This document shows positions 1 to 64,000 of a DNA stretch of 64,000 bases, piece after piece. Made by a program: the position numbers and the translations under genes. The stretch is from Flavobacteriaceae bacterium (GTDB lineage: Bacteria > Bacteroidota > Bacteroidia > Flavobacteriales > Flavobacteriaceae), in NCBI GenBank assembly GCA_024638225.1, contig JAHEKR010000002.1, positions 27,798 through 91,797 of the forward strand. The letters are read 5' to 3'. Position 1 is the stretch's first letter, and every line of letters starts with the position of its first letter. The notes beneath the pieces were generated by a model. The model was not told the origin of the DNA. It saw only the letters and a list, made by a program, of their open reading frames with translations, and searched no databases.

Positions 1-280
1 CCTTGATATCGGGATAGTTTGATACATTATAGACTGCTTTTGAGCGTGTTACCAACTTTTGCTTCACTTATGAAACAAAATTACTTAATTAATAACGATA
101 GCATCATCGCTTTAAAAAAAAATATATATTTGCATTGTGATTGTAAATAACGTTTCACGTAATTCTTTTTCCCCGCGCGCTCGTCGCCCCTTGGGGTAAT
201 TCACTGTATATGAAACTTAGGTGTGTCCGGTTTCCCCCTCAATTTTTTTTCAATCATTTTTTTCTTTTCAATCCAGTAGC

Positions 281-871
281 ATGGAAATTCAAGTAGCCAA
301 ACGCATACACGTCAAGTATGCAACCATCATTTCGGAAACCATATCCAGTTCAGCACAAGTGCGTGGAACAGGAATTGCACGTCGCACTCCAGAGTATATT
401 CAACAAAAAATCGAATCCGGTAATGCCATTATTGCGCTAGACGGAGAAACTTTTGCGGGTTTCTGCTATATAGAGGCATGGGGACACGAAAAATACGTTG
501 CCCATTCAGGATTAATTGTTGATCCTAACTACAGAGGCATTGGTCTTGCGAAAAAAATCAAAACGCAAATTTTTAATTACACTAAAGAAAAGTATCCGGG
601 AGCCAAGATATTTGGAATTACCACAGGACTTCCGGTAATGAAAATCAATTATGACTTGGGCTACAAGCCTGTAACCTTTTCTGAACTAACAGACGACCCT
701 GCCTTCTGGAAGGGATGTCAAACCTGTAAAAATTACGATGTACTCACACGAACCAAGCAAACCATGTGTTTGTGTACTGGAATGTTGTACGATCCTGCTT
801 CAAAAAACAACAACGGTTTTGTTGGTAGGTTACAGTCATTTAAAAAAGCATTTAAACGAGATAAAAAATGA
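281..871 (+). CDS. GNAT-family N-acetyltransferase, first gene of the arginine operon (trimmed from the ORF start at 221)
   Basis: ATG at 281 (MEIQVAKRIHVKYA...); GNAT-like core GLIVDPNYRGIGLAKKIK; overlaps the argG start by 4 nt. Confidence 0.8.
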   Translation: MEIQVAKRIHVKYATIISETISSSAQVRGTGIARRTPEYIQQKIESGNAIIALDGETFAGFCYIEAWGHEKYVAHSGLIVDPNYRGIGLAKKIKTQIFNYTKEKYPGAKIFGITTGLPVMKINYDLGYKPVTFSELTDDPAFWKGCQTCKNYDVLTRTKQTMCLCTGMLYDPASKNNNGFVGRLQSFKKAFKRDKK

Positions 872-2049
872 ACAAAAAATTAGTTTTAGCATACAGCGGA
901 GGTTTGGATACTTCCTATTGCGTCAAGTCGCTTAGCGAAGCGGGCTACGAAGTACATGCCGTTAGCGTTAACACGGGTGGTTTTGATACAACTGAAGTGT
1001 CGGCACTTGAGTCAAAGGCACTTACTTTAGGTGCCAAATCATACACCAATATAGATGCCGTAGAAACATTCTATGAAGACATCGTCAAATACCTCATATT
1101 TGGCAATGTTCTCAAAAACAACACCTATCCCCTTTCGGTAAGTGCGGAGCGTGTTACGCAAGCTGTTGCGATTGTTGGGCATGCCAACAAATTAGGCGCG
1201 CAATACATTGCTCACGGCAGTACGGGAGCTGGAAACGACCAAGTCCGCTTTGATTTGATTTTTCAAACATTAGCACCAAAAATTGAGATTATCACTCCTA
1301 TACGAGACAACAAGCTTTCACGTGAAGAAGAAATAGAATATTTGAAATCACATGGTGTTGATTGGTCTTGGGAAAAAGCACAATATTCCATCAATAAAGG
1401 CTTGTGGGGAACATCGGTTGGCGGTAGCGAAACCTTAAAATCTCGCGAACCACTACCCGATAGCGCATACCCTAGCGATTGTACAAAAACGGCATCGGAA
1501 AAAATTTCCTTGCATTTTGACAAAGGAGAATTGGTCGGAATTAACGATACCACTTACAGCCCAGTTCAAGCCATTCAGCAATTACAAACACTTGCGGGTG
1601 CATTTGCTATTGGCAGAGACATTCATGTGGGCGATACCATTATTGGCATCAAAGGTAGAGTTGGTTTTGAAGCCGCTGCAGCACTGGCGAGCATCAAGGC
1701 GCATCAGCTGTTGGAAAAGCATACACTAAGCAAATGGCAATTGCACCACAAAGACTATATCGGCTCGTATTACGGCATGATGTTGCACGAAGGGCAATAT
1801 CTTGACCCTGTAATGCGTGATTTTGAGGCCTTACTTAACAGTAGTCAAAAAACGGTAACAGGAACTGTGTTTATTACGCTTCACCCCTATCGATTTACTC
1901 TAGATGGAATCAAATCTGACTATGATCTAATGGACAATTCGTTTGGGACTTATGGCGAAGCCAATGAAGCCTGGACTGCAGACGAAGCAAAAGGATTTAT
2001 CAAACTATCGGCCAATGCCGGAAAAATTTATCAGCATGTCAATAAATAA
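868..2049 (+). CDS. argG: argininosuccinate synthase
   Basis: MNKKLVLAYSGGLDTSYCVKSL motif; operon context. Confidence 0.97.
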   Translation: MNKKLVLAYSGGLDTSYCVKSLSEAGYEVHAVSVNTGGFDTTEVSALESKALTLGAKSYTNIDAVETFYEDIVKYLIFGNVLKNNTYPLSVSAERVTQAVAIVGHANKLGAQYIAHGSTGAGNDQVRFDLIFQTLAPKIEIITPIRDNKLSREEEIEYLKSHGVDWSWEKAQYSINKGLWGTSVGGSETLKSREPLPDSAYPSDCTKTASEKISLHFDKGELVGINDTTYSPVQAIQQLQTLAGAFAIGRDIHVGDTIIGIKGRVGFEAAAALASIKAHQLLEKHTLSKWQLHHKDYIGSYYGMMLHEGQYLDPVMRDFEALLNSSQKTVTGTVFITLHPYRFTLDGIKSDYDLMDNSFGTYGEANEAWTADEAKGFIKLSANAGKIYQHVNK

Positions 2050-3022
2050 ACTAACTGCAGGCGTTGTTGGAGGAGCCGGATATACTGGAGGAGAACTCTT
2101 ACGCTTGCTTGTAGATCATCCTAATGTATCCATAGACTTTGTGTACAGCACCACTCGAGCAGGCAAAGCTGTTTCGGACACACATACCGACTTGATGGGA
2201 ATTTTGGACATACCCTTTTCGGCGGAGCTAAACCAAGAGGTAGATGTGTTGTTTCTTTGCCTAGGGCATGGCAATTCAGCTGCTTTTTTACACGACAATG
2301 TAGTAAACGACAACACCAAAATCATTGATTTAAGTAACGACTTTCGACTTAAAGACGACCACGATTTTATGGGACGTTCTTATGTGTATGGGCTAACCGA
2401 AGTAAACAAAGAAAAAATCAAATCAGCACAAGCAATTGCCAACCCAGGCTGCTTTGCTACTGCCATTCAATTGGCGCTACTCCCTTTAGCAGCAGCAAAA
2501 AAACTAAAGCAAGACGTGCACATAAATGCGATTACAGGAAGTACGGGCGCTGGTGCGGTACCCTCAGCAACAAGTCATTTTAGCTGGCGAAACAACAATA
2601 TATCTTATTACAAGCCTTTTGTACATCAACATCTAGGAGAAATCGGCGAAACCATCGTACAAGAACAAGGCAGCAATGCCAAGTTGCATTTTTTACCCAT
2701 AAGAGGAAATTTCACCAGAGGGATATTTGCTACAACCTATACCTCATATGACGGAAGCTTGGAAGATGCCTATGCCATTTTTGAGGATTACTACAAAGAC
2801 TGCCCGTTTACGTTTGTTAGCCGTGCACCATTGGCACTCAAACAAGTGGTCAACACGAACAGGTGTTTGGTACACCTACATTTGCACGAGGGTCAGCTTT
2901 TGGTGACCAGTATTATTGATAATTTAGTGAAAGGAGCATCGGGTCAGGCAGTAGAAAACATGAACTTGATGTTCGGAATTGAACAAACAACAGGATTACA
3001 TTTAAAATCAACTTCTTTTTAA
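2036..3022 (+). CDS. argC: N-acetyl-gamma-glutamyl-phosphate reductase
   Basis: GGAGYTGGELLRLL, NPGCFATA motifs; likely ATG at 2036 (MSINKLTAGVVGGAGYTG). Confidence 0.95.
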   Translation: MSINKLTAGVVGGAGYTGGELLRLLVDHPNVSIDFVYSTTRAGKAVSDTHTDLMGILDIPFSAELNQEVDVLFLCLGHGNSAAFLHDNVVNDNTKIIDLSNDFRLKDDHDFMGRSYVYGLTEVNKEKIKSAQAIANPGCFATAIQLALLPLAAAKKLKQDVHINAITGSTGAGAVPSATSHFSWRNNNISYYKPFVHQHLGEIGETIVQEQGSNAKLHFLPIRGNFTRGIFATTYTSYDGSLEDAYAIFEDYYKDCPFTFVSRAPLALKQVVNTNRCLVHLHLHEGQLLVTSIIDNLVKGASGQAVENMNLMFGIEQTTGLHLKSTSF

Positions 3023-3024
3023 TT

Positions 3025-3819
3025 ATGAAAATAGCCATACTAGGAGCCGGAAATTTAGGACTAAGCATTGGACGTGGACTAATCACCAACAACAACCTTA
3101 CACAGTTATATCTTACAAGACGTAATGTAGAGAGTATTAATTCTTGGACGGAGTATGCCAACACTTACGTCACGGCAGACAATAAAAAAGCTGTACAAGA
3201 GTCTGACATCATCATACTTGCTGTACAACCCAGACAACTCGGCGGGCTGCTCGAAGAAATAAAAGGTTTACTTCACGACAACCACGTATTAATTTCAACG
3301 GTCACTGGTTTTTCGATTAAAAAGATGGAAGAAGTAGTAGGTCAGGAGGTATTTATTATCCGTTCCATGCCCAATACTGCCATATCTGTTGGTAAATCGA
3401 TGACTTGTCTTTGTGCCAACAAAAAGGGTGCAGAACGCATGCCCATAGCCGAAGCTATTTTTAATGGACTCGGAACAAGTATTGTAATCGAAGAACAGCA
3501 CATGCGTGCAGCAACGGTGATTTGTGCGTCAGGAATTGCCTTTTGGATGCGCTTAATTCGCGCTACAACACAAGGAGGCGTACAGCTTGGTTTTGACGCT
3601 GAAGAAGCCATGAAAATGTCGATGTACACTGCTATGGGCGCAGCTTCTTTGCTTATTGAAACAGGTGCGCACCCAGAAGAAGAAATCGATAAAGTAACCA
3701 CACCCAGAGGATGCACCATTGAGGGGCTAAACGAAATGGAGCACCAAGGACTAAGTTCATCGCTTATCCAAGGTATCGTAGCCTCATTTAAGAAAATTAA
3801 CGAAATAGCACAAGACTAA
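3025..3819 (+). CDS. proC: pyrroline-5-carboxylate reductase
   Basis: MKIAILGAGNLGLSIGRGL; RSMPNTA; TTPRGCTIEGLNEME. Confidence 0.93.
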   Translation: MKIAILGAGNLGLSIGRGLITNNNLTQLYLTRRNVESINSWTEYANTYVTADNKKAVQESDIIILAVQPRQLGGLLEEIKGLLHDNHVLISTVTGFSIKKMEEVVGQEVFIIRSMPNTAISVGKSMTCLCANKKGAERMPIAEAIFNGLGTSIVIEEQHMRAATVICASGIAFWMRLIRATTQGGVQLGFDAEEAMKMSMYTAMGAASLLIETGAHPEEEIDKVTTPRGCTIEGLNEMEHQGLSSSLIQGIVASFKKINEIAQD

Positions 3820-3821
3820 TT

Positions 3822-4946
3822 ATGCCATTATTTGATGTATATCCACTTTATGACGTAACACCCGTTAAAGCCAAAGGGGTATATGTCTATGGCGCAGACC
3901 GAAAGAAGTATCTTGACTTATACGGTGGTCATGCGGTAATCAGTATAGGACACCAAAACTCGGTGTACAACCGACGACTTAAGAAGCAAATTTCGCGCAT
4001 TGGCTTTTACTCCAATGCCATTCAGAACCCATTGCAAACCCAACTGGCAGATGAAATTGAAGCACAGTCAGGGTGTGAGGGCTATCAACTGTTTATGTGT
4101 AGCTCGGGAGCTGAAGCCAATGAAAACGCACTTAAGCTCGCCTCGTTTCATACAGGTAAGTCAAAAATAGTCGCTTTTAAAAATGCCTTTCACGGCAGAA
4201 CAAGTGCAGCAGTTGCCGCCACAGATACGCCTAAAATTATTGCACCACTCAATGCGCAGCAGGAGGTTATATTCCTTGAATTTGGCGATGAAAAAGGGCT
4301 AGCAGAAATTTTGTCAAAAGGAGATGTATGTGCCGTTATCATCGAAGCCATTCAAGGGGTTGGTGGTTTGGATATGCCCACTGAAAAATTCATGAAACAG
4401 GTGGAAAAAAGCTGTCGTGAGACCGATACCTGTCTTATTGCAGACGAGGTGCAATCTGGTTTTGGACGTTCGGGCAAATTCTTTGCCTTTCAACACTATG
4501 GCATTACACCAGATATAATTTCCATGGCCAAAGGCATGGGGAACGGATTTCCTGTAGGTGGCATTTTGGCACATCCCGACATCAAGCCTTGGTATGGGAT
4601 GCTGGGAACAACATTTGGCGGAAACCACTTGGCCTGTCAGGCAAGTCTGGCGGTTTTGGAAGTATTAAAGAAAAAGAAGTTAATGGAGCACGCCACCCAA
4701 CTGGGCGAAGCCTTTTTCGATAGAGCTAAACGTATTCCCGATATAAAAAAGGTAAAAGGTCGTGGACTGATGCTAGGATTGGAATTTGACTTTGAAGTAG
4801 GTGAACTACGCAAAAAACTCATTTACGAACACCGCATATTTACCGGAGGGAGCAGCAACAAAAAGTTATTGCGGATTTTACCTCCACTCACCGTGCAGCA
4901 AAAACACCTTGACCAGTTTTTCACTGCATTAGAAAATGTATTATGA
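3822..4946 (+). CDS. argD: acetylornithine (or succinylornithine) aminotransferase
   Basis: class III aminotransferase motifs (SGAEANENALKLA, ADEVQSGFGRSGKFFAFQHYGITPDIISMAKGMGNG). Confidence 0.94.
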   Translation: MPLFDVYPLYDVTPVKAKGVYVYGADRKKYLDLYGGHAVISIGHQNSVYNRRLKKQISRIGFYSNAIQNPLQTQLADEIEAQSGCEGYQLFMCSSGAEANENALKLASFHTGKSKIVAFKNAFHGRTSAAVAATDTPKIIAPLNAQQEVIFLEFGDEKGLAEILSKGDVCAVIIEAIQGVGGLDMPTEKFMKQVEKSCRETDTCLIADEVQSGFGRSGKFFAFQHYGITPDIISMAKGMGNGFPVGGILAHPDIKPWYGMLGTTFGGNHLACQASLAVLEVLKKKKLMEHATQLGEAFFDRAKRIPDIKKVKGRGLMLGLEFDFEVGELRKKLIYEHRIFTGGSSNKKLLRILPPLTVQQKHLDQFFTALENVL

Positions 4947-5884
4947 AACAATTTTTAACGCTTAATGACCTTCAAAATTTTGATGCGCAAGTAGCTCTTG
5001 CCAAAGAAATCAAAGCAAATCCATATCAATACGAGAAACTAGGCAAACGCAAAACCCTCGGGCTGTTGTTCTTTAACCCTAGCTTACGAACACGATTGAG
5101 TACTCAAAAAGCAGGTCGTTTGTTGGGCATGGATGTAATGGTGATGAATTTCAGTAACGAGGCTTGGGCCATTGAATACGAAGACGAAACCATCATGGAA
5201 GGCTTGCGCTCAGAGCATGTTAAAGAAGCTGCACAGGTGGTTTCACAATATTGCGATGTGGTGGGCATCCGTGCCTTTGCCACGCTGACGGACAAAGAAA
5301 AAGATGAGTCCGAGCAGGTGTTGCAGCGATTTATTGAACATGCTACGGTACCCATTTTAAATATGGAAAGTGCAACTGCCCATCCTTTACAGGCCTTAGC
5401 CGATGCGCTTACACTATCCGAGCTTGAGCTCCCCAAAAAACCAAAGGTAGTGTTGACATGGGCACCGCATCCAAAATCATTACCGCACGCAGTAGGCAAT
5501 TCATTTACTAGAATGATGGAATACCTAGATGCGGATTTCGTTATCACTAATCCGGTAGGTTATGACTTGGATCCACGTATCACTAAGGATATTCCTGTAG
5601 TTCACAACCAAGACGAAGCACTCAAAGGTGCCGACGTGGTTTATGCCAAGAATTGGAGTTCCTATGGTTCCTATGGACAGATTCTACGAACAGACAACGA
5701 GTGGATGTTAACCCCAGAAAAATTAGCTTTGACCAATCAAGCAGCTTTTATGCACTGCTTACCCATCCGAAGAAATGTGGTGGTATCTGATGGTGTATTG
5801 GACGGTCCAAACTCCAAAGTAATTGAGCAAGCCAACAACAGAACCTATGCCGCTGCTGCGGTATTAAAAACATTACTGTCGTGA
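4943..5884 (+). CDS. argF': N-acylornithine carbamoyltransferase (acetyl- or succinylornithine type)
   Basis: FFNPSLRTRLSTQKA; ATAHPLQALADALT; FMHCLPIRRN. Confidence 0.92.
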   Translation: MKQFLTLNDLQNFDAQVALAKEIKANPYQYEKLGKRKTLGLLFFNPSLRTRLSTQKAGRLLGMDVMVMNFSNEAWAIEYEDETIMEGLRSEHVKEAAQVVSQYCDVVGIRAFATLTDKEKDESEQVLQRFIEHATVPILNMESATAHPLQALADALTLSELELPKKPKVVLTWAPHPKSLPHAVGNSFTRMMEYLDADFVITNPVGYDLDPRITKDIPVVHNQDEALKGADVVYAKNWSSYGSYGQILRTDNEWMLTPEKLALTNQAAFMHCLPIRRNVVVSDGVLDGPNSKVIEQANNRTYAAAAVLKTLLS

Positions 5885-6657
5885 AACCAAAGCTACATAT
5901 CCTAAAAGTTGGGGGCCATTTGGTCAACGATGCTGCAGCGCTGCAAGAAGTACTTGCTGCCTTTGCTGGCTTAGCGGGAGCCAAACTCTTGGTGCACGGC
6001 GGTGGCAGACATGCGACAGCACTTGCAAAGCAATTGGGTATATCACCCAAAATGGTAAACGGCAGACGCATAACAGATACTTCCATGCTTGATGTAGCCG
6101 TGATGAGCTATGCCGGTTTATCGAACAAAAAAATTGTGGCTGAACTTCAAAAATTAGAGGTAAATGCTGTCGGCCTTAGCGGAGCAGACGGGAATTGCAT
6201 ACAAGCAATCAAAAGACCTGTTACAGATATTGACTACGGATTTGCTGGAGATATTACACAAGTAAATACGGAGGTATTTGCCGCATTGACATCACAAGAT
6301 TTTGTTCCGGTACTTTGTGCCATCACGCACGATAAAAATGGGCAATTACTCAATACAAACGCGGATACCATAGCTGCGCAAGTAGCCATAGCCATGCAGG
6401 TGGAATATGACGTATCGCTCTTCTATTGTTTCGAGCATGCGGGCGTACTTAAAGACACCAATAAGCCTGAGGACGTTATTGCTGAATTGTCCAAAGAAAC
6501 AACCGAAACCTATATTGCGACAGGAGTCATTCATCAGGGAATGGTACCCAAATTGCACAACGGCTTTGACGCACTCCAAAATGGCGTTAAAGAAGTAATC
6601 ATCAGCAATGTTGCAGCACTTTCAGAAATAAATGCACCGAAAACTACATTGATATGA
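5881..6657 (+). CDS. argB: acetylglutamate kinase
   Basis: KVGGHLVND, LVHGGGRHATALAKQLG; GTG start overlapping argF' stop. Confidence 0.93.
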   Translation: MKPKLHILKVGGHLVNDAAALQEVLAAFAGLAGAKLLVHGGGRHATALAKQLGISPKMVNGRRITDTSMLDVAVMSYAGLSNKKIVAELQKLEVNAVGLSGADGNCIQAIKRPVTDIDYGFAGDITQVNTEVFAALTSQDFVPVLCAITHDKNGQLLNTNADTIAAQVAIAMQVEYDVSLFYCFEHAGVLKDTNKPEDVIAELSKETTETYIATGVIHQGMVPKLHNGFDALQNGVKEVIISNVAALSEINAPKTTLI

Positions 6658-7715
6658 GTCGAATCGAAGAACTGCAACAAGAGGCAATTCAATTGCTTCA
6701 AGACCTCATCAACACCCCTTCGCTTTCGAGTGAGGAAGACCAAACGGCTGCCATCATTAAGCAGTGGTTAGAAAAACACGGGGTTGTTTGTCAACAAGAG
6801 AACAACAATGTGTACGCCATAAACAAACACGAAGATCCTACCAAACCTTATTTGCTACTTAACTCACACCACGACACCGTGCATCCCAATAGTGGGTACA
6901 CCAAAGACCCATACAAAGCTGAAATCAGTGACGGGAAACTCTATGGCTTGGGCAGCAACGATGCCGGGGGTGCCCTTGTATGTTTGTTGACAACCTTTGT
7001 GTATTTCTACGAGCAAAAAGACATGGCATATAACCTTGTTGTGGCTGCCACAGCAGAGGAGGAAACTTCTGGGCCAAACGGACTAAACAGTTTGTTGCCT
7101 ATCCTTCCGCCTATTGATACCGCAATCGTGGGCGAACCCACGCAAATGCACTTGGCAGTATCCGAAAAAGGATTGGTGGTATTTGATGTAACAATACATG
7201 GAACGGCAAGTCATGCGGCACACCCTAACAGCGATAACCCCATTGATAAAATTGGCAGCGTTATCGATTGGTTTAATTCGTATGATTTTGATCGAGTTTC
7301 GGAAACCTTAGGTCCTGTAAAACTTACCGTTACGCAAATTAATGCGGGAAAGCAACACAATGCCGTTCCGGCAGATGTAAAAATGGTATTGGATGTGCGT
7401 GTAAACGACCGCTATACCAATGCTGAAATAAACGAATTGTTACAGGCTGCGCCATGTGAGGTAAAAGCACGTTCGCTGCGGTTAGGCTCATCATCTATTC
7501 CGATGGAGCATCCCATTGTTAAAGCCGGGGTTGCAACAGGACGCGAAACCTACGGTTCCCCTACCCTTTCGGATCAAGCAGTACTCTCGTGCAATTCGCT
7601 AAAATTAGGACCTGGCGATTCGCCACGCTCGCATACGGCAGATGAATTTATTTATGTAAAGGAAATTGAAGAGGCAATCCCGTTGTATATTACCATATTA
7701 AAACAAGCGTTATGA
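6654..7715 (+). CDS. argE: M20 family deacylase (acetylornithine deacetylase type)
   Basis: LLNSHHDTV, LYGLGSNDAGG, AATAEEETSGPNG motifs; operon context. Confidence 0.9.
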   Translation: MSRIEELQQEAIQLLQDLINTPSLSSEEDQTAAIIKQWLEKHGVVCQQENNNVYAINKHEDPTKPYLLLNSHHDTVHPNSGYTKDPYKAEISDGKLYGLGSNDAGGALVCLLTTFVYFYEQKDMAYNLVVAATAEEETSGPNGLNSLLPILPPIDTAIVGEPTQMHLAVSEKGLVVFDVTIHGTASHAAHPNSDNPIDKIGSVIDWFNSYDFDRVSETLGPVKLTVTQINAGKQHNAVPADVKMVLDVRVNDRYTNAEINELLQAAPCEVKARSLRLGSSSIPMEHPIVKAGVATGRETYGSPTLSDQAVLSCNSLKLGPGDSPRSHTADEFIYVKEIEEAIPLYITILKQAL

Positions 7716-8995
7716 AGCTTTGGCAGAAAAAAAAGACAAGCACATCAGAACAAGTAGATCGATTTACTGTTGGTGCCGATAGACATTGGGATGTTCGGTT
7801 GGCTCCATATGATGTTTTGGCATCAAAAGCACATGCACAGATGCTGGCAAGCGTAGGCTTACTCTCTAAAGAAGAAGGAAAACAGCTTACTGATGAGCTG
7901 GATAACATCATGTCGCTGGTAACCAAAGAAGATTTTGTAATCGAAAAGGATTTTGAAGATATCCACTCTAAAATTGAATTTTTACTAACCGAGCGTCTTG
8001 GTGATGCAGGGAAGAAAATTCATACGGCTCGTTCGAGAAACGATCAGGTCCTTACGGCCATGCAACTGTTGCTAAAGGATGAACTGACAGAAATAAAAAA
8101 CCTAGCAAAAGACCTATTTGATACGTGGATGCAGCTCGCCGATAAGCATAAAGATGTCTTGCTACCAGGTTATACGCACCTGCAAGTGGCCATGCCCTCC
8201 TCCTTTGGCTTGTGGTTTTCTGCCTATGCAGAATCACTGATAGACGATGTTGTATTGCTAAATGCAGCCCATACCATTTGCGACCAAAATCCATTGGGAA
8301 GTGCAGCAGGCTATGGAAGTTCGTTTGGTATCGATCGTTCCCAGACAACAAAAGCACTTGGGTTTAAAGCGCTTAAGGTAAATGCGGTTGCCGCACAAAT
8401 GGGAAGAGGCAAGACAGAGCGCATCACGGCCAATGCACTTGGCTCACTGGCATCCACCCTTGGAAGGTTTTCTATGGACGTATGCCTCTACATGAGCCAG
8501 AACTTTAATTTTCTCTCGTTTCCAGACCACCTGACTACAGGGTCGAGTATCATGCCGCACAAAAAGAATCCAGATATTTTTGAACTTATAAGAGGAAAAT
8601 GTGCTTTGATTCAAGGGTTGGGTAATGATTTTGCACTGCTTGGTCAAAACCTGCCAAGTGGCTATCACCGCGAAATGCAGCTATTTAAAGGTAGAATGCT
8701 CGAGGGCATAGATGAACTTAAAGACTGCCTTACTATCCTAAACAGCACTATCAAACAAGTACAGGTGCGCGACGACATTATGGAAGACAGCATCTACACC
8801 TATGCCTTTACGGTAGATGCGCTGAATGAGTTGGTACAGCAGGGTGTTCCATTTAGAGATGCGTATAAGCAGGTTGGACAACAGCTTGAAGAAGGAACAT
8901 TCGTTCCGCCAAAAAAACTGTCCCACACGCACATGGGAAGTCTTGGAAATTTGGCTTTGGATAACATTCAGGACAAGTTCAACCAATACTTCTAA
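7712..8995 (+). CDS. argH: argininosuccinate lyase
   Basis: TARSRNDQVLTAMQL; GSSIMPHKKNPD. Confidence 0.97.
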   Translation: MKLWQKKKTSTSEQVDRFTVGADRHWDVRLAPYDVLASKAHAQMLASVGLLSKEEGKQLTDELDNIMSLVTKEDFVIEKDFEDIHSKIEFLLTERLGDAGKKIHTARSRNDQVLTAMQLLLKDELTEIKNLAKDLFDTWMQLADKHKDVLLPGYTHLQVAMPSSFGLWFSAYAESLIDDVVLLNAAHTICDQNPLGSAAGYGSSFGIDRSQTTKALGFKALKVNAVAAQMGRGKTERITANALGSLASTLGRFSMDVCLYMSQNFNFLSFPDHLTTGSSIMPHKKNPDIFELIRGKCALIQGLGNDFALLGQNLPSGYHREMQLFKGRMLEGIDELKDCLTILNSTIKQVQVRDDIMEDSIYTYAFTVDALNELVQQGVPFRDAYKQVGQQLEEGTFVPPKKLSHTHMGSLGNLALDNIQDKFNQYF

Positions 8996-9004
8996 TGTAG
9001 CACT

Positions 9005-10042
9005 ATGTTAAGGCAACGGCTTTATTTTATTGATGCCCTTCGCGCCTTTGCTATTTTGATGATGCTGCAGGGCCATTTAATCAGTGGATTGCTTGACCCA
9101 TCGACCATTGACCCAAATCATTTTGTTTACCAATTGTGGTACTACTGCCGTGGATTTACCGCGCCCGTATTTTTTACAATCACGGGCTGGGTGTTTATGT
9201 TTTTGTTATTGCGAAATGGTGAATCCGGTTGGGCAAATCCAAGAGTCAAAAAAGGGCTAAAAAGAGCTGTTGAACTCATTCTTTGGGGATATGCACTTCG
9301 GCTATCTTTTGTCTACTTATTGTCTTCTGGAAAACTAACCAAAACCTTTATGCAACCCGATGTACTGCACATCATTGGGCTTGGGTTGGTGTTTTTGGTT
9401 GGTTCCTATCTTATTTTGCATAAACTTGGTAAAATAAATGCACTGGTTTTCTTTTTGATCACCGTAGCTGTCTTTTCAACCAATACCCTTTACACAGACA
9501 TCGTTTTTGATAGACTTCCCTATTTTATCGCAGCCTATTTAACCAAAGCAAACGGAGCTGTATTTTATATCCTTCCGTGGCTAGGATATGTAAGTTTTGG
9601 CGCGGGTATTGCCTATATCTTTCCTACGCAAACAAAGAAACTAAGGTTGTGGAGTCTTGCTTTTATCGCTACTGGGTTTGTGCTTTCTTTTCACAACCAA
9701 CTTTTTGGACAGCTTGGAGATACAGACTTTTTGTTTGTCCGTCTTGGCGATGTGCTGCTGCTATTTGGTTTTTTCATGCTTTTGGAGCCGTTGATTCGGC
9801 AAAGCTTATGGCAAAAAATCGGCACCAAAACCTTATCGCTCTATATTGTACACTACGTGATATTATACGGAAGTTTTACCAGCATTGGTCTGTATAAATT
9901 TTACAAAGAATCGCTTTCTTGGCAAGTAACCGTTGTTGGTGCACTTGGCTTTGTGGTTGGGATTACGGCAGTTGTGTTGCTTTATCCAATAACGCTAAAG
10001 CCTTGGGTTGGGCGGGTGAGGCGTGGTTTGGGGTTGAAGTGA
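9005..10042 (+). CDS. DUF1624 / heparan-alpha-glucosaminide acetyltransferase-like multi-pass membrane protein
   Basis: RLYFIDALRAFAILMMLQGHLISGLL and multiple hydrophobic segments. Confidence 0.75.
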   Translation: MLRQRLYFIDALRAFAILMMLQGHLISGLLDPSTIDPNHFVYQLWYYCRGFTAPVFFTITGWVFMFLLLRNGESGWANPRVKKGLKRAVELILWGYALRLSFVYLLSSGKLTKTFMQPDVLHIIGLGLVFLVGSYLILHKLGKINALVFFLITVAVFSTNTLYTDIVFDRLPYFIAAYLTKANGAVFYILPWLGYVSFGAGIAYIFPTQTKKLRLWSLAFIATGFVLSFHNQLFGQLGDTDFLFVRLGDVLLLFGFFMLLEPLIRQSLWQKIGTKTLSLYIVHYVILYGSFTSIGLYKFYKESLSWQVTVVGALGFVVGITAVVLLYPITLKPWVGRVRRGLGLK

Positions 10043-10112
10043 ATGGCGAATGTGATACTTTATGTGTTATTTTTTTGATCCGTAAAATTATATACAACGA
10101 TTTTCATATTTT

Positions 10113-10667
10113 TCATTCCGTCTTTATCCTCATCTTTTTCAGTTTTCCACGCTTGGAAAAATATTTAATTTTCAATTTCACACCTTCCTTTTTTAATAAA
10201 GCTTTTAGTTTCGGATAAGCTTCAATTCCATAGCCATTAATTGAGTTAATTTCCATGCCGTCTTCAATACCCTTTTTATCCAATTCGGAGTTTGGCTGTA
10301 CACTTTCAAAAAGCATTTTATTGCCTTCCCTATTTATTCTAAAGTCAGTGCACGGATACTCAAACTTACTGTTATTCAAACTGTTTGGTTCATAATATGC
10401 GGTTAATTCAGAATAATCAAAAATCCAATTATAACGATTCATTATACCATTTCCCAGAATACCCAATATGTTTGGGAAAGTATTGACGCCTTCCTTTGAT
10501 AGTGGAATAGAGATGGGGACATCTGTGTGGTTTTCCTGCATAAAATTTAAAGAAAGTAAGCTGCTTTCAAACAGTTCATCTTCTCCAGTTAACGTTTGGA
10601 ATGAGGCAATAACTTTGGGATCAAATACTTCTAGCAAATTGTTATCCCTCGTAATGTTACTATTCAA
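10113..10667 (-). pseudogene. C-terminal remnant of a retropepsin-like aspartyl protease with PDZ domain
   Basis: ILGNGIMNRYNWIFDYSELTAYYEP protease-like tail followed by PDZ-like region; no N-terminal half or signal peptide; starts next to the lpdA terminator. Confidence 0.55.
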
Positions 10668-10684
10668 TAAAAAAAGTTGGGCAT

Positions 10685-10712
10685 AAAAAAAGGCGTTACA
10701 AACGCCTTTTTT
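10685..10712. terminator. Rho-independent (probably bidirectional) terminator
   Basis: AAAAAAGGCGTTACAAACGCCTTTTTT hairpin between convergent or terminal gene ends. Confidence 0.75.
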
Positions 10713-10732
10713 ATCATTTTGCTGTAGTTACG

Positions 10733-12130
10733 CTACACGTGCAAGGCACGGTCTTCGGTAGCGGCTAGTGCTGCTTCTTTTACCGCTTCGGCATAGGTAG
10801 GGTGCGCATGGCTCATCCGTGCTACATCCTCGGCAGAGGCGCGGAATTCCATAGCCGTTACGGCTTCTGTAATCAGGTCGGAAGCTCGTGCGCCTATCAT
10901 GTGTGCGCCCAAGATTTCATCTGTTTCTGCGTGCGCTAATATTTTGATAAAACCATCTGTATCCATACTTGCTCTGGAACGTCCCAGCGCACGCATGGGG
11001 AATTGCCCTTTTTTGTAGGCAACTCCAGCAGCTTTAAGCTCTTCCTCCGTTTTGCCTACTGCAGCTACTTCTGGCCATGTGTAAATAACGTTTGGAATAA
11101 GGTTGTAGTCAATATGCGGTTTTTGTCCGGCAATAAACTCAGCGACCATGACGCCTTCTTCTTCGGCTTTGTGTGCCAACATGGCTCCTCGGACCACATC
11201 GCCAATGGCGTATATGTTTGGTGCTGCTTGAAGTTGATCGTTTACTTCTACCTGACCTTTGTCGTTGAGTACAATTCCAGCAGCTTCGGCATTAAGTCCA
11301 TTGGTGTAGGGCCTACGTCCAACAGAAACCAAACAGTAATCCCCTTCAAATGTCTGGGCTGCTCCTTTTTTGTCATTTGCCGTTACCGTTACCTTTTTTC
11401 CTTTGCGGCTTACAGCAGTAACTTGATGTGAGAGGTGAAATTTCACCCCTTGTTTTTTCATCACTTTCATCAATTCTTTAGAAAGTGCAGCATCCAGTAC
11501 CGGACTGATGCGAACGGCGTATTCAATGACGCTTACCTCAGCACCCAATCGGCGGTATACCTGTCCGAGTTCCAATCCAATAACACCTCCACCAATGACA
11601 ACGAGATGTTTGGGAATTTCAGAAAGCTCCAAGGCCTCTGTGGACGTAATGACACGTTCTTTGTCTAAGTCAATAAACGGCAGGCTGCCCGGCGTAGAGC
11701 CCGTGGCAATGATGGTCTTTTTTGCTTCAATCACTTGAGCATCTTTCCCTGTGATTTTAATATGGGTCGCGTCTTCAAAAGAACCCAATCCCCGAAGGAC
11801 AGTGATTTTGTTTTTATCCATCAGGTAATCAATACCCTTGACGGTTGTAGAAACTACTTCTCGCTTGCGGGCAATCATTTGCGGAAAATTGACCTCAATA
11901 GCACCTTTGACGTCTATACCGTGCTCGGCAAAGTCTTTTGTGGCTGTTTCGTAGTGATGCGAAGAATCTAAAAGAGATTTGGATGGAATACAACCCACAT
12001 TAAGGCAAGTACCTCCTAGTGTAGCTTCTTTTTCTATTAATGCTGTTTTCATGCCTAGTTGAGCACAACGAATGGCGGCAACATAGCCCCCAGGTCCAGA
12101 TCCAATAATGGCAACATCAAATTGATTCAT
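10733..12130 (-). CDS. lpdA: dihydrolipoyl dehydrogenase
   Basis: GGTCLNVGCIPSKSLL; full-length 465 aa. Confidence 0.97.
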   Translation of the reverse strand: MNQFDVAIIGSGPGGYVAAIRCAQLGMKTALIEKEATLGGTCLNVGCIPSKSLLDSSHHYETATKDFAEHGIDVKGAIEVNFPQMIARKREVVSTTVKGIDYLMDKNKITVLRGLGSFEDATHIKITGKDAQVIEAKKTIIATGSTPGSLPFIDLDKERVITSTEALELSEIPKHLVVIGGGVIGLELGQVYRRLGAEVSVIEYAVRISPVLDAALSKELMKVMKKQGVKFHLSHQVTAVSRKGKKVTVTANDKKGAAQTFEGDYCLVSVGRRPYTNGLNAEAAGIVLNDKGQVEVNDQLQAAPNIYAIGDVVRGAMLAHKAEEEGVMVAEFIAGQKPHIDYNLIPNVIYTWPEVAAVGKTEEELKAAGVAYKKGQFPMRALGRSRASMDTDGFIKILAHAETDEILGAHMIGARASDLITEAVTAMEFRASAEDVARMSHAHPTYAEAVKEAALAATEDRALHV

Positions 12131-12223
12131 CTCACTTAATTTTAATACAAATGTACGGGTATGTGAGTATATTTAGCAAAGTAAAATACCTATTCACAAC
12201 AAAATCGTATTATTACATCATAA

Positions 12224-13657
12224 ATGAAACAAAAGCCCACCCTACCACTTCGTTTGGCCATGCTCCCCATAGTGGCATTGGTTCTGTTACTTTCGCTAAA
12301 TGTTAGTATTTATGGAGATGATGCATTGGGCGGTTCCAATCAGTTTATCTTACTCCTTGGCGGTGCCGTTGCAGCTATGGTTGGTTTTAGAAAAAAAGTC
12401 AGTGACAAAGACATGCTACAACAAGTGGCGGAAAACCTCAAATCGGTTACGGGTGCTATACTTATCTTGTTGTTTGTGGGTGCTTTGGCTGGAACATGGC
12501 TGGTCAGTGGCATTATTCCCGCCATGATTTATTATGGACTTCAAATTTTACATCCCACCTTTTTCTTGGCAGCTTGTATTATTATCTGTGCGCTCATTTC
12601 AGTGGCTACGGGCAGCAGCTGGACCACTTCAGCCACCGTGGGCATTGCACTCATTGGCATTGGAAAAGCCATGGGTCTTCCTGTGGGCATGATTGCTGGA
12701 GCGGTTATATCTGGGGCTTATTTTGGCGATAAGATGTCGCCTTTGAGTGACACGACCAACCTTGCACCTGCTATGGCTGGTGGTGAATTGTTTTCGCATA
12801 TACGCTATATGACCATCACCACCGTCCCAACCATATTGGTGACGCTCGTTGTGTTTCTCATTATCGGCTTCACCCATGACACAACAGCCGTTGCACAAAC
12901 CGAACCCTTGCTATTGGCCATTAAAGAACGTTTTAGCATCAGTCCACTTTTGTTTATAGTGCCGGTAATTGTCGTGGTGCTTATTGCCCGCAAAACTCCT
13001 CCATTAGTAGCCTTACTTATCGGGACACTTTTGGGTGTGATTTTTGCACTTATCTTTCAGCAAAATCTACTAACCGAATTAGCAGGTGTTGCCCAATTAA
13101 AGCTTTCATCTGGATACAGGGTACTCATGGATACCATAACCATTTCTACATCTATAGAAACAAGTAACCCACTACTGAATGATTTATTTCAATCGGGTGG
13201 AATGGCTGGAATGCTTGGCACTATTTGGTTGATTATTTGTGCCATGGTGTTTGGAGGTATTATGGATGCCATTGGTGCGCTTAAAGCAATTAGTGCAGCA
13301 CTGTTAAGCTGGGCGCAATCTACTTTTCAATTATTTGCCAGCACTGTTGTTTCTTGTCTGGCGATTAATGTTACAGCTTCTGATCAATATTTGTCCTTGG
13401 TTGTACCGGGGAAAATGTTTGACCAAGCGTATAAAGACCGAAACCTAGCTCCCGAAAATTTGAGTCGTACACTCGAAGACTCGGGTACCGTAACCTCCGT
13501 TTTGGTACCCTGGAATACTTGTGGTGCATACCAGTCTGGAGTTTTGGGTGTTTCTGTAGCTGAGTATTTTGTATACGCCATCTTTAATTGGTTAAGCCCA
13601 TTTACTACCTTGCTTGTTGCTGCCATTGGCTACAAAATCAAGCAGCTAAAATCCTAG
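12224..13657 (+). CDS. nhaC: Na+/H+ antiporter NhaC
   Basis: SGAYFGDKMSPLSDTTNLAPA and VPWNTCGAY; multi-pass membrane protein. Confidence 0.92.
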   Translation: MKQKPTLPLRLAMLPIVALVLLLSLNVSIYGDDALGGSNQFILLLGGAVAAMVGFRKKVSDKDMLQQVAENLKSVTGAILILLFVGALAGTWLVSGIIPAMIYYGLQILHPTFFLAACIIICALISVATGSSWTTSATVGIALIGIGKAMGLPVGMIAGAVISGAYFGDKMSPLSDTTNLAPAMAGGELFSHIRYMTITTVPTILVTLVVFLIIGFTHDTTAVAQTEPLLLAIKERFSISPLLFIVPVIVVVLIARKTPPLVALLIGTLLGVIFALIFQQNLLTELAGVAQLKLSSGYRVLMDTITISTSIETSNPLLNDLFQSGGMAGMLGTIWLIICAMVFGGIMDAIGALKAISAALLSWAQSTFQLFASTVVSCLAINVTASDQYLSLVVPGKMFDQAYKDRNLAPENLSRTLEDSGTVTSVLVPWNTCGAYQSGVLGVSVAEYFVYAIFNWLSPFTTLLVAAIGYKIKQLKS

Positions 13658-13754
13658 CATCAGCATTAATTATTAGTTGATAGATAATTAAAATAAAGTT
13701 CGCCTCTAACCTCTTGTAATTTTTGTATTTTTATTTCATTAAAAATCAATAGTT

Positions 13755-15878
13755 ATGAGCGAAAGTAAATGCCCCTTCCACGGAGCAACAACCCAACCCA
13801 ACCTTGGAACACAAAACAAAGATTGGTGGCCAAATCATTTAAACTTAGATATCCTAAGACAACACGACGCCAAAAGTAACCCCATACAAGAAATTAACTA
13901 TCGTGAAAACGTTAAGAACCTTGACCTTGAAGCGGTAAAGGAAGATATTGTTCAGGTGATGCGTGACAGTAAAGACTGGTGGCCTGCGGATTATGGTCAT
14001 TATGGTCCCTTTTTTATTCGTATGACATGGCACGTAGCTGGAACTTACCGCACTGGTGATGGACGAGGAGGTGCAGCTACTGGCGCTCAACGCTTTGCAC
14101 CACTGAATTCATGGCCTGATAACGGAAACCTTGACAAAGCACGTCGCTTACTTTGGCCTGTTAAGGAAAAGTACGGAAACGACCTTAGCTGGGCGGACCT
14201 ACTCGTTCTTGCAGGGAATGTAGCCATTGAAGACATGGGCGGACCTAACCACGGTACCGCTTTGGGAAGAGAAGATATTTGGCATCCAGAAAAAGATATT
14301 TATTGGGGAGCAGAAGACGAATGGCTTGGCGACAACCGTTACGGAAAAACACGTCAAGATTTAGAAAATCCCTTGGCGGCTGTTCAGATGGGCCTTATTT
14401 ACGTAAACCCTGAAGGACCCAATGGAAACCCAGATCCTGCATTGTCAGCACAAGACGTACGCGAAACATTTAAGCGCATGGCAATGAACGATGCGGAAAC
14501 TGTAGCGCTAACCGCTGGAGGGCATACATTTGGCAAAGCCCATGGAGCAGGAGATGATGGTCTGGTTGGTGTTGAACCTGAAGGAGCTTCCATTGAAGAG
14601 CAAGGTTTTGGTTGGATGAGTACTTTTAAATCTGGTAAAGGAGTAGATGCCATAACTAGTGGTATTGAGGGGCCTTGGACGACCAACCCAACACAATGGG
14701 ATATGGGTTATTTCGATCTGCTGTTCAAGTATGAGTGGGAATGTAAGAAAAGTCCTGCTGGGGCTTTTCAATGGCATCCTGTAAATTGTGCTGAAGAAGA
14801 CATGGTTCCACAAGTAGATGGAAGTGACCATAAAGTGCTTCCGATGATGACCACGGCGGATATCTCGCTAAAAGTTGATCCTGCGTACAGAAAAATCTGT
14901 GAACGCTTTATCGAAAACCCGGATGAGTTTGGCGAAACCTTTGCGCGAGCCTGGTTTAAGTTACTTCACCGTGATATGGGACCAAAAAGCAACTATGTAG
15001 CAGGGGACTTTAAAGATGTTGACTACATTTGGCAAGATCCTGTACCAGCGGGAAAAACACTTTCTGCGGCAGATGAAGAAAAAGTAAGAGCTGCGCTTGA
15101 ATCCAGTAGGCTTACTCATCAACAAATGGTAGAAACTGCTTGGGCATCTGCATCAACCTTCCGTGGGTCAGACAATCGTGGAGGTGCCAATGGGGCGCGA
15201 ATCCGACTTAAACCGCAAAAAAATTGGGCGGTTAACAAACCTGGCCAGCTTTCAGCAGTACTAGCCGTTTATGAGGATATAGCAGCCAACACGGGTGCTA
15301 GTGTTGCAGATGTTATCATTCTTGGTGGTGCTGTGGGTATTGAGCAAGCAAGTGGTGCCCAAGTAACTGTTTCGACAGGGCGTGGCGATGCTACTCAAGA
15401 AGATACAGATGTTGATTCATTCAACTTACTCAAGCCTAGAGCATGTGGATTTAGAAATTACAGCGAAAAAGAATTTGCCGTATCGCCTGAAGAAATCATG
15501 CTTGACAAAGCCCAGCTTCTTGGAATTACCCCTACCGAAATGACCGTTTTGGTTGGAGGCATGCGCGCGATGGGCATTTCGTCTAATGATGATGGCGTTT
15601 GGACAGATGGGAAGTTAGATAATAGTTGGTTTAAAACGCTTTTATCTATGGATGTTAAATGGCAGACTGCTGCTTACAACTCCTATGTTGGTCATGACAG
15701 GACTACTGGAAAAGAAGTGCGTACAGCATCACGAACAGATTTGGTTTTTGGGTCGAATTCTGAGCTACGTGCTATTGTCGAAGTCTATGCGCAAAACGAC
15801 AATAACGACAAGTTTGTACATGACTTCATAGCTGCTTGGAATAAGGTTATGGATGCAGATCGATTCGATCTAAAATAA
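13755..15878 (+). CDS. katG: catalase-peroxidase
   Basis: [36 protein letters not shown]; 707 aa. Confidence 0.98.
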
Positions 15879-15908
15879 TTATTCTATTCAATAGAAAGTC
15901 ACATTATA

Positions 15909-15938
15909 AAAGCTCGATGGAATCATCGGGCTTTTTTG
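15909..15938 (+). terminator. Rho-independent terminator downstream of katG
   Basis: AAAGCTCGATGgaatCATCGGGCTTTTTT hairpin plus T-tract. Confidence 0.7.
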
Positions 15939-15963
15939 TTGTATTTTTGATACATAAACAATG

Positions 15964-18243
15964 ATGAGTAAATCAAGATTTCGCGTCAAAGCGCTAAACC
16001 GACAACAGCAAATTGTTTGGGGTGCCTTTTGTGTCCTTATTTCAATTTTACTTTTTGCCGCTTTTTTCTCGTTTTTCCAAACTTGGAAGGCAGACCAAAG
16101 TACGCTTGGCCAATTTACCGACCGAACGGTAGTAGCCCAAAACAGCATTCGCAAGTTAGGAGCAATACTAAGTCATTTATTTATTTATCAAGGAGTGGGT
16201 ATTGGTGCCTTTCTTGTAGCTTTTATGGTGTTTGTTACGGGAATCAGCTATTTTTTAAACCAAGGAGTGGCAAAAATTAGTGGGCGTTGGATATGGACTT
16301 TGTTGTTGGCACTATGGGTTTCAATGGCTGTTGCTTTGGTTTTACCGCAGTACCCGTTATTGAGTGGAGTAACTGGTTTTGAAAGCACTACCCTACTGGT
16401 ACAATACATAGGACCGCTAGGCGTAGGTGCACTGCTTGCGATGATTGGTATAAGCTTTTTGGTCTTTCAACTTAAATGGAAACCTGAAAATGTTCGCCTA
16501 CCATCATTTAAAAAATCAGTCAAAGAAGAACCAATTGAAGAAGTTATCCCACAAGAAGAAGTGAATGAAGTATCATTCAAAGCTCCACCTGAACCTAAAA
16601 AACCAGTAACAAAAGTCAAGGAGAAAGCCATTTCGGAAACGCGAAAACAAGAAGACGATGTAACCCTATCAGTTGTAGATACAGAAGAGGATGAAGTCGT
16701 CAAAAAGGCGAAGAAATTAGTAGCAGATTTTGGTGAAGTTGATCCAACACTAGAATTAAAGAATTTCCATTCTCCGACTGAATCGCTGCTTAAAAGCTAT
16801 CCACATGAGGGAATTACCATTAACGAACAAGAGTTAGAGGAAAACAAAGAACGAATTGTGGAGACCCTTAGTAACTATCAAATTGGGATAGCCGACATCA
16901 AAGCGACTATTGGACCTACCGTCACCCTTTATGAAATAGTTCCCGCCGCTGGTGTTCGCGTATCCAAAATCAAGAACTTAGAAGATGATATTGCACTATC
17001 TCTTGCTGCTTTAGGAATTCGAATTATCGCACCTATCCCAGGAAAAGGAACGGTGGGTATTGAAGTGCCAAACAAAAATGCGACTATAGTTTCCATGCGC
17101 TCGGTCATTCTAGCGAAAAAATTTCAAGAAGCAGAGATGGAACTACCGCTTGCCTTGGGAAAAACAATCAGTAATGAGACTTTTGTTGTTGATCTTGCCA
17201 AGATGCCTCACTTGCTAATGGCGGGTGCTACTGGGCAAGGAAAGTCAGTAGGCTTAAATGTCATTTTAACTTCATTGCTATACAAAAAGCATCCTGCCGA
17301 AATCAAGTTCGTACTTGTTGATCCAAAGAAAGTGGAACTGACCTTATTCAACAAAATAGAACGGCATTATCTTGCTAAGCTTCCTGATGTGGAAGATTCC
17401 ATTATTACAGATAACAAACAAGTTATCAATACACTAAACTCGTTATGTATCGAGATGGATCGACGGTACGACATGCTTAAAAACGCCATGTGTCGCAACA
17501 TAAAAGAGTACAACGCTAAATTTAAAGAGCGACGATTAAATCCCCACGATGGTCACGCCTATCTACCGTATATCGTTTTGGTTATTGATGAGTTTGCAGA
17601 TTTAATTATGACCGCAGGCAAAGAAGTAGAGACTCCTATTGCGAGATTGGCACAGTTGGCTAGAGCTATTGGTATTCACCTTATTATCGCCACACAGCGT
17701 CCGTCTGTGAATGTCATTACAGGATTGATTAAGGCAAATTTTCCTGCTCGAGTTGCCTTTCGGGTTACTTCCAAAGTAGACTCACGTACCATTTTAGATA
17801 GTGGTGGTGCTGATCAACTCATTGGAAGAGGAGATATGCTGTTTACACAAGGGAACAACCTCATCCGGCTTCAATGTGCTTTTGTGGATACCCCGGAAGT
17901 TGAAAAAATAACCGACTTTATTGGTGCGCAACGTGCATATGCTCAAGCTCATCAACTTCCAGAATACGTTTCTGACGATTCGACAAGTACCAAAGAAAAC
18001 AATATAGAAGATCGTGACCCTATTTTTAGAGAAGCTGCTGAAGTTGTCGTTAATGCACAACAAGGCTCGGCATCCCTTTTGCAACGAAAGCTAAAATTGG
18101 GCTACAATCGAGCAGGTCGAATCATTGATCAATTAGAGGCTGCCGGTATTGTTGGTCCCTTTGGCGGTAGCAAAGCTCGTGAGGTTTTGTTTCCTGATGT
18201 GATTTCGTTGCATGAATTTTTAGAAAATGAACAAAATAGCTAA
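15964..18243 (+). CDS. ftsK: DNA translocase FtsK/SpoIIIE
   Basis: LLMAGATGQGKSVGLNVILTSLLYKKHPAEIKFVLVDPKKVEL; N-terminal TM segments; C-terminal gamma domain. Confidence 0.95.
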   Translation: MSKSRFRVKALNRQQQIVWGAFCVLISILLFAAFFSFFQTWKADQSTLGQFTDRTVVAQNSIRKLGAILSHLFIYQGVGIGAFLVAFMVFVTGISYFLNQGVAKISGRWIWTLLLALWVSMAVALVLPQYPLLSGVTGFESTTLLVQYIGPLGVGALLAMIGISFLVFQLKWKPENVRLPSFKKSVKEEPIEEVIPQEEVNEVSFKAPPEPKKPVTKVKEKAISETRKQEDDVTLSVVDTEEDEVVKKAKKLVADFGEVDPTLELKNFHSPTESLLKSYPHEGITINEQELEENKERIVETLSNYQIGIADIKATIGPTVTLYEIVPAAGVRVSKIKNLEDDIALSLAALGIRIIAPIPGKGTVGIEVPNKNATIVSMRSVILAKKFQEAEMELPLALGKTISNETFVVDLAKMPHLLMAGATGQGKSVGLNVILTSLLYKKHPAEIKFVLVDPKKVELTLFNKIERHYLAKLPDVEDSIITDNKQVINTLNSLCIEMDRRYDMLKNAMCRNIKEYNAKFKERRLNPHDGHAYLPYIVLVIDEFADLIMTAGKEVETPIARLAQLARAIGIHLIIATQRPSVNVITGLIKANFPARVAFRVTSKVDSRTILDSGGADQLIGRGDMLFTQGNNLIRLQCAFVDTPEVEKITDFIGAQRAYAQAHQLPEYVSDDSTSTKENNIEDRDPIFREAAEVVVNAQQGSASLLQRKLKLGYNRAGRIIDQLEAAGIVGPFGGSKAREVLFPDVISLHEFLENEQNS

Positions 18244-18877
18244 GCTCCTACTCATCTGTCTTTGTACTTCTAGTTTTACACTTGCGCAAGAGCATGAAGC
18301 GCGAGCCAACAAATTATTGGAAAAAGTATCGAAAACGCTTGCCTCTTATTCGAATATTAAGGTTGATTTTACCTACGAATTGGTAAACAGAAGTGAATAC
18401 ATTCAACAAAAAGAGCGTGGTTCACTAGTTGTCCAAGGCGACTCCTATTTATTGAATTTAATGGGGATAAAACAAATATGTGACGGTAGCCAAGTGCATA
18501 CTGTCAATCCTGAGAATGAAGAAGTGCTTATCGAAGATGTCGGCGATGCCTTAGGCGAAGGGCTCAACCCATCCTCACTTTTTAGCTTCTACAAAGAAGG
18601 TTATCTATTTACATGGGATATAAAACAGCCCATTCTAGGTGGAAGAACGATACAATACATTAAATTAACTCCTATTGACACCTATGCACAAGCCGCATAC
18701 CTGCTGCTGGGAATAGATACCAAAACCTATCATATCTACAAACTTATTGAAGTTGGTGAAAACGATACAGAGACCACGCTGACAGTTCGAAGCTTTACCC
18801 CTGATGTGGACTTGGCAGCAGATACTTTTGTGTTTGACCAAAAAGATTATCCCAACTATTACATAGATCGTCTTTAA
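18227..18877 (+). CDS. outer-membrane lipoprotein carrier (LolA-like)
   Basis: signal peptide; FTYELVNRSEYIQQKERGSLVVQGDSYLL... LolA-like pattern; overlaps ftsK. Confidence 0.75.
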   Translation: MNKIAKLLLICLCTSSFTLAQEHEARANKLLEKVSKTLASYSNIKVDFTYELVNRSEYIQQKERGSLVVQGDSYLLNLMGIKQICDGSQVHTVNPENEEVLIEDVGDALGEGLNPSSLFSFYKEGYLFTWDIKQPILGGRTIQYIKLTPIDTYAQAAYLLLGIDTKTYHIYKLIEVGENDTETTLTVRSFTPDVDLAADTFVFDQKDYPNYYIDRL

Positions 18878-20322
18878 TGAAGGTTTCTATTTTAGATCGG
18901 TATATTTTAAAAAGCTACCTAACAGTGTTGGTGAGTTTCTTTTTTATACTGATGTTTATTTTTATCATACAAACTGTTTGGGTTTTTATCGATGAATTTG
19001 CAGGAAAGGGGCTTGATGTCATTGTATTGCTTAAGTTTTTGCTTTACTATTCGCCCAAACTCATCCCGTTGGTACTGCCACTAACCATTTTACTGGCTTC
19101 CATCATGACATTTGGAAATTTTGCCGAGCGTTATGAATTTGCCGCAATGAAATCTGCAGGAATCTCACTAATGCGTGCCATGCGCCCTTTAATCATCATC
19201 AATAGTATTGTCTGTATACTCACTTTTTACGTAGCCAACACGGTTATCCCACTTGCAGAATTTAAAACCTATAACCTGCGAAAAAATCTATCTAAGATGC
19301 GTCCAGCGCTAGCCATTACAGAAGGAATGTTTAACGACATTGGAGAAAGCAATATAAAGGTTGGTCGAAAGTATGGAGAAAATAACCGTATGCTGGAAGA
19401 TGTCATTATCCACGAAAAATCTCCTGATCAGGTAAATCGGATCGTGATAAAGGCAAAACGAGGCGAATTAAAGAGCGAAGAACTAAGTGAGGGAATCCAA
19501 CTGATTTTGTACGATGGTTTTCGTTATGAAGAAGTCTTTCAGAAAAAGGCGACCAAAAAAACATATCCACACAGCCGAATTGCTTTTGAACAATATGTCA
19601 TGAATATTGATTTGCGCACTTTTAACGACGTAGATTTAGAAGAAACGAACTACTCCAATACATTTAAAATGCAAAATGTTAGCGAGTTAAGTCAAAGTAT
19701 AGACTCGCTTTCGTCTAAGTACATCACGGAAATTAAAGGGTTTGGGAATACTATATATTTACGATCAGGGATCAAATCATTGCATCAAATAAAAAAACGT
19801 GCTACTACAACTTCATTCGAAGGCAGAAAAGCATATTTAGCGACAATCGCCCGAAAAGATAAAGTACGTGTATTGACAACAGCAAAGGACAATGTACAAA
19901 TGCAACTAAATAGCTTTTCGAATCAGAAAAATGTTTTTTTTATTCGGGAAAAAGTCATCAATCTACACCGCCTTTGGCGTGATGATAAATTTGTTTCTGC
20001 ATACGCTGCCTTACTGCTGTTTTTTGTTGGCGCTCCACTAGGTGCCATTATCCGCAAAGGTGGATTTGGGTTACCCATCGTTGTTGCTTTATCTGTTTTT
20101 TTGACTTATCATTTTGCGGGCACTTTATTTAAAAATAGTGCTGAGGACGGAAGTTTACATCCATTTTGGGGAGCATGGTTAACCTCACTTGTGTTAACTA
20201 TTGTGGGGATAATTGCCGTACTTCGCGCAACAAAAGATAAGTCTGTTTTTGATGTTGAACGTTTAAAGCTAACACTTCGGCGTTCGCAACAATTCATTTT
20301 AAAAAAAATAAAGCATGGCTGA
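18877..20322 (+). CDS. LptF/LptG family permease
   Basis: ILDRYILKSYLTVLVSFFFILMFIFIIQ and C-terminal TM helices typical of YjgP/YjgQ. Confidence 0.88.
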   Translation: MKVSILDRYILKSYLTVLVSFFFILMFIFIIQTVWVFIDEFAGKGLDVIVLLKFLLYYSPKLIPLVLPLTILLASIMTFGNFAERYEFAAMKSAGISLMRAMRPLIIINSIVCILTFYVANTVIPLAEFKTYNLRKNLSKMRPALAITEGMFNDIGESNIKVGRKYGENNRMLEDVIIHEKSPDQVNRIVIKAKRGELKSEELSEGIQLILYDGFRYEEVFQKKATKKTYPHSRIAFEQYVMNIDLRTFNDVDLEETNYSNTFKMQNVSELSQSIDSLSSKYITEIKGFGNTIYLRSGIKSLHQIKKRATTTSFEGRKAYLATIARKDKVRVLTTAKDNVQMQLNSFSNQKNVFFIREKVINLHRLWRDDKFVSAYAALLLFFVGAPLGAIIRKGGFGLPIVVALSVFLTYHFAGTLFKNSAEDGSLHPFWGAWLTSLVLTIVGIIAVLRATKDKSVFDVERLKLTLRRSQQFILKKIKHG

Positions 20323-21427
20323 ACACATTCGCCTAGATTCCATTGAAGCTGCAATTGACGATATAAGCAATGGCAAGGTCATCATTGTTGTAGATGATGA
20401 AAACCGAGAAAACGAAGGAGATTTTGTCGGAGCAGCCGAGATGGTTACACCTGAGATGATCAATTTTATGGCAAAGCACGGTCGGGGACTCATTTGTACA
20501 CCCATTACCGAACAGCGCAGTAGAGACTTGGACCTCTACCCAATGGTCAACAACAATACCGATCCGATGGGCACTGCATTCACGGTCTCTGTAGATTACA
20601 AAGGGAATGGGGTTACTTCTGGAATTTCAGTTGCTGATCGAGCAAAAACCGTTCGTCACCTCATTCAAGAAGATGCTATATCATCCGATTTCTTACGCCC
20701 AGGACACATTTTTCCATTGACTGCTAAAGAAGGTGGTGTTTTACGACGAACAGGACATACGGAAGCTGCTATTGACTTTGCGCGTTTGGCTGGATTTAAA
20801 CCTGCAGGAGTTATTGTCGAAATCATGAATGAAGATGGAACGATGGCGCGTTTACCTCAGTTAAGAAAAGTTGCTGATCAACACGGGCTAAAGCTTGTGT
20901 CTATAGAAGATTTAGTTAGCTACCGTATGAAACACGATAGCCTTATAGATTTGCAAGAAGATTTTGAAGTAGCCACTGGATACGGAAATTTTCGCTTACG
21001 CGCATACCACCAAAAAACAAACGATCAAGTGCATGTAGCACTCACTCTTGGCTCATGGGAAAAGGATGAAGCCATCCTTACACGCGTGCACACGCAACAA
21101 TTAAACAGCGAATTGATGCGGATAGTAAAAAAAGATGCCAACAATATACTTGATGGAATATTTTCACGAATTCAGCAAGAGGGAAAAGGCGCTGTGATTT
21201 TCATTAACCAATTACAGCCAGCCAGTAAACTATTGGCACAACTCAAGGCGTTAAAATCTAAAAAACCATTTCCAAAGAAAATGGACGAAAAAGATTTTGG
21301 TATTGGCGCCCAAATGATTCATGCCATTGGTATTTGCAATATCAAGCTTTTATCGAATAGCAATAAAATCAAGCGGGTTGGTATGTTGGGTTATGGACTA
21401 AAAATTGTCTCCTACGAGAAGTACTAA
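20315..21427 (+). CDS. ribB: 3,4-dihydroxy-2-butanone-4-phosphate synthase with degenerate GTP cyclohydrolase II-like C-terminus
   Basis: DDENRENEGDFVGAAE; RRTGHTEAAIDFARLAGFKPAGVIVEIMNEDGTMARLP. Confidence 0.92.
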   Translation: MAEHIRLDSIEAAIDDISNGKVIIVVDDENRENEGDFVGAAEMVTPEMINFMAKHGRGLICTPITEQRSRDLDLYPMVNNNTDPMGTAFTVSVDYKGNGVTSGISVADRAKTVRHLIQEDAISSDFLRPGHIFPLTAKEGGVLRRTGHTEAAIDFARLAGFKPAGVIVEIMNEDGTMARLPQLRKVADQHGLKLVSIEDLVSYRMKHDSLIDLQEDFEVATGYGNFRLRAYHQKTNDQVHVALTLGSWEKDEAILTRVHTQQLNSELMRIVKKDANNILDGIFSRIQQEGKGAVIFINQLQPASKLLAQLKALKSKKPFPKKMDEKDFGIGAQMIHAIGICNIKLLSNSNKIKRVGMLGYGLKIVSYEKY

Positions 21428-22229
21428 AGAATACCGCCTCCGCTACTTTTCTCATCATTTTCACGCTGCCTTCTTGACTTAGCGCGGTAATTACTACTTC
21501 CGAAACGGTAATTAAAACCAAGCATCTGATTTTTAAGTAGCACTATATTGATGATACCACTCATACCATCAGGGTTGTATTTTGCTGATGGGTTGGTGAT
21601 GAGTTCAACCGCTTTTATCGCTGAAGATGGGAATTGCTTGAGTAATTGAGCTGCTGGTATGTTGGAAAGTTTGCCGTCAACCATAAAGGGACATTTTCAT
21701 TTCCACGAAGGCTAATAGCACCACTTTGTGGATCGACGTTTATTGAAGTAATACCCACCAAAAGTTCGGAAGCCGTACCAACAGTAGCCAAATCCTTGCT
21801 AATGGTAATTCCTTTTCGATCTATTTTTTATTCGATTGTGGATACTTCGGCGATTACTTCCACCTCATCCAATTCAGTTAAAGTCTCTTGCAAGAGAAGG
21901 TTGCCTAAGTTAATGCTATATGCATTCCCGCCAATAGAAACACTCCGCTCTACTGTTTGGTAGCCAATATATTGTACCCTAAGGTTATGTGTTCCTACAG
22001 GGACTTTTTCTAGTTTAAAATCTCCATTTTTATGTGTAATTCCACCCAATAAGGTGTTGCGATCTTTATCCTGCACAAGCACAGTAACATAAGGAAGTGG
22101 CTCGGATAGAGAGGCGTCAATTACTGTTCCCGTTAGGATTCCTGTTCGCTGGTCCGAAGCAGGTTGCGCATGTACAAAACATAAAGAGAGAAATAAAAGT
22201 ATGCAGCTTAGTTTGGTGAAGTAGGTCAT
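21424..22229 (-). pseudogene. outer membrane beta-barrel/TonB-dependent receptor (carboxypeptidase-regulatory-like N-terminus), inactivated
   Basis: signal peptide and CarboxypepD_reg-like domain at 21828-22229; in-frame TAA at 21828-21830; frame change near 21685; plug end joined directly to barrel C-terminus near 21530. Confidence 0.88.
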
Positions 22230-22304
22230 GGGGGTATGATTTATTTTGATTTTGGGTTTAATTCAATAACGAACGCACAAAATAATTGTTACAACAAATA
22301 ATAG

Positions 22305-23057
22305 TTAATAGAACCATAATTTAATAGACATGGCTATCACCATGAGCATCATCACCTTTCTTATAACGCCCTCGCCCTTGCGAACCGAATATCGTGAAGC
22401 AAAAAAAGCACCTGCTGCATTTCCAGAAGCCAAAGCAATGCCGTACTCCCAATCGATATGACCACTAAGGGCAAATGTGGTAAAAGCTGCAGTGGTATAA
22501 ATAAAAGCGACCATTACCTTAGTAGCATTCACACGAACCAAGTCCATCTGGTTGACATAATTTAAAAATAACATCATGACAAAACCAATACCCGCATTGA
22601 TAAATCCGCCATATATACCAATAAAGAAAAAGGCAGTCATGGACCAGATTAGGGTTTTCCCCGTGGTTTTGGGTTGAAGTAGTTTTGTTTGATAATTGGG
22701 CTTGAATACCATTAGCAGCACAACAAAAAGCATAATAATAGCCAATATTCGGTTAAACAAAGTGCCTTCTATATCAATGGCAATACGGGCACCCAACAGA
22801 GCACCCAATAAGGCTGTAGACCCTAAATATAGACTAAAGGGTCTGCTACTTACTTTTTTGGAGCGAAAACCCATGACAGCTGAACTGGTGGCAACCAGTA
22901 TGGCAACTCGATTTGTTCCGTTAGCAGTGGCTGGCGGAAGTCCTAAAAAAATCATTAAGGGCAGGGTTAATAAGGAGCCACCACCTGCCATGGTATTGAC
23001 AAATCCAGCAAAAAGCCCAGCGCCAATAAGTAAAAGTATATCGTAAGGAAAATCCAT
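22305..23057 (-). CDS. TauE/SafE family sulfite exporter / permease
   Basis: GAGLFAGFVNTMAGGGSLLTLPLMIFLGLPPATANGTNRVAI. Confidence 0.9.
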   Translation of the reverse strand: MDFPYDILLLIGAGLFAGFVNTMAGGGSLLTLPLMIFLGLPPATANGTNRVAILVATSSAVMGFRSKKVSSRPFSLYLGSTALLGALLGARIAIDIEGTLFNRILAIIMLFVVLLMVFKPNYQTKLLQPKTTGKTLIWSMTAFFFIGIYGGFINAGIGFVMMLFLNYVNQMDLVRVNATKVMVAFIYTTAAFTTFALSGHIDWEYGIALASGNAAGAFFASRYSVRKGEGVIRKVMMLMVIAMSIKLWFY

Positions 23058-23142
23058 TCTATCACAAAAGTAATTAAACCTATTATCTATATGGGCTTAA
23101 ATGTTTTGTATAACCAAAAAGGAAGTTATATTTGCAGCCACT

Positions 23143-23227
23143 GGAGAAATGGCAGAGTGGTCGAATGCGGCAGTCTTGAAAACTGTTGAGGGTCACACCT
23201 CCGGGGGTTCGAATCCCTCTTTCTCCG
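23143..23227 (+). tRNA. tRNA-Ser (TGA anticodon)
   Basis: ggagaaatggcagagtggtcgaatgcggcagtcttgaaaactgttgagggtcacacctccgggggttcgaatccctctttctccg; long variable arm; acceptor pairing ggagaaa/tttctcc. Confidence 0.95.
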
Positions 23228-23234
23228 CAAAAGG

Positions 23235-23264
23235 AAACCCGCAACTAAAGTTGTGGGTTTTTGT
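23235..23264 (+). terminator. Rho-independent terminator after tRNA-Ser
   Basis: AAACCCGCAACtaaaGTTGTGGGTTTTTG hairpin. Confidence 0.7.
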
Positions 23265-23284
23265 TTAGATAAGCGAGTAAGGCA

Positions 23285-23641
23285 CTAGTGCTTCATCATG
23301 GTACCGTGCATCTCCTTAGACGATTCATCACGATACTGGCAGCACATAGGTAAATCAGCATAAACCTCATCCTTTACCGCAACACCATTGGCCTCATGCC
23401 CTACGGCAGAAATAGACGCGGCAATGCTGTCAACAGTTGTCTTTTTGGCGTTGAATAACACCCTGAGTTGCTCGGTTTCGGCTTGCCAAACGGCGTACTT
23501 AACACCCTTAACTTGTATGGCAGCCTTTTCAATTCGGGCTTTGCACATACCGCAATTACCGCGTACATCTATTCTTTCTTTTTGTGTTTGCGCTACTGCT
23601 ACAGTAGTAAAAAACAACATAACGATTACATTTATTTTCAT
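23285..23641 (-). CDS. heavy-metal-associated (HMA) domain protein, periplasmic
   Basis: signal peptide, DVRGNCGMCKARIEKAAIQVKGVKYAVWQAET (CxxC HMA motif). Confidence 0.85.
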   Translation of the reverse strand: MKINVIVMLFFTTVAVAQTQKERIDVRGNCGMCKARIEKAAIQVKGVKYAVWQAETEQLRVLFNAKKTTVDSIAASISAVGHEANGVAVKDEVYADLPMCCQYRDESSKEMHGTMMKH

Positions 23642-23650
23642 GGTATCAAT

Positions 23651-25879
23651 TTATAAATTAAAGCGGAATCCAGCATAAAACATACGTCCAAAAACAGGAG
23701 CATAGGTTTGACTTGTATCAAAACTTGCGCCAAAAGGATCGTTTGCTCCCAAAACCGCATCGGATTGTTTGACATCAAGTAAGTTTTCAGCACCGACATA
23801 AACAGAGAATTTATCTGAAAACTGTCGCGTCACTTGGGAACTCAACAGAGAAAAACCGTTGGCCATTCGTTCTTGTGTACTGTTCGTTGCCACCAATCTT
23901 TGCTGCCCAACACGGTGTACTGTTGCATCTGCACGCCACTGCTTGCCGTCAAGCGGCTCGGTCGCATAACCCAAAAAGGCAAACCAACGATTTTTGGGTT
24001 GCAAAGGGGCACGCTTCATTCCAGAACGATATGTCGTTTGTATGTCATAAGATTTATAAGCAAATCGGAACTCTACACGATCGCTAAAGGATGTGTTCGC
24101 CGATAGTTGTATACTTTGCGCGTAACTATCACCATTTAGGTTATAAAACGAAATCTCACTGGGGTTCTCCCAATCGACAACAACACGGTTGGTAAACGCT
24201 GTACGGTATACGTCTAGTGCTAGTTCTAATGGTCTAGTAAAAAGCGATGCTTGTTGAATCCAACTAAAACCATAATTCCATGCGCGCTCGGGAAGCAAGC
24301 CATACATCGGTTGTTGTGGAGCTGCAAGCATCAATTGACGCTGGCTACCGAAAAACTTCTGGTGTTCGGCAAATATGCTCGAAATACGTCGCCCCTCGCC
24401 TACGGAAGCGCGTAATACCGTTTTGTTATCAAACAATGCATAGCGTAAATGGGCACGTGGGGTTATAAAATTGCCCAAAATATTATGATGGTCAACCCGT
24501 AGCCCCAAGACTAAATTGAAATTCTCCAAGCTGTCATAGGTATATTCAAAAAATCCACCGAAATTATATTCATTTCGATTGATGTTCCCTAAGGACAATT
24601 TTTCCTCATATAGATCGGTCATGTATTGCAAGCCCGCTTTAAACTTATGTTGGGTACTTCCAAGAATTGATTGGTAAACCAAATGATGAAAAAAGCTTGT
24701 GTAGGTGACATCATAGGTACGGTTACCAAAGTATGCATCTTGATTATGACGGCTAATAGCGGTTTGAAACCCAAGACTGCGGTAAGGAATGTCAGGGTTT
24801 ACATAGCCCGTTTTTAGGGTAAAATCCCATTTATCCGTTTGTATTTCTCCACCCCAGAACTGAGTGCCAAACTTATGTTGCGCAGGCGCGTAGTTCAACT
24901 GCCCGATTTGTTTGCTATCACGCAAATAGCGCAAGCTTAAAAAGCCAACAACTCCCTTTTCCGGATTAATGTATTGCCATCTATTCAGCATGTTTATTTG
25001 ATCGGACAATGGCATATCCAAAAAACCATCCTTGTTTTGATCGGTCTTCATGGTACGTTGGTTGGCGTGTACAAACAGTGATGTCGACCATTTTGAGGAC
25101 AAATCTTGTTTTGCCTGTACGTTTAGCTCTGTACGCCCATTGAGCGAACGATATCCATTGACAAAAAACGGAGGGGCAGACAACGGCTTAACTAGTTCTG
25201 TATTGATTTGACCAGACATGCTTTCATAACCACTGGTAACCGTTCCAGCGCCCTTGGTAATCTGTATGCTTTCTACCCAGGTACCAGGCGTAAATGTCAA
25301 TCCATAGGTCTGGTTGCTTCCACGAAGACTAGGGATGTTTTCCTGAGTAAATAAAATATACGGACTCGTCAATCCCAACATCTGAATTTGCTTGGTCCCG
25401 GTAAGGGCGTCAGCGTAATTAACATCGATAGAGGGGTTGGTTTCAAAACTTTCGGACAGATTACAGCACGCTGCCTTTAACAATTCCTCACTGCCTATTG
25501 TCGTCATATTCCGAGGACTAAAAATAGCGCGCTTAAGCGGTTCCCGCTTTTTGGTTAAGGTAATTTCGTCTAGTGTCGTTGCATCTTCTGCAGCCAATAC
25601 CACACGAATAGGATTGCTGAAATCTGGTGTTAGTCGTACGGTCTCAAAGCTTAAAAATGAAACGACCAATACTGTAGATTCATCGGTATGTACAATGCTA
25701 AAAAAGCCGTTTTCGTCTGTAGTTACTCCCGTAGTGGAGTTTTCCCAATAGACACTTGCACCTGCAAGAGGAAGTTCATTGGTGCCTTCAAGGCCATAAA
25801 CATAGCCTGTTAGTTTGTGCTGTGCATGTAGCGCACAAGCAAGAAATAAATAATAAAATAAAAAATAGTTTTTAAACAT
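23651..25879 (-). CDS. TonB-dependent receptor, probably metal-related
   Basis: carboxypeptidase-like N-domain, plug and beta-barrel; C-terminus GRMFYAGFRFNL. Confidence 0.9.
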   Translation of the reverse strand: MFKNYFLFYYLFLACALHAQHKLTGYVYGLEGTNELPLAGASVYWENSTTGVTTDENGFFSIVHTDESTVLVVSFLSFETVRLTPDFSNPIRVVLAAEDATTLDEITLTKKREPLKRAIFSPRNMTTIGSEELLKAACCNLSESFETNPSIDVNYADALTGTKQIQMLGLTSPYILFTQENIPSLRGSNQTYGLTFTPGTWVESIQITKGAGTVTSGYESMSGQINTELVKPLSAPPFFVNGYRSLNGRTELNVQAKQDLSSKWSTSLFVHANQRTMKTDQNKDGFLDMPLSDQINMLNRWQYINPEKGVVGFLSLRYLRDSKQIGQLNYAPAQHKFGTQFWGGEIQTDKWDFTLKTGYVNPDIPYRSLGFQTAISRHNQDAYFGNRTYDVTYTSFFHHLVYQSILGSTQHKFKAGLQYMTDLYEEKLSLGNINRNEYNFGGFFEYTYDSLENFNLVLGLRVDHHNILGNFITPRAHLRYALFDNKTVLRASVGEGRRISSIFAEHQKFFGSQRQLMLAAPQQPMYGLLPERAWNYGFSWIQQASLFTRPLELALDVYRTAFTNRVVVDWENPSEISFYNLNGDSYAQSIQLSANTSFSDRVEFRFAYKSYDIQTTYRSGMKRAPLQPKNRWFAFLGYATEPLDGKQWRADATVHRVGQQRLVATNSTQERMANGFSLLSSQVTRQFSDKFSVYVGAENLLDVKQSDAVLGANDPFGASFDTSQTYAPVFGRMFYAGFRFNL

Positions 25880-25926
25880 GATATATGATTTAATGATACA
25901 AATAGTTCAACAGAAGTATTGCAGCA

Positions 25927-26319
25927 TCAAATCAAATATTGTTCGTAAAGTATATGTAGTTCTTGTGTAACTCGCTTTGGCGGTGGTCGTGGTATATACT
26001 GATGCGTATGCGAAGCCTCTATAATATGTGTTGTAGGAATAATATAAAAAACATAGGTCGCTGCGATAACATCAATGGATATACTATTATCCTGAAGTAC
26101 TGTATCGTTGAGTTGAGTGTCAAAAGACGAAAGTTCACAACAAACCTCGCTAAACACAGGTCCGGGATGGTCTTTTTTCATACAGCAACTGGACAAGTCT
26201 TTATTTATGGCTGCAGCAACAAATTGATTGTGACAAAAATGCAGCATAAAGCTAGTCTCTGTTGAAAGAAACAAAGTAAAAAGTGCCAGTACAAAAGCGA
26301 TACGACCTCTCATTATCAA
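25927..26319 (-). CDS. HYC_CC_PP-like small secreted protein
   Basis: MLHFCHNQ... SSCCMKKDHP ... CCELSSFD ... IPRPPPK. Confidence 0.65.
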   Translation of the reverse strand: MIMRGRIAFVLALFTLFLSTETSFMLHFCHNQFVAAAINKDLSSCCMKKDHPGPVFSEVCCELSSFDTQLNDTVLQDNSISIDVIAATYVFYIIPTTHIIEASHTHQYIPRPPPKRVTQELHILYEQYLI

Positions 26320-26323
26320 TTGA

Positions 26324-26740
26324 TTACAGCTGCAAAGTTAAGGATTTAATTGTTTGGTCGTTAAGAATTTCTAGAGTTCGATCACGAACTTGTTCAAACA
26401 CCGCTTTTATCTCACAGGACTCCTCTTCGCATTCATCACATTTACGGTAATAATTGAGTGATACACAAGGTAACATAGCTATTGGACCATCGATGATACG
26501 CATTACTTCAGTTAGATTAATTTCGGATGCAGGACGCAACAGTCGGAAACCACCATCCTTGCCTCGCTTACTCTCCAAAATGCGATTATTTCGAAGCTCG
26601 CGTAGAATAATTTCCAAAAATTTTCGAGGTATTTGTTGCTCACGCGCAATATCTGCAGTCATTACAGGTCTATCATCTTGCTCATTATTAGCAATGTACA
26701 CTAGTGCCTTAATTGCATACTTGCACTTATTTGAAATCAT
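26324..26740 (-). CDS. Rrf2 family transcriptional regulator
   Basis: KCKYAIKALVYIA... IAREQQIPRKFLEIILRELRNNRILESKRGKDGGFRL; Cys cluster C-x8-C-x2-C-x4-C. Confidence 0.92.
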   Translation of the reverse strand: MISNKCKYAIKALVYIANNEQDDRPVMTADIAREQQIPRKFLEIILRELRNNRILESKRGKDGGFRLLRPASEINLTEVMRIIDGPIAMLPCVSLNYYRKCDECEEESCEIKAVFEQVRDRTLEILNDQTIKSLTLQL

Positions 26741-26819
26741 ACCACAAAACTAAAAAAATAAAAACTATATATCCTATCTATTTGATAGTATTTGTTATAT
26801 TTGTCGACAATTAAAGGTT

Positions 26820-27074
26820 ATGCTTGTTGATCAAATATTTATAGCAGCTGCTCGAAAAAAGTCCACAAAAAACAGCGAAGGTTGGCCTAGGTCTCTGTTA
26901 AAGTCCATCAGTTGGCGCATTATTGGCACCTTGGACACCATACTAATCTCGTACATCATCACTGGAAAATTAGCCTTTGCCTTATCTATTGGAGGCATAG
27001 AGTTGGTCACTAAAATGATTTTATACGTGGTTCATGAGCGCTTGTGGAATAAAGTAAATTGGGGGAAAAGATGA
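26820..27074 (+). CDS. DUF2061 domain membrane protein
   Basis: RSLLKSISWRIIGTLDTILISYIITGKLAFALSIGGIELVTKMILYVVHERLW. Confidence 0.85.
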   Translation: MLVDQIFIAAARKKSTKNSEGWPRSLLKSISWRIIGTLDTILISYIITGKLAFALSIGGIELVTKMILYVVHERLWNKVNWGKR

Positions 27075-27781
27075 GTGCACAGCGAGTTGCTTTACTTAAT
27101 GAAAAGTATGCATCGACGACTAAGCTCGATGATTTATTTAGCACTTTATTGGAAGATAATCTTGGGGAAATCGCTTTCTCCACTTCACTTGGACAAGAAG
27201 ATCAGGTACTCACACACCATATCGCTACCCACAATCATCCAATAGAAGTATTTACCCTAGATACGGGTCGTTTGTTCCAAGAGACCTATGATGTATTGGC
27301 GCATACGCAGCAGAAGTACAATGTACCGATAAAAGTGTACACACCAGAGCACACACAAGTAGCTTCACTGCTAAGCACCAAGGGACCCAATAGCTTCTAT
27401 ACTTCTGTCGAAAATAGAAAAGAATGCTGTTCCATTCGAAAAATAGAGCCATTAAAAAGAGCATTAAAAGGGAAAAAGGTTTGGATTACGGGGCTTAGAC
27501 AGGCACAATCAGCAAATCGGAATACATTGGATTTATTTAGCTATGATTCGAGCTTTGATATCATAAAATTTAATCCACTTCGCGATTGGTCTTTGGATGC
27601 TGTAAACGACTATTTAGAAACGTATCGCGTACCTCAAAACACGCTGCATAAAAAAGGGTTCGTCAGCATTGGATGCGCTCCGTGTACACGCGCCATAGAG
27701 CCGGACGAAGATATTCGGGCCGGTCGCTGGTGGTGGGAAAGCAGTAAAAAAGAATGTGGACTACACACAAGTAAATCATGA
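27071..27781 (+). CDS. cysH: phosphoadenylyl/adenylyl-sulfate reductase
   Basis: ECCSIRKIEPLKRAL and CAPCTRA...KKECGLH (CC...CxxC-type cysteines of APS reductases); ATG at 27071. Confidence 0.93.
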   Translation: MSAQRVALLNEKYASTTKLDDLFSTLLEDNLGEIAFSTSLGQEDQVLTHHIATHNHPIEVFTLDTGRLFQETYDVLAHTQQKYNVPIKVYTPEHTQVASLLSTKGPNSFYTSVENRKECCSIRKIEPLKRALKGKKVWITGLRQAQSANRNTLDLFSYDSSFDIIKFNPLRDWSLDAVNDYLETYRVPQNTLHKKGFVSIGCAPCTRAIEPDEDIRAGRWWWESSKKECGLHTSKS

Positions 27782-28668
27782 GCATACTGAAGCAGTTAGA
27801 AGAAGAGTCAATATATATTATTCGAGAAGTAGCAGGGCAATTTGACAATCCCTGTCTTTTGTTCTCGGGTGGAAAAGATTCCATAACCCTCTTGCATTTG
27901 GCTAGGAAGGCATTTGCGCCAGCGAGCATACCTTTTCCTTTGGTGCATATTGATACAGGGCATAATTTTCCAGAAACCATTGAATTGCGTGACAAACTTG
28001 TAGCCGAACACGGACTACGACTCATTGTTGGAAGTGTTCAAGAGGACATTGATGCTGGAAACGTATTGGAAGAAAAAGGAAGGCACGCAAGTAGAAACAG
28101 CTTACAAACCACTACCCTACTAAACACCATTGAGCAACATAAGTTTGATGCGTGTATGGGTGGTGCACGTCGCGACGAAGAAAAGGCACGTGCTAAGGAG
28201 CGCGTATTTTCGGTTCGTGATGACTTTGGTCAATGGAACGAAAAGCTACAACGTCCAGAACTATTTGATATGCTCAACGGCATGATTCACAACGGAGAGA
28301 ACGTTCGCGTTTTTCCAATTAGCAACTGGACAGAACTCGATGTTTGGCATTACATCCGTCAAGAGAAGCTCGAGATACCGTCTATTTACTACGCACACGA
28401 GCGCGAGGTATTTTTACGCGACAATCAATGGATGCCCGTTTCCGATTATGTGCAGGTGACCGATCAAGATGAACGACGAGTGGCTTCGGTTCGATTTAGA
28501 ACGGTTGGTGATATGAGTTGTACCGCAGCTGTACTTTCCAAGGCAACATTGTTGGACAATATAATTGAAGAAATAGGAGGTTCTGACTTTTCAGAACGCG
28601 GCTCACGTATGGATGACAAACGTTCGGAAGCAGCCATGGAAGAACGTAAAAAAGTGGGGTATTTTTAG
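27778..28668 (+). CDS. cysD: sulfate adenylyltransferase subunit 2
   Basis: LLFSGGKDSITLLHLA; GGARRDEEKARAKER. Confidence 0.96.
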   Translation: MSILKQLEEESIYIIREVAGQFDNPCLLFSGGKDSITLLHLARKAFAPASIPFPLVHIDTGHNFPETIELRDKLVAEHGLRLIVGSVQEDIDAGNVLEEKGRHASRNSLQTTTLLNTIEQHKFDACMGGARRDEEKARAKERVFSVRDDFGQWNEKLQRPELFDMLNGMIHNGENVRVFPISNWTELDVWHYIRQEKLEIPSIYYAHEREVFLRDNQWMPVSDYVQVTDQDERRVASVRFRTVGDMSCTAAVLSKATLLDNIIEEIGGSDFSERGSRMDDKRSEAAMEERKKVGYF

Positions 28669-28669
28669 T

Positions 28670-29917
28670 ATGGAACTTATCAAAATTGCAACCGCGGGTA
28701 GTGTTGACGATGGAAAAAGCACCTTAATTGGAAGGTTGTTGTACGAAACAGGTGCATTAAAAACAGATCAAATTCAGCACATTGAAGAGAAAAGCACAGC
28801 CAGAGGCTTTGGGTATTTGGATTTGTCTTTAGCCACAGATGGGTTGCTTACCGAGCGTGAACAAGGCATTACCATTGATGTGTCGCACATATTTTTCTCA
28901 ACGCCCAAAAGACGTTTTATCATTGCTGACTCACCAGGTCATGTAGAATACACCCGAAACATGGTCACTGGCAGTTCTACGGCAAAAGCAAGCATTATTT
29001 TACTCGATGCGCGCAAAGGAGTAATCGAGCAAACCAAACGACACTTTTTCATTACACAATTGTTAAACATCAAACATATCATATTTGCCATAAATAAGAT
29101 GGATTTGGTTGATTATAGCGAAGCGATTTTTGATGAAATCAAAGCAACCCTCAATGACTTGGTAAGCAAGCATGGTGCTGAAGGGGTTACGTATTATTTT
29201 AATCCTGTTTCTGCACTTTTAAACGAAAATATCGTATCCAAATCGGAAAAACTAGACTGGTTCCAAGGTGAACCACTTCTTCAACTAATCGAATCGATCC
29301 CAATTCAGAATAACAAAATAAAGGATGCCGCTTTTCAAGTGCAATACGTCATTCGGCCAAAGCGTGAAGACCTGCACGATTACAGAGGCTTTGCGGGCAA
29401 TGTTCGTTCAGGGCGTTTTAGTATTGGGGATGCCATTAGCATACATCCATCAGGAAGAAGAAGCCACATAAAGCGCATAGAAAAGTATGGTGAACATGTG
29501 AATGTTCTGGAATCAGGAGAGAATGGAACACTACTTTTAGCAGATGAAGTAGATGCCTCCAGAGGAGACAGTATTCTCAGAGAGGATGCAGAAATGGAGC
29601 AAGGAAAAAGCATCAACGCAACCTTTTGCTGGATGCAAGACAACCCAATGTCTGTTGGGGACAAATATTGGTTGCAGCAAGGAGTTCAGCGGAGTTTGGT
29701 AAAAGTCAAGAATATAGATGCTAAAATGGATTTGGAGGCACTAGAAGACAAACCAACGGATACGTTAAACCTTAATGATATTGGAAAAGCTGGATTGGCC
29801 TTGGCGCAATCAATTGTTAGTAAGCCGTATGTAAAAAACCCAGCGCTTGGAACGTTTATTATGATTGACCCCAACACCTATAACACCGCAGGAGTTGGCT
29901 TTATAGAATCTTTATGA
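28670..29917 (+). CDS. cysN: sulfate adenylyltransferase subunit 1 (GTPase)
   Basis: ATAGSVDDGKSTLIGRLLYE; DSPGHVEYTRNM; ATG at 28670. Confidence 0.95.
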   Translation: MELIKIATAGSVDDGKSTLIGRLLYETGALKTDQIQHIEEKSTARGFGYLDLSLATDGLLTEREQGITIDVSHIFFSTPKRRFIIADSPGHVEYTRNMVTGSSTAKASIILLDARKGVIEQTKRHFFITQLLNIKHIIFAINKMDLVDYSEAIFDEIKATLNDLVSKHGAEGVTYYFNPVSALLNENIVSKSEKLDWFQGEPLLQLIESIPIQNNKIKDAAFQVQYVIRPKREDLHDYRGFAGNVRSGRFSIGDAISIHPSGRRSHIKRIEKYGEHVNVLESGENGTLLLADEVDASRGDSILREDAEMEQGKSINATFCWMQDNPMSVGDKYWLQQGVQRSLVKVKNIDAKMDLEALEDKPTDTLNLNDIGKAGLALAQSIVSKPYVKNPALGTFIMIDPNTYNTAGVGFIESL

Positions 29918-31986
29918 AAAGTTTTAGAACAGAAATAGAAAATCCCGTAGTCGAACAGGACATACTGGAGTTAGAGCGCAAAATATTTGCATTCAAATCT
30001 GGAGAATTGGATGAGGAAAAATTTCGTAGCCTACGCCTTGCCAGAGGTGTTTATGGCCAGCGTCAACAAGGGGTCCAGATGGTACGCATTAAGTTTCCCT
30101 ATGGAAAATGTAGTGCGCAACAGTTGCGTAGAGTAGCAGCTGTTTCTGATGAATATTCCAATGGTAACATTCATATTACCACCAGGCAGGATGTTCAAAT
30201 TCACTATGTATCTTTAGACAGAACCCCAGAACTATGGACAGAATTAGAACGGGATGCAATTACCATGCGTGAAGCGTGTGGAAATACCATCAGAAATATT
30301 ACGGCTTCACCCATGGCAGGCATTGACCCGGAGGAGCCTTTTAATGTAACTCCTTACGCGCATGCCTTTTTTGAATATTTCCTGAGAAACCCAATATGTC
30401 AGGACATGGGAAGAAAAATAAAGGTGGCCTTTTCCAGTTCTGTAAAAGACGATGCACTTACGTTCACTCATGACATTGGCTTCATTCCCGTTATTCAAGA
30501 AGGTAAACGCGGGTTTAAAATGCTTGTAGGTGGTGGCATTGGTGCACAACCCAGGGTGGCTGATGTGCTCAAGGAATTTATTTCCTTTGACGAGTTTATC
30601 CCATTCACCGAGGCAGTTGTTCGGGTTTTTGACCAATATGGTGAGCGTAATAGAAGAAACAAGGCGCGGATGAAGTTCTTGATTAAGGAGCAAGGCTTTG
30701 ACAATTTCCAACAGCGTGTATCGGACGTATATGCTTCTGTAGAACCAAAAGAACTTCACATTGCCAAAGAAGAATTCAAGCTAAAAGAAACCACTTTATA
30801 CAAAGCAAACACGCCCCTTGATGATGACTTTGAAAACTGGAAATCGGGTAATGTGTATGCACAAAAGCAAGCAGGTCTTGTTGCCGTAGGTATTGCCATA
30901 GACACGGGAGATATTTCATCAGACAAAGCACGTGCACTAGCCGAAGTTATTGAAGCATTTTGTGGAGATGATTTCCGATTTACTATTGGACAAAGTATAT
31001 TGTTGCGCGGGATCAAAGAAGAAAATCTGCCTGCACTGTACCAAGCACTTCAACAACTCAGCTTATCAAAAGCTGGTTTTCATAAGGTTAATGATATCGT
31101 AGCATGTCCAGGAACAGACACCTGTAACCTTGGCATTGCCAGCAGTATGGGCTTGGCAAAAGAATTACAACGCATCATAGAAAAAGAATATGCTACTGTG
31201 GTAGCAAAGCACGCGCTAAACATCAAAATTAGTGGGTGTATGAACGCCTGTGGGCAGCATGCCATTGCCGACATTGGTTTTCAAGGTATGACCGTAAAGT
31301 CTGAGGGAAATATTGCTCCTGCGACACAGGTATTGCTTGGCGGTGGTATCTTAGGAGATGGTGGCGGGCGTTATGCAGATAAAGTATTAAAAGTTCCTGC
31401 AAAGCGAACTCCTGCAGTGTTGCGGTGGTTGCTGGACGACTACACAACAAATGCTTTAGATGGAGAGTCATTTTTAAGGTATTACTTAAGAAAAGAGACG
31501 GATTATTTTTATCAAAACTTAAAAATTTATGCCGATAGTAGTTCACTCACGCAAGACGACCTAATTGATTGGGGAGCAACAGAAACATACAAAAAGGCCA
31601 TTGGTGTGGGTGAATGTGCAGGGGTAACCATTGATTTGGTACAAACCCTGCTTTTTGATGCAGAGGAACAACTTGAAAAAGGAATGAATGCACTTGCAAC
31701 TGGTGCGTGGGCAAACAGTATTTATTACAGCTATGCGGCACGAATTCGCGCTGCCAAAGCCTTACTTACTACACGAGCTGCTAAGATTAATTCACATCAT
31801 TCCATCATCGATGCCTTTGATACGCATTTTCCAACTTACACAAGTGTACACAACAAATCGTTTGGTACAACCACCCGATTACTAAACTCCACATCGCCAA
31901 ATGAGGCTTTTGCAAATGAATATTTTAATGATTCGAAGCAAGTGTTGAATTGGATTAAAAATTACAGAGATGCGCAAAGAAATTAA
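29914..31986 (+). CDS. siroheme-dependent sulfite (nitrite/sulfite family) reductase with HEPN-like C-terminal extension
   Basis: ACPGTDTCNLGIAS and SGCMNACGQHAIADIG siroheme/4Fe-4S Cys motifs; ~110 aa helical C-terminal extension. Confidence 0.9.
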   Translation: MKSFRTEIENPVVEQDILELERKIFAFKSGELDEEKFRSLRLARGVYGQRQQGVQMVRIKFPYGKCSAQQLRRVAAVSDEYSNGNIHITTRQDVQIHYVSLDRTPELWTELERDAITMREACGNTIRNITASPMAGIDPEEPFNVTPYAHAFFEYFLRNPICQDMGRKIKVAFSSSVKDDALTFTHDIGFIPVIQEGKRGFKMLVGGGIGAQPRVADVLKEFISFDEFIPFTEAVVRVFDQYGERNRRNKARMKFLIKEQGFDNFQQRVSDVYASVEPKELHIAKEEFKLKETTLYKANTPLDDDFENWKSGNVYAQKQAGLVAVGIAIDTGDISSDKARALAEVIEAFCGDDFRFTIGQSILLRGIKEENLPALYQALQQLSLSKAGFHKVNDIVACPGTDTCNLGIASSMGLAKELQRIIEKEYATVVAKHALNIKISGCMNACGQHAIADIGFQGMTVKSEGNIAPATQVLLGGGILGDGGGRYADKVLKVPAKRTPAVLRWLLDDYTTNALDGESFLRYYLRKETDYFYQNLKIYADSSSLTQDDLIDWGATETYKKAIGVGECAGVTIDLVQTLLFDAEEQLEKGMNALATGAWANSIYYSYAARIRAAKALLTTRAAKINSHHSIIDAFDTHFPTYTSVHNKSFGTTTRLLNSTSPNEAFANEYFNDSKQVLNWIKNYRDAQRN

Positions 31987-32731
31987 AGGAGAGCTCACAA
32001 TTGTAGGTGCAGGACCTGGTGATCCAGAACTGATCACACTTAAGGGGATAAATGCTATTAGGCAAGCTGATATCATACTATACGATGCGCTGGTCAACAA
32101 AAAACTATTAAAGCATAACACAAAGGGAAAGCATTTTTTTGTTGGAAAGCGGAAGGGAGCGCATTCGTTTAAGCAGCACGAAATTAACAAGATGCTTGTA
32201 AACTTTATTCTGGAGGGAAAGGATGTCGTTCGCCTAAAAGGAGGTGATGTGTCGGTATTTGCTCGAACTGCTGAAGAAATTGATTATGCCGAACAACACA
32301 ATATTGAAGCCAGGCTCATCCCGGGTATTTCTTCTTTTACAGGAATAGCTGCTGCCCACCGAATTTCACTTACAAGGCGTTGCCAATACGAAAGTATATG
32401 GGTGACTACGGGCTATACTTGTGACGGAAGACTTTCGCCCGATATTGAATTTGCAGCGCAATCATCAGCCACGATTGCCATACTTATGGGTATGACGCAT
32501 CTAGAAGAAATAATACGCCTGTTTGGCACCTACAAGCCAAAAAATTACCCTGTTGCTGTTGTACAAAACGGCACCTTACCTTCGGAAAGGTGGGTGGTGG
32601 GAACCATAGAAAGTATTGTAAAAAAAGTGAATGAGGCGGGCATCAGTAACCCAGCTACCATTTTTGTAGGACCAGCAGTAACTGATTCGACAAGCAGATG
32701 GCAACTTCACCATGAAGTACAATTTGCATGA
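31970..32731 (+). CDS. cobA: uroporphyrinogen-III C-methyltransferase
   Basis: IVGAGPGDPELITLKGINAIRQADIILYDALV; VRLKGGDVSVFAR. Confidence 0.95.
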   Translation: MRKEIKGELTIVGAGPGDPELITLKGINAIRQADIILYDALVNKKLLKHNTKGKHFFVGKRKGAHSFKQHEINKMLVNFILEGKDVVRLKGGDVSVFARTAEEIDYAEQHNIEARLIPGISSFTGIAAAHRISLTRRCQYESIWVTTGYTCDGRLSPDIEFAAQSSATIAILMGMTHLEEIIRLFGTYKPKNYPVAVVQNGTLPSERWVVGTIESIVKKVNEAGISNPATIFVGPAVTDSTSRWQLHHEVQFA

Positions 32732-33303
32732 ATACCCTCTACCCTATTTTTCTAAAGACAGAGCAGTTATCGGTACTCGTTGTGGGTGGCGGTTATGTAG
32801 CGCTGGAAAAACTGCAGTTCCTGTTTAAATCATCGCCCAATGCTCAGGTAACCCTATTGGCACCTATGGTTAGAGCGGAAACTAAAGCGTTTATTGAGCA
32901 TAAAAATGTTCATGTAATTAAAGGAACCTATCGGCGTAAATATTTACAAAAAAAACATGTGGTTATCGCGACCACAGACCAACCCAAAGTAAACGAACGA
33001 ATTTATTGTGATTGCAGGAGAAAACACATTTTGGTGAATGTGGCGGACAATCCACCGCTCTGTGATTTTTATATGGGAGGTATTGTAACTAAAGGAAACC
33101 TAAAGCTAGCTATTTCTACAAACGGAAAATCCCCTACTTTAGCAAAACGTTTACGACAGTGGTTAGAGGTGTTTTTGCCAGAGGAGACCGATGCACTATT
33201 GGATAAATTAAACATCTATCGAAATAGGTTGAAGGGAGATTTTGAGCAAAAAGTAAGGGCGATGAATAAATTAACAGAAAAACTACTTGAGCAACATGAT
33301 TAA
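32728..33303 (+). CDS. precorrin-2 dehydrogenase / sirohydrochlorin ferrochelatase (CysG N-terminal like)
   Basis: PIFLKTEQLSVLVVGGGYVALEKLQFLF; NVADNPPLCDFYMGGIV. Confidence 0.9.
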   Translation: MNTLYPIFLKTEQLSVLVVGGGYVALEKLQFLFKSSPNAQVTLLAPMVRAETKAFIEHKNVHVIKGTYRRKYLQKKHVVIATTDQPKVNERIYCDCRRKHILVNVADNPPLCDFYMGGIVTKGNLKLAISTNGKSPTLAKRLRQWLEVFLPEETDALLDKLNIYRNRLKGDFEQKVRAMNKLTEKLLEQHD

Positions 33304-34330
33304 AACGGACATCATTATTATTGGAGCTGGACCAGTTGGGCTTTTTGCCGTATTTGAAGCTGGATTAATGAAATTGCGTTGTCATCTAATTGACGCTATT
33401 CCGCAGGCGGGTGGACAATTGTCTGAAATTTATCCAAAAAAACCCATTTACGACATTCCGGGTTATCCAGCGATTCTCGCAGGTGAGTTAGTTGATAATT
33501 TGATGGAACAAGCCGCACCTTTTAAGCCCGGATTTACCCTTGGTGAACGTGCAGATAGTATTGAGAAACAAGCGGATGACTCATTTGTTGTGACTACTAG
33601 CAAAGGAACACAACACCATGCACCAGTGGTGATGATTGCTGGGGGGCTAGGAAGCTTTGAACCCCGTAAGCCGTTGATTGACAACCTAGCTGACTTTGAA
33701 GATAAAGGAGTACGTTATATTGTTAAAGACCCAGATCAGTTTGAAGGAAAAGATATGGTTATTTCTGGAGGTGGTGATTCCGCTCTTGACTGGGCCATCT
33801 ACTTTGCCCAGAAAGGAAGTTTTGTACACCTTGTACACCGCAGCGACCGATACAGAGCGCATAAAGATTCCATCGAACAAGCACACAAATTGGCCGCAGC
33901 TGGAAAGATGAAACTCCACACCTTTGCTGAGGTAAAAGAATTGAGTGGAAATGGGAAACTTGAGTCAGTTGCTATTTTCAATAAAGAAGAGAAAACACAA
34001 GTTGAGACAACCTTGTGGTTCCCCTTATTTGGTTTATCACCAAAACTTGGACCCATTGGAGACTGGGGACTTGAGATTGAAAAAAATGCCATAGTAGTAG
34101 ACACCTTTGATTACCAAACCAACAGACCCGGAATTTTTGCTATAGGGGACGTTAATACATATCCTGGGAAGCTAAAGCTTATACTTTGCGGATTCCACGA
34201 AGCGACACTTGCTGTGCAAACCGCCTATAAAATCATCAATCCAGATAAGAAGTTCACCCTTAAGTACACTACTGTTCAAGGAGTGCAAGGTTTTGAAGAC
34301 GAGCATCCAAAAGAAGCCATTAAATCTTGA
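33296..34330 (+). CDS. ferredoxin--NADP+ reductase (TrxR-like)
   Basis: DIIIIGAGPVGLFAVFEAGLMKLRCHLIDAIPQAGGQLSEIYPKKPIYDIPGYP; ATG at 33296. Confidence 0.92.
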   Translation: MIKTDIIIIGAGPVGLFAVFEAGLMKLRCHLIDAIPQAGGQLSEIYPKKPIYDIPGYPAILAGELVDNLMEQAAPFKPGFTLGERADSIEKQADDSFVVTTSKGTQHHAPVVMIAGGLGSFEPRKPLIDNLADFEDKGVRYIVKDPDQFEGKDMVISGGGDSALDWAIYFAQKGSFVHLVHRSDRYRAHKDSIEQAHKLAAAGKMKLHTFAEVKELSGNGKLESVAIFNKEEKTQVETTLWFPLFGLSPKLGPIGDWGLEIEKNAIVVDTFDYQTNRPGIFAIGDVNTYPGKLKLILCGFHEATLAVQTAYKIINPDKKFTLKYTTVQGVQGFEDEHPKEAIKS

Positions 34331-34653
34331 GTATAGACATCAACATTACAGTCATTGACCGACAGGGAGAGGAGCACAACATACAGGTTCCGACTGATAT
34401 GAATCTCAATTTGATGGAGATTTGTAAAGGATATGAACTTCCAGTAGAGGGTGTTTGTGGTGGTATGGCGATGTGTGCTTCGTGCCAGGTTTATATACTA
34501 TCTACAGAACATTTTGGAGAACGAAATGAAGACGAACAAGCCATGCTTGACGAAGCCTATTTTGTACAAGAAAACTCGCGCTTGGGCTGTCAAATTCCCA
34601 TTACGCCTAAACTCGAGGGCCTAAAAGTAGCTTTGGCACCAGAAGAGCCATAA
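34327..34653 (+). CDS. 2Fe-2S ferredoxin
   Basis: CGGMAMCASCQVYI ... LGCQIPITPKLEGLKV; apparent TTG start overlapping FNR stop. Confidence 0.9.
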   Translation: MSIDINITVIDRQGEEHNIQVPTDMNLNLMEICKGYELPVEGVCGGMAMCASCQVYILSTEHFGERNEDEQAMLDEAYFVQENSRLGCQIPITPKLEGLKVALAPEEP

Positions 34654-34717
34654 ACCTAACATCCGTTAAGGAAATAATCCATATGTTTGGTTTCAAGATC
34701 ATTTTAAATCATTCAAA

Positions 34718-35473
34718 ATGTTTACAAAACTCCCAAATTTATTTTTTATTTCTTTTTTAACACTCTTCTTCTTTTCGTGTTCTAAAGATGATGTTGAAGA
34801 GAACACAGCTGAAGTTTGCCAGACTCTTGAGACCGGAACTACAATAATGCCGCTTGGCGCCTCTAGGGTCCAAGGCTTTCCTCCTTTTTTTGAAAGTTAT
34901 CGCTATAAATTATGGAAAGATTTGTTGGATGGTGGCTGGGAGTTTGACTTTGTTGGTACTTTCGAGGATACAGTAGTCTATGCAACGTATAAAAACTATT
35001 GTTTTGACAATGACCATGAAGGAAGAGCAGGTTGGACAGCAGCGAGAATTGATGAAAATATCGATACTTGGTTAGACCAATCAAAAAACCCTGACATCGT
35101 TTTGTTTAGCTCTCCTGGAGGTAATGATATTTTGGATGGTGGAAATGTAGAAGATGCATTAGTTCATGTCAATTCAATTATAGATAAAATTCAAGCTCAT
35201 AATCCAAATGTGACCATCCTCATCGAAATATTAGCTCCTGCCAAATCAACCTACATGGATGAAGAAGGGCTCGCGGCTATTTTTTCACAAATGAAAGCCA
35301 TAATTGACGGGATTGCTCAAAATAAAACAACAACTACCTCGACAGTGGTTGCAGTAGATATGGCCACAGGGTTTTCGGATGATTTCCTTGCCGATGACAT
35401 ACATTACAACAAAGCAGGAGCTGCATTTATTGCTGAGCGTTACTACGATGCGTTAATTCCCTTTTTAAAATAG
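34718..35473 (+). CDS. SGNH/GDSL hydrolase lipoprotein
   Basis: lipobox-like LTLFFFSCSKDD; MPLGASRVQGF; NDILDGG; C-terminal DDIHYNKAG. Confidence 0.8.
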   Translation: MFTKLPNLFFISFLTLFFFSCSKDDVEENTAEVCQTLETGTTIMPLGASRVQGFPPFFESYRYKLWKDLLDGGWEFDFVGTFEDTVVYATYKNYCFDNDHEGRAGWTAARIDENIDTWLDQSKNPDIVLFSSPGGNDILDGGNVEDALVHVNSIIDKIQAHNPNVTILIEILAPAKSTYMDEEGLAAIFSQMKAIIDGIAQNKTTTTSTVVAVDMATGFSDDFLADDIHYNKAGAAFIAERYYDALIPFLK

Positions 35474-35521
35474 GTTTGTGTCGTCTATAAAATATGTACT
35501 TTAGGACTCTAATAAGCATAA

Positions 35522-36031
35522 ATGAAAAAGATTGTATTACTTTTAATCGTCTCTGTTCTATGGCTTTCATGTCAACACAGCCAATTAGAAATTGGACTAG
35601 ATGCCAAAAGTGGTTCTACTGCTGCAGGTTTTGCCTTACTTAGTGAAAAAAATGGCACCGTTTACCTGAGTGCTACTATCCGCGGTCTATCTGCGGGTAC
35701 ACATGCTATTCACCTACATGAAAAGGCAGACTGCTCATCAGACGATGGTAAATCAACTGGGGGGCATTGGAACCCCACTTTTGCTCCGCATGGAGCTTGG
35801 GGAAGTGCTGCAGGGTACCACAAAGGGGATATCGGAAATTTTGAGGTAGATGATGACGGAATTGGTCGTGTTTTCTTTGAAACAGACGAATGGTGTATCG
35901 GATGTGACGATCCAACTAAGGATATTCTTGGCAAAGCGATTATTGTACATCAAGGAGCAGATGATTTCGTATCACAACCCTCTGGAGCGGCTGGAGCACG
36001 CATCAGTTGCGCAGGAATAGTGATGGAATAA
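35522..36031 (+). CDS. sodC: Cu/Zn superoxide dismutase lipoprotein
   Basis: HLHEKADCSSDDGKSTGGHWNP; SGAAGARISCAGIV; lipobox VLWLSC. Confidence 0.95.
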   Translation: MKKIVLLLIVSVLWLSCQHSQLEIGLDAKSGSTAAGFALLSEKNGTVYLSATIRGLSAGTHAIHLHEKADCSSDDGKSTGGHWNPTFAPHGAWGSAAGYHKGDIGNFEVDDDGIGRVFFETDEWCIGCDDPTKDILGKAIIVHQGADDFVSQPSGAAGARISCAGIVME

Positions 36032-36033
36032 AG

Positions 36034-36759
36034 CTATTTTTTCGGTACTTGTTCAATAGCTTCCGCTATTTGCTTAACTAAGTCTTCATTGGATTTATTG
36101 AGATCAAAAACCATTGGTTTTTTGATGTGCATAGACTGTTTTATTCCCTTTTTCTTTATAAAGATTCCCTTCTTATCAAACGAACGGCGAAAGCCGTCAA
36201 TCACGATAGGAACTACAATAGGGTTATAGGTTTTGATAATGTGAAGTGTACCCTTTCGCACCGGCGCAAAAGGCTTTGTTGTTCCCTGTGGAAAGGTAAT
36301 CACCCAGCCATCATCAAGAGCTTTCCCAATATTGGTGATATCACTCATTTTTACCTGTCTATTGATCGACTTGCCTTTCTCACGCCAAGTTCGTTCTATC
36401 GAAATTGAACCTGTATACGCCAAAATTCGAGGCAATAGACCTGACTTCATTGTTTCTTTTGCTGCTATATAGTATACATTTAGCTTCGGCCTCCATATGT
36501 AGCGTAAATAATTGAGATTATCGTCACGACCGGCTAAACTTGCGAAAAACACGTGAAACATCGCCGTTACATCAGCGAAATAAGTCTGATGATTTGAAAT
36601 AAAAAGAACATTTTTTTCCGGGAGATCGCGTATGATTGATGAGCCGCGAATATGTAAGTCGTTGAAGCCATTGAACCTGCGTCGCGTAATGATACCCAAC
36701 AAGCGTATCAACCAACGCTTAATAAACAAGTAATGCCCGAATGGATTTTGTTTAAACAC
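36034..36759 (-). CDS. 1-acyl-sn-glycerol-3-phosphate acyltransferase (PlsC-like)
   Basis: FISNHQTYFADV; FPQGTTKPF. Confidence 0.87.
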   Translation of the reverse strand: MFKQNPFGHYLFIKRWLIRLLGIITRRRFNGFNDLHIRGSSIIRDLPEKNVLFISNHQTYFADVTAMFHVFFASLAGRDDNLNYLRYIWRPKLNVYYIAAKETMKSGLLPRILAYTGSISIERTWREKGKSINRQVKMSDITNIGKALDDGWVITFPQGTTKPFAPVRKGTLHIIKTYNPIVVPIVIDGFRRSFDKKGIFIKKKGIKQSMHIKKPMVFDLNKSNEDLVKQIAEAIEQVPKK

Positions 36760-36852
36760 AAGTTATATTTGTATTGCTAAAATACAAAAGGATGACCAAT
36801 AGCTGAGAAATAGTTATCCATAGTACTTTACAAAAACATGTAACTTTACACC

Positions 36853-37560
36853 ATGGAACGGACCATGCACTTAATTTTCTTTGTTACATTATTTGTCGTG
36901 TCCTCATGTACGTCAAAACAACAGCCAAAAACCCCATCAGTCCAATCCATAAAAAAGGGAATCGATACAGTAAAGACTACTGCAGCAAAAAAGCAGGACG
37001 CTGCTGAACCGCTTACCGACAAAACTGCTATTCCCTTTTTGCAGCAGTATGGAAAAGAAAATGCAGAAAATACAGTACGCATCGATACTCCATTGGGAAG
37101 CTTTGATCTTTTACTTTTTGATCAAACGCCTTATCACAGAGCAAATTTTATTTTTCTTACCAAGCAGAAATATTTTGACAATACCTATTTTCATCGTGTT
37201 GTCCCAGGATTCATCATTCAGGGTGGTAATTCAGATAATATGGATACCGGGCAAAAACGAAGAAAAATAGGGAAATATCTGCTGCCGCCAGACACTAGAA
37301 ACGGTTTAAAGCATCACCGTGGCGTAGTATCGATGCCAAGTAGTGCAATTGAAAATCCACATAAGCTTGCTTCTCCATATGAATTTTTTATTGTGCAGCA
37401 AGATCCCGGTGCTTACCACTTAGACGGAAAATACACGGTTTTTGGTAAAGTTATACGTGGAATGGAGGTTGTAGATGCCATAAATGCCTTGCCTATAGAC
37501 AAAAGAGAATGGCCCCTAACTAACATGCGTATGCGTGTGACTATACTAGAAAAAAACTGA
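36853..37560 (+). CDS. cyclophilin-type peptidylprolyl isomerase lipoprotein
   Basis: YFDNTYFHRVVPGFIIQGGNSD; FFIVQQD; lipobox VVSSC. Confidence 0.92.
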   Translation: MERTMHLIFFVTLFVVSSCTSKQQPKTPSVQSIKKGIDTVKTTAAKKQDAAEPLTDKTAIPFLQQYGKENAENTVRIDTPLGSFDLLLFDQTPYHRANFIFLTKQKYFDNTYFHRVVPGFIIQGGNSDNMDTGQKRRKIGKYLLPPDTRNGLKHHRGVVSMPSSAIENPHKLASPYEFFIVQQDPGAYHLDGKYTVFGKVIRGMEVVDAINALPIDKREWPLTNMRMRVTILEKN

Positions 37561-38489
37561 TGACGATAACACAACTTAGATACTGTATTGCCGTGGCCGA
37601 ACACCGTAATTTCACCATAGCGGCTGAACACGTATTTGTGACCCAACCTACATTGAGTATGCAAATTCAAAAAATAGAACAAGAATTGGGTGTTAAGATA
37701 TTTGATCGCACGCAAAAACCTATTGGTCTAACAGCAATTGGTGAAAAGATAATCATGCAAGCAAAACTAATCGTTGCCGAGTCAACACGGATGTTGGATG
37801 TGGTCGAGCAAGAAAAGGGAGTTATCGGTGGTACATTTAAGCTAGGTATTATTCCCACCGTTATGCCAACTCTTCTGCCTATTTTTTTGCAAACTATACT
37901 AAAGGCGTATCCCGAGCTTAAACTTGAAATTGAAGAAATGCCGACCCAGCAAATAATCGAACAGCTTGAAAAAGGCATTTTAGATGCAGGAATAGCAGCG
38001 ACACCTCTTTCACTTGAAGAGGTCATTGAAAAACCACTTTATTACGAACCTTTTATGGTGTATGCGCCTGAACACGCTATTTTGAGCAAGGAAAAAGCTG
38101 TACAACCCCAAATGTTGGAAGGAGAGCGTATGCTACTTTTACAGGATGGACATTGTTTTCGAGATTCGGCGCTTAATATTTGTAAACTGCATAACATTAC
38201 GCCGAATTCATTTCAAATCAACAGTGGAAGTTTTGAGACCTTAATTCAACTTTCACATGAGGGTTTAGGGGTTACGCTTCTCCCCTATTTACACGCGAAA
38301 CAACTCGGCAAAGCACAACAAAAACACATACGTTCATTTGCGGCTCCAGAACCTGCCCGTGAAGTAAGTGTCGTTTATCACAAACGAGGGCTAAAACTGC
38401 ATATTATTAATGCCATACACGAAAAAATACGTGCCGTAATCCGAGGGGCAATTGTTTATGAAGATGTGAAAATTATTAGTCCAAAGTAA
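37560..38489 (+). CDS. oxyR: LysR-family hydrogen-peroxide-type regulator (OxyR-like)
   Basis: MTITQLRYCIAVAEHRNFTIAAEHVFVTQPTLSMQIQKIEQELGVKIFDR; DGHCFRDSALNIC redox cysteine region. Confidence 0.9.
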   Translation: MTITQLRYCIAVAEHRNFTIAAEHVFVTQPTLSMQIQKIEQELGVKIFDRTQKPIGLTAIGEKIIMQAKLIVAESTRMLDVVEQEKGVIGGTFKLGIIPTVMPTLLPIFLQTILKAYPELKLEIEEMPTQQIIEQLEKGILDAGIAATPLSLEEVIEKPLYYEPFMVYAPEHAILSKEKAVQPQMLEGERMLLLQDGHCFRDSALNICKLHNITPNSFQINSGSFETLIQLSHEGLGVTLLPYLHAKQLGKAQQKHIRSFAAPEPAREVSVVYHKRGLKLHIINAIHEKIRAVIRGAIVYEDVKIISPK

Positions 38490-38655
38490 TTTTAGACTTG
38501 TCAAATTTAGCTTTTACCCACGCGTTTAGTCGATTGTATTCATAAGCTGACAGGTAAGTTCTTGCCTTCTTCATTTCCTTTTGAAAAAGTACCTGATACC
38601 CTTTTACGTTGTTGAGTACTTGCTTAAAATAAGACACATTTGGTTTGGGTGCCAT
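38476..38655 (-). CDS. 59-aa small protein of unknown function (below ORF-track cutoff)
   Basis: ATG...TAA reading MAPKPNVSYFKQVLNNVKGYQVLFQKEMKKARTYLSAYEYNRLNAWVKAKFDKSKITLD; tail overlaps oxyR 3' end. Confidence 0.6.
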   Translation of the reverse strand: MAPKPNVSYFKQVLNNVKGYQVLFQKEMKKARTYLSAYEYNRLNAWVKAKFDKSKITLD

Positions 38656-38704
38656 GGTTGGTTGTTTGGAACTAAATTAAGCACTTTAAAATGTTGTCGA
38701 AATG

Positions 38705-39157
38705 TTAATTTTTGGCTTTAATCGACCATAAAAAAGAAAAAGAAGATACTTCGTCACCAGCAGAATCGATTCCACAGGCGTGAAGCCACATCTGCTGTGG
38801 TCCATCTGTTGATGATTTTACAACTGCTTTGGAAACTTCGCTCCCCTGGTTACATTCAAATGTAATTGTCCCAACAGCTTTTTTGGAAAATGTTGCTTTT
38901 GTTTCTATAAGCAACATGGAAGCCTTGATGTCCGAGCTGTGCAGTGATGCCATTATCAAAGCACCAGTACTTAACTCTGCAGCCATTCCCTGTACAGCCC
39001 AAAACATAGAGCGAAAGGGGTTTTTATTCATAAAATTCAAACGCACACGAACAGTACATTGTTTTTCATCTATGCTTTTTACCCGTACACCAGTAAAATA
39101 AGCCGCGGGTAGCTTAAAAAGCGTATATAATTTAATAGATGATGGTGTTATACGCAT
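38705..39157 (-). CDS. DUF4442-type thioesterase-fold protein
   Basis: FTGVRVKSIDEKQCTVRVRLNFMNKNPFRSMFWAVQGMAAELSTGALIM. Confidence 0.75.
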   Translation of the reverse strand: MRITPSSIKLYTLFKLPAAYFTGVRVKSIDEKQCTVRVRLNFMNKNPFRSMFWAVQGMAAELSTGALIMASLHSSDIKASMLLIETKATFSKKAVGTITFECNQGSEVSKAVVKSSTDGPQQMWLHACGIDSAGDEVSSFSFLWSIKAKN

Positions 39158-39160
39158 TGT

Positions 39161-40117
39161 CTAAACCGGAGTTTCTATGGTAGCCAAATAACGCTCGGCA
39201 TCTAGTGCTGCCATACAACCAGTACCAGCAGCAGTAACCGCTTGGCGATATTCTTTATCTTGTACGTCACCAGAAGCAAAAACGCCTGGGATATTCGTTT
39301 TGGTGGATTTGCCTTCTGTAAGTAAATAACCAGCTTCATCCATATCCAATTGTCCCTTAAAAATATCGGTATTGGGCTTGTGTCCAATAGCAATAAAAAG
39401 TCCTGTTATCGCAATTTCCTCTTTTTCTCCAGTTTGGTTATTGACCATACGAAGACCTTCAACAACTTGTTCACCAAGAACTTCATCTATTTCGGTATTG
39501 TAACGCAAATCTATATTTGGAGTTGAGGTAACTCTATGTTGCATCGCCTTGGATGCACGCATATGATCTTTGCGCACAAGCATCGTAACTTTAGAACAAA
39601 TATTGGCCAAATACGTTGCCTCTTCGGCTGCTGTATCTCCACCACCAACTATCGCTACGTCTTGACCTTTATAAAAAAATCCGTCGCAAACAGCACAGGC
39701 AGACACACCACCACCGCGAAGACGCTGCTCACTTGGAAGACCTAAATATTTAGCTGTAGCACCAGTAGAAATAATGACCGTTTCTGCCAATACTTCTTTT
39801 TGGTTGTCAATAGTAACTCGATGAAGCCCTCCTTTTTCTTTCGAAAATTCAACAGCAGTCGCCATTCCGATACGCACATCTGTTCCGAATCGTTCGGCTT
39901 GTTGTTGCAGTTGTACCATCATTGTAGGGCCGTCAACACCTTCTGGATATCCAGGAAAGTTATCCACTTCTGTAGTTGTTGTCAATTGGCCGCCAGGCTC
40001 TAAGCCCGTATAGACAACCGGTTTTAAGTCAGCACGGGCTGCATAAATCGCAGCAGTATATCCAGCAGGTCCAGATCCAATAATTAAGGTTTTGATATGT
40101 TCAGCTTGTTCGTTCAT
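39161..40117 (-). CDS. trxB: thioredoxin-disulfide reductase
   Basis: IIGSGPAGYTAAIYAARADLKPVVYTGLEPGGQL; SACAVCDGFFYKGQDVAIVGGGDTAAEEA. Confidence 0.96.
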   Translation of the reverse strand: MNEQAEHIKTLIIGSGPAGYTAAIYAARADLKPVVYTGLEPGGQLTTTTEVDNFPGYPEGVDGPTMMVQLQQQAERFGTDVRIGMATAVEFSKEKGGLHRVTIDNQKEVLAETVIISTGATAKYLGLPSEQRLRGGGVSACAVCDGFFYKGQDVAIVGGGDTAAEEATYLANICSKVTMLVRKDHMRASKAMQHRVTSTPNIDLRYNTEIDEVLGEQVVEGLRMVNNQTGEKEEIAITGLFIAIGHKPNTDIFKGQLDMDEAGYLLTEGKSTKTNIPGVFASGDVQDKEYRQAVTAAGTGCMAALDAERYLATIETPV

Positions 40118-40264
40118 AAAAAAAATTGTTATTCAAATGTACGTGATTCAAAAGTGAAAAAATTAAGAAGTATATCAAAAGTTATTATCAACTTATCGAG
40201 GATGATGATTAAAAAAATATGTTTGCTTAGCTGTGGATATATTCTATATTTGCAGTCCGTTTTA

Positions 40265-40339
40265 CGGGGTGTAGCGTAGCCCGGTCATCGCGCCTGCTTT
40301 GGGAGCAGGAGGTCGCAGGTTCGAATCCTGCCACCCCGA
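40265..40339 (+). tRNA. tRNA-Pro (TGG anticodon)
   Basis: cggggtgtagcgtagcccggtcatcgcgcctgctttgggagcaggaggtcgcaggttcgaatcctgccaccccga; acceptor CGGGGTG/CACCCCG. Confidence 0.95.
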
Positions 40340-40341
40340 CA
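40321..40341 (+). repeat. attL-like direct repeat (3' end of tRNA-Pro)
   Basis: tcgaatcctgccaccccgaca, exact 21-bp copy at 42113-42133. Confidence 0.9.
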
Positions 40342-40350
40342 TAAAAAAAT

Positions 40351-40387
40351 ACCAATTAATTGATTTTCAATTGATTGGTTTTTTTTT
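40351..40387 (+). terminator. Hairpin plus T-tract downstream of tRNA-Pro (inside the island)
   Basis: CCAATTAATTGAttTTCAATTGATTGGTTTTTTTT. Confidence 0.6.
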
Positions 40388-40388
40388 G

Positions 40389-40407
40389 TGGGGAGTATTA
40401 CTCCCCA
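40389..40407. repeat. 19-bp palindrome, left island copy
   Basis: TGGGGAGTATTACTCCCCA. Confidence 0.9.
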
Positions 40408-40446
40408 AATCAACTAAAGTGGAGTAATTTATGGTAGGTTTTAATT

Positions 40447-40728
40447 CTAAATACGTTCCCATTTGTCAAAAAAATCTCCCCCCAATATTTCATTTCCTCT
40501 CAATATTAATGATTCAACATCATTTCCTTTGTATGAGTCAAGACCATCACTCACAAAACCGTATCCAGGGTTTGGATTATGAGTAAGTTTTACACACTCT
40601 AAAAACTTAAAAAATCGAGGGTCATCATCTTCAATTTCAAGTATAAACTCATCGTCTGAAACGTACGGTTCAAAACCTTCAATCTCAAGTTTACGGTGTA
40701 ATGAAAAATTATTATAATAGAATGTCAT
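40447..40728 (-). CDS. hypothetical acidic protein (island ORF A)
   Basis: ORF of 93 aa, no recognised domain. Confidence 0.5.
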   Translation of the reverse strand: MTFYYNNFSLHRKLEIEGFEPYVSDDEFILEIEDDDPRFFKFLECVKLTHNPNPGYGFVSDGLDSYKGNDVESLILRGNEILGGDFFDKWERI

Positions 40729-40780
40729 TTTTTAAATTTAAAATTTATTATTTAAAATTAAGAATTCAGATTTTGAATTC

Positions 40781-40821
40781 CAATCTACCTAGAATATAAT
40801 ATTTTACAACTTGTATACAGT
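40781..40821 (+). pseudogene. Fragment of a second GIY-YIG-like gene (C-terminal codons)
   Basis: 37/41 identity by eye to 41808-41848; reads IYLEYNILQLVYS vs TYLESNILQLIYS. Confidence 0.65.
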
Positions 40822-41028
40822 CTATTAACTACTCTAAAGTTCACAATTTTTTTCATAATAATTTTTTTTTATGTAAAATATACTTTTTCCTTAAAACCTT
40901 TGTAATTAACCGTTTAAAAATAAATTATATAACTCATCTTGAGTTTTTTCATTTTCGATTTCTTGAAGTGTATTAAAAATGAAGAGATGTTTTAAGGAAT
41001 AATTATTACATTTAAAAAAATTAAAAAA

Positions 41029-41406
41029 ATGGAAGTTATAAGAATTAAAATCACCAAGTTATTAAAACTAAATATAATTGAGGATATTCAAGAAGGACTA
41101 GATTATTTCAAATTTGTATGTTCATCAAAAATGAAAATTAATGATGAAGAAATTTTGTTTGAATTTACAGAGGAAGAGGGATCAGGAGGAAAACTTAGGT
41201 TACCAAATGATAATTATTCTTTGGAACTAGTAGAAACAGAAAATAATTTAAATCTCTGTGTTATTTTATACATATTTCAAACAGGTGGTTGGAAACATTA
41301 CCAAGAAATGAATATTGGAGATACTTGGGATCTTGAATTTGATAAAAAAACGTGGGATGAAGGTGGTGAAAATAGAGATTGGGGATACCTATCAGAACCA
41401 TACTAA
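41029..41406 (+). CDS. hypothetical protein (island ORF B)
   Basis: 125-aa ORF ending 1 nt before the GTG of the next ORF. Confidence 0.55.
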   Translation: MEVIRIKITKLLKLNIIEDIQEGLDYFKFVCSSKMKINDEEILFEFTEEEGSGGKLRLPNDNYSLELVETENNLNLCVILYIFQTGGWKHYQEMNIGDTWDLEFDKKTWDEGGENRDWGYLSEPY

Positions 41407-41407
41407 A

Positions 41408-41887
41408 GTGTTAGAACACATAAAAAATAAATTTATCTCTGATTATGAAGTTAGTTGGTCTTTTTCAATATCAATTAATGATTTTTATAAAAAGAACAAT
41501 CGATTAAATTACAATTCTATAATAAGGGAAAATATTCCTAGAAAAAACACTCATGGAGTATACTTGATAAGTGACTCAAATTCTAAAACTATTCTTTATG
41601 TCGGTATGTCAGGTCAAATAAAGAAATCAGATGACGGAAAGTATAAGAATTGTGGTTATGATATTAGAAAACGGTTAGTTTCCTCAAGGGGTAGAGATGA
41701 TGAAGGAAAGGATATTAGTTCTTCAGATTATTTTCAATTAATAATGGAAAGAGAAAAAATTCAGTCAATTTCGATTACAATACTCCAAACTAGTAATAAA
41801 ATCTCTCCAACCTACTTAGAATCTAATATTTTACAACTTATATACAGTAAAACCAATTCTTTACCTCAGTGGAACAATTCATTTTAA
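41408..41887 (+). CDS. GIY-YIG-like domain protein (island ORF C)
   Basis: HGVYLISDSNSKTILYVGMSGQIKK...YDIRKRLVSS...MEREKI...PTYLESNILQLIYS; upstream in-frame ORF extension to 41315 overlaps ORF B, so GTG at 41408 preferred. Confidence 0.65.
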   Translation: MLEHIKNKFISDYEVSWSFSISINDFYKKNNRLNYNSIIRENIPRKNTHGVYLISDSNSKTILYVGMSGQIKKSDDGKYKNCGYDIRKRLVSSRGRDDEGKDISSSDYFQLIMEREKIQSISITILQTSNKISPTYLESNILQLIYSKTNSLPQWNNSF

Positions 41888-42027
41888 AAATCAATATATA
41901 AAATCCTTGAAATTATTTTATGAAATATTTTAGAATCAGATTTTCTTATTATACTTTTACCGTTAGATTCAAAATCTACAAGTTCATTGAAAGTATTGGA
42001 AATTTAGGAAAACCACGATCTGATTCG

Positions 42028-42046
42028 TGGGGAGTAATACTCCCCA
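42028..42046. repeat. 19-bp palindrome, right island copy
   Basis: TGGGGAGTAATACTCCCCA; reverse complement of the left copy. Confidence 0.9.
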
Positions 42047-42112
42047 AATTTTCATTATTTTATAGATACTAAGTTGGGAAACCCTTGATAATGAGGGTTT
42101 TAAGTAGGGAGA

Positions 42113-42133
42113 TCGAATCCTGCCACCCCGACA
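42113..42133 (+). repeat. attR-like direct repeat (copy of tRNA-Pro 3' end)
   Basis: tcgaatcctgccaccccgaca without the rest of a tRNA. Confidence 0.9.
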
Positions 42134-42158
42134 AAAAAATTACCTGGTTATTAACCAA

Positions 42159-42232
42159 CGGGATGTGGCGCAGCCTGGTAGCGCACACGCATGGGGTGCG
42201 TGGGGTCGCAGGTTCAAATCCTGTCATCCCGA
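42159..42232 (+). tRNA. tRNA-Pro (GGG anticodon)
   Basis: cgggatgtggcgcagcctggtagcgcacacgcatggggtgcgtggggtcgcaggttcaaatcctgtcatcccga; acceptor CGGGATG/CATCCCG. Confidence 0.93.
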
Positions 42233-42414
42233 CAATTTTTTTATACAATCCTTACGCAGCCTGGAAGCGCATCCCGATAAATCGGGAGGGTTGTGTGCTA
42301 AAAGTCATCTTTACAGTAATATAGACTAACCAATAAAGCCTATTGTTGAGCACAAAGACAATTCATGCATTTGATCAAAAATATAATAGCTGGCAAAGAA
42401 GCTCCGTGTAGGTA

Positions 42415-42837
42415 TTATTGTGTAATTTTTGTGTACACTAATTTGGTTTCTTTGGCATTAGCACCGGGTAAGTACTTGGCCACTTCTGTTTTGTTTACCT
42501 TTTTTTCGGTTTTAGCATCTTGAATTTGAAATCCGCAGCGCTTTAAAAATGCGTTCCAGAACGCCTCCCGCTTGATGAAATCTGGAACTTTATCCGTAAT
42601 GATTCTTTTACCGTCTTGTATCTGAGCACCATTGTTTAAAAAGACTTCATCATATCCATCGCCCACCACTTTGACTCGTTTTAGAGCATTGGTTGACATA
42701 TACACTTCAATAGTTTCGAAGTTTGTAACATCAATGGAATAACCGTCTTTATCCGTAATAACCTGGGCACTTAAGAAGCATCCAAAAAATAAATAAGAGA
42801 GATATAAAAATTGTCGCATTTGCTTGCTTTTATTCAA
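42415..42837 (-). CDS. hypothetical secreted protein
   Basis: signal peptide-like N-terminus LYLSYLFFGCFLSAQ; no recognised domain. Confidence 0.6.
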   Translation of the reverse strand: MNKSKQMRQFLYLSYLFFGCFLSAQVITDKDGYSIDVTNFETIEVYMSTNALKRVKVVGDGYDEVFLNNGAQIQDGKRIITDKVPDFIKREAFWNAFLKRCGFQIQDAKTEKKVNKTEVAKYLPGANAKETKLVYTKITQ

Positions 42838-42948
42838 ATATAACGAATAATTTAATGCTTGTTTTTTTTGTCATCAAATTGTTCATAACAGTTCACTAGA
42901 AAATGAAAAAAATAGGCCGTAAATCAATAATTTTAAAAAAAGAAAAAA

Positions 42949-43554
42949 ATGTTTATAGGCTTTTGTGGAGGAACGGGCGCTGGAAAGACAACCTTGGTGA
43001 ACCATGCAGCCGAAATACTAGGTAGTGAAAATACATTGGTATTATCTCAAGACCATTATTATCGTCACCTACCTGAGCTATCTTTTGAAGCACGGTGCGC
43101 GCTAAATTTCGATCATCCAGATGCGTTGGATTATGATTTATTCATGCGTCATTTACTAAATCTTAAAAATCAGCAATCCATACGCCGGCCTGTATATTCA
43201 TTTTCAACCCATTTACGTACAGAAGAGACTGTATGGTGCCACCCAAAAAAATACATTCTTGTAGAAGGAATTTTAATTTTTTCGCATGCACCACTTCGCA
43301 ACCTGATGAATCACCGTGTATTTATAGATTCAGCAAAAAACAAGCGTGTAGCCCGAAGAATTAATCGTGATGTTACAACCCGTGGACGTAGCGTTGAGGA
43401 GGTAAATGAGCGTTTTGAACATAGCATTCATAAAATGCATGAACAATATGTTGCACCCAACCAACAAAAATCAGATATTGTAATCGAAAATAATCACCAG
43501 CTAAGTGCAGCAAAACAACAACTTGAGCATTGGATAAAAAAAACCATTTACTGA
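42949..43554 (+). CDS. udk: uridine kinase
   Basis: GFCGGTGAGKTTLVNH P-loop; LSQDHYYRHL; FDHPDALDYDLF. Confidence 0.93.
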   Translation: MFIGFCGGTGAGKTTLVNHAAEILGSENTLVLSQDHYYRHLPELSFEARCALNFDHPDALDYDLFMRHLLNLKNQQSIRRPVYSFSTHLRTEETVWCHPKKYILVEGILIFSHAPLRNLMNHRVFIDSAKNKRVARRINRDVTTRGRSVEEVNERFEHSIHKMHEQYVAPNQQKSDIVIENNHQLSAAKQQLEHWIKKTIY

Positions 43555-43880
43555 CAAAACTGAGAAAAAATCCTTGGTTTAAATTGCTGACCAATATTTA
43601 TGCAGCTATCGGTTTATTTTTTGTTTTTTGGATGGTTTTTTTGGATACAAATTCACTTCTAATCTACCTAAACCTAGAGCAGAAACTCAGTGATTTGGAA
43701 CGTCAAAAGGCAAGCTTGGAGCAAAGTATAGCTCAAGACAAGCGAACCTTAAAGCAACTGAGCGATTCCGTTCAATTAGAGCGATACGCTCGGGAACGCT
43801 ATTTAATGAAAAGAAAAAATGAGGATATCTACTTGATTGAACATGTAGACAGTTTAGATAAATTAAATAACACTAAATGA
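43530..43880 (+). CDS. septum formation initiator (FtsB/DivIC-like)
   Basis: single TM plus coiled coil, ARERYLMKRKNEDIYLIE. Confidence 0.85.
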   Translation: MDKKNHLLTKLRKNPWFKLLTNIYAAIGLFFVFWMVFLDTNSLLIYLNLEQKLSDLERQKASLEQSIAQDKRTLKQLSDSVQLERYARERYLMKRKNEDIYLIEHVDSLDKLNNTK

Positions 43881-44752
43881 AACATACAGAACAAATGATG
43901 CGTCCTGATGCGCTTAAAAATAAAGTAATTGTCGTTACTGGTGGAGGAAGTGGTCTTGGGAAGTCGATGGCCAAAAACTTTTTGGATTTAGGAGCAAAAG
44001 TAGCCATCAGCTCCAGAAATTTAGAAAAGCTAACAGCTACTGCTACAGAACTTGAGTCAGAAACTGGAGGGCAATGCTTGGCAGTGGCCTGTGACGTTAG
44101 AAATATAGAAGAAGTGGAGGCTATGCACAAGCAGGTGTGCGATACGCTTGGCCCTGTTGATGTCTTGGTCAATAATGCGGCTGGTAATTTTATTGCTCCA
44201 ACTGAGCGACTATCTTCAAATGCCTTTGATACGATTTTAGATATTGTGCTTAAAGGAACCAAAAATTGTACGCTAACTTTTGGTAAACACTGGATCAAAA
44301 CCAAACAAAAAAACACCAACGTACTGAACATAGTTACCACATATGCCTTTACGGGCTCTGGATATGTAGTTCCTTCAGCTTGTGCAAAAGCGGGTGTATT
44401 GGCCATGACACGGTCGCTAGCTGTTGAGTGGGCCAAATATGGCATGCGGTTCAATGCTGTTGCACCAGGTCCTTTTCCAACAAAAGGTGCATGGGATAGG
44501 CTCTTACCAGCACCTATTAAGAAAAAATTTGATCCAAAAAAACGCATCCCTGTAGGGCGTGTTGGCGAACATCAAGAGTTAGCCAATTTAACAGCGTATA
44601 TGGTTTCTGATTTTGGATCTTACCTCAATGGAGAAGTAATCACACTCGACGGAGGAGAGTGGATGAAGGGAGCCGGTCAGTTTAACAATCTTGAACAAGT
44701 ATCCAAAACAATGTGGGATATTTTAGAGCTAGCCATCCGCAAGAAAAAATAG
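43877..44752 (+). CDS. SDR family oxidoreductase
   Basis: VTGGGSGLGKSMAKNF; NNAAGNF; C-terminal LNGEVITLDGG. Confidence 0.9.
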   Translation: MKHTEQMMRPDALKNKVIVVTGGGSGLGKSMAKNFLDLGAKVAISSRNLEKLTATATELESETGGQCLAVACDVRNIEEVEAMHKQVCDTLGPVDVLVNNAAGNFIAPTERLSSNAFDTILDIVLKGTKNCTLTFGKHWIKTKQKNTNVLNIVTTYAFTGSGYVVPSACAKAGVLAMTRSLAVEWAKYGMRFNAVAPGPFPTKGAWDRLLPAPIKKKFDPKKRIPVGRVGEHQELANLTAYMVSDFGSYLNGEVITLDGGEWMKGAGQFNNLEQVSKTMWDILELAIRKKK

Positions 44753-44779
44753 TATTTTTGTATATGCCTAATCACTAGC

Positions 44780-45559
44780 ATGGGAAAGATAATTGCAGTA
44801 GCTAATCAAAAAGGAGGAGTTGGAAAAACCACAACTGCGGTTAACCTGGCTGCATGCCTTGGCGTACTTGAGAAAAAAGTACTGCTTATTGATGCCGACC
44901 CTCAAGCGAATGCAAGTTCGGGCCTAGGTATAGACGTAAACACAGTCTCCAACGGCTCCTACCAAGTGCTGTTACACGAATCAACTCCAGAACAAGCCAT
45001 TGTTGCGGTGGATTCGCCAAACCTAGAGCTTATCCCTGCGCATATCGATCTGGTTGCCATTGAAATCGAATTGGTAGATACACCTAATAGAGAAACTATG
45101 TTGCAATCGGCATTAAGCTCGATTGAAGGCAAGTATGATTACATATTAATTGATTGCGCTCCTTCACTTGGACTCATAACCCTAAATGCACTAACAGCTG
45201 CGCATACGGTCATTATCCCCATACAGTGTGAATATTTTGCGCTTGAGGGATTGGGCAAACTACTCAATACCATTAAAAGCGTCCAAAAAATCCACAATGA
45301 ATCGCTGGGGATTGAAGGAATGCTGCTTACCATGTATGACTCAAGGTTACGCCTCTCTAATCAAGTGGTGGACGAGGTTAAAAAACACTTTGGCAATATG
45401 GTTTTCAGTACAATCATCCAACGTAATGTCAAGCTGAGTGAAGCACCTAGTTTTGGCGAAACCATTATTGACTATGATGCCTCTAGCAAAGGAGCATCAA
45501 GTTACCTCAAACTCGCAGAAGAGTTGATTCATAAAAATAAGCGAAATGGCAAAAGCTAA
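44780..45559 (+). CDS. parA: chromosome-partitioning ATPase ParA
   Basis: ANQKGGVGKTTTAVNLAACLG. Confidence 0.96.
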   Translation: MGKIIAVANQKGGVGKTTTAVNLAACLGVLEKKVLLIDADPQANASSGLGIDVNTVSNGSYQVLLHESTPEQAIVAVDSPNLELIPAHIDLVAIEIELVDTPNRETMLQSALSSIEGKYDYILIDCAPSLGLITLNALTAAHTVIIPIQCEYFALEGLGKLLNTIKSVQKIHNESLGIEGMLLTMYDSRLRLSNQVVDEVKKHFGNMVFSTIIQRNVKLSEAPSFGETIIDYDASSKGASSYLKLAEELIHKNKRNGKS

Positions 45560-46403
45560 AAAGAGACAAGCCATGGGACGTGGTCTATCAGCCTTACTCC
45601 CATCAGATGAAAGCCAACAAAAAGGCAGTATAGAAGGGAAAATTATAGATGTTCCTCTTGATCAAATTGAGGTAAACCCCAATCAACCGAGGACACAATT
45701 CAACCCTGAAAAGCTGCGTGAGCTTGCTGATTCTATATCTGAACTTGGTGTCATTCAGCCTATTACGGTCCGAAAAAAAGATAAAAACGGCTATCAATTA
45801 GTTTCGGGCGAGCGAAGATTTAGAGCTGCACAATCGATTGGTCTCGAAAAGATACCAGCATTTGTGCGTGTTGCAAACGATCAAGAATCGCTTGAAATGG
45901 CTTTGGTCGAAAACATTCAGCGGGTAGATTTGGATCCCATAGAAATTGCCTTGAGTTATGATAGGCTGCTAAATGAAATTAAACTTACCCAAGAGGAGTT
46001 AAGCAAGCGTGTAGGCAAAAAACGATCTACCGTCACCAATTATTTGCGTCTATTAAATTTAGACCCCATCATACAATCTGGTATACGTGATGGATTTATT
46101 AGTATGGGGCATGGACGCGCTCTATTAGGATTAGATGATAAGCAGCAGCAACTCGAGCTCTATAAAAAAATTGTTGCGTCAGCAATGTCTGTACGAGCTA
46201 CTGAAAACGCCATTAAGTCAAAGGGAATCAAGTCCAAGGATAATCTAAAGTCAGATTTTACCGCAAGTGAACTTGATGCCTTCAGCGAATTCTTTGGTGC
46301 ATCGGTAAAAACTACCTTAGATAAATCCGGCGGTGGAAAAATCATCATCCCCTTTGGTTCTGAAAAAGAATTCAAAACCATTCGTAAAAAATTAGGTGCG
46401 TGA
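45546..46403 (+). CDS. parB: chromosome-partitioning protein ParB
   Basis: NPNQPRTQF; GERRFRAAQSIG; VENIQRVDLDPIE. Confidence 0.96.
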   Translation: MAKAKKRQAMGRGLSALLPSDESQQKGSIEGKIIDVPLDQIEVNPNQPRTQFNPEKLRELADSISELGVIQPITVRKKDKNGYQLVSGERRFRAAQSIGLEKIPAFVRVANDQESLEMALVENIQRVDLDPIEIALSYDRLLNEIKLTQEELSKRVGKKRSTVTNYLRLLNLDPIIQSGIRDGFISMGHGRALLGLDDKQQQLELYKKIVASAMSVRATENAIKSKGIKSKDNLKSDFTASELDAFSEFFGASVKTTLDKSGGGKIIIPFGSEKEFKTIRKKLGA

Positions 46404-46939
46404 AAGTTGCAGCTTTATTTATTGGTCTCCTTTTGTTTTCGGGTATAAGTAATGCCCAAAAAATAAAAGCTGACGATATTGTAAAAATGGAACAAGAGGA
46501 TCCTTTGCGTCCCGCTCGTGCAGCCTTCTATTCTGCTGTTCTTCCTGGCTTGGGACAAGCATACAACAAGCGTTACTGGAAAATACCTCTGGTTTACGGA
46601 GCCATTGGAGCATCTATATACACCTACGATTTTAATCAAAAAAACTACCTCAGGTACCGTACAGCTTACAAAAGACGTATTGCTGGATATAATGATGATG
46701 AGTTTCAAGGGCTTATTGCAAGTACTGATCGCCTCATCGATGGGCAAGATTTTTACAAGCGAAATAGAGATCGTTCCATGCTTTTTATCATAGGTTTTTA
46801 TTTATTAAATATATTAGATGCTAATATTGATGCCCACCTTAAACAATACAATGTAAGCAGTGAGCTGAGTTTTAAACCTTATTTGGACACAACGGTCAAT
46901 ACGCCTTCTGCTGGAATGCGTATTGCTTTAACTTTTTGA
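46400..46939 (+). CDS. DUF5683 domain protein
   Basis: ARAAFYSAVLPGLGQAYNKRYWKIPLVYGAIGASIYTYDFN. Confidence 0.8.
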   Translation: MKVAALFIGLLLFSGISNAQKIKADDIVKMEQEDPLRPARAAFYSAVLPGLGQAYNKRYWKIPLVYGAIGASIYTYDFNQKNYLRYRTAYKRRIAGYNDDEFQGLIASTDRLIDGQDFYKRNRDRSMLFIIGFYLLNILDANIDAHLKQYNVSSELSFKPYLDTTVNTPSAGMRIALTF

Positions 46940-46940
46940 T

Positions 46941-47645
46941 ATGAAAATAGCACTCCTTGGGTACGGAAAAATGGGCAAAGCTATAGAAGCTGTAGCGCAA
47001 AAACGTGGACATGAAATTGTCGCAAGAATTGACAAGGACAACCCCAATGATTCCATTACACACGCCGATGTGGCCATTAACTTTAGTGTCCCTAGTGCTG
47101 CCACAAAAAATATAACAGATGCTTTAGAGCAAGGGGTGCCTGTAGTTTGCGGTACAACTGGTTGGCTGGATCAGAAAGATTCTATCGAATCGCTATGCAA
47201 AGAAAAAGGAGGTGCTTTTTTGTATGCGTCAAATTTTAGTTTAGGGGTAAATATTTTCTTTGCCCTCAACGAAAAATTAGCGTATATGATGGCTTCACAT
47301 AAACAGTACCACGCGGCTATAGAGGAGGTACACCACACTGAAAAATTAGATGCGCCAAGCGGAACTGCCATCACGCTGGCTGAGGGCATATTACCGCATT
47401 ACGAGCAATCTAGCTGGAAGTTAGCCGATGAAGCGACAACTAAAGATTTGCCAATTAACGCCATTAGAGCACCGCATGTTCCAGGAACACATACAGTAAG
47501 TTATAGCTCAGAAACTGATAATATTACTATCGAACACATAGCGCATAACCGAGATGGTTTTGCCCTTGGTGCTGTTCTTGCTGCAGAGTGGATTGTAGGA
47601 AAAAGCGGTATTTTTAGTATGCGCGATGTACTCGATATAAATTAA
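46941..47645 (+). CDS. dapB: 4-hydroxy-tetrahydrodipicolinate reductase
   Basis: IALLGYGKMGKAIE; EEVHHTEKLDAPSGTAI. Confidence 0.95.
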   Translation: MKIALLGYGKMGKAIEAVAQKRGHEIVARIDKDNPNDSITHADVAINFSVPSAATKNITDALEQGVPVVCGTTGWLDQKDSIESLCKEKGGAFLYASNFSLGVNIFFALNEKLAYMMASHKQYHAAIEEVHHTEKLDAPSGTAITLAEGILPHYEQSSWKLADEATTKDLPINAIRAPHVPGTHTVSYSSETDNITIEHIAHNRDGFALGAVLAAEWIVGKSGIFSMRDVLDIN

Positions 47646-47668
47646 CCCTAAAACCCTAAATTAAACGC

Positions 47669-49366
47669 ATGACGTATTCACAATGGCTCTTGTTTTTAGT
47701 TGCATGTCAACTTTTGATGTTTCTCAAACTTTGGAAACTCTTTAAAAAAGCGGGCTTTTCCCCTGTTTTAGCAGCCATACCACTATACAACTCTGTTATA
47801 TTACTTCGTATCATTGGACGGCCAGCTTGGTGGGTGGTGTTGTTGTATATACCCATAGTAAACTTATTAATGCTCCCCGTTGTTTGGGTAGAAACAGCCC
47901 GTAAATTTGGAAAAGATTCCTTTCTGGATACCTTTCTGGCATGGGCGAGTTTAGGCTTTTATGGCTTTTATCTCAACTACGGAACTGAAGTTGATTATCA
48001 GCCCGATCGCACTGTTGCCTCGAAAACCAAGTTTGGGGAGTTTATTGGGTCAACTATTTATGCAGTCATTATTGCTACTCTAGTACATACTTATTTTATG
48101 CAACCGTACATCATCCCCACTGGCTCTTTAGAAAAGTCTTTATTGGTGGGTGATTTTCTTTTGGTAAGCAAATTTCACTACGGAGCACGAACACCGCAAA
48201 CGGTTGTATCTTTTCCTATGGTACACGACACTATACCTCTAATCAAGACTCGATCCTATCTAAAAAAGCCGCAACTACCCTACTCAAGATTTCCAAGCAT
48301 ACAACAGATTAGGCGAAATGACATTGTAGTATTTAGCTGGCCAGCAGATACGGTTCGACAATTTTTCAAAAAAGAAGCGCGTGTAGATAAACCCGTAGAC
48401 AAGAAATCCAATTACGTCAAACGTTGCGTTGCCCTACCAGGTGATACACTGTCCATCATTGATGGCATTATTCACATTAATGGCAAAAAATCCATTATGC
48501 CTGATAGAGCAAAACCACTTTACGGGTATACAGCGTACAAAAAGGAGGGTATTTCGTCTCGAAAACTTATGGGTCTTGGATACAAAGATATCATACGCAC
48601 ATTTTCTATTAGCAATATTTCCCAAAATATGCTCAATAGTATTCGCCCCTATATCTTAACTATTGTAAAAAACGACCGCGATGATTTTCGGGTAGCCACT
48701 GGACATTTGGGACTACCTATTGATATTGTGCGAAGCCAACGAATACAGGCAAAAGAATTACTCAACAAAGAAAAAAGTTTATTTCTGACCCTTAAAGAAG
48801 CGCAAGAAATCCAAAACAAACTATCATTGGATAGTTTGAAACGGACAATAAACAAAGAACGATCGTATAACCAGAGTTTTTTTCCGAATAACGTGCGCTA
48901 CAACTGGAATGAAGATCAATTTGGACCACTGGTTATTCCTAAAAAGGGGGTAATGGTAAGCCTGACGGAAAAAAGCCTGCCGCAGTACAAAAAAATTATT
49001 CAAGACTACGAACATAACACGATATCCAATGAAGGTGGCGAGATTAAAATCAACGAAGAATTGGTGAGCACATATACATTTAAGCAAAATTACTACTGGA
49101 TGATGGGCGATAATCGCCACCGTTCGGAGGATAGCCGCTATTGGGGATTTGTCCCTGAAGATCATATTGTGGGTAAGCCGGTATTTATATGGATGAGTAT
49201 CGAGAACTTGATGGATGGTGTACGCAATTGGAGTATTCGATGGGATCGGGTGTTTACAACTGTTGGCGGTAGTGGAGAGCCTGTCTCCTATCGCTGGTAC
49301 TTTGTGGCTGTTATTGTGCTTTGGCAAGGTATTGTTGTATTCCGCAGAAGAACAAAAAAGGAATAA
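47669..49366 (+). CDS. lepB: signal peptidase I (large Bacteroidetes form)
   Basis: MQPYIIPTGSLEKSLLVGDFLLVSK; YVKRCVALPGDTL; MMGDNRHRSEDSRYWGFVP. Confidence 0.95.
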   Translation: MTYSQWLLFLVACQLLMFLKLWKLFKKAGFSPVLAAIPLYNSVILLRIIGRPAWWVVLLYIPIVNLLMLPVVWVETARKFGKDSFLDTFLAWASLGFYGFYLNYGTEVDYQPDRTVASKTKFGEFIGSTIYAVIIATLVHTYFMQPYIIPTGSLEKSLLVGDFLLVSKFHYGARTPQTVVSFPMVHDTIPLIKTRSYLKKPQLPYSRFPSIQQIRRNDIVVFSWPADTVRQFFKKEARVDKPVDKKSNYVKRCVALPGDTLSIIDGIIHINGKKSIMPDRAKPLYGYTAYKKEGISSRKLMGLGYKDIIRTFSISNISQNMLNSIRPYILTIVKNDRDDFRVATGHLGLPIDIVRSQRIQAKELLNKEKSLFLTLKEAQEIQNKLSLDSLKRTINKERSYNQSFFPNNVRYNWNEDQFGPLVIPKKGVMVSLTEKSLPQYKKIIQDYEHNTISNEGGEIKINEELVSTYTFKQNYYWMMGDNRHRSEDSRYWGFVPEDHIVGKPVFIWMSIENLMDGVRNWSIRWDRVFTTVGGSGEPVSYRWYFVAVIVLWQGIVVFRRRTKKE

Positions 49367-50005
49367 ATGAGTTCGCTCCTAGCACCATTAACTTATGGAG
49401 GCTCCATAACGCTGTGGACCTATATCGCACAAGCTGAGCATACCATACTGGAAAAGCAAGACAACTACCAAAAACAAACCCAACGAAATCGACTGTACAT
49501 ACATGGTGCAAACGGCAAATTAATGTTAAGCATCCCCGTAAAGCATCTCGGATATGAGGGACATCAAAAATACAAGGATGTTTTGGTAGACAATAGCTTC
49601 CCATGGCAATCGCAACATTGGAAGTCATTGCAGACAGCCTATCGTTCTTCTCCTTATTTTGAATTTTATGAAGACGAATTTTCTGCTTTGTACGTGAATA
49701 AATACACGCATCTATACACATTTAACCAAGCTGTATTTTCAACTATTTGTCTGCTCATAGGGCTAACTGCTCGTGTTAGCTATACAGAATGTTATGAACA
49801 AAGTTCTTCTCATCTAGATATACGTTTCCTGCAACAAGCAAAAAAAAAGCATCCAAATACACCCGTAACGTACACCCAAGTATTCAGTCAAAAAAACGGA
49901 TTTATCAAAAATCTTTCGCTATTGGATTTATTGTTTAACGAGGGGCCAAACACACTATCCTTACTTCAAAAAGCCTCTTTGCCAAAAATTACGTATTTTA
50001 ACTAA
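49367..50005 (+). CDS. WbqC family protein
   Basis: YIAQAEHTILEKQDNYQKQTQRNRLYIHGANGKLMLSIPVKH. Confidence 0.85.
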   Translation: MSSLLAPLTYGGSITLWTYIAQAEHTILEKQDNYQKQTQRNRLYIHGANGKLMLSIPVKHLGYEGHQKYKDVLVDNSFPWQSQHWKSLQTAYRSSPYFEFYEDEFSALYVNKYTHLYTFNQAVFSTICLLIGLTARVSYTECYEQSSSHLDIRFLQQAKKKHPNTPVTYTQVFSQKNGFIKNLSLLDLLFNEGPNTLSLLQKASLPKITYFN

Positions 50006-50021
50006 ACCAAATCGTAACATC

Positions 50022-50441
50022 ATGAGCAATCCAAAAATAACAGGGCTTGGAGGCGTTTTTTTTAAAGCGCAAGCGCCCGAAAAACTTAAAGAGTGGTATG
50101 CCAGAAACTTAGGGTTAATCCTTAATCCTTATGGGGCAACTTTCGAAATGCGTAACGCACAAAATCCGTCAAAAATAAAATACTTGCACTGGTCTGTTTT
50201 TCCAAGTGATACGGATTATTTTCATCCTTCAGACAAACCATTTATGTTTAACTACAGGGTACAGAACTTAGAACAATTAATTATGCGTCTTCAACGAATT
50301 GGCGTTGACTTTATCGACACCATGGTTTCGTACCCCTACGGTAAGTTTATTCATCTTTTAGATCCAGAGGGAAATGCAGTTGAACTTTGGGAACCAAGAG
50401 AGGATTTCTTTGACGCCATGAAAATACCCACCAACAAATAA
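50022..50441 (+). CDS. VOC/glyoxalase family protein
   Basis: GGVFFKAQAPEKLKEWYARNLGL; LLDPEGNAVELWEP. Confidence 0.88.
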   Translation: MSNPKITGLGGVFFKAQAPEKLKEWYARNLGLILNPYGATFEMRNAQNPSKIKYLHWSVFPSDTDYFHPSDKPFMFNYRVQNLEQLIMRLQRIGVDFIDTMVSYPYGKFIHLLDPEGNAVELWEPREDFFDAMKIPTNK

Positions 50442-50444
50442 AAA

Positions 50445-50738
50445 AAGCAGGCCATAAGCCGGATTCTGTCGTGCCTTATCATTAATCTAGGCACTGCATT
50501 ACTACAGTGCTCAATCCGCCTACCCTCCAACTTGGGCGCGCTACCCTAAACGTTGGTTTACATGGCGTTTCACCGCATAGAGTTTACCTGATTTCACTAC
50601 AGCCGAACTGTACTTGCTTTCTGTTGCACTGGTCCTATCCCGCCTAGGGCGGAACGACGGGCGTTACCCGCTATGCTGCGCTATGGTGTCCGGACTTTCC
50701 TCTCCGCCAAGGCGGAGCGATAAGGTGGCCTGCTGGGC
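50445..50738 (-). ncRNA. rnpB: RNase P RNA (class A)
   Basis: minus strand reads GCAGGCCA...GAGAGGAAAGTCCGGACACCATAG...GCGGGTAACGCCCG...GAAATCAGGTAAACTC...GACAGAATCCGGCTTATGGCCTGC; P1 pairing GCAGGCCA/TGGCCTGC. Confidence 0.94.
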
Positions 50739-50814
50739 AAAAATACGTTATTATTCCCTAGTATTATTCGGCAACTTGCTGGGCAAAACTAAAGTCTTTG
50801 TGTATATTTACCTC

Positions 50815-52539
50815 ATGGGTGAATTTGTCGTATCAGCACTAAAGTACAGACCGCAAACATTTGCCGATGTGGTTGGCCAACAAGCCATAACGCAAACACT
50901 TCAAAATGCTATTGACCAGAGTAAAATTGCTAAGGCCATGCTTTTTTGTGGACCTAGAGGAGTGGGGAAAACTACTTGCGCACGCATATTTGCTAAAAAA
51001 ATTAATTCCAGTGATGGCACTATCGATCCCAACGAAGATTTTGCTTTCAATGTTTTTGAATTGGATGCTGCATCAAACAACTCAGTTGCCGATATACGTT
51101 CGCTAATCGAGCAAGTACGTATCCCACCACAAAAAGGAAAATTCAAGGTGTATATTATTGATGAGGTACATATGCTCAGCTCAGCTGCTTTCAATGCTTT
51201 TTTAAAGACCCTTGAAGAGCCTCCGCAACACGCCATATTTATATTGGCAACTACAGAAAAACAAAAGATAATTCCTACCATACTCTCGCGTTGTCAAATT
51301 TTTGATTTTAAACGTATTGGGATTAAAGATGCACAAGCCTATTTAGCAACTATTGCAGCACGAGAAGAAATAAAAGCGGAAAGTGAAGCATTACACCTTA
51401 TTGCACAGAAAGCCGATGGTGCCATGCGAGATGCGCTTTCTATTTTTGATCGTATGGTAAGCTATGCCGGAAATGAGCTTAGCGCAAAGCATGTTTCGGT
51501 TAATCTAAACATATTAGATTATGACAGTTATCTGACCATCACTGATTTACTACACTCCGGAGATTTACATAACGCTGTCCTGCGCTTTAATGAATTTATT
51601 GATTTAGGATTTGATGGGTATCATTTCATCAATGGCCTATCAAAGCATTTCCGAGATTTACTCATGTGTCAAAATGAGGGTACGCTAAAGCTTCTCGAAG
51701 TTGGAACTGAAACTGCTGCCATGTTTGCGAAGCAAGCAAAAGGTATTAGTCCTTCGTTTTTACTTTCGGCCTTAGATTTAACGAACACATATGCGCTGCA
51801 ATATAAAAACAGCCTTCATCCAAACTTGCAGGTCGAGTTATGCCTGATGCAGCTGGCATCAATAAACGAAGCTGAAAAAAAAAAGACTAAACCCTATATA
51901 AAACCATTTAGGGAAGAAACAGCTGTAAAAGAAGCGCTAACAAAAGAGAATACCAACAACACTCAGACCAATGAGTCTGCCTCATTAGCAGACAGACCTG
52001 CCGAAGTAAAACCTGCACAAGTGGAGCCTGCCAAAGTGGAGCCTATTGAAGCAACCGAAATCCAATTAGACTTATCGGCCCAAGGAGTTTCTGGATTGTC
52101 GCTATCTAGTTTGCGAGTACAAAAAGAACACCAAGAAAAAGACACTGAAAAGGAAGACAAAACAACTATTCAATCTCAAGTTGTCACTCAAGAACTTTTG
52201 GAGCAACATTGGAACAATTACACCAAAAAAATGACCGTTAATGGCGCTCGAAATATGGTTGCACTTCTCGGTTTGGATATACCCAGACTAAAAAATAAAA
52301 CCGAAATACATCTTATCGTTCAAAACGACACCAATAAACTGGAACTAGAAAAGAACAGCAAGTCCCTAATGCAATACCTTAGAGAGCATTTGCGTAATGA
52401 CCACATTAACTTACAGGTTCATGTTGACACCAAAGAAGAAAAGAAATTTGTCTACACCAACAAAGACAAGTATGAGGAACTAAGTAAAAAAAATCCGATT
52501 ATTGATGATTTTAAAAAATCATTTGGTCTAGAGTATTAG
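50815..52539 (+). CDS. dnaX: DNA polymerase III subunit gamma/tau
   Basis: ALKYRPQTFADVVGQQAITQTLQNAI; FCGPRGVGKTTCARIFA; ATG at 50815 (the longer ORF from 50614 runs through rnpB). Confidence 0.95.
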   Translation: MGEFVVSALKYRPQTFADVVGQQAITQTLQNAIDQSKIAKAMLFCGPRGVGKTTCARIFAKKINSSDGTIDPNEDFAFNVFELDAASNNSVADIRSLIEQVRIPPQKGKFKVYIIDEVHMLSSAAFNAFLKTLEEPPQHAIFILATTEKQKIIPTILSRCQIFDFKRIGIKDAQAYLATIAAREEIKAESEALHLIAQKADGAMRDALSIFDRMVSYAGNELSAKHVSVNLNILDYDSYLTITDLLHSGDLHNAVLRFNEFIDLGFDGYHFINGLSKHFRDLLMCQNEGTLKLLEVGTETAAMFAKQAKGISPSFLLSALDLTNTYALQYKNSLHPNLQVELCLMQLASINEAEKKKTKPYIKPFREETAVKEALTKENTNNTQTNESASLADRPAEVKPAQVEPAKVEPIEATEIQLDLSAQGVSGLSLSSLRVQKEHQEKDTEKEDKTTIQSQVVTQELLEQHWNNYTKKMTVNGARNMVALLGLDIPRLKNKTEIHLIVQNDTNKLELEKNSKSLMQYLREHLRNDHINLQVHVDTKEEKKFVYTNKDKYEELSKKNPIIDDFKKSFGLEY

Positions 52540-53423
52540 TGAAGCTCTTTGTAGAGTAGCTTGACCATTCCATCTGCAAGACCTACTTTGGGAACGTATA
52601 TTTTATTGGAACTACTTTGTTTCATGGCTAACAAATAAATATATACAGCGGGAACGATAACGTCAGCTCGGTCAGGGTTCAGCTGAAGATTAATGAGTAA
52701 CTCCTTGGCTGTTTTCTTTTTTAGGCCCTCATAGAGTTCTGTCAGCAATATGTAGGATAATGGTTTTCCAATTGCTCTTCCGGACATTTTGAACACTTTA
52801 TTTATTGTACCACCCGATCCGACTAGGGAAATTCGCTCAAGGGATTCCGTGTGTTTGGCTATCCATTTTTTATAGGCTTCCCATTCTTTATCCTGCACAA
52901 CTTTATTTAACAAACGCACAGTACCTATTTTAAAAGATTTTGATGCAATCGTTTTACCTCGACTGATAACAGTAAGCTCGGTACTACCGCCACCCACATC
53001 TACCATTAAATAAGATTTATGAGGTTTTATAACACTGTATAAATCGGTAAGTGCAATAATTTCAGCTTCGCGCTTTCCGTCAATTATATCAATTTTTACC
53101 TCAGTTTCTTTAAAAATTCGCTCAATGAGTTGTGCTCCGTTTTTGGCTTCGCGCAAGGCTGATGTAGCACAGGCCATATAGTGAGAAACCTCATGGATAC
53201 CCATAAGAATTTTAAAGGAACGCATGGCGTCAATCATACGCTGTTGGTTTGGCATCCCAATCGATCCCGATGAAAAGGTATCTTGGCCCAAACGAATCGG
53301 CACCCGAATCATCGCATTTTTTGTAAAAATGACAGGCTTGTTTTTGCGTTCAATTACGTTGCTTATCAGCAACCGTATTGCATTTGATCCTATATCTATT
53401 GCGGCGTATTTGGATAATCTCAA
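52536..53423 (-). CDS. Ppx/GppA phosphatase family
   Basis: YAAIDIGSNAIRLLI; MVDVGGGSTELTVI. Confidence 0.92.
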   Translation of the reverse strand: MRLSKYAAIDIGSNAIRLLISNVIERKNKPVIFTKNAMIRVPIRLGQDTFSSGSIGMPNQQRMIDAMRSFKILMGIHEVSHYMACATSALREAKNGAQLIERIFKETEVKIDIIDGKREAEIIALTDLYSVIKPHKSYLMVDVGGGSTELTVISRGKTIASKSFKIGTVRLLNKVVQDKEWEAYKKWIAKHTESLERISLVGSGGTINKVFKMSGRAIGKPLSYILLTELYEGLKKKTAKELLINLQLNPDRADVIVPAVYIYLLAMKQSSSNKIYVPKVGLADGMVKLLYKELH

Positions 53424-55513
53424 GAGTTGTCTAGTTTCGTTTTATAATACGCGTAAATGGCTTCTTGAGAACGCAATTCAGTCTTTTCATCGGTCCTGTA
53501 TTCAGATTTTGTATCGTGGTTTACCCAACGAGCCTTTACATTATCGTTCCAACTTAACTCAAAAGCATCAACAATTTCTTGCTGTACTTTTTTGTCGTAA
53601 ATAGGACAACTAACCTCAACGCGATTGTCCAAGTTTCGGGTCATCCAGTCTGCTGAAGATATAAATACGTCCCGATTTTCGTCATTTTCAAAAATAACCA
53701 AACGAGGATGCTCCAAATATCGATCAACAACACTAATAACCTCTATATTGTCACTGATCCCTCTTACACCTGGTACCAAGCAACAAATGCCACGAACTAT
53801 CATGCGTATTTGAACCCCTGCTTGACTGGCCTCGTACAAAGAGGAAACTATATCATAATTGGTAATATTGTTGATTTTAATTCGGATAAGTGCTTTTCTA
53901 CCCGACTTGGCATGCGTGATTTCACGATCAATTCGCTCCTTTAAACCTGAGGTAGTAGTAAAAGGAGAAATCAATAAATGTTTGTGCGCAGGAACTTTAA
54001 AGCTAGTCTCCAAAAACGTAAATACTCGATTAACTTCGCGTAAGATGGGTTGGTTTGAAGTAAACAGGGTGTAATCGGTATAGATACGGGCAGTTGATTC
54101 GTTAAAATTACCCGTACTAATAAATCCATAGCGTTTTAACTTATCTTTTTCTTGCCGCTGAACAAGACAAATTTTAGAATGTACTTTTAGGCCTGGAACT
54201 CCAAAAATCAGGTTAATGCCTTCATTTTTAAACAACTCTGCATAACGAATATTTGCAGCTTCGTCAAAGCGTGCTTGCAATTCAATTTGAACCGTTACGC
54301 GCTTGCCATTCCTTGCTGCTTGAATCAACGCATTGGCCACTTGCGAAGTGTCGGAAAGTCGATAAATGGTGATATAAACACTTTTAACATTCGGATCTAG
54401 AGATGCTTCATGTAGAAATTTGACTACATACGCAAACGAATGGTAAGGCGAATATTGCAAAAAATCGCGCTTGCTAATCTGGTCAAAAACACTTTTGTCT
54501 AAGGAAAATCCTTCGATAGGAAGCGGGTCCTTTGCAGCGTAAAGTAAATCTTGACGTCCTAGGCTGGGGAATTTTAAATAATCCTTTCGATTGTGATAAC
54601 GCCCTCCAGGAATTATACTGTCACGCGTGCCTATATGAAACTTTCCCAACAATAAGTCTAATGTTTCAGGAGCTATATTTTTGTCGTACACAAAACGAAC
54701 AGGGTCACCGTCTCCACGATCTCGAACACTCGAAGCTATTTTTTCGACGTAACTTTTGTTTAAATCATCGTCAAAATCAAGCTCAGCATCACGAGTAAAT
54801 TTGATCATATGCGCCTCAATATTTGTTGGCTGAAAAATTTCAAAAAGACGGTGCATCTGGTGACGAATCAAATCGTCTAGTAATATGATATAGCGCTTCT
54901 CACCACGGGGAGGCAATACAATAATTCTGTCAAGATGACTCGGTATCTGAATAAGCGCAAATAAGGGATTAGGGGTCTGTTTTTGTTGCATCCGAACACT
55001 AAGAAAAACATTGTTCCCTTTTCCTGTTGGAACTTTTGTGTGTGCATCCATCATCACTGTAATAAGCGATGCACTGACTTTTTCATTAAAGTAATCGTAG
55101 ACAAATGCAGCATGTGCTTTATCCAAATTACTTTCATTTAATACATAGATCTGCTCTTTACGAAGTTCTTTCGTAATCTGTTGGATAGTTGCAAAACTCT
55201 GATCTTGTAATGCGATGGTCTTTTCGGTAATTTCTTGCAGCAGTTTTTCTGCCTTGTTGATTTCTTCCACTGAAAGATCTTTAGCTTCCATTTGTGCAAT
55301 ACGCTTTACCGTAGCGTATCTTACTTTAAAAAAATCATCTAGATTATTTGAAAAAATCCCAATAAAACGGATGCGCTCAAGCAAGGGAACGTTTGGGTCT
55401 TGCGCTTCTTGAAGGACTCGTTTGTTAAAATCCAACCAGCTTAACTCTCTGTTTACAAAAGGTTTTTTCAAAATATTAGTGCATTTTTGGGGTGTAATAT
55501 TTGGCTTCCCCAT
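53420..55513 (-). CDS. ppk1: polyphosphate kinase 1
   Basis: NRELSWLDFNKRVLQEA; ITIYRLSDTSQVANALIQAARNGKRVTVQIEL; start trimmed to MGKPNITPQK because the longer ORF overlaps sixA. Confidence 0.94.
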   Translation of the reverse strand: MGKPNITPQKCTNILKKPFVNRELSWLDFNKRVLQEAQDPNVPLLERIRFIGIFSNNLDDFFKVRYATVKRIAQMEAKDLSVEEINKAEKLLQEITEKTIALQDQSFATIQQITKELRKEQIYVLNESNLDKAHAAFVYDYFNEKVSASLITVMMDAHTKVPTGKGNNVFLSVRMQQKQTPNPLFALIQIPSHLDRIIVLPPRGEKRYIILLDDLIRHQMHRLFEIFQPTNIEAHMIKFTRDAELDFDDDLNKSYVEKIASSVRDRGDGDPVRFVYDKNIAPETLDLLLGKFHIGTRDSIIPGGRYHNRKDYLKFPSLGRQDLLYAAKDPLPIEGFSLDKSVFDQISKRDFLQYSPYHSFAYVVKFLHEASLDPNVKSVYITIYRLSDTSQVANALIQAARNGKRVTVQIELQARFDEAANIRYAELFKNEGINLIFGVPGLKVHSKICLVQRQEKDKLKRYGFISTGNFNESTARIYTDYTLFTSNQPILREVNRVFTFLETSFKVPAHKHLLISPFTTTSGLKERIDREITHAKSGRKALIRIKINNITNYDIVSSLYEASQAGVQIRMIVRGICCLVPGVRGISDNIEVISVVDRYLEHPRLVIFENDENRDVFISSADWMTRNLDNRVEVSCPIYDKKVQQEIVDAFELSWNDNVKARWVNHDTKSEYRTDEKTELRSQEAIYAYYKTKLDNS

Positions 55514-55955
55514 AATGAATTGATGACCACAAAGATACATCAAAGCGGAAAAATACGATTCCTGCAGTTGGAATATTTGTCCCTTCAAAACCAGCTAGCT
55601 TACATGCTAAGCGCGTACACGCATCATTATGGCCAAAGGTAATGACCGTTTCATATGTATCAGGTAGGCAATGAATAAACTCCAAAACATCGTCACCACC
55701 AAAATCGTAAAGATTTGGACTTATCGATAATTTATGCATGGGAAGAGCCAGTTCCTTTGTGACTATCAAAGCGGTGTGGGCAGCTCGTATTGCTGGGCTT
55801 GTAAATGCCGCATCAACTTTAAGCTCCTTGGTTGATAAAAAAACACCCATTCGGTGTGCATCGTTAATACCGCGTTCGCTAAGTGGGCGGTCTTGATCTG
55901 AAACAGGGTACGTCCAAGAGGATTTTCCATGACGCATCATGATCCAAGTTTTCAT
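55476..55955 (-). CDS. sixA: SixA-like histidine phosphatase
   Basis: MMRHGKSSW; TFGHNDACTRL. Confidence 0.88.
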   Translation of the reverse strand: MKTWIMMRHGKSSWTYPVSDQDRPLSERGINDAHRMGVFLSTKELKVDAAFTSPAIRAAHTALIVTKELALPMHKLSISPNLYDFGGDDVLEFIHCLPDTYETVITFGHNDACTRLACKLAGFEGTNIPTAGIVFFRFDVSLWSSIHYGEAKYYTPKMH

Positions 55956-56599
55956 GGAGCCAAACGATTACGGGTCCAAGAATCTTGATTGGATTTGATG
56001 TAAACAATTCGGTCGTGTAACCGATTGGGTCTTCCCTGCCAAAATTCCATTCGATTGGGTACTACGACTATCCCGCCCCAGTCTGATGGGCGAGGAACCG
56101 CCTTGTCTTTAAATACTGCAGTAAGTTTGCTTAAGCGATCGGAAAGCACTTGCCGTGATTCGATAACTTGACTCTGTGGAGAAACATGTGCACCCAATTG
56201 ACTGCCGCGTGGCCTGGATGAAAAATAAGCGTCCGATAATGCGTCACTGGCACGCTTAGCCATACCTGAAATTAAAACTTGGCGCTCAACATTGGGCCAA
56301 AAAAAGGATAAACTAACGGCAGGGTGATGCGCCAATGCTTGTGCTTTATCACTGTTGTAATTGGTGTAAAAAACAAAACCATCTTCAGCAATATCTTTCA
56401 AAAGCACCACACGACTTCTAACCACAGCTAGTTTGTCTACAGTGCTTAGCGTCATTGCATTTACTTCTTCTACCCCACCAGCTTGTGAAACCTCATCAAA
56501 CCACTGCTTGAATAAATCTAGGGGTGCGTCGGGCAAATCCTGTTCATCCAAACGATAAGCTGTGTAGTTTTTTCGCAAGTCATTGAGGGAATTTTTCAT
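55952..56599 (-). CDS. pdxH: pyridoxamine 5'-phosphate oxidase
   Basis: MKNSLNDLRKNYTAYRLDEQDLPDAPLDLFKQWFDEV; C-terminal EFWQGRPNRLHDRIVY...RLAP. Confidence 0.96.
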   Translation of the reverse strand: MKNSLNDLRKNYTAYRLDEQDLPDAPLDLFKQWFDEVSQAGGVEEVNAMTLSTVDKLAVVRSRVVLLKDIAEDGFVFYTNYNSDKAQALAHHPAVSLSFFWPNVERQVLISGMAKRASDALSDAYFSSRPRGSQLGAHVSPQSQVIESRQVLSDRLSKLTAVFKDKAVPRPSDWGGIVVVPNRMEFWQGRPNRLHDRIVYIKSNQDSWTRNRLAP

Positions 56600-56626
56600 G
56601 ATGTAAAAATACAAATAAAGCTAGAG

Positions 56627-57529
56627 CTAAGAAATTTGCAGTCCATCGGATGCCAAAACAATATTTGGGAAAAATTGTTGCGCCTCGTCCTTAAATATGG
56701 AGAGGTCTTTGTAACGTGAGGAATAGTGCCCCAAAATTAATTTTCCTACTTCTGCATCACGTGCAATTTTGGCAGCCTGCTGAGCGGTGCTGTGCTGCGT
56801 CTGTGTAGCCAATTGTTCGTGTTGCTGCAAAAATGTAGACTCGTGATAAAGTAAATCAACTCCTTTAATAAGCGGAATCATGGCTGGGTTATAAGCAGTG
56901 TCACTGCAATAAGCGTATTTTTTTGGTTGATGTGGATTTAGGGTAAGTAATTTATTTAAAATTGTTTTTCCTTCATTATCTACGACATCCTTCCCTAACT
57001 GAAGAAGTCGAAACTGACTTTTGTCAATTGTATACTTTTTTATTGCCTCTTTATTAATTCGTCTATTCCCAGCTTTTTCAACAAATAAAAAGCCGTTAGT
57101 ATACACGCGGTGAATTAATGGAATGGTATGCACTTGCACATGCTCATCTTCAAAAATCAATGCTGATTTTTTAGATGATAACTCATGAAAATGCAGGGGG
57201 AAATTAGTCCATGAATTCGCCAATTTAAGCAATAGGGTAATTGCATCTTTGATTCCCTTGGGTCCGTAAACGTGTAAAGGAGCTTCCCTACCCAACAAGC
57301 GAAAAGAAGAAATCAATCCTGGAAGTCCGTAAAAATGATCACCATGAAGGTGTGAAATAAAAATATGCTTGATATGAACAAAAGAGGCCTTGGCTTTTCT
57401 CAATTGAACTTGAGTACCTTCTCCGCAATCAATCAAAAGTCGATGCCCCTTGATATCCAAGAGTTGAGCGGTTGGGTTTTTGTGCTCATGAGGGCTAGCC
57501 GAATGACATCCGAGGATTGTTATGTTCAT
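56627..57529 (-). CDS. rnz: ribonuclease Z
   Basis: LLIDCGEGTQVQLRK; IFISHLHGDHFYGLPGL; LGHYSSRY. Confidence 0.95.
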   Translation of the reverse strand: MNITILGCHSASPHEHKNPTAQLLDIKGHRLLIDCGEGTQVQLRKAKASFVHIKHIFISHLHGDHFYGLPGLISSFRLLGREAPLHVYGPKGIKDAITLLLKLANSWTNFPLHFHELSSKKSALIFEDEHVQVHTIPLIHRVYTNGFLFVEKAGNRRINKEAIKKYTIDKSQFRLLQLGKDVVDNEGKTILNKLLTLNPHQPKKYAYCSDTAYNPAMIPLIKGVDLLYHESTFLQQHEQLATQTQHSTAQQAAKIARDAEVGKLILGHYSSRYKDLSIFKDEAQQFFPNIVLASDGLQIS

Positions 57530-57870
57530 TCGTATCCTAAATCACGTTCAAATTCTTCCATCTCAACAAGATCAAGGGCTTCATCAAGGGTGGGTGTAAC
57601 AGAAATTTCATCAGGAAGATCGTCTATTGATAAATTTCCCGTCACCAAAACAAATGACTTGTTTGCCTCAGATTTGTGGTAGCTACTCAATTCAGAAAAT
57701 TCGAGTAATTGATTGGCGTATAATGGATAGCGCAAGCTTAAATCAACAATTATGTTTTGCGACAATACATACTTGTAATGCCCTTTTATGAGGTTTTTAA
57801 AATCGATACCCCTAGGGTCTCCTTTTTCCCACGAAAAAACAGTTGTATGATCTTTCTTTTCTATGCGCAT
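57526..57870 (-). CDS. conserved small protein between rnz and pyrB (possibly STAS-like)
   Basis: 114-aa ORF coupled to rnz by 4-nt overlap. Confidence 0.6.
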   Translation of the reverse strand: MRIEKKDHTTVFSWEKGDPRGIDFKNLIKGHYKYVLSQNIIVDLSLRYPLYANQLLEFSELSSYHKSEANKSFVLVTGNLSIDDLPDEISVTPTLDEALDLVEMEEFERDLGYE

Positions 57871-57872
57871 AC

Positions 57873-58796
57873 TTACTTTTTTGCTGCGAGTAAATACAGC
57901 ACTGCCATACGAATAGCAACGCCATTTTCTACTTGATCTAAGATAATGGATTGGTGGGAATCGACTACCTCACTTGAAAGTTCTACTCCTCGATTGATAG
58001 GCCCTGGGTGCATGATGACTATTTCCTTATCAAGTGCAGCTAACATGGGTTGCGTAATTCCATAAAAGGCGGCATATTCTCTATTAGAGGGGAAATAACT
58101 TGCAGACATACGCTCAAACTGGACACGCAGTACATTGGCTACATCACACCATTCCAAAGCTTTATTGACGTCTGTTTCTACCCCAACACCCAAGCTATCG
58201 ATATGTTTGGGAATTAGTGTTGACGGGCCACATACGCGGACTTCAGCACCAAGCTTTTGCAAGGCAAAAATATTAGACAAGGCTACCCTTGAATGCAAAA
58301 TATCGCCAATAATAACAACTTTTTTGCCTGCCACATCCCCCAAACGTTCCTGAATAGAAAAGGTATCTAAAAGTGCCTGTGTGGGATGCTCATGCGCACC
58401 ATCGCCCGCATTAATGATTGAAGCATCTACGTGCTTGGCAAGGAAACTAGCAGCTCCAGCACTAGAATGACGCATCACAACCATATCTACTTTCATGGAA
58501 AGTATGTTGTTGACTGTATCGATTAGTGTTTCCCCTTTTTTTAATGAAGACATCGAAGCAGAAAAATTGATTACATCAGCGGTCAACCGCTTTTGGGCAA
58601 GCTCAAAGGAAAGCTTGGTGCGAGTACTGTTTTCAAAAAATAGGTTAGCGATCGTGATGTCACGAAGCGAAGGTACCTTTTTGATGGGGCGGTTTATAAC
58701 TTCTTTAAATTGAGCAGCAGTTTCAAAAATAAGGTGAATATCCTTTTCGGTAAGGTATTTTATGCCAAGTAAGTGCTTTACGCTTAGTTCACTCAT
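57873..58796 (-). CDS. pyrB: aspartate carbamoyltransferase catalytic subunit
   Basis: FFENSTRTKLSFELAQKRL; HEHPTQALLD; HPGPINRGVE. Confidence 0.96.
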   Translation of the reverse strand: MSELSVKHLLGIKYLTEKDIHLIFETAAQFKEVINRPIKKVPSLRDITIANLFFENSTRTKLSFELAQKRLTADVINFSASMSSLKKGETLIDTVNNILSMKVDMVVMRHSSAGAASFLAKHVDASIINAGDGAHEHPTQALLDTFSIQERLGDVAGKKVVIIGDILHSRVALSNIFALQKLGAEVRVCGPSTLIPKHIDSLGVGVETDVNKALEWCDVANVLRVQFERMSASYFPSNREYAAFYGITQPMLAALDKEIVIMHPGPINRGVELSSEVVDSHQSIILDQVENGVAIRMAVLYLLAAKK

Positions 58797-58797
58797 A

Positions 58798-59337
58798 TTA
58801 TTTATTTACAAGATATACGGCATCTTCGTTGTCTTCTTCTTCCCAACAGACTACCACTCGTTCATTTTGAATGGCATCTACTTGTCGACCGCAAAAATCA
58901 GGTTGAATAGGTAAATGACGAGAAAAACGTCTGTCAATTAGCGTCAACAGTTGAATTTCTGCAGGCCGCCCATATGAATCTATAGCTGTAAGTGCAGAAC
59001 GTATGCTTCTTCCTGTGTACAATACATCGTCTATCAAAACAACCCTTTTGTTCTCAATACTGGCTTCCATCATGTTAGCATTTGGATTGAGCACCTTATC
59101 CCCTCTTCGAAAATCATCCCGAAAAAATGTTATGTCCAATTTGCTCAATTGTAGGTTTGCCACCTTATAGTGGTCAGTAAGAATATGAACTAGACGTTCT
59201 GCTAGGCGGACACCACGAGGTTGTAATCCAACAAGCAGTGTTTGGGCAAAGTCATCGTGGGTTTCTTTAAGTTGGCAAGCTAAACGATAAAGGATGATGC
59301 GGAGGTCTTCGTTGCTAAGTAGTAGCTTTTGGCTCAT
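58798..59337 (-). CDS. pyrR: bifunctional pyr operon regulator / uracil phosphoribosyltransferase
   Basis: LLVGLQPRGVRLAERL; VVLIDDVLYTGRSIRSAL. Confidence 0.94.
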   Translation of the reverse strand: MSQKLLLSNEDLRIILYRLACQLKETHDDFAQTLLVGLQPRGVRLAERLVHILTDHYKVANLQLSKLDITFFRDDFRRGDKVLNPNANMMEASIENKRVVLIDDVLYTGRSIRSALTAIDSYGRPAEIQLLTLIDRRFSRHLPIQPDFCGRQVDAIQNERVVVCWEEEDNEDAVYLVNK

Positions 59338-59437
59338 CCTATAATTTTTACAAAAATAGAAAAATTTGATGGTTTTGCGTGGGAATCTCCTTTTTTAGAA
59401 AAATTTGTATTTTTATACAACCTAAATCTTACACATC

Positions 59438-59713
59438 ATGTTCACAAAAGGCTATCGCTATTTTGCTGGAAATTACTTCCAACTCATACCACTAAGTATC
59501 ATTCTTCAAGCTTGCATTGGCTCAATCACCATCTATTTTTTACTCCAAGGTAGACCTGACTTCTGGGACATGGTCCAGCTTTTTATCTGTGTCGCTGCAA
59601 CAACTATGTACCTAGGTGCAATACTGGGGCAAATACATGTAAAAAAAGTATTCCGCCTTTTTTTATGGGCACTATTCGTTAACATCATCATGCTTGTCTT
59701 GCAATTAATTTAA
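59438..59713 (+). CDS. small hydrophobic membrane protein, unknown
   Basis: 91-aa ORF with several predicted TM stretches. Confidence 0.6.
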   Translation: MFTKGYRYFAGNYFQLIPLSIILQACIGSITIYFLLQGRPDFWDMVQLFICVAATTMYLGAILGQIHVKKVFRLFLWALFVNIIMLVLQLI

Positions 59714-59743
59714 TTTATTCCCTACATTGGTAAAAATTTGTGT

Positions 59744-60724
59744 ATGTCTTTACGAAGTTTATTGGTGCTAATTTTAGTGCTTATGATGACCCAGTGTTCC
59801 GTTCCAGAAGAAAAACCTAAAGCAGTGCTCGTGATTCACGGGGGTGCTGGTTGGATCAAGCGCGGGAGTGTTTCTGATAGTTTGGAACAAGAGCTAACCA
59901 AAACACTCCAAACCTCATTACGCAAAGGAAGAGCTATCATCAGTAGCGGCGGAAGTAGTTTAGACGCTGTTCAAACAGCCATCATGCACCTAGAAGACTC
60001 ACCGCTTTTTAACGCTGGAAAAGGGTCAGTTTTTACCTATGACGAAAAAAATGAAATGGATAGTGCCATCATGGACGGTGCAACCGGAAATGCTGGTGCA
60101 GCTACGGGAATTCAAACGATTAAAAACCCCATTGAGGTTGCACGCGCTGTGTTGGATAAGTCCGTTCACGTTTTTTTAAGTGGTACAGGAGCTGAAGAAT
60201 TTGCCATAGAGCAAGGACTAACACAAGTAGAACCATCCTATTTTTTTACTCAAAAGAATTACGATAAAGTCATAGAGGCAAAAGCATCAATGAAAGAAGT
60301 GAAACAAGATAAGCTAGGTACAGTTGGGGCTGTAGCACTTGACACCGATGGAAATATTGCAGCAGGAACCTCAACTGGTGGTATGACAAACAAACGCTAT
60401 GGCCGTATTGGCGATGTCCCCGTGATTGGAGCTGGTACTTATGCAGAAAACGGAATTTGCGGTATTTCGGCTACCGGTCATGGAGAATATTTTATACGCT
60501 ATGTAGTGGCCCATGATATAGCTGCGCGTATGAAGTATGCAAATCAAAATATCCATCAGGCGGCCAACGATGTTATTACATCACTCAAAGAAAAGGGAGG
60601 GCTTGGCGGCGTTATTGGCCTAGATAGTGCGGGCAATGTGGTTATGCCTTTTAATACGCCAGGCATGTTCCGCGGATATATAAGTCTGGATGGAGAACCC
60701 GTTGTCGCTATGTATAAAGACTAA
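59744..60724 (+). CDS. isoaspartyl peptidase / L-asparaginase (Ntn-hydrolase)
   Basis: VLVIHGGAGW; LGTVGAVALDTDGNIAAGTSTGGMTNKRYGRIGDVPVIGAGTYA; ATG at 59744. Confidence 0.93.
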   Translation: MSLRSLLVLILVLMMTQCSVPEEKPKAVLVIHGGAGWIKRGSVSDSLEQELTKTLQTSLRKGRAIISSGGSSLDAVQTAIMHLEDSPLFNAGKGSVFTYDEKNEMDSAIMDGATGNAGAATGIQTIKNPIEVARAVLDKSVHVFLSGTGAEEFAIEQGLTQVEPSYFFTQKNYDKVIEAKASMKEVKQDKLGTVGAVALDTDGNIAAGTSTGGMTNKRYGRIGDVPVIGAGTYAENGICGISATGHGEYFIRYVVAHDIAARMKYANQNIHQAANDVITSLKEKGGLGGVIGLDSAGNVVMPFNTPGMFRGYISLDGEPVVAMYKD

Positions 60725-61983
60725 GCGTCTACCTTTACACCCATTTTTTCAGACAATCGCTTGTACACACCTGAAGTAAGCTTTTCGCGTATGGCAGAAA
60801 ATGCGTCTAATGTTTTCGCTACATCATCAAGTGTGTGCGAAGATGTTGGTATTAAACGAAGTAAAATAAGCCCTTTAGGAATTACCGGATAAACCACAAT
60901 CGAACAAAAAATACCGTGATTTTCACGCAAATCCTTGACCAAAACCATCGCTTCCAAAACAGTTCCATTGAGGTATACAGGAGTAACACAGCTTTGTGTA
61001 GTACCAATATCAAACCCGCGTTCTTTTAGTCCATCTTGAAGCGCATGAACATTTTCCCATAATTTAGCTTTAAGTTCGGGCATAGTCCGCAACATCTCTA
61101 AACGCTTTAACGCACCTTGAACGAGCACCATCTGTAGCGACTTGGCAAAAACCTGTGAGCGCATGTTGTACTTCATAAAATCGATGATTTCTTTGTCGGC
61201 AGCGATAAAGGCTCCAGTGCTTGCCATTGATTTGGCAAAAGTGGCAAAATAGACATCGATATCGTCCATAATTCCTTGCTCCTCTCCAGCCCCTGCACCA
61301 GTGGCACCAAGCGTACCAAAACCGTGCGCATCGTCGACAAGAAATCTAAATCCATACTTTTCTTTTAAGGCAGCAATTTCGCGCAATCTACCTTGCTCGC
61401 CACGCATACCAAAAACACCTTCTGATATGACCAAAATACCTCCACCTGTCTCCTTGGCAACGCGTGTGGCGCGAATGAGGTTTTTTTCTAAGCTCTCAAT
61501 GTCGTTATGCCTAAAAGTAAATCGTTTACCGACGTGCAGACGAACGCCATCAACAATACACGCATGTGCATCAACATCGTACACAATGACATCATTTTTC
61601 GATACCAAGGTATCGATAGTAGATAAAATACCTTGATAGCCAAAGTTAAGTACGTACGCTGCCTCTTTACCGACAAAATCTGCTAATTCGTTTTGAAGTT
61701 GTTCGTGTAAGTGCGTGTGTCCGGACATCAATCGAGCTCCCATAGGATATGCAGAACCATAGGTTGCGGCTGCATCGGCATCGACCTTTCGAACAGCTGG
61801 GTGGTTGGCAAGTCCCAAATAATCGTTTACACTCCATGTAATGACTTCTTTGCCTTGAAACTTCATGTGGTTTCCGATTGGACCTTCAAGTTTTGGAAAA
61901 GCAAAATATCCCTCCGCTACTGAAGCCCATTTTCCCAAGGGCCCTTTATTTTCACGTATTTTGGCGAACAAATCAGTTGTCAA
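60721..61983 (-). CDS. alpha-oxoamine synthase family PLP enzyme (serine palmitoyltransferase / cysteate fatty-acyltransferase-like)
   Basis: SVNDYLGLANHPAVRKV; YPMGARLMSGHTHLHEQLQ; FLVDDAHGFGTLGATGAGAGEEQG; TFAKSMASTGAF. Confidence 0.85.
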   Translation of the reverse strand: MTTDLFAKIRENKGPLGKWASVAEGYFAFPKLEGPIGNHMKFQGKEVITWSVNDYLGLANHPAVRKVDADAAATYGSAYPMGARLMSGHTHLHEQLQNELADFVGKEAAYVLNFGYQGILSTIDTLVSKNDVIVYDVDAHACIVDGVRLHVGKRFTFRHNDIESLEKNLIRATRVAKETGGGILVISEGVFGMRGEQGRLREIAALKEKYGFRFLVDDAHGFGTLGATGAGAGEEQGIMDDIDVYFATFAKSMASTGAFIAADKEIIDFMKYNMRSQVFAKSLQMVLVQGALKRLEMLRTMPELKAKLWENVHALQDGLKERGFDIGTTQSCVTPVYLNGTVLEAMVLVKDLRENHGIFCSIVVYPVIPKGLILLRLIPTSSHTLDDVAKTLDAFSAIREKLTSGVYKRLSEKMGVKVDA

Positions 61984-62043
61984 AGTATTGGTTTTAAAGT
62001 TGTTCCAAATATAGGAGTTTCGACGCTATACTGTCGCAAAGAT

Positions 62044-63090
62044 TTAACGAATAAATTCGATTGGTTTTTCTTTCTCGATATTTTTTGAATCAAAGAAACC
62101 TTGTTCGCGCATCCAGTCATCGCTGTATATCTTACTCATATATCGAGAGCCGTGGTCGCAGAAAATAATAACCACAAAACTATCTTTATCAAAAAACTTT
62201 CCCGTCTTACTTAATTGTCTTACCGCTTGGACCGCTGCTCCAGAGGTGTAACCAACAAATAAGCCTTCTTTTTTGGCAATATCACGAGCAGCGTGAGCGC
62301 TTTCCTCGTCGGTTACTTTTTCAAAATGATCGATGACATCAAAATCAGTAGCTGTTGGAATTAAGTTTTTCCCTAATCCCTCTATACGGTATGGATAAAT
62401 TTCGTCGCCGTCAAACTCTTGTGTTTCATGATATTTCTTTAAAACAGAGCCGTAAGCATCAACACCTATTATTTTAATGTTCTTATTTTGTTCTTTTAGA
62501 AAACGACCAATTCCCGAAATGGTGCCACCCGTACCGCTAGCTGCTACCAAATGCGTGATCTTTCCTTTTGTCTGTTTCCATATCTCCGGGCCAGTACTAA
62601 AGTAATGGGCATCAGTATTGAGCTCATTAAAATATTGGTTGATGTAGACAGACCCCTTAATTTCGTTGTGTAGCCGCTTCGCTACTTGATAATAGGAACG
62701 CGGGTCATCTGCGCTTACATGTCCTGGACAAACATATACTTTAGCACCCATAGCGCGAAGCATATTGATTTTATCAGGGGAAGATTTAGAGGTAACAGCG
62801 AGTACACATTCATATCCTTTAATGATGCTAACCATAGCAAGGCTAAAGCCGGTATTCCCAGAAGTGGTTTCAATGATGGTGCAGCCAGGCTTAAGAATAC
62901 CGTTCTTTTCAGCTTCGTTAATAATGTGAAGTGCAATTCGATCTTTGTTGGAATGGCCAGGATTCAAGGCCTCAACTTTGGCATAAAAGGCTCCATCAAA
63001 GTCATGTGTGATCTTGTTTAGCTTCACCAAAGGTGTGTTGCCTATTAGGGCCAAAACGTTGTGGTATGCTTCTATCTTATTGGTTGCCAT
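62044..63090 (-). CDS. cysteine synthase-like (beta-family PLP) protein, candidate cysteate synthase
   Basis: [54 protein letters not shown]. Confidence 0.88.
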
Positions 63091-63154
63091 ATCGTAGCAC
63101 CTTGGGTGCGAACAATTAGATTGCGAATTTACAAAAAATCAATAAAATGAACCG

Positions 63155-64000
63155 CTAATTTGACAATTCGTTGTGTTCCAAAGCCAATAAAAAGGCATAT
63201 TCCATAGCTATCTCTTTAAGTGCTTCAAATCGCCCTGAGGCGCCGCCATGCCCTGCATCCATATTGGTATGTAATAAAATTAAATTCTCTCCTTGATGTA
63301 CATCACGCAACTTGGCCGTCCATTTGGCAGGCTCCCAATACTGAACTTGAGAATCGTGTAACCCTGTTGTAATGAGTGTGTTGGGGTATGCTGTGATGTA
63401 CACATTGTCGTATGGAGAATACGATTTGATATAATAGTAATAATCCGCTTCATTGGGGTTTCCCCATTCGTCATATTCTCCCGTTGTAAGCGGAATACTG
63501 TCATCCAACATAGTGGTTACCACATCAACAAAAGGAACAGCGGCTACAACTCCTTTGTATAGCTCGGGTGCCATATTCATAACCGCTCCCATCAATAAGC
63601 CGCCAGCAGAACCACCCATAGCATACAAATGTGCTGGAGCAGTATATCCGCTATCTATGAGAAATTTTGAACAGCTGATAAAATCAGTAAACGAATTTTT
63701 TTTATGAAGCATTCGACCATCTTCATACCAAGGGCGTCCTAAATATTGACCCCCGCGAATATGTGCGATAACAAAAACAAAACCACGATCAAGCAAACTC
63801 AAACGAACAGAGGAAAAATATGGATCAATGGTATTTCCATACGAGCCGTAACCGTATTGTAGCAATGGAGTGTCTGGACTTAGTTTAGTTTTTTTATGCC
63901 GGACTAAAGACATGGGAATCTGTGTACCGTCTTCAGCAGTAGCCCATAGGCGTTCGGATACATAATTATGCTTATCGAAAGTACCACCCAACACCTCTTG
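63155..64000 (-). CDS. prolyl oligopeptidase family (oligopeptidase B-like), N-terminus outside window
   Basis: [50 protein letters not shown]; frame open to window end. Confidence 0.93.

Follow-up and report, generated by a model that had tools for sequence, protein, structure and literature searches.

The locus described here lies in a 64-kb window, the whole stretch of DNA that was analysed, within contig C25 of a draft genome (1.48 Mb, 80% complete, 65 contigs) that, judging from its relatives, belongs to a bacterium of the family Flavobacteriaceae (Bacteroidota) with a reduced genome. It was found that a tRNA-Pro(TGG) gene on the plus strand at 40265-40340 (ARAGORN; Rfam RF00005, 69 bits) shares its sequence from the T-loop to the 3′ end, plus one base, with a second site downstream. 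The exact 21-bp repeat, TCGAATCCTGCCACCCCGACA, occupies 40321-40341 (the left core, attL) and 42113-42133 (the right core, attR), both on the plus strand, and the expectation from shuffled sequences is 0.00. The initial annotation had reported this recurrence, and the repeat is real; the tRNA gene does not end together with it as was claimed, since the gene stops at 40340 and the repeat runs one base past it. Likewise, the size of 1792 bp given there for the enclosed unit holds as the start-to-start distance, while the DNA between the copies amounts to 1771 bp. Only these two copies exist in the assembly of this genome, even when one mismatch is allowed. A third match in the window, with three mismatches, is the end of a genuine tRNA-Pro(GGG) gene (42159-42233, plus strand; ARAGORN and synteny), which is the neighbour of tRNA-Pro(TGG) in congeners. 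The two tRNAs were the only real matches in an Rfam scan. As had also been stated, no tRNA body precedes the right copy; the 70 bp ahead of it have no likeness to a tRNA (P = 0.7 against shuffles). The locus thus has an intact tRNA gene and a displaced 3′ fragment in the same orientation at the ends of an island, which is the arrangement used by Islander. The island is indeed much richer in AT than its neighbours, with a GC content of 0.267, while stretches of equal length in the window average 0.409 (sd 0.027). A terminator-like hairpin is predicted by a consensus scan at 40351-40379 (plus strand), just past the tRNA gene on the island side.

Both ends of the island carry a nearly identical 26-bp repeat that contains a perfect palindrome (TTYGTGGGGAGTAWTACTCCCCAAAT). 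The left repeat lies at 40385-40410, 44-69 bp inside the left core, and the right repeat at 42024-42049, 63-89 bp inside the right core; neither is assigned to a strand. Palindromes had been alluded to earlier, and the repeat search located them at these positions. The alignment of the left and right ends scores 42, while the maximum among shuffles is 28. No other GC-rich perfect palindrome with arms of 8 bp or more occurs in the 64-kb window, and the palindrome was not found elsewhere in 18 genomes of the genus or in viral contigs. Are they ordinary terminators? The scan flags the right one only, with a poor T run, and their near-identity and positions suit end sites better. The two repeats are candidate arm-type sites for an integrase, in which case the island keeps its cis-acting sites.

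Three small ORFs were expected inside the island and were found there: a 93-aa orphan on the minus strand (40447-40728), a 125-aa orphan on the plus strand (41029-41406), and a predicted gene of about 160 codons for a GIY-YIG-like nuclease, also on the plus strand (41408-41887). The frame of the last is open from an ATG at 41357, and its GTG start at 41408 was deduced from the length of homologs; with this start, the 125-aa ORF ends one base upstream of the gene. The 93-aa ORF is on the strand opposite to this pair, and about 300 bp without a gene separates it from the 125-aa ORF. None of the ORFs matches a Pfam, NCBIfam, PHROGs, or PADLOC family above the cut-off. A tblastn search of the island with ORFs from the integrase loci of the same genome was empty as well, in agreement with the earlier statement that no integrase, relaxase, or transposase is present. 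No relative of the 93-aa ORF was found in 395 genomes of the class or in the other collections searched. The single match of the 125-aa ORF, a marginal one to the frame of a thioredoxin-like lipoprotein (E 8e-4, 25% identity), was not accepted as homology.

The third protein has relatives in two genomes (57% in G109 and 34% in G167), and HGVY, YVGMSG, R, ES, and N are conserved among the three homologs. These correspond to the GIY and YIG motifs and the later Arg, Glu, and Asn residues, which have catalytic roles in nucleases of this kind. The two homologs match the Pfam GIY-YIG family with E-values of 0.003 and 0.014, below the curated cut-off, and the window protein gives no match. Its structure model has a pLDDT of 73.5, with no significant match in a PDB fold search; the model of the 125-aa protein is poor (57.0). 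From the motifs and the weak Pfam matches of the homologs, with no confirmation from the fold search, the protein is designated GIY-YIG-like. Of a second GIY-YIG gene, a C-terminal relic is left at 40780-40836 (plus strand; in frame, 63% over 19 aa), and it shows that DNA was deleted from the unit at some earlier time. The 125-aa ORF and the GIY-YIG-like gene probably form a selfish or defence-type pair. The closest relative, that of G109, sits in a mobile island of a Flavobacteriales MAG that abuts the 3′ end of glmS (L085 4196-11442, about 7-8 kb) and carries two serine recombinases, one a large serine recombinase of 580 aa and the other a resolvase of 204 aa. The initial annotation had suggested searching for the GIY-YIG gene at other tRNA ends; an alignment scan of the genome collection gave two loci, neither of which adjoins a tRNA. 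No relatives of the unit or its genes were found in phages (where the search at the protein level covered the GIY-YIG gene only), plasmids, viral contigs, or relatives' genomes, the short matches resembling chance matches of AT-rich DNA. Nor was a second copy of the whole unit found in any collection searched, which counts against the explanation preferred below.

Is the site empty in other species of the genus? The 1.8-kb insert is absent from all 17 congeners compared. In the genus, the tRNA-Pro(TGG) and tRNA-Pro(GGG) genes are adjacent and lie between trxB and a udk-like gene, and the core genes flanking the island follow the same order as in congeners. In 11 of the 17 congeners, both tRNA genes are on one contig, 12-214 bp apart. 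The gap is 62-63 bp in three of them (G016, G012, and G006), about 12-27 bp in three others (G004, G017, and G002), and about 70-214 bp, with a short fill, in the remaining five (G008, G009, G010, G014, and G015). The contig breaks at tRNA-Pro(TGG) in G001, G003, G007, and G011, while the gap is still readable and short in G003 and G011. A tRNA-Arg-like sequence follows tRNA-Pro(TGG) instead in G013, and the locus was not recovered in G005. The content of the gap varies among these congeners, which are different species from that of the window. In the window, the 25-bp spacer from the right repeat to tRNA-Pro(GGG) (42134-42158, plus strand; CTGGTTATTAACCAACGGG) aligns with the native spacer CTGGTTTTTAACCAACGGG of G008. 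The island therefore extends on this side as far as the right 21-mer, which forms its border. The comparison with empty sites, which the initial annotation had proposed, bears out the integration reading: congeners have a short, joined gap with no insert. Since the flanks of the congeners have only about 72-78% DNA identity to the window (at well-covered loci), the insertion cannot be dated.

The right 21-mer might also be the end of an ancestral tandem tRNA that has decayed, the DNA between the copies having been inserted by another process. Decayed tRNA-Pro copies do occur in the same gap in G009, G011, G015, and other congeners. These copies retain similarity to the D-arm and the anticodon arm (P = 0.000, 0.006, and 0.008 against shuffles for the three tested), while their T-loop is changed. 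In contrast, the window copy has the reverse pattern, an exact sequence from the T-loop to the 3′ end with nothing tRNA-like upstream, and tandem decay leaves the paired end palindromes unexplained. A decayed tandem tRNA, which had been named earlier as the finding that would overturn the integration reading, is therefore improbable. Some decayed tRNA-Pro-like copies have an anticodon arm turned into a CCCGATnnAATCGGG hairpin, and some of these have an inserted TTTAAACTTAGCGAAGCGGTCTCACGACC segment. The hairpin copies lie between the tRNA-Pro genes in L012, L017, L018, L019, and L080, and at about 42255-42300 in the window, downstream of tRNA-Pro(GGG). In the genus, copies of this type cluster at the tRNA-Pro locus only.

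Autonomous islands with the same core were found elsewhere in the family. G593 has a 17.3-kb island at tRNA-Pro(TGG) and G740 an 81-kb interval at the same gene; each ends in TTCGAATCCTGCCACCCCGACA, with no tRNA body attached, and encodes directly beside the tRNA a protein of 418-427 aa with Arm-DNA-bind_5, SAM-like, and Phage_integrase domains. Their core extends from the T-loop to the 3′ end as in the window island, and the T-loop is one of three subsites recognised for tRNA islands (PMC4383910). In G761, a 10.7-kb island has a repeat that begins earlier, near the anticodon, and its integrase is at the opposite end. Repeats common to both ends at similar positions were found in G593 (P 0.003 for direct repeats, and above all shuffles for inverted ones) and in G761 (above all shuffles), while those of G740 fall short of significance (P = 0.14). 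Shared end repeats are therefore significant in two of the three comparison islands, with sequences that differ from the window palindromes. In summary, the islands of G593 and G740 resemble the window island in the T-loop core and in having repeats near both ends, and differ from it in the integrase gene next to the tRNA and in the sequence of the end repeats. The cargo of the G593 island (L093 1135-18430) resembles peptide export genes (ABC-transporter-like, secretion-like, and glycosyltransferase-like). A displaced end of the T-loop type was found again on an IMG/VR provirus contig (L101). This 96-kb contig, IMGVR_UViG_2839242338_000001, has displaced tRNA-Pro ends of both the anticodon type and the T-loop type (L100 and L101), which suggests tandem islands at one tRNA. 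Two further sets of candidates were set aside: viral contigs of 3.7-3.9 kb that contain the 21-mer differ in their tRNA-like body, carry phage-like genes, and are not mini-elements, and close 20-mer pairs in G685 and G464 belong to full tandem tRNAs.

The genome of the window was also searched for a helper integrase. In its assembly, which is 80% complete and may thus lack a fifth of the genome, there are three tyrosine recombinase genes; none is of the tRNA-Pro type or closely similar to it. Two of the frames, of 299-309 aa, have the size of XerC/D. The third encodes 347 aa on contig C28, next to a sequence that resembles tRNA-Met and is damaged at its 5′ end. At this locus (L082), the tRNA-Met-like sequence is at 9500-9580 and the integrase gene at 9620-10663, with ACTGCCAGTA repeats in between; the tRNA-Met-like sequence resembles a displaced end, as if a further tRNA island were present here. 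The 3′ tail of the integrase gene (about 10600-10663) recurs about 1 kb downstream, at 11585-11650, after a cargo gene. This parallels the GIY-YIG tail in the window island, and relics of gene tails may be frequent in islands of this sort.

I put the probability at roughly 0.8 that 40342-42133 is a small genomic island that was integrated at tRNA-Pro(TGG) by a tyrosine integrase and is now integrase-less, so that movement in trans needs a helper. This explanation is preferred because of the exact repeat, the empty congeners, the end palindromes, the GC contrast, the GIY-YIG relative in a mobile island, and the relic. Against it count the lack of a tRNA-Pro-type integrase in the genome's own assembly and the end repeats of the comparison islands, which differ in sequence and, in G740, are not significant. 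The footprint of site-specific integration at a tRNA 3′ end, which the initial annotation had recognised, is upheld by the empty congeners, the native spacer on the right, the lack of a tRNA body, and the core of the family's autonomous islands. Judging from this footprint, the T-loop subsite of tRNA-Pro(TGG) would have been the target of a tyrosine integrase. The tRNA gene would have recombined with a 21-bp copy of its own end carried by the element, which would have restored the gene at 40265-40340 and left the displaced end at 42113-42133. The island would then retain only cis-acting sites, namely the two cores and the palindrome pair as presumed arm-type sites, together with its three small genes. 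To leave the tRNA-Pro site or re-enter it, the unit would require a compatible integrase from another element, and movement in trans is possible. In view of the relic of a second GIY-YIG gene, the unit most probably originated by deletion from a larger tRNA-Pro island; deletion in place and deletion before the unit arrived have about equal weight.

If the deletion occurred in place, the locus is what remains of a larger autonomous island that lost its integrase and most of its cargo and is now immobile. I give this branch of the preferred explanation somewhat less than an even chance. The GIY-YIG relic, the geneless stretch between the 93-aa and 125-aa ORFs, and the failure to find a helper integrase in the genome's own assembly all fit it, and CIMEs have been described as arising in this way (PMC5704250). 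On the other hand, the cores are identical, both palindromes are intact, the three ORFs are open, and tblastn revealed no remaining integrase fragment. It is less likely, though with an appreciable chance, that the unit is a gene-carrying, MITE-like miniature that has kept only a tRNA core and a pair of palindromic arm sites and is inserted and excised in trans by the tyrosine integrases of unrelated islands. Two other accounts were considered. The assembler might have linked the insert to the chromosome through the 21-bp repeat, as the draft consists of 65 contigs and several congener contigs break at tRNA-Pro(TGG). However, the flanking core genes are in congener order, the ends of the insert are structured like those of an integrated element, and even a false join would still require a tRNA end on the element; such an artefact is quite unlikely. 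Less credible still is an ancestral insert that was lost in every sampled congener. The distance of these congeners leaves the timing undated, but this scenario requires many independent losses. It also sits badly with two cores that have stayed identical, with the strong GC contrast, and with the absence of the island genes, distant relatives of the GIY-YIG gene aside, from the 395 genomes of the class.

The window island is a clean, small case of an island at a tRNA in a reduced genome that has cis-acting sites only. A survey of the Islander type would miss it and similar units, as it requires an integrase gene and a length of 2 kb or more. Should units of this sort move in trans, counts of gene flow into small-genome bacteria are too low, and the pair of palindromes is a concrete handle in the search for the helper integrase. 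If the unit is only a remnant, the island is ordinary.

How does the island compare with known systems? It had been proposed as the best candidate for an undescribed system. This is not supported, since integrase-less CIMEs flanked by att sites and small cassettes with repeats of tRNA 3′ ends have already been described (PMC5704250, PMC10872708, PMC7771536). The island is best classed as an integrase-less member of the CIME or additive-island-cassette kind. A CIME is a cis-mobilizable element, a decayed ICE or IME that has lost its integration and transfer genes and kept attL and attR; by definition it derives from an ICE or IME and is cis-mobilizable after accretion (PMC5704250). The window island resembles CIMEs in its att cores at both ends, its location at a tRNA 3′ end, and its lack of integrase and transfer genes, while it is much smaller and has no ICE or IME gene as a trace of origin. 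Islander requires an integrase gene inside the interval and a length of 2 kb to 200 kb (PMC4383910). The window island has no integrase gene and is 1.77-1.79 kb long, and thus is not an active island of the Islander type. MITEs (PMC11389934) are similar in being miniature elements that lack a recombinase gene and have matched palindromes at their ends. In contrast to them, the window island carries genes, is present in a single copy, is site-specific at a tRNA, and agrees better with a tyrosine integrase than with a transposase. Tycheposons, described via PMC10872708 as cargo elements of 4-200 kb at tRNAs with a tyrosine recombinase, resemble it in placing their cargo at a tRNA and in occurring in aquatic bacteria with small genomes; as far as that description goes, an island of less than 2 kb without a recombinase is not one of them. 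According to the parts of the two reports considered here, small-genome aquatic bacteria have islands of 330 bp or more, ahead of which the last 20 bp of a tRNA are repeated (PMC10872708), and 'Ca. Actinomarinales' have cassettes that are bounded by tRNAs (PMC7771536). These additive flexible-genomic-island cassettes, as portrayed there, resemble the window island in their small size, uncharacterised genes, repeat of about the last 20 bp, and reduced genome. Their content differs at one site between close strains. They form an expanding array, while the window island is a single compact cassette in the sample, and its matched palindromic end repeats have no counterpart mentioned in those parts of PMC10872708 and PMC7771536.
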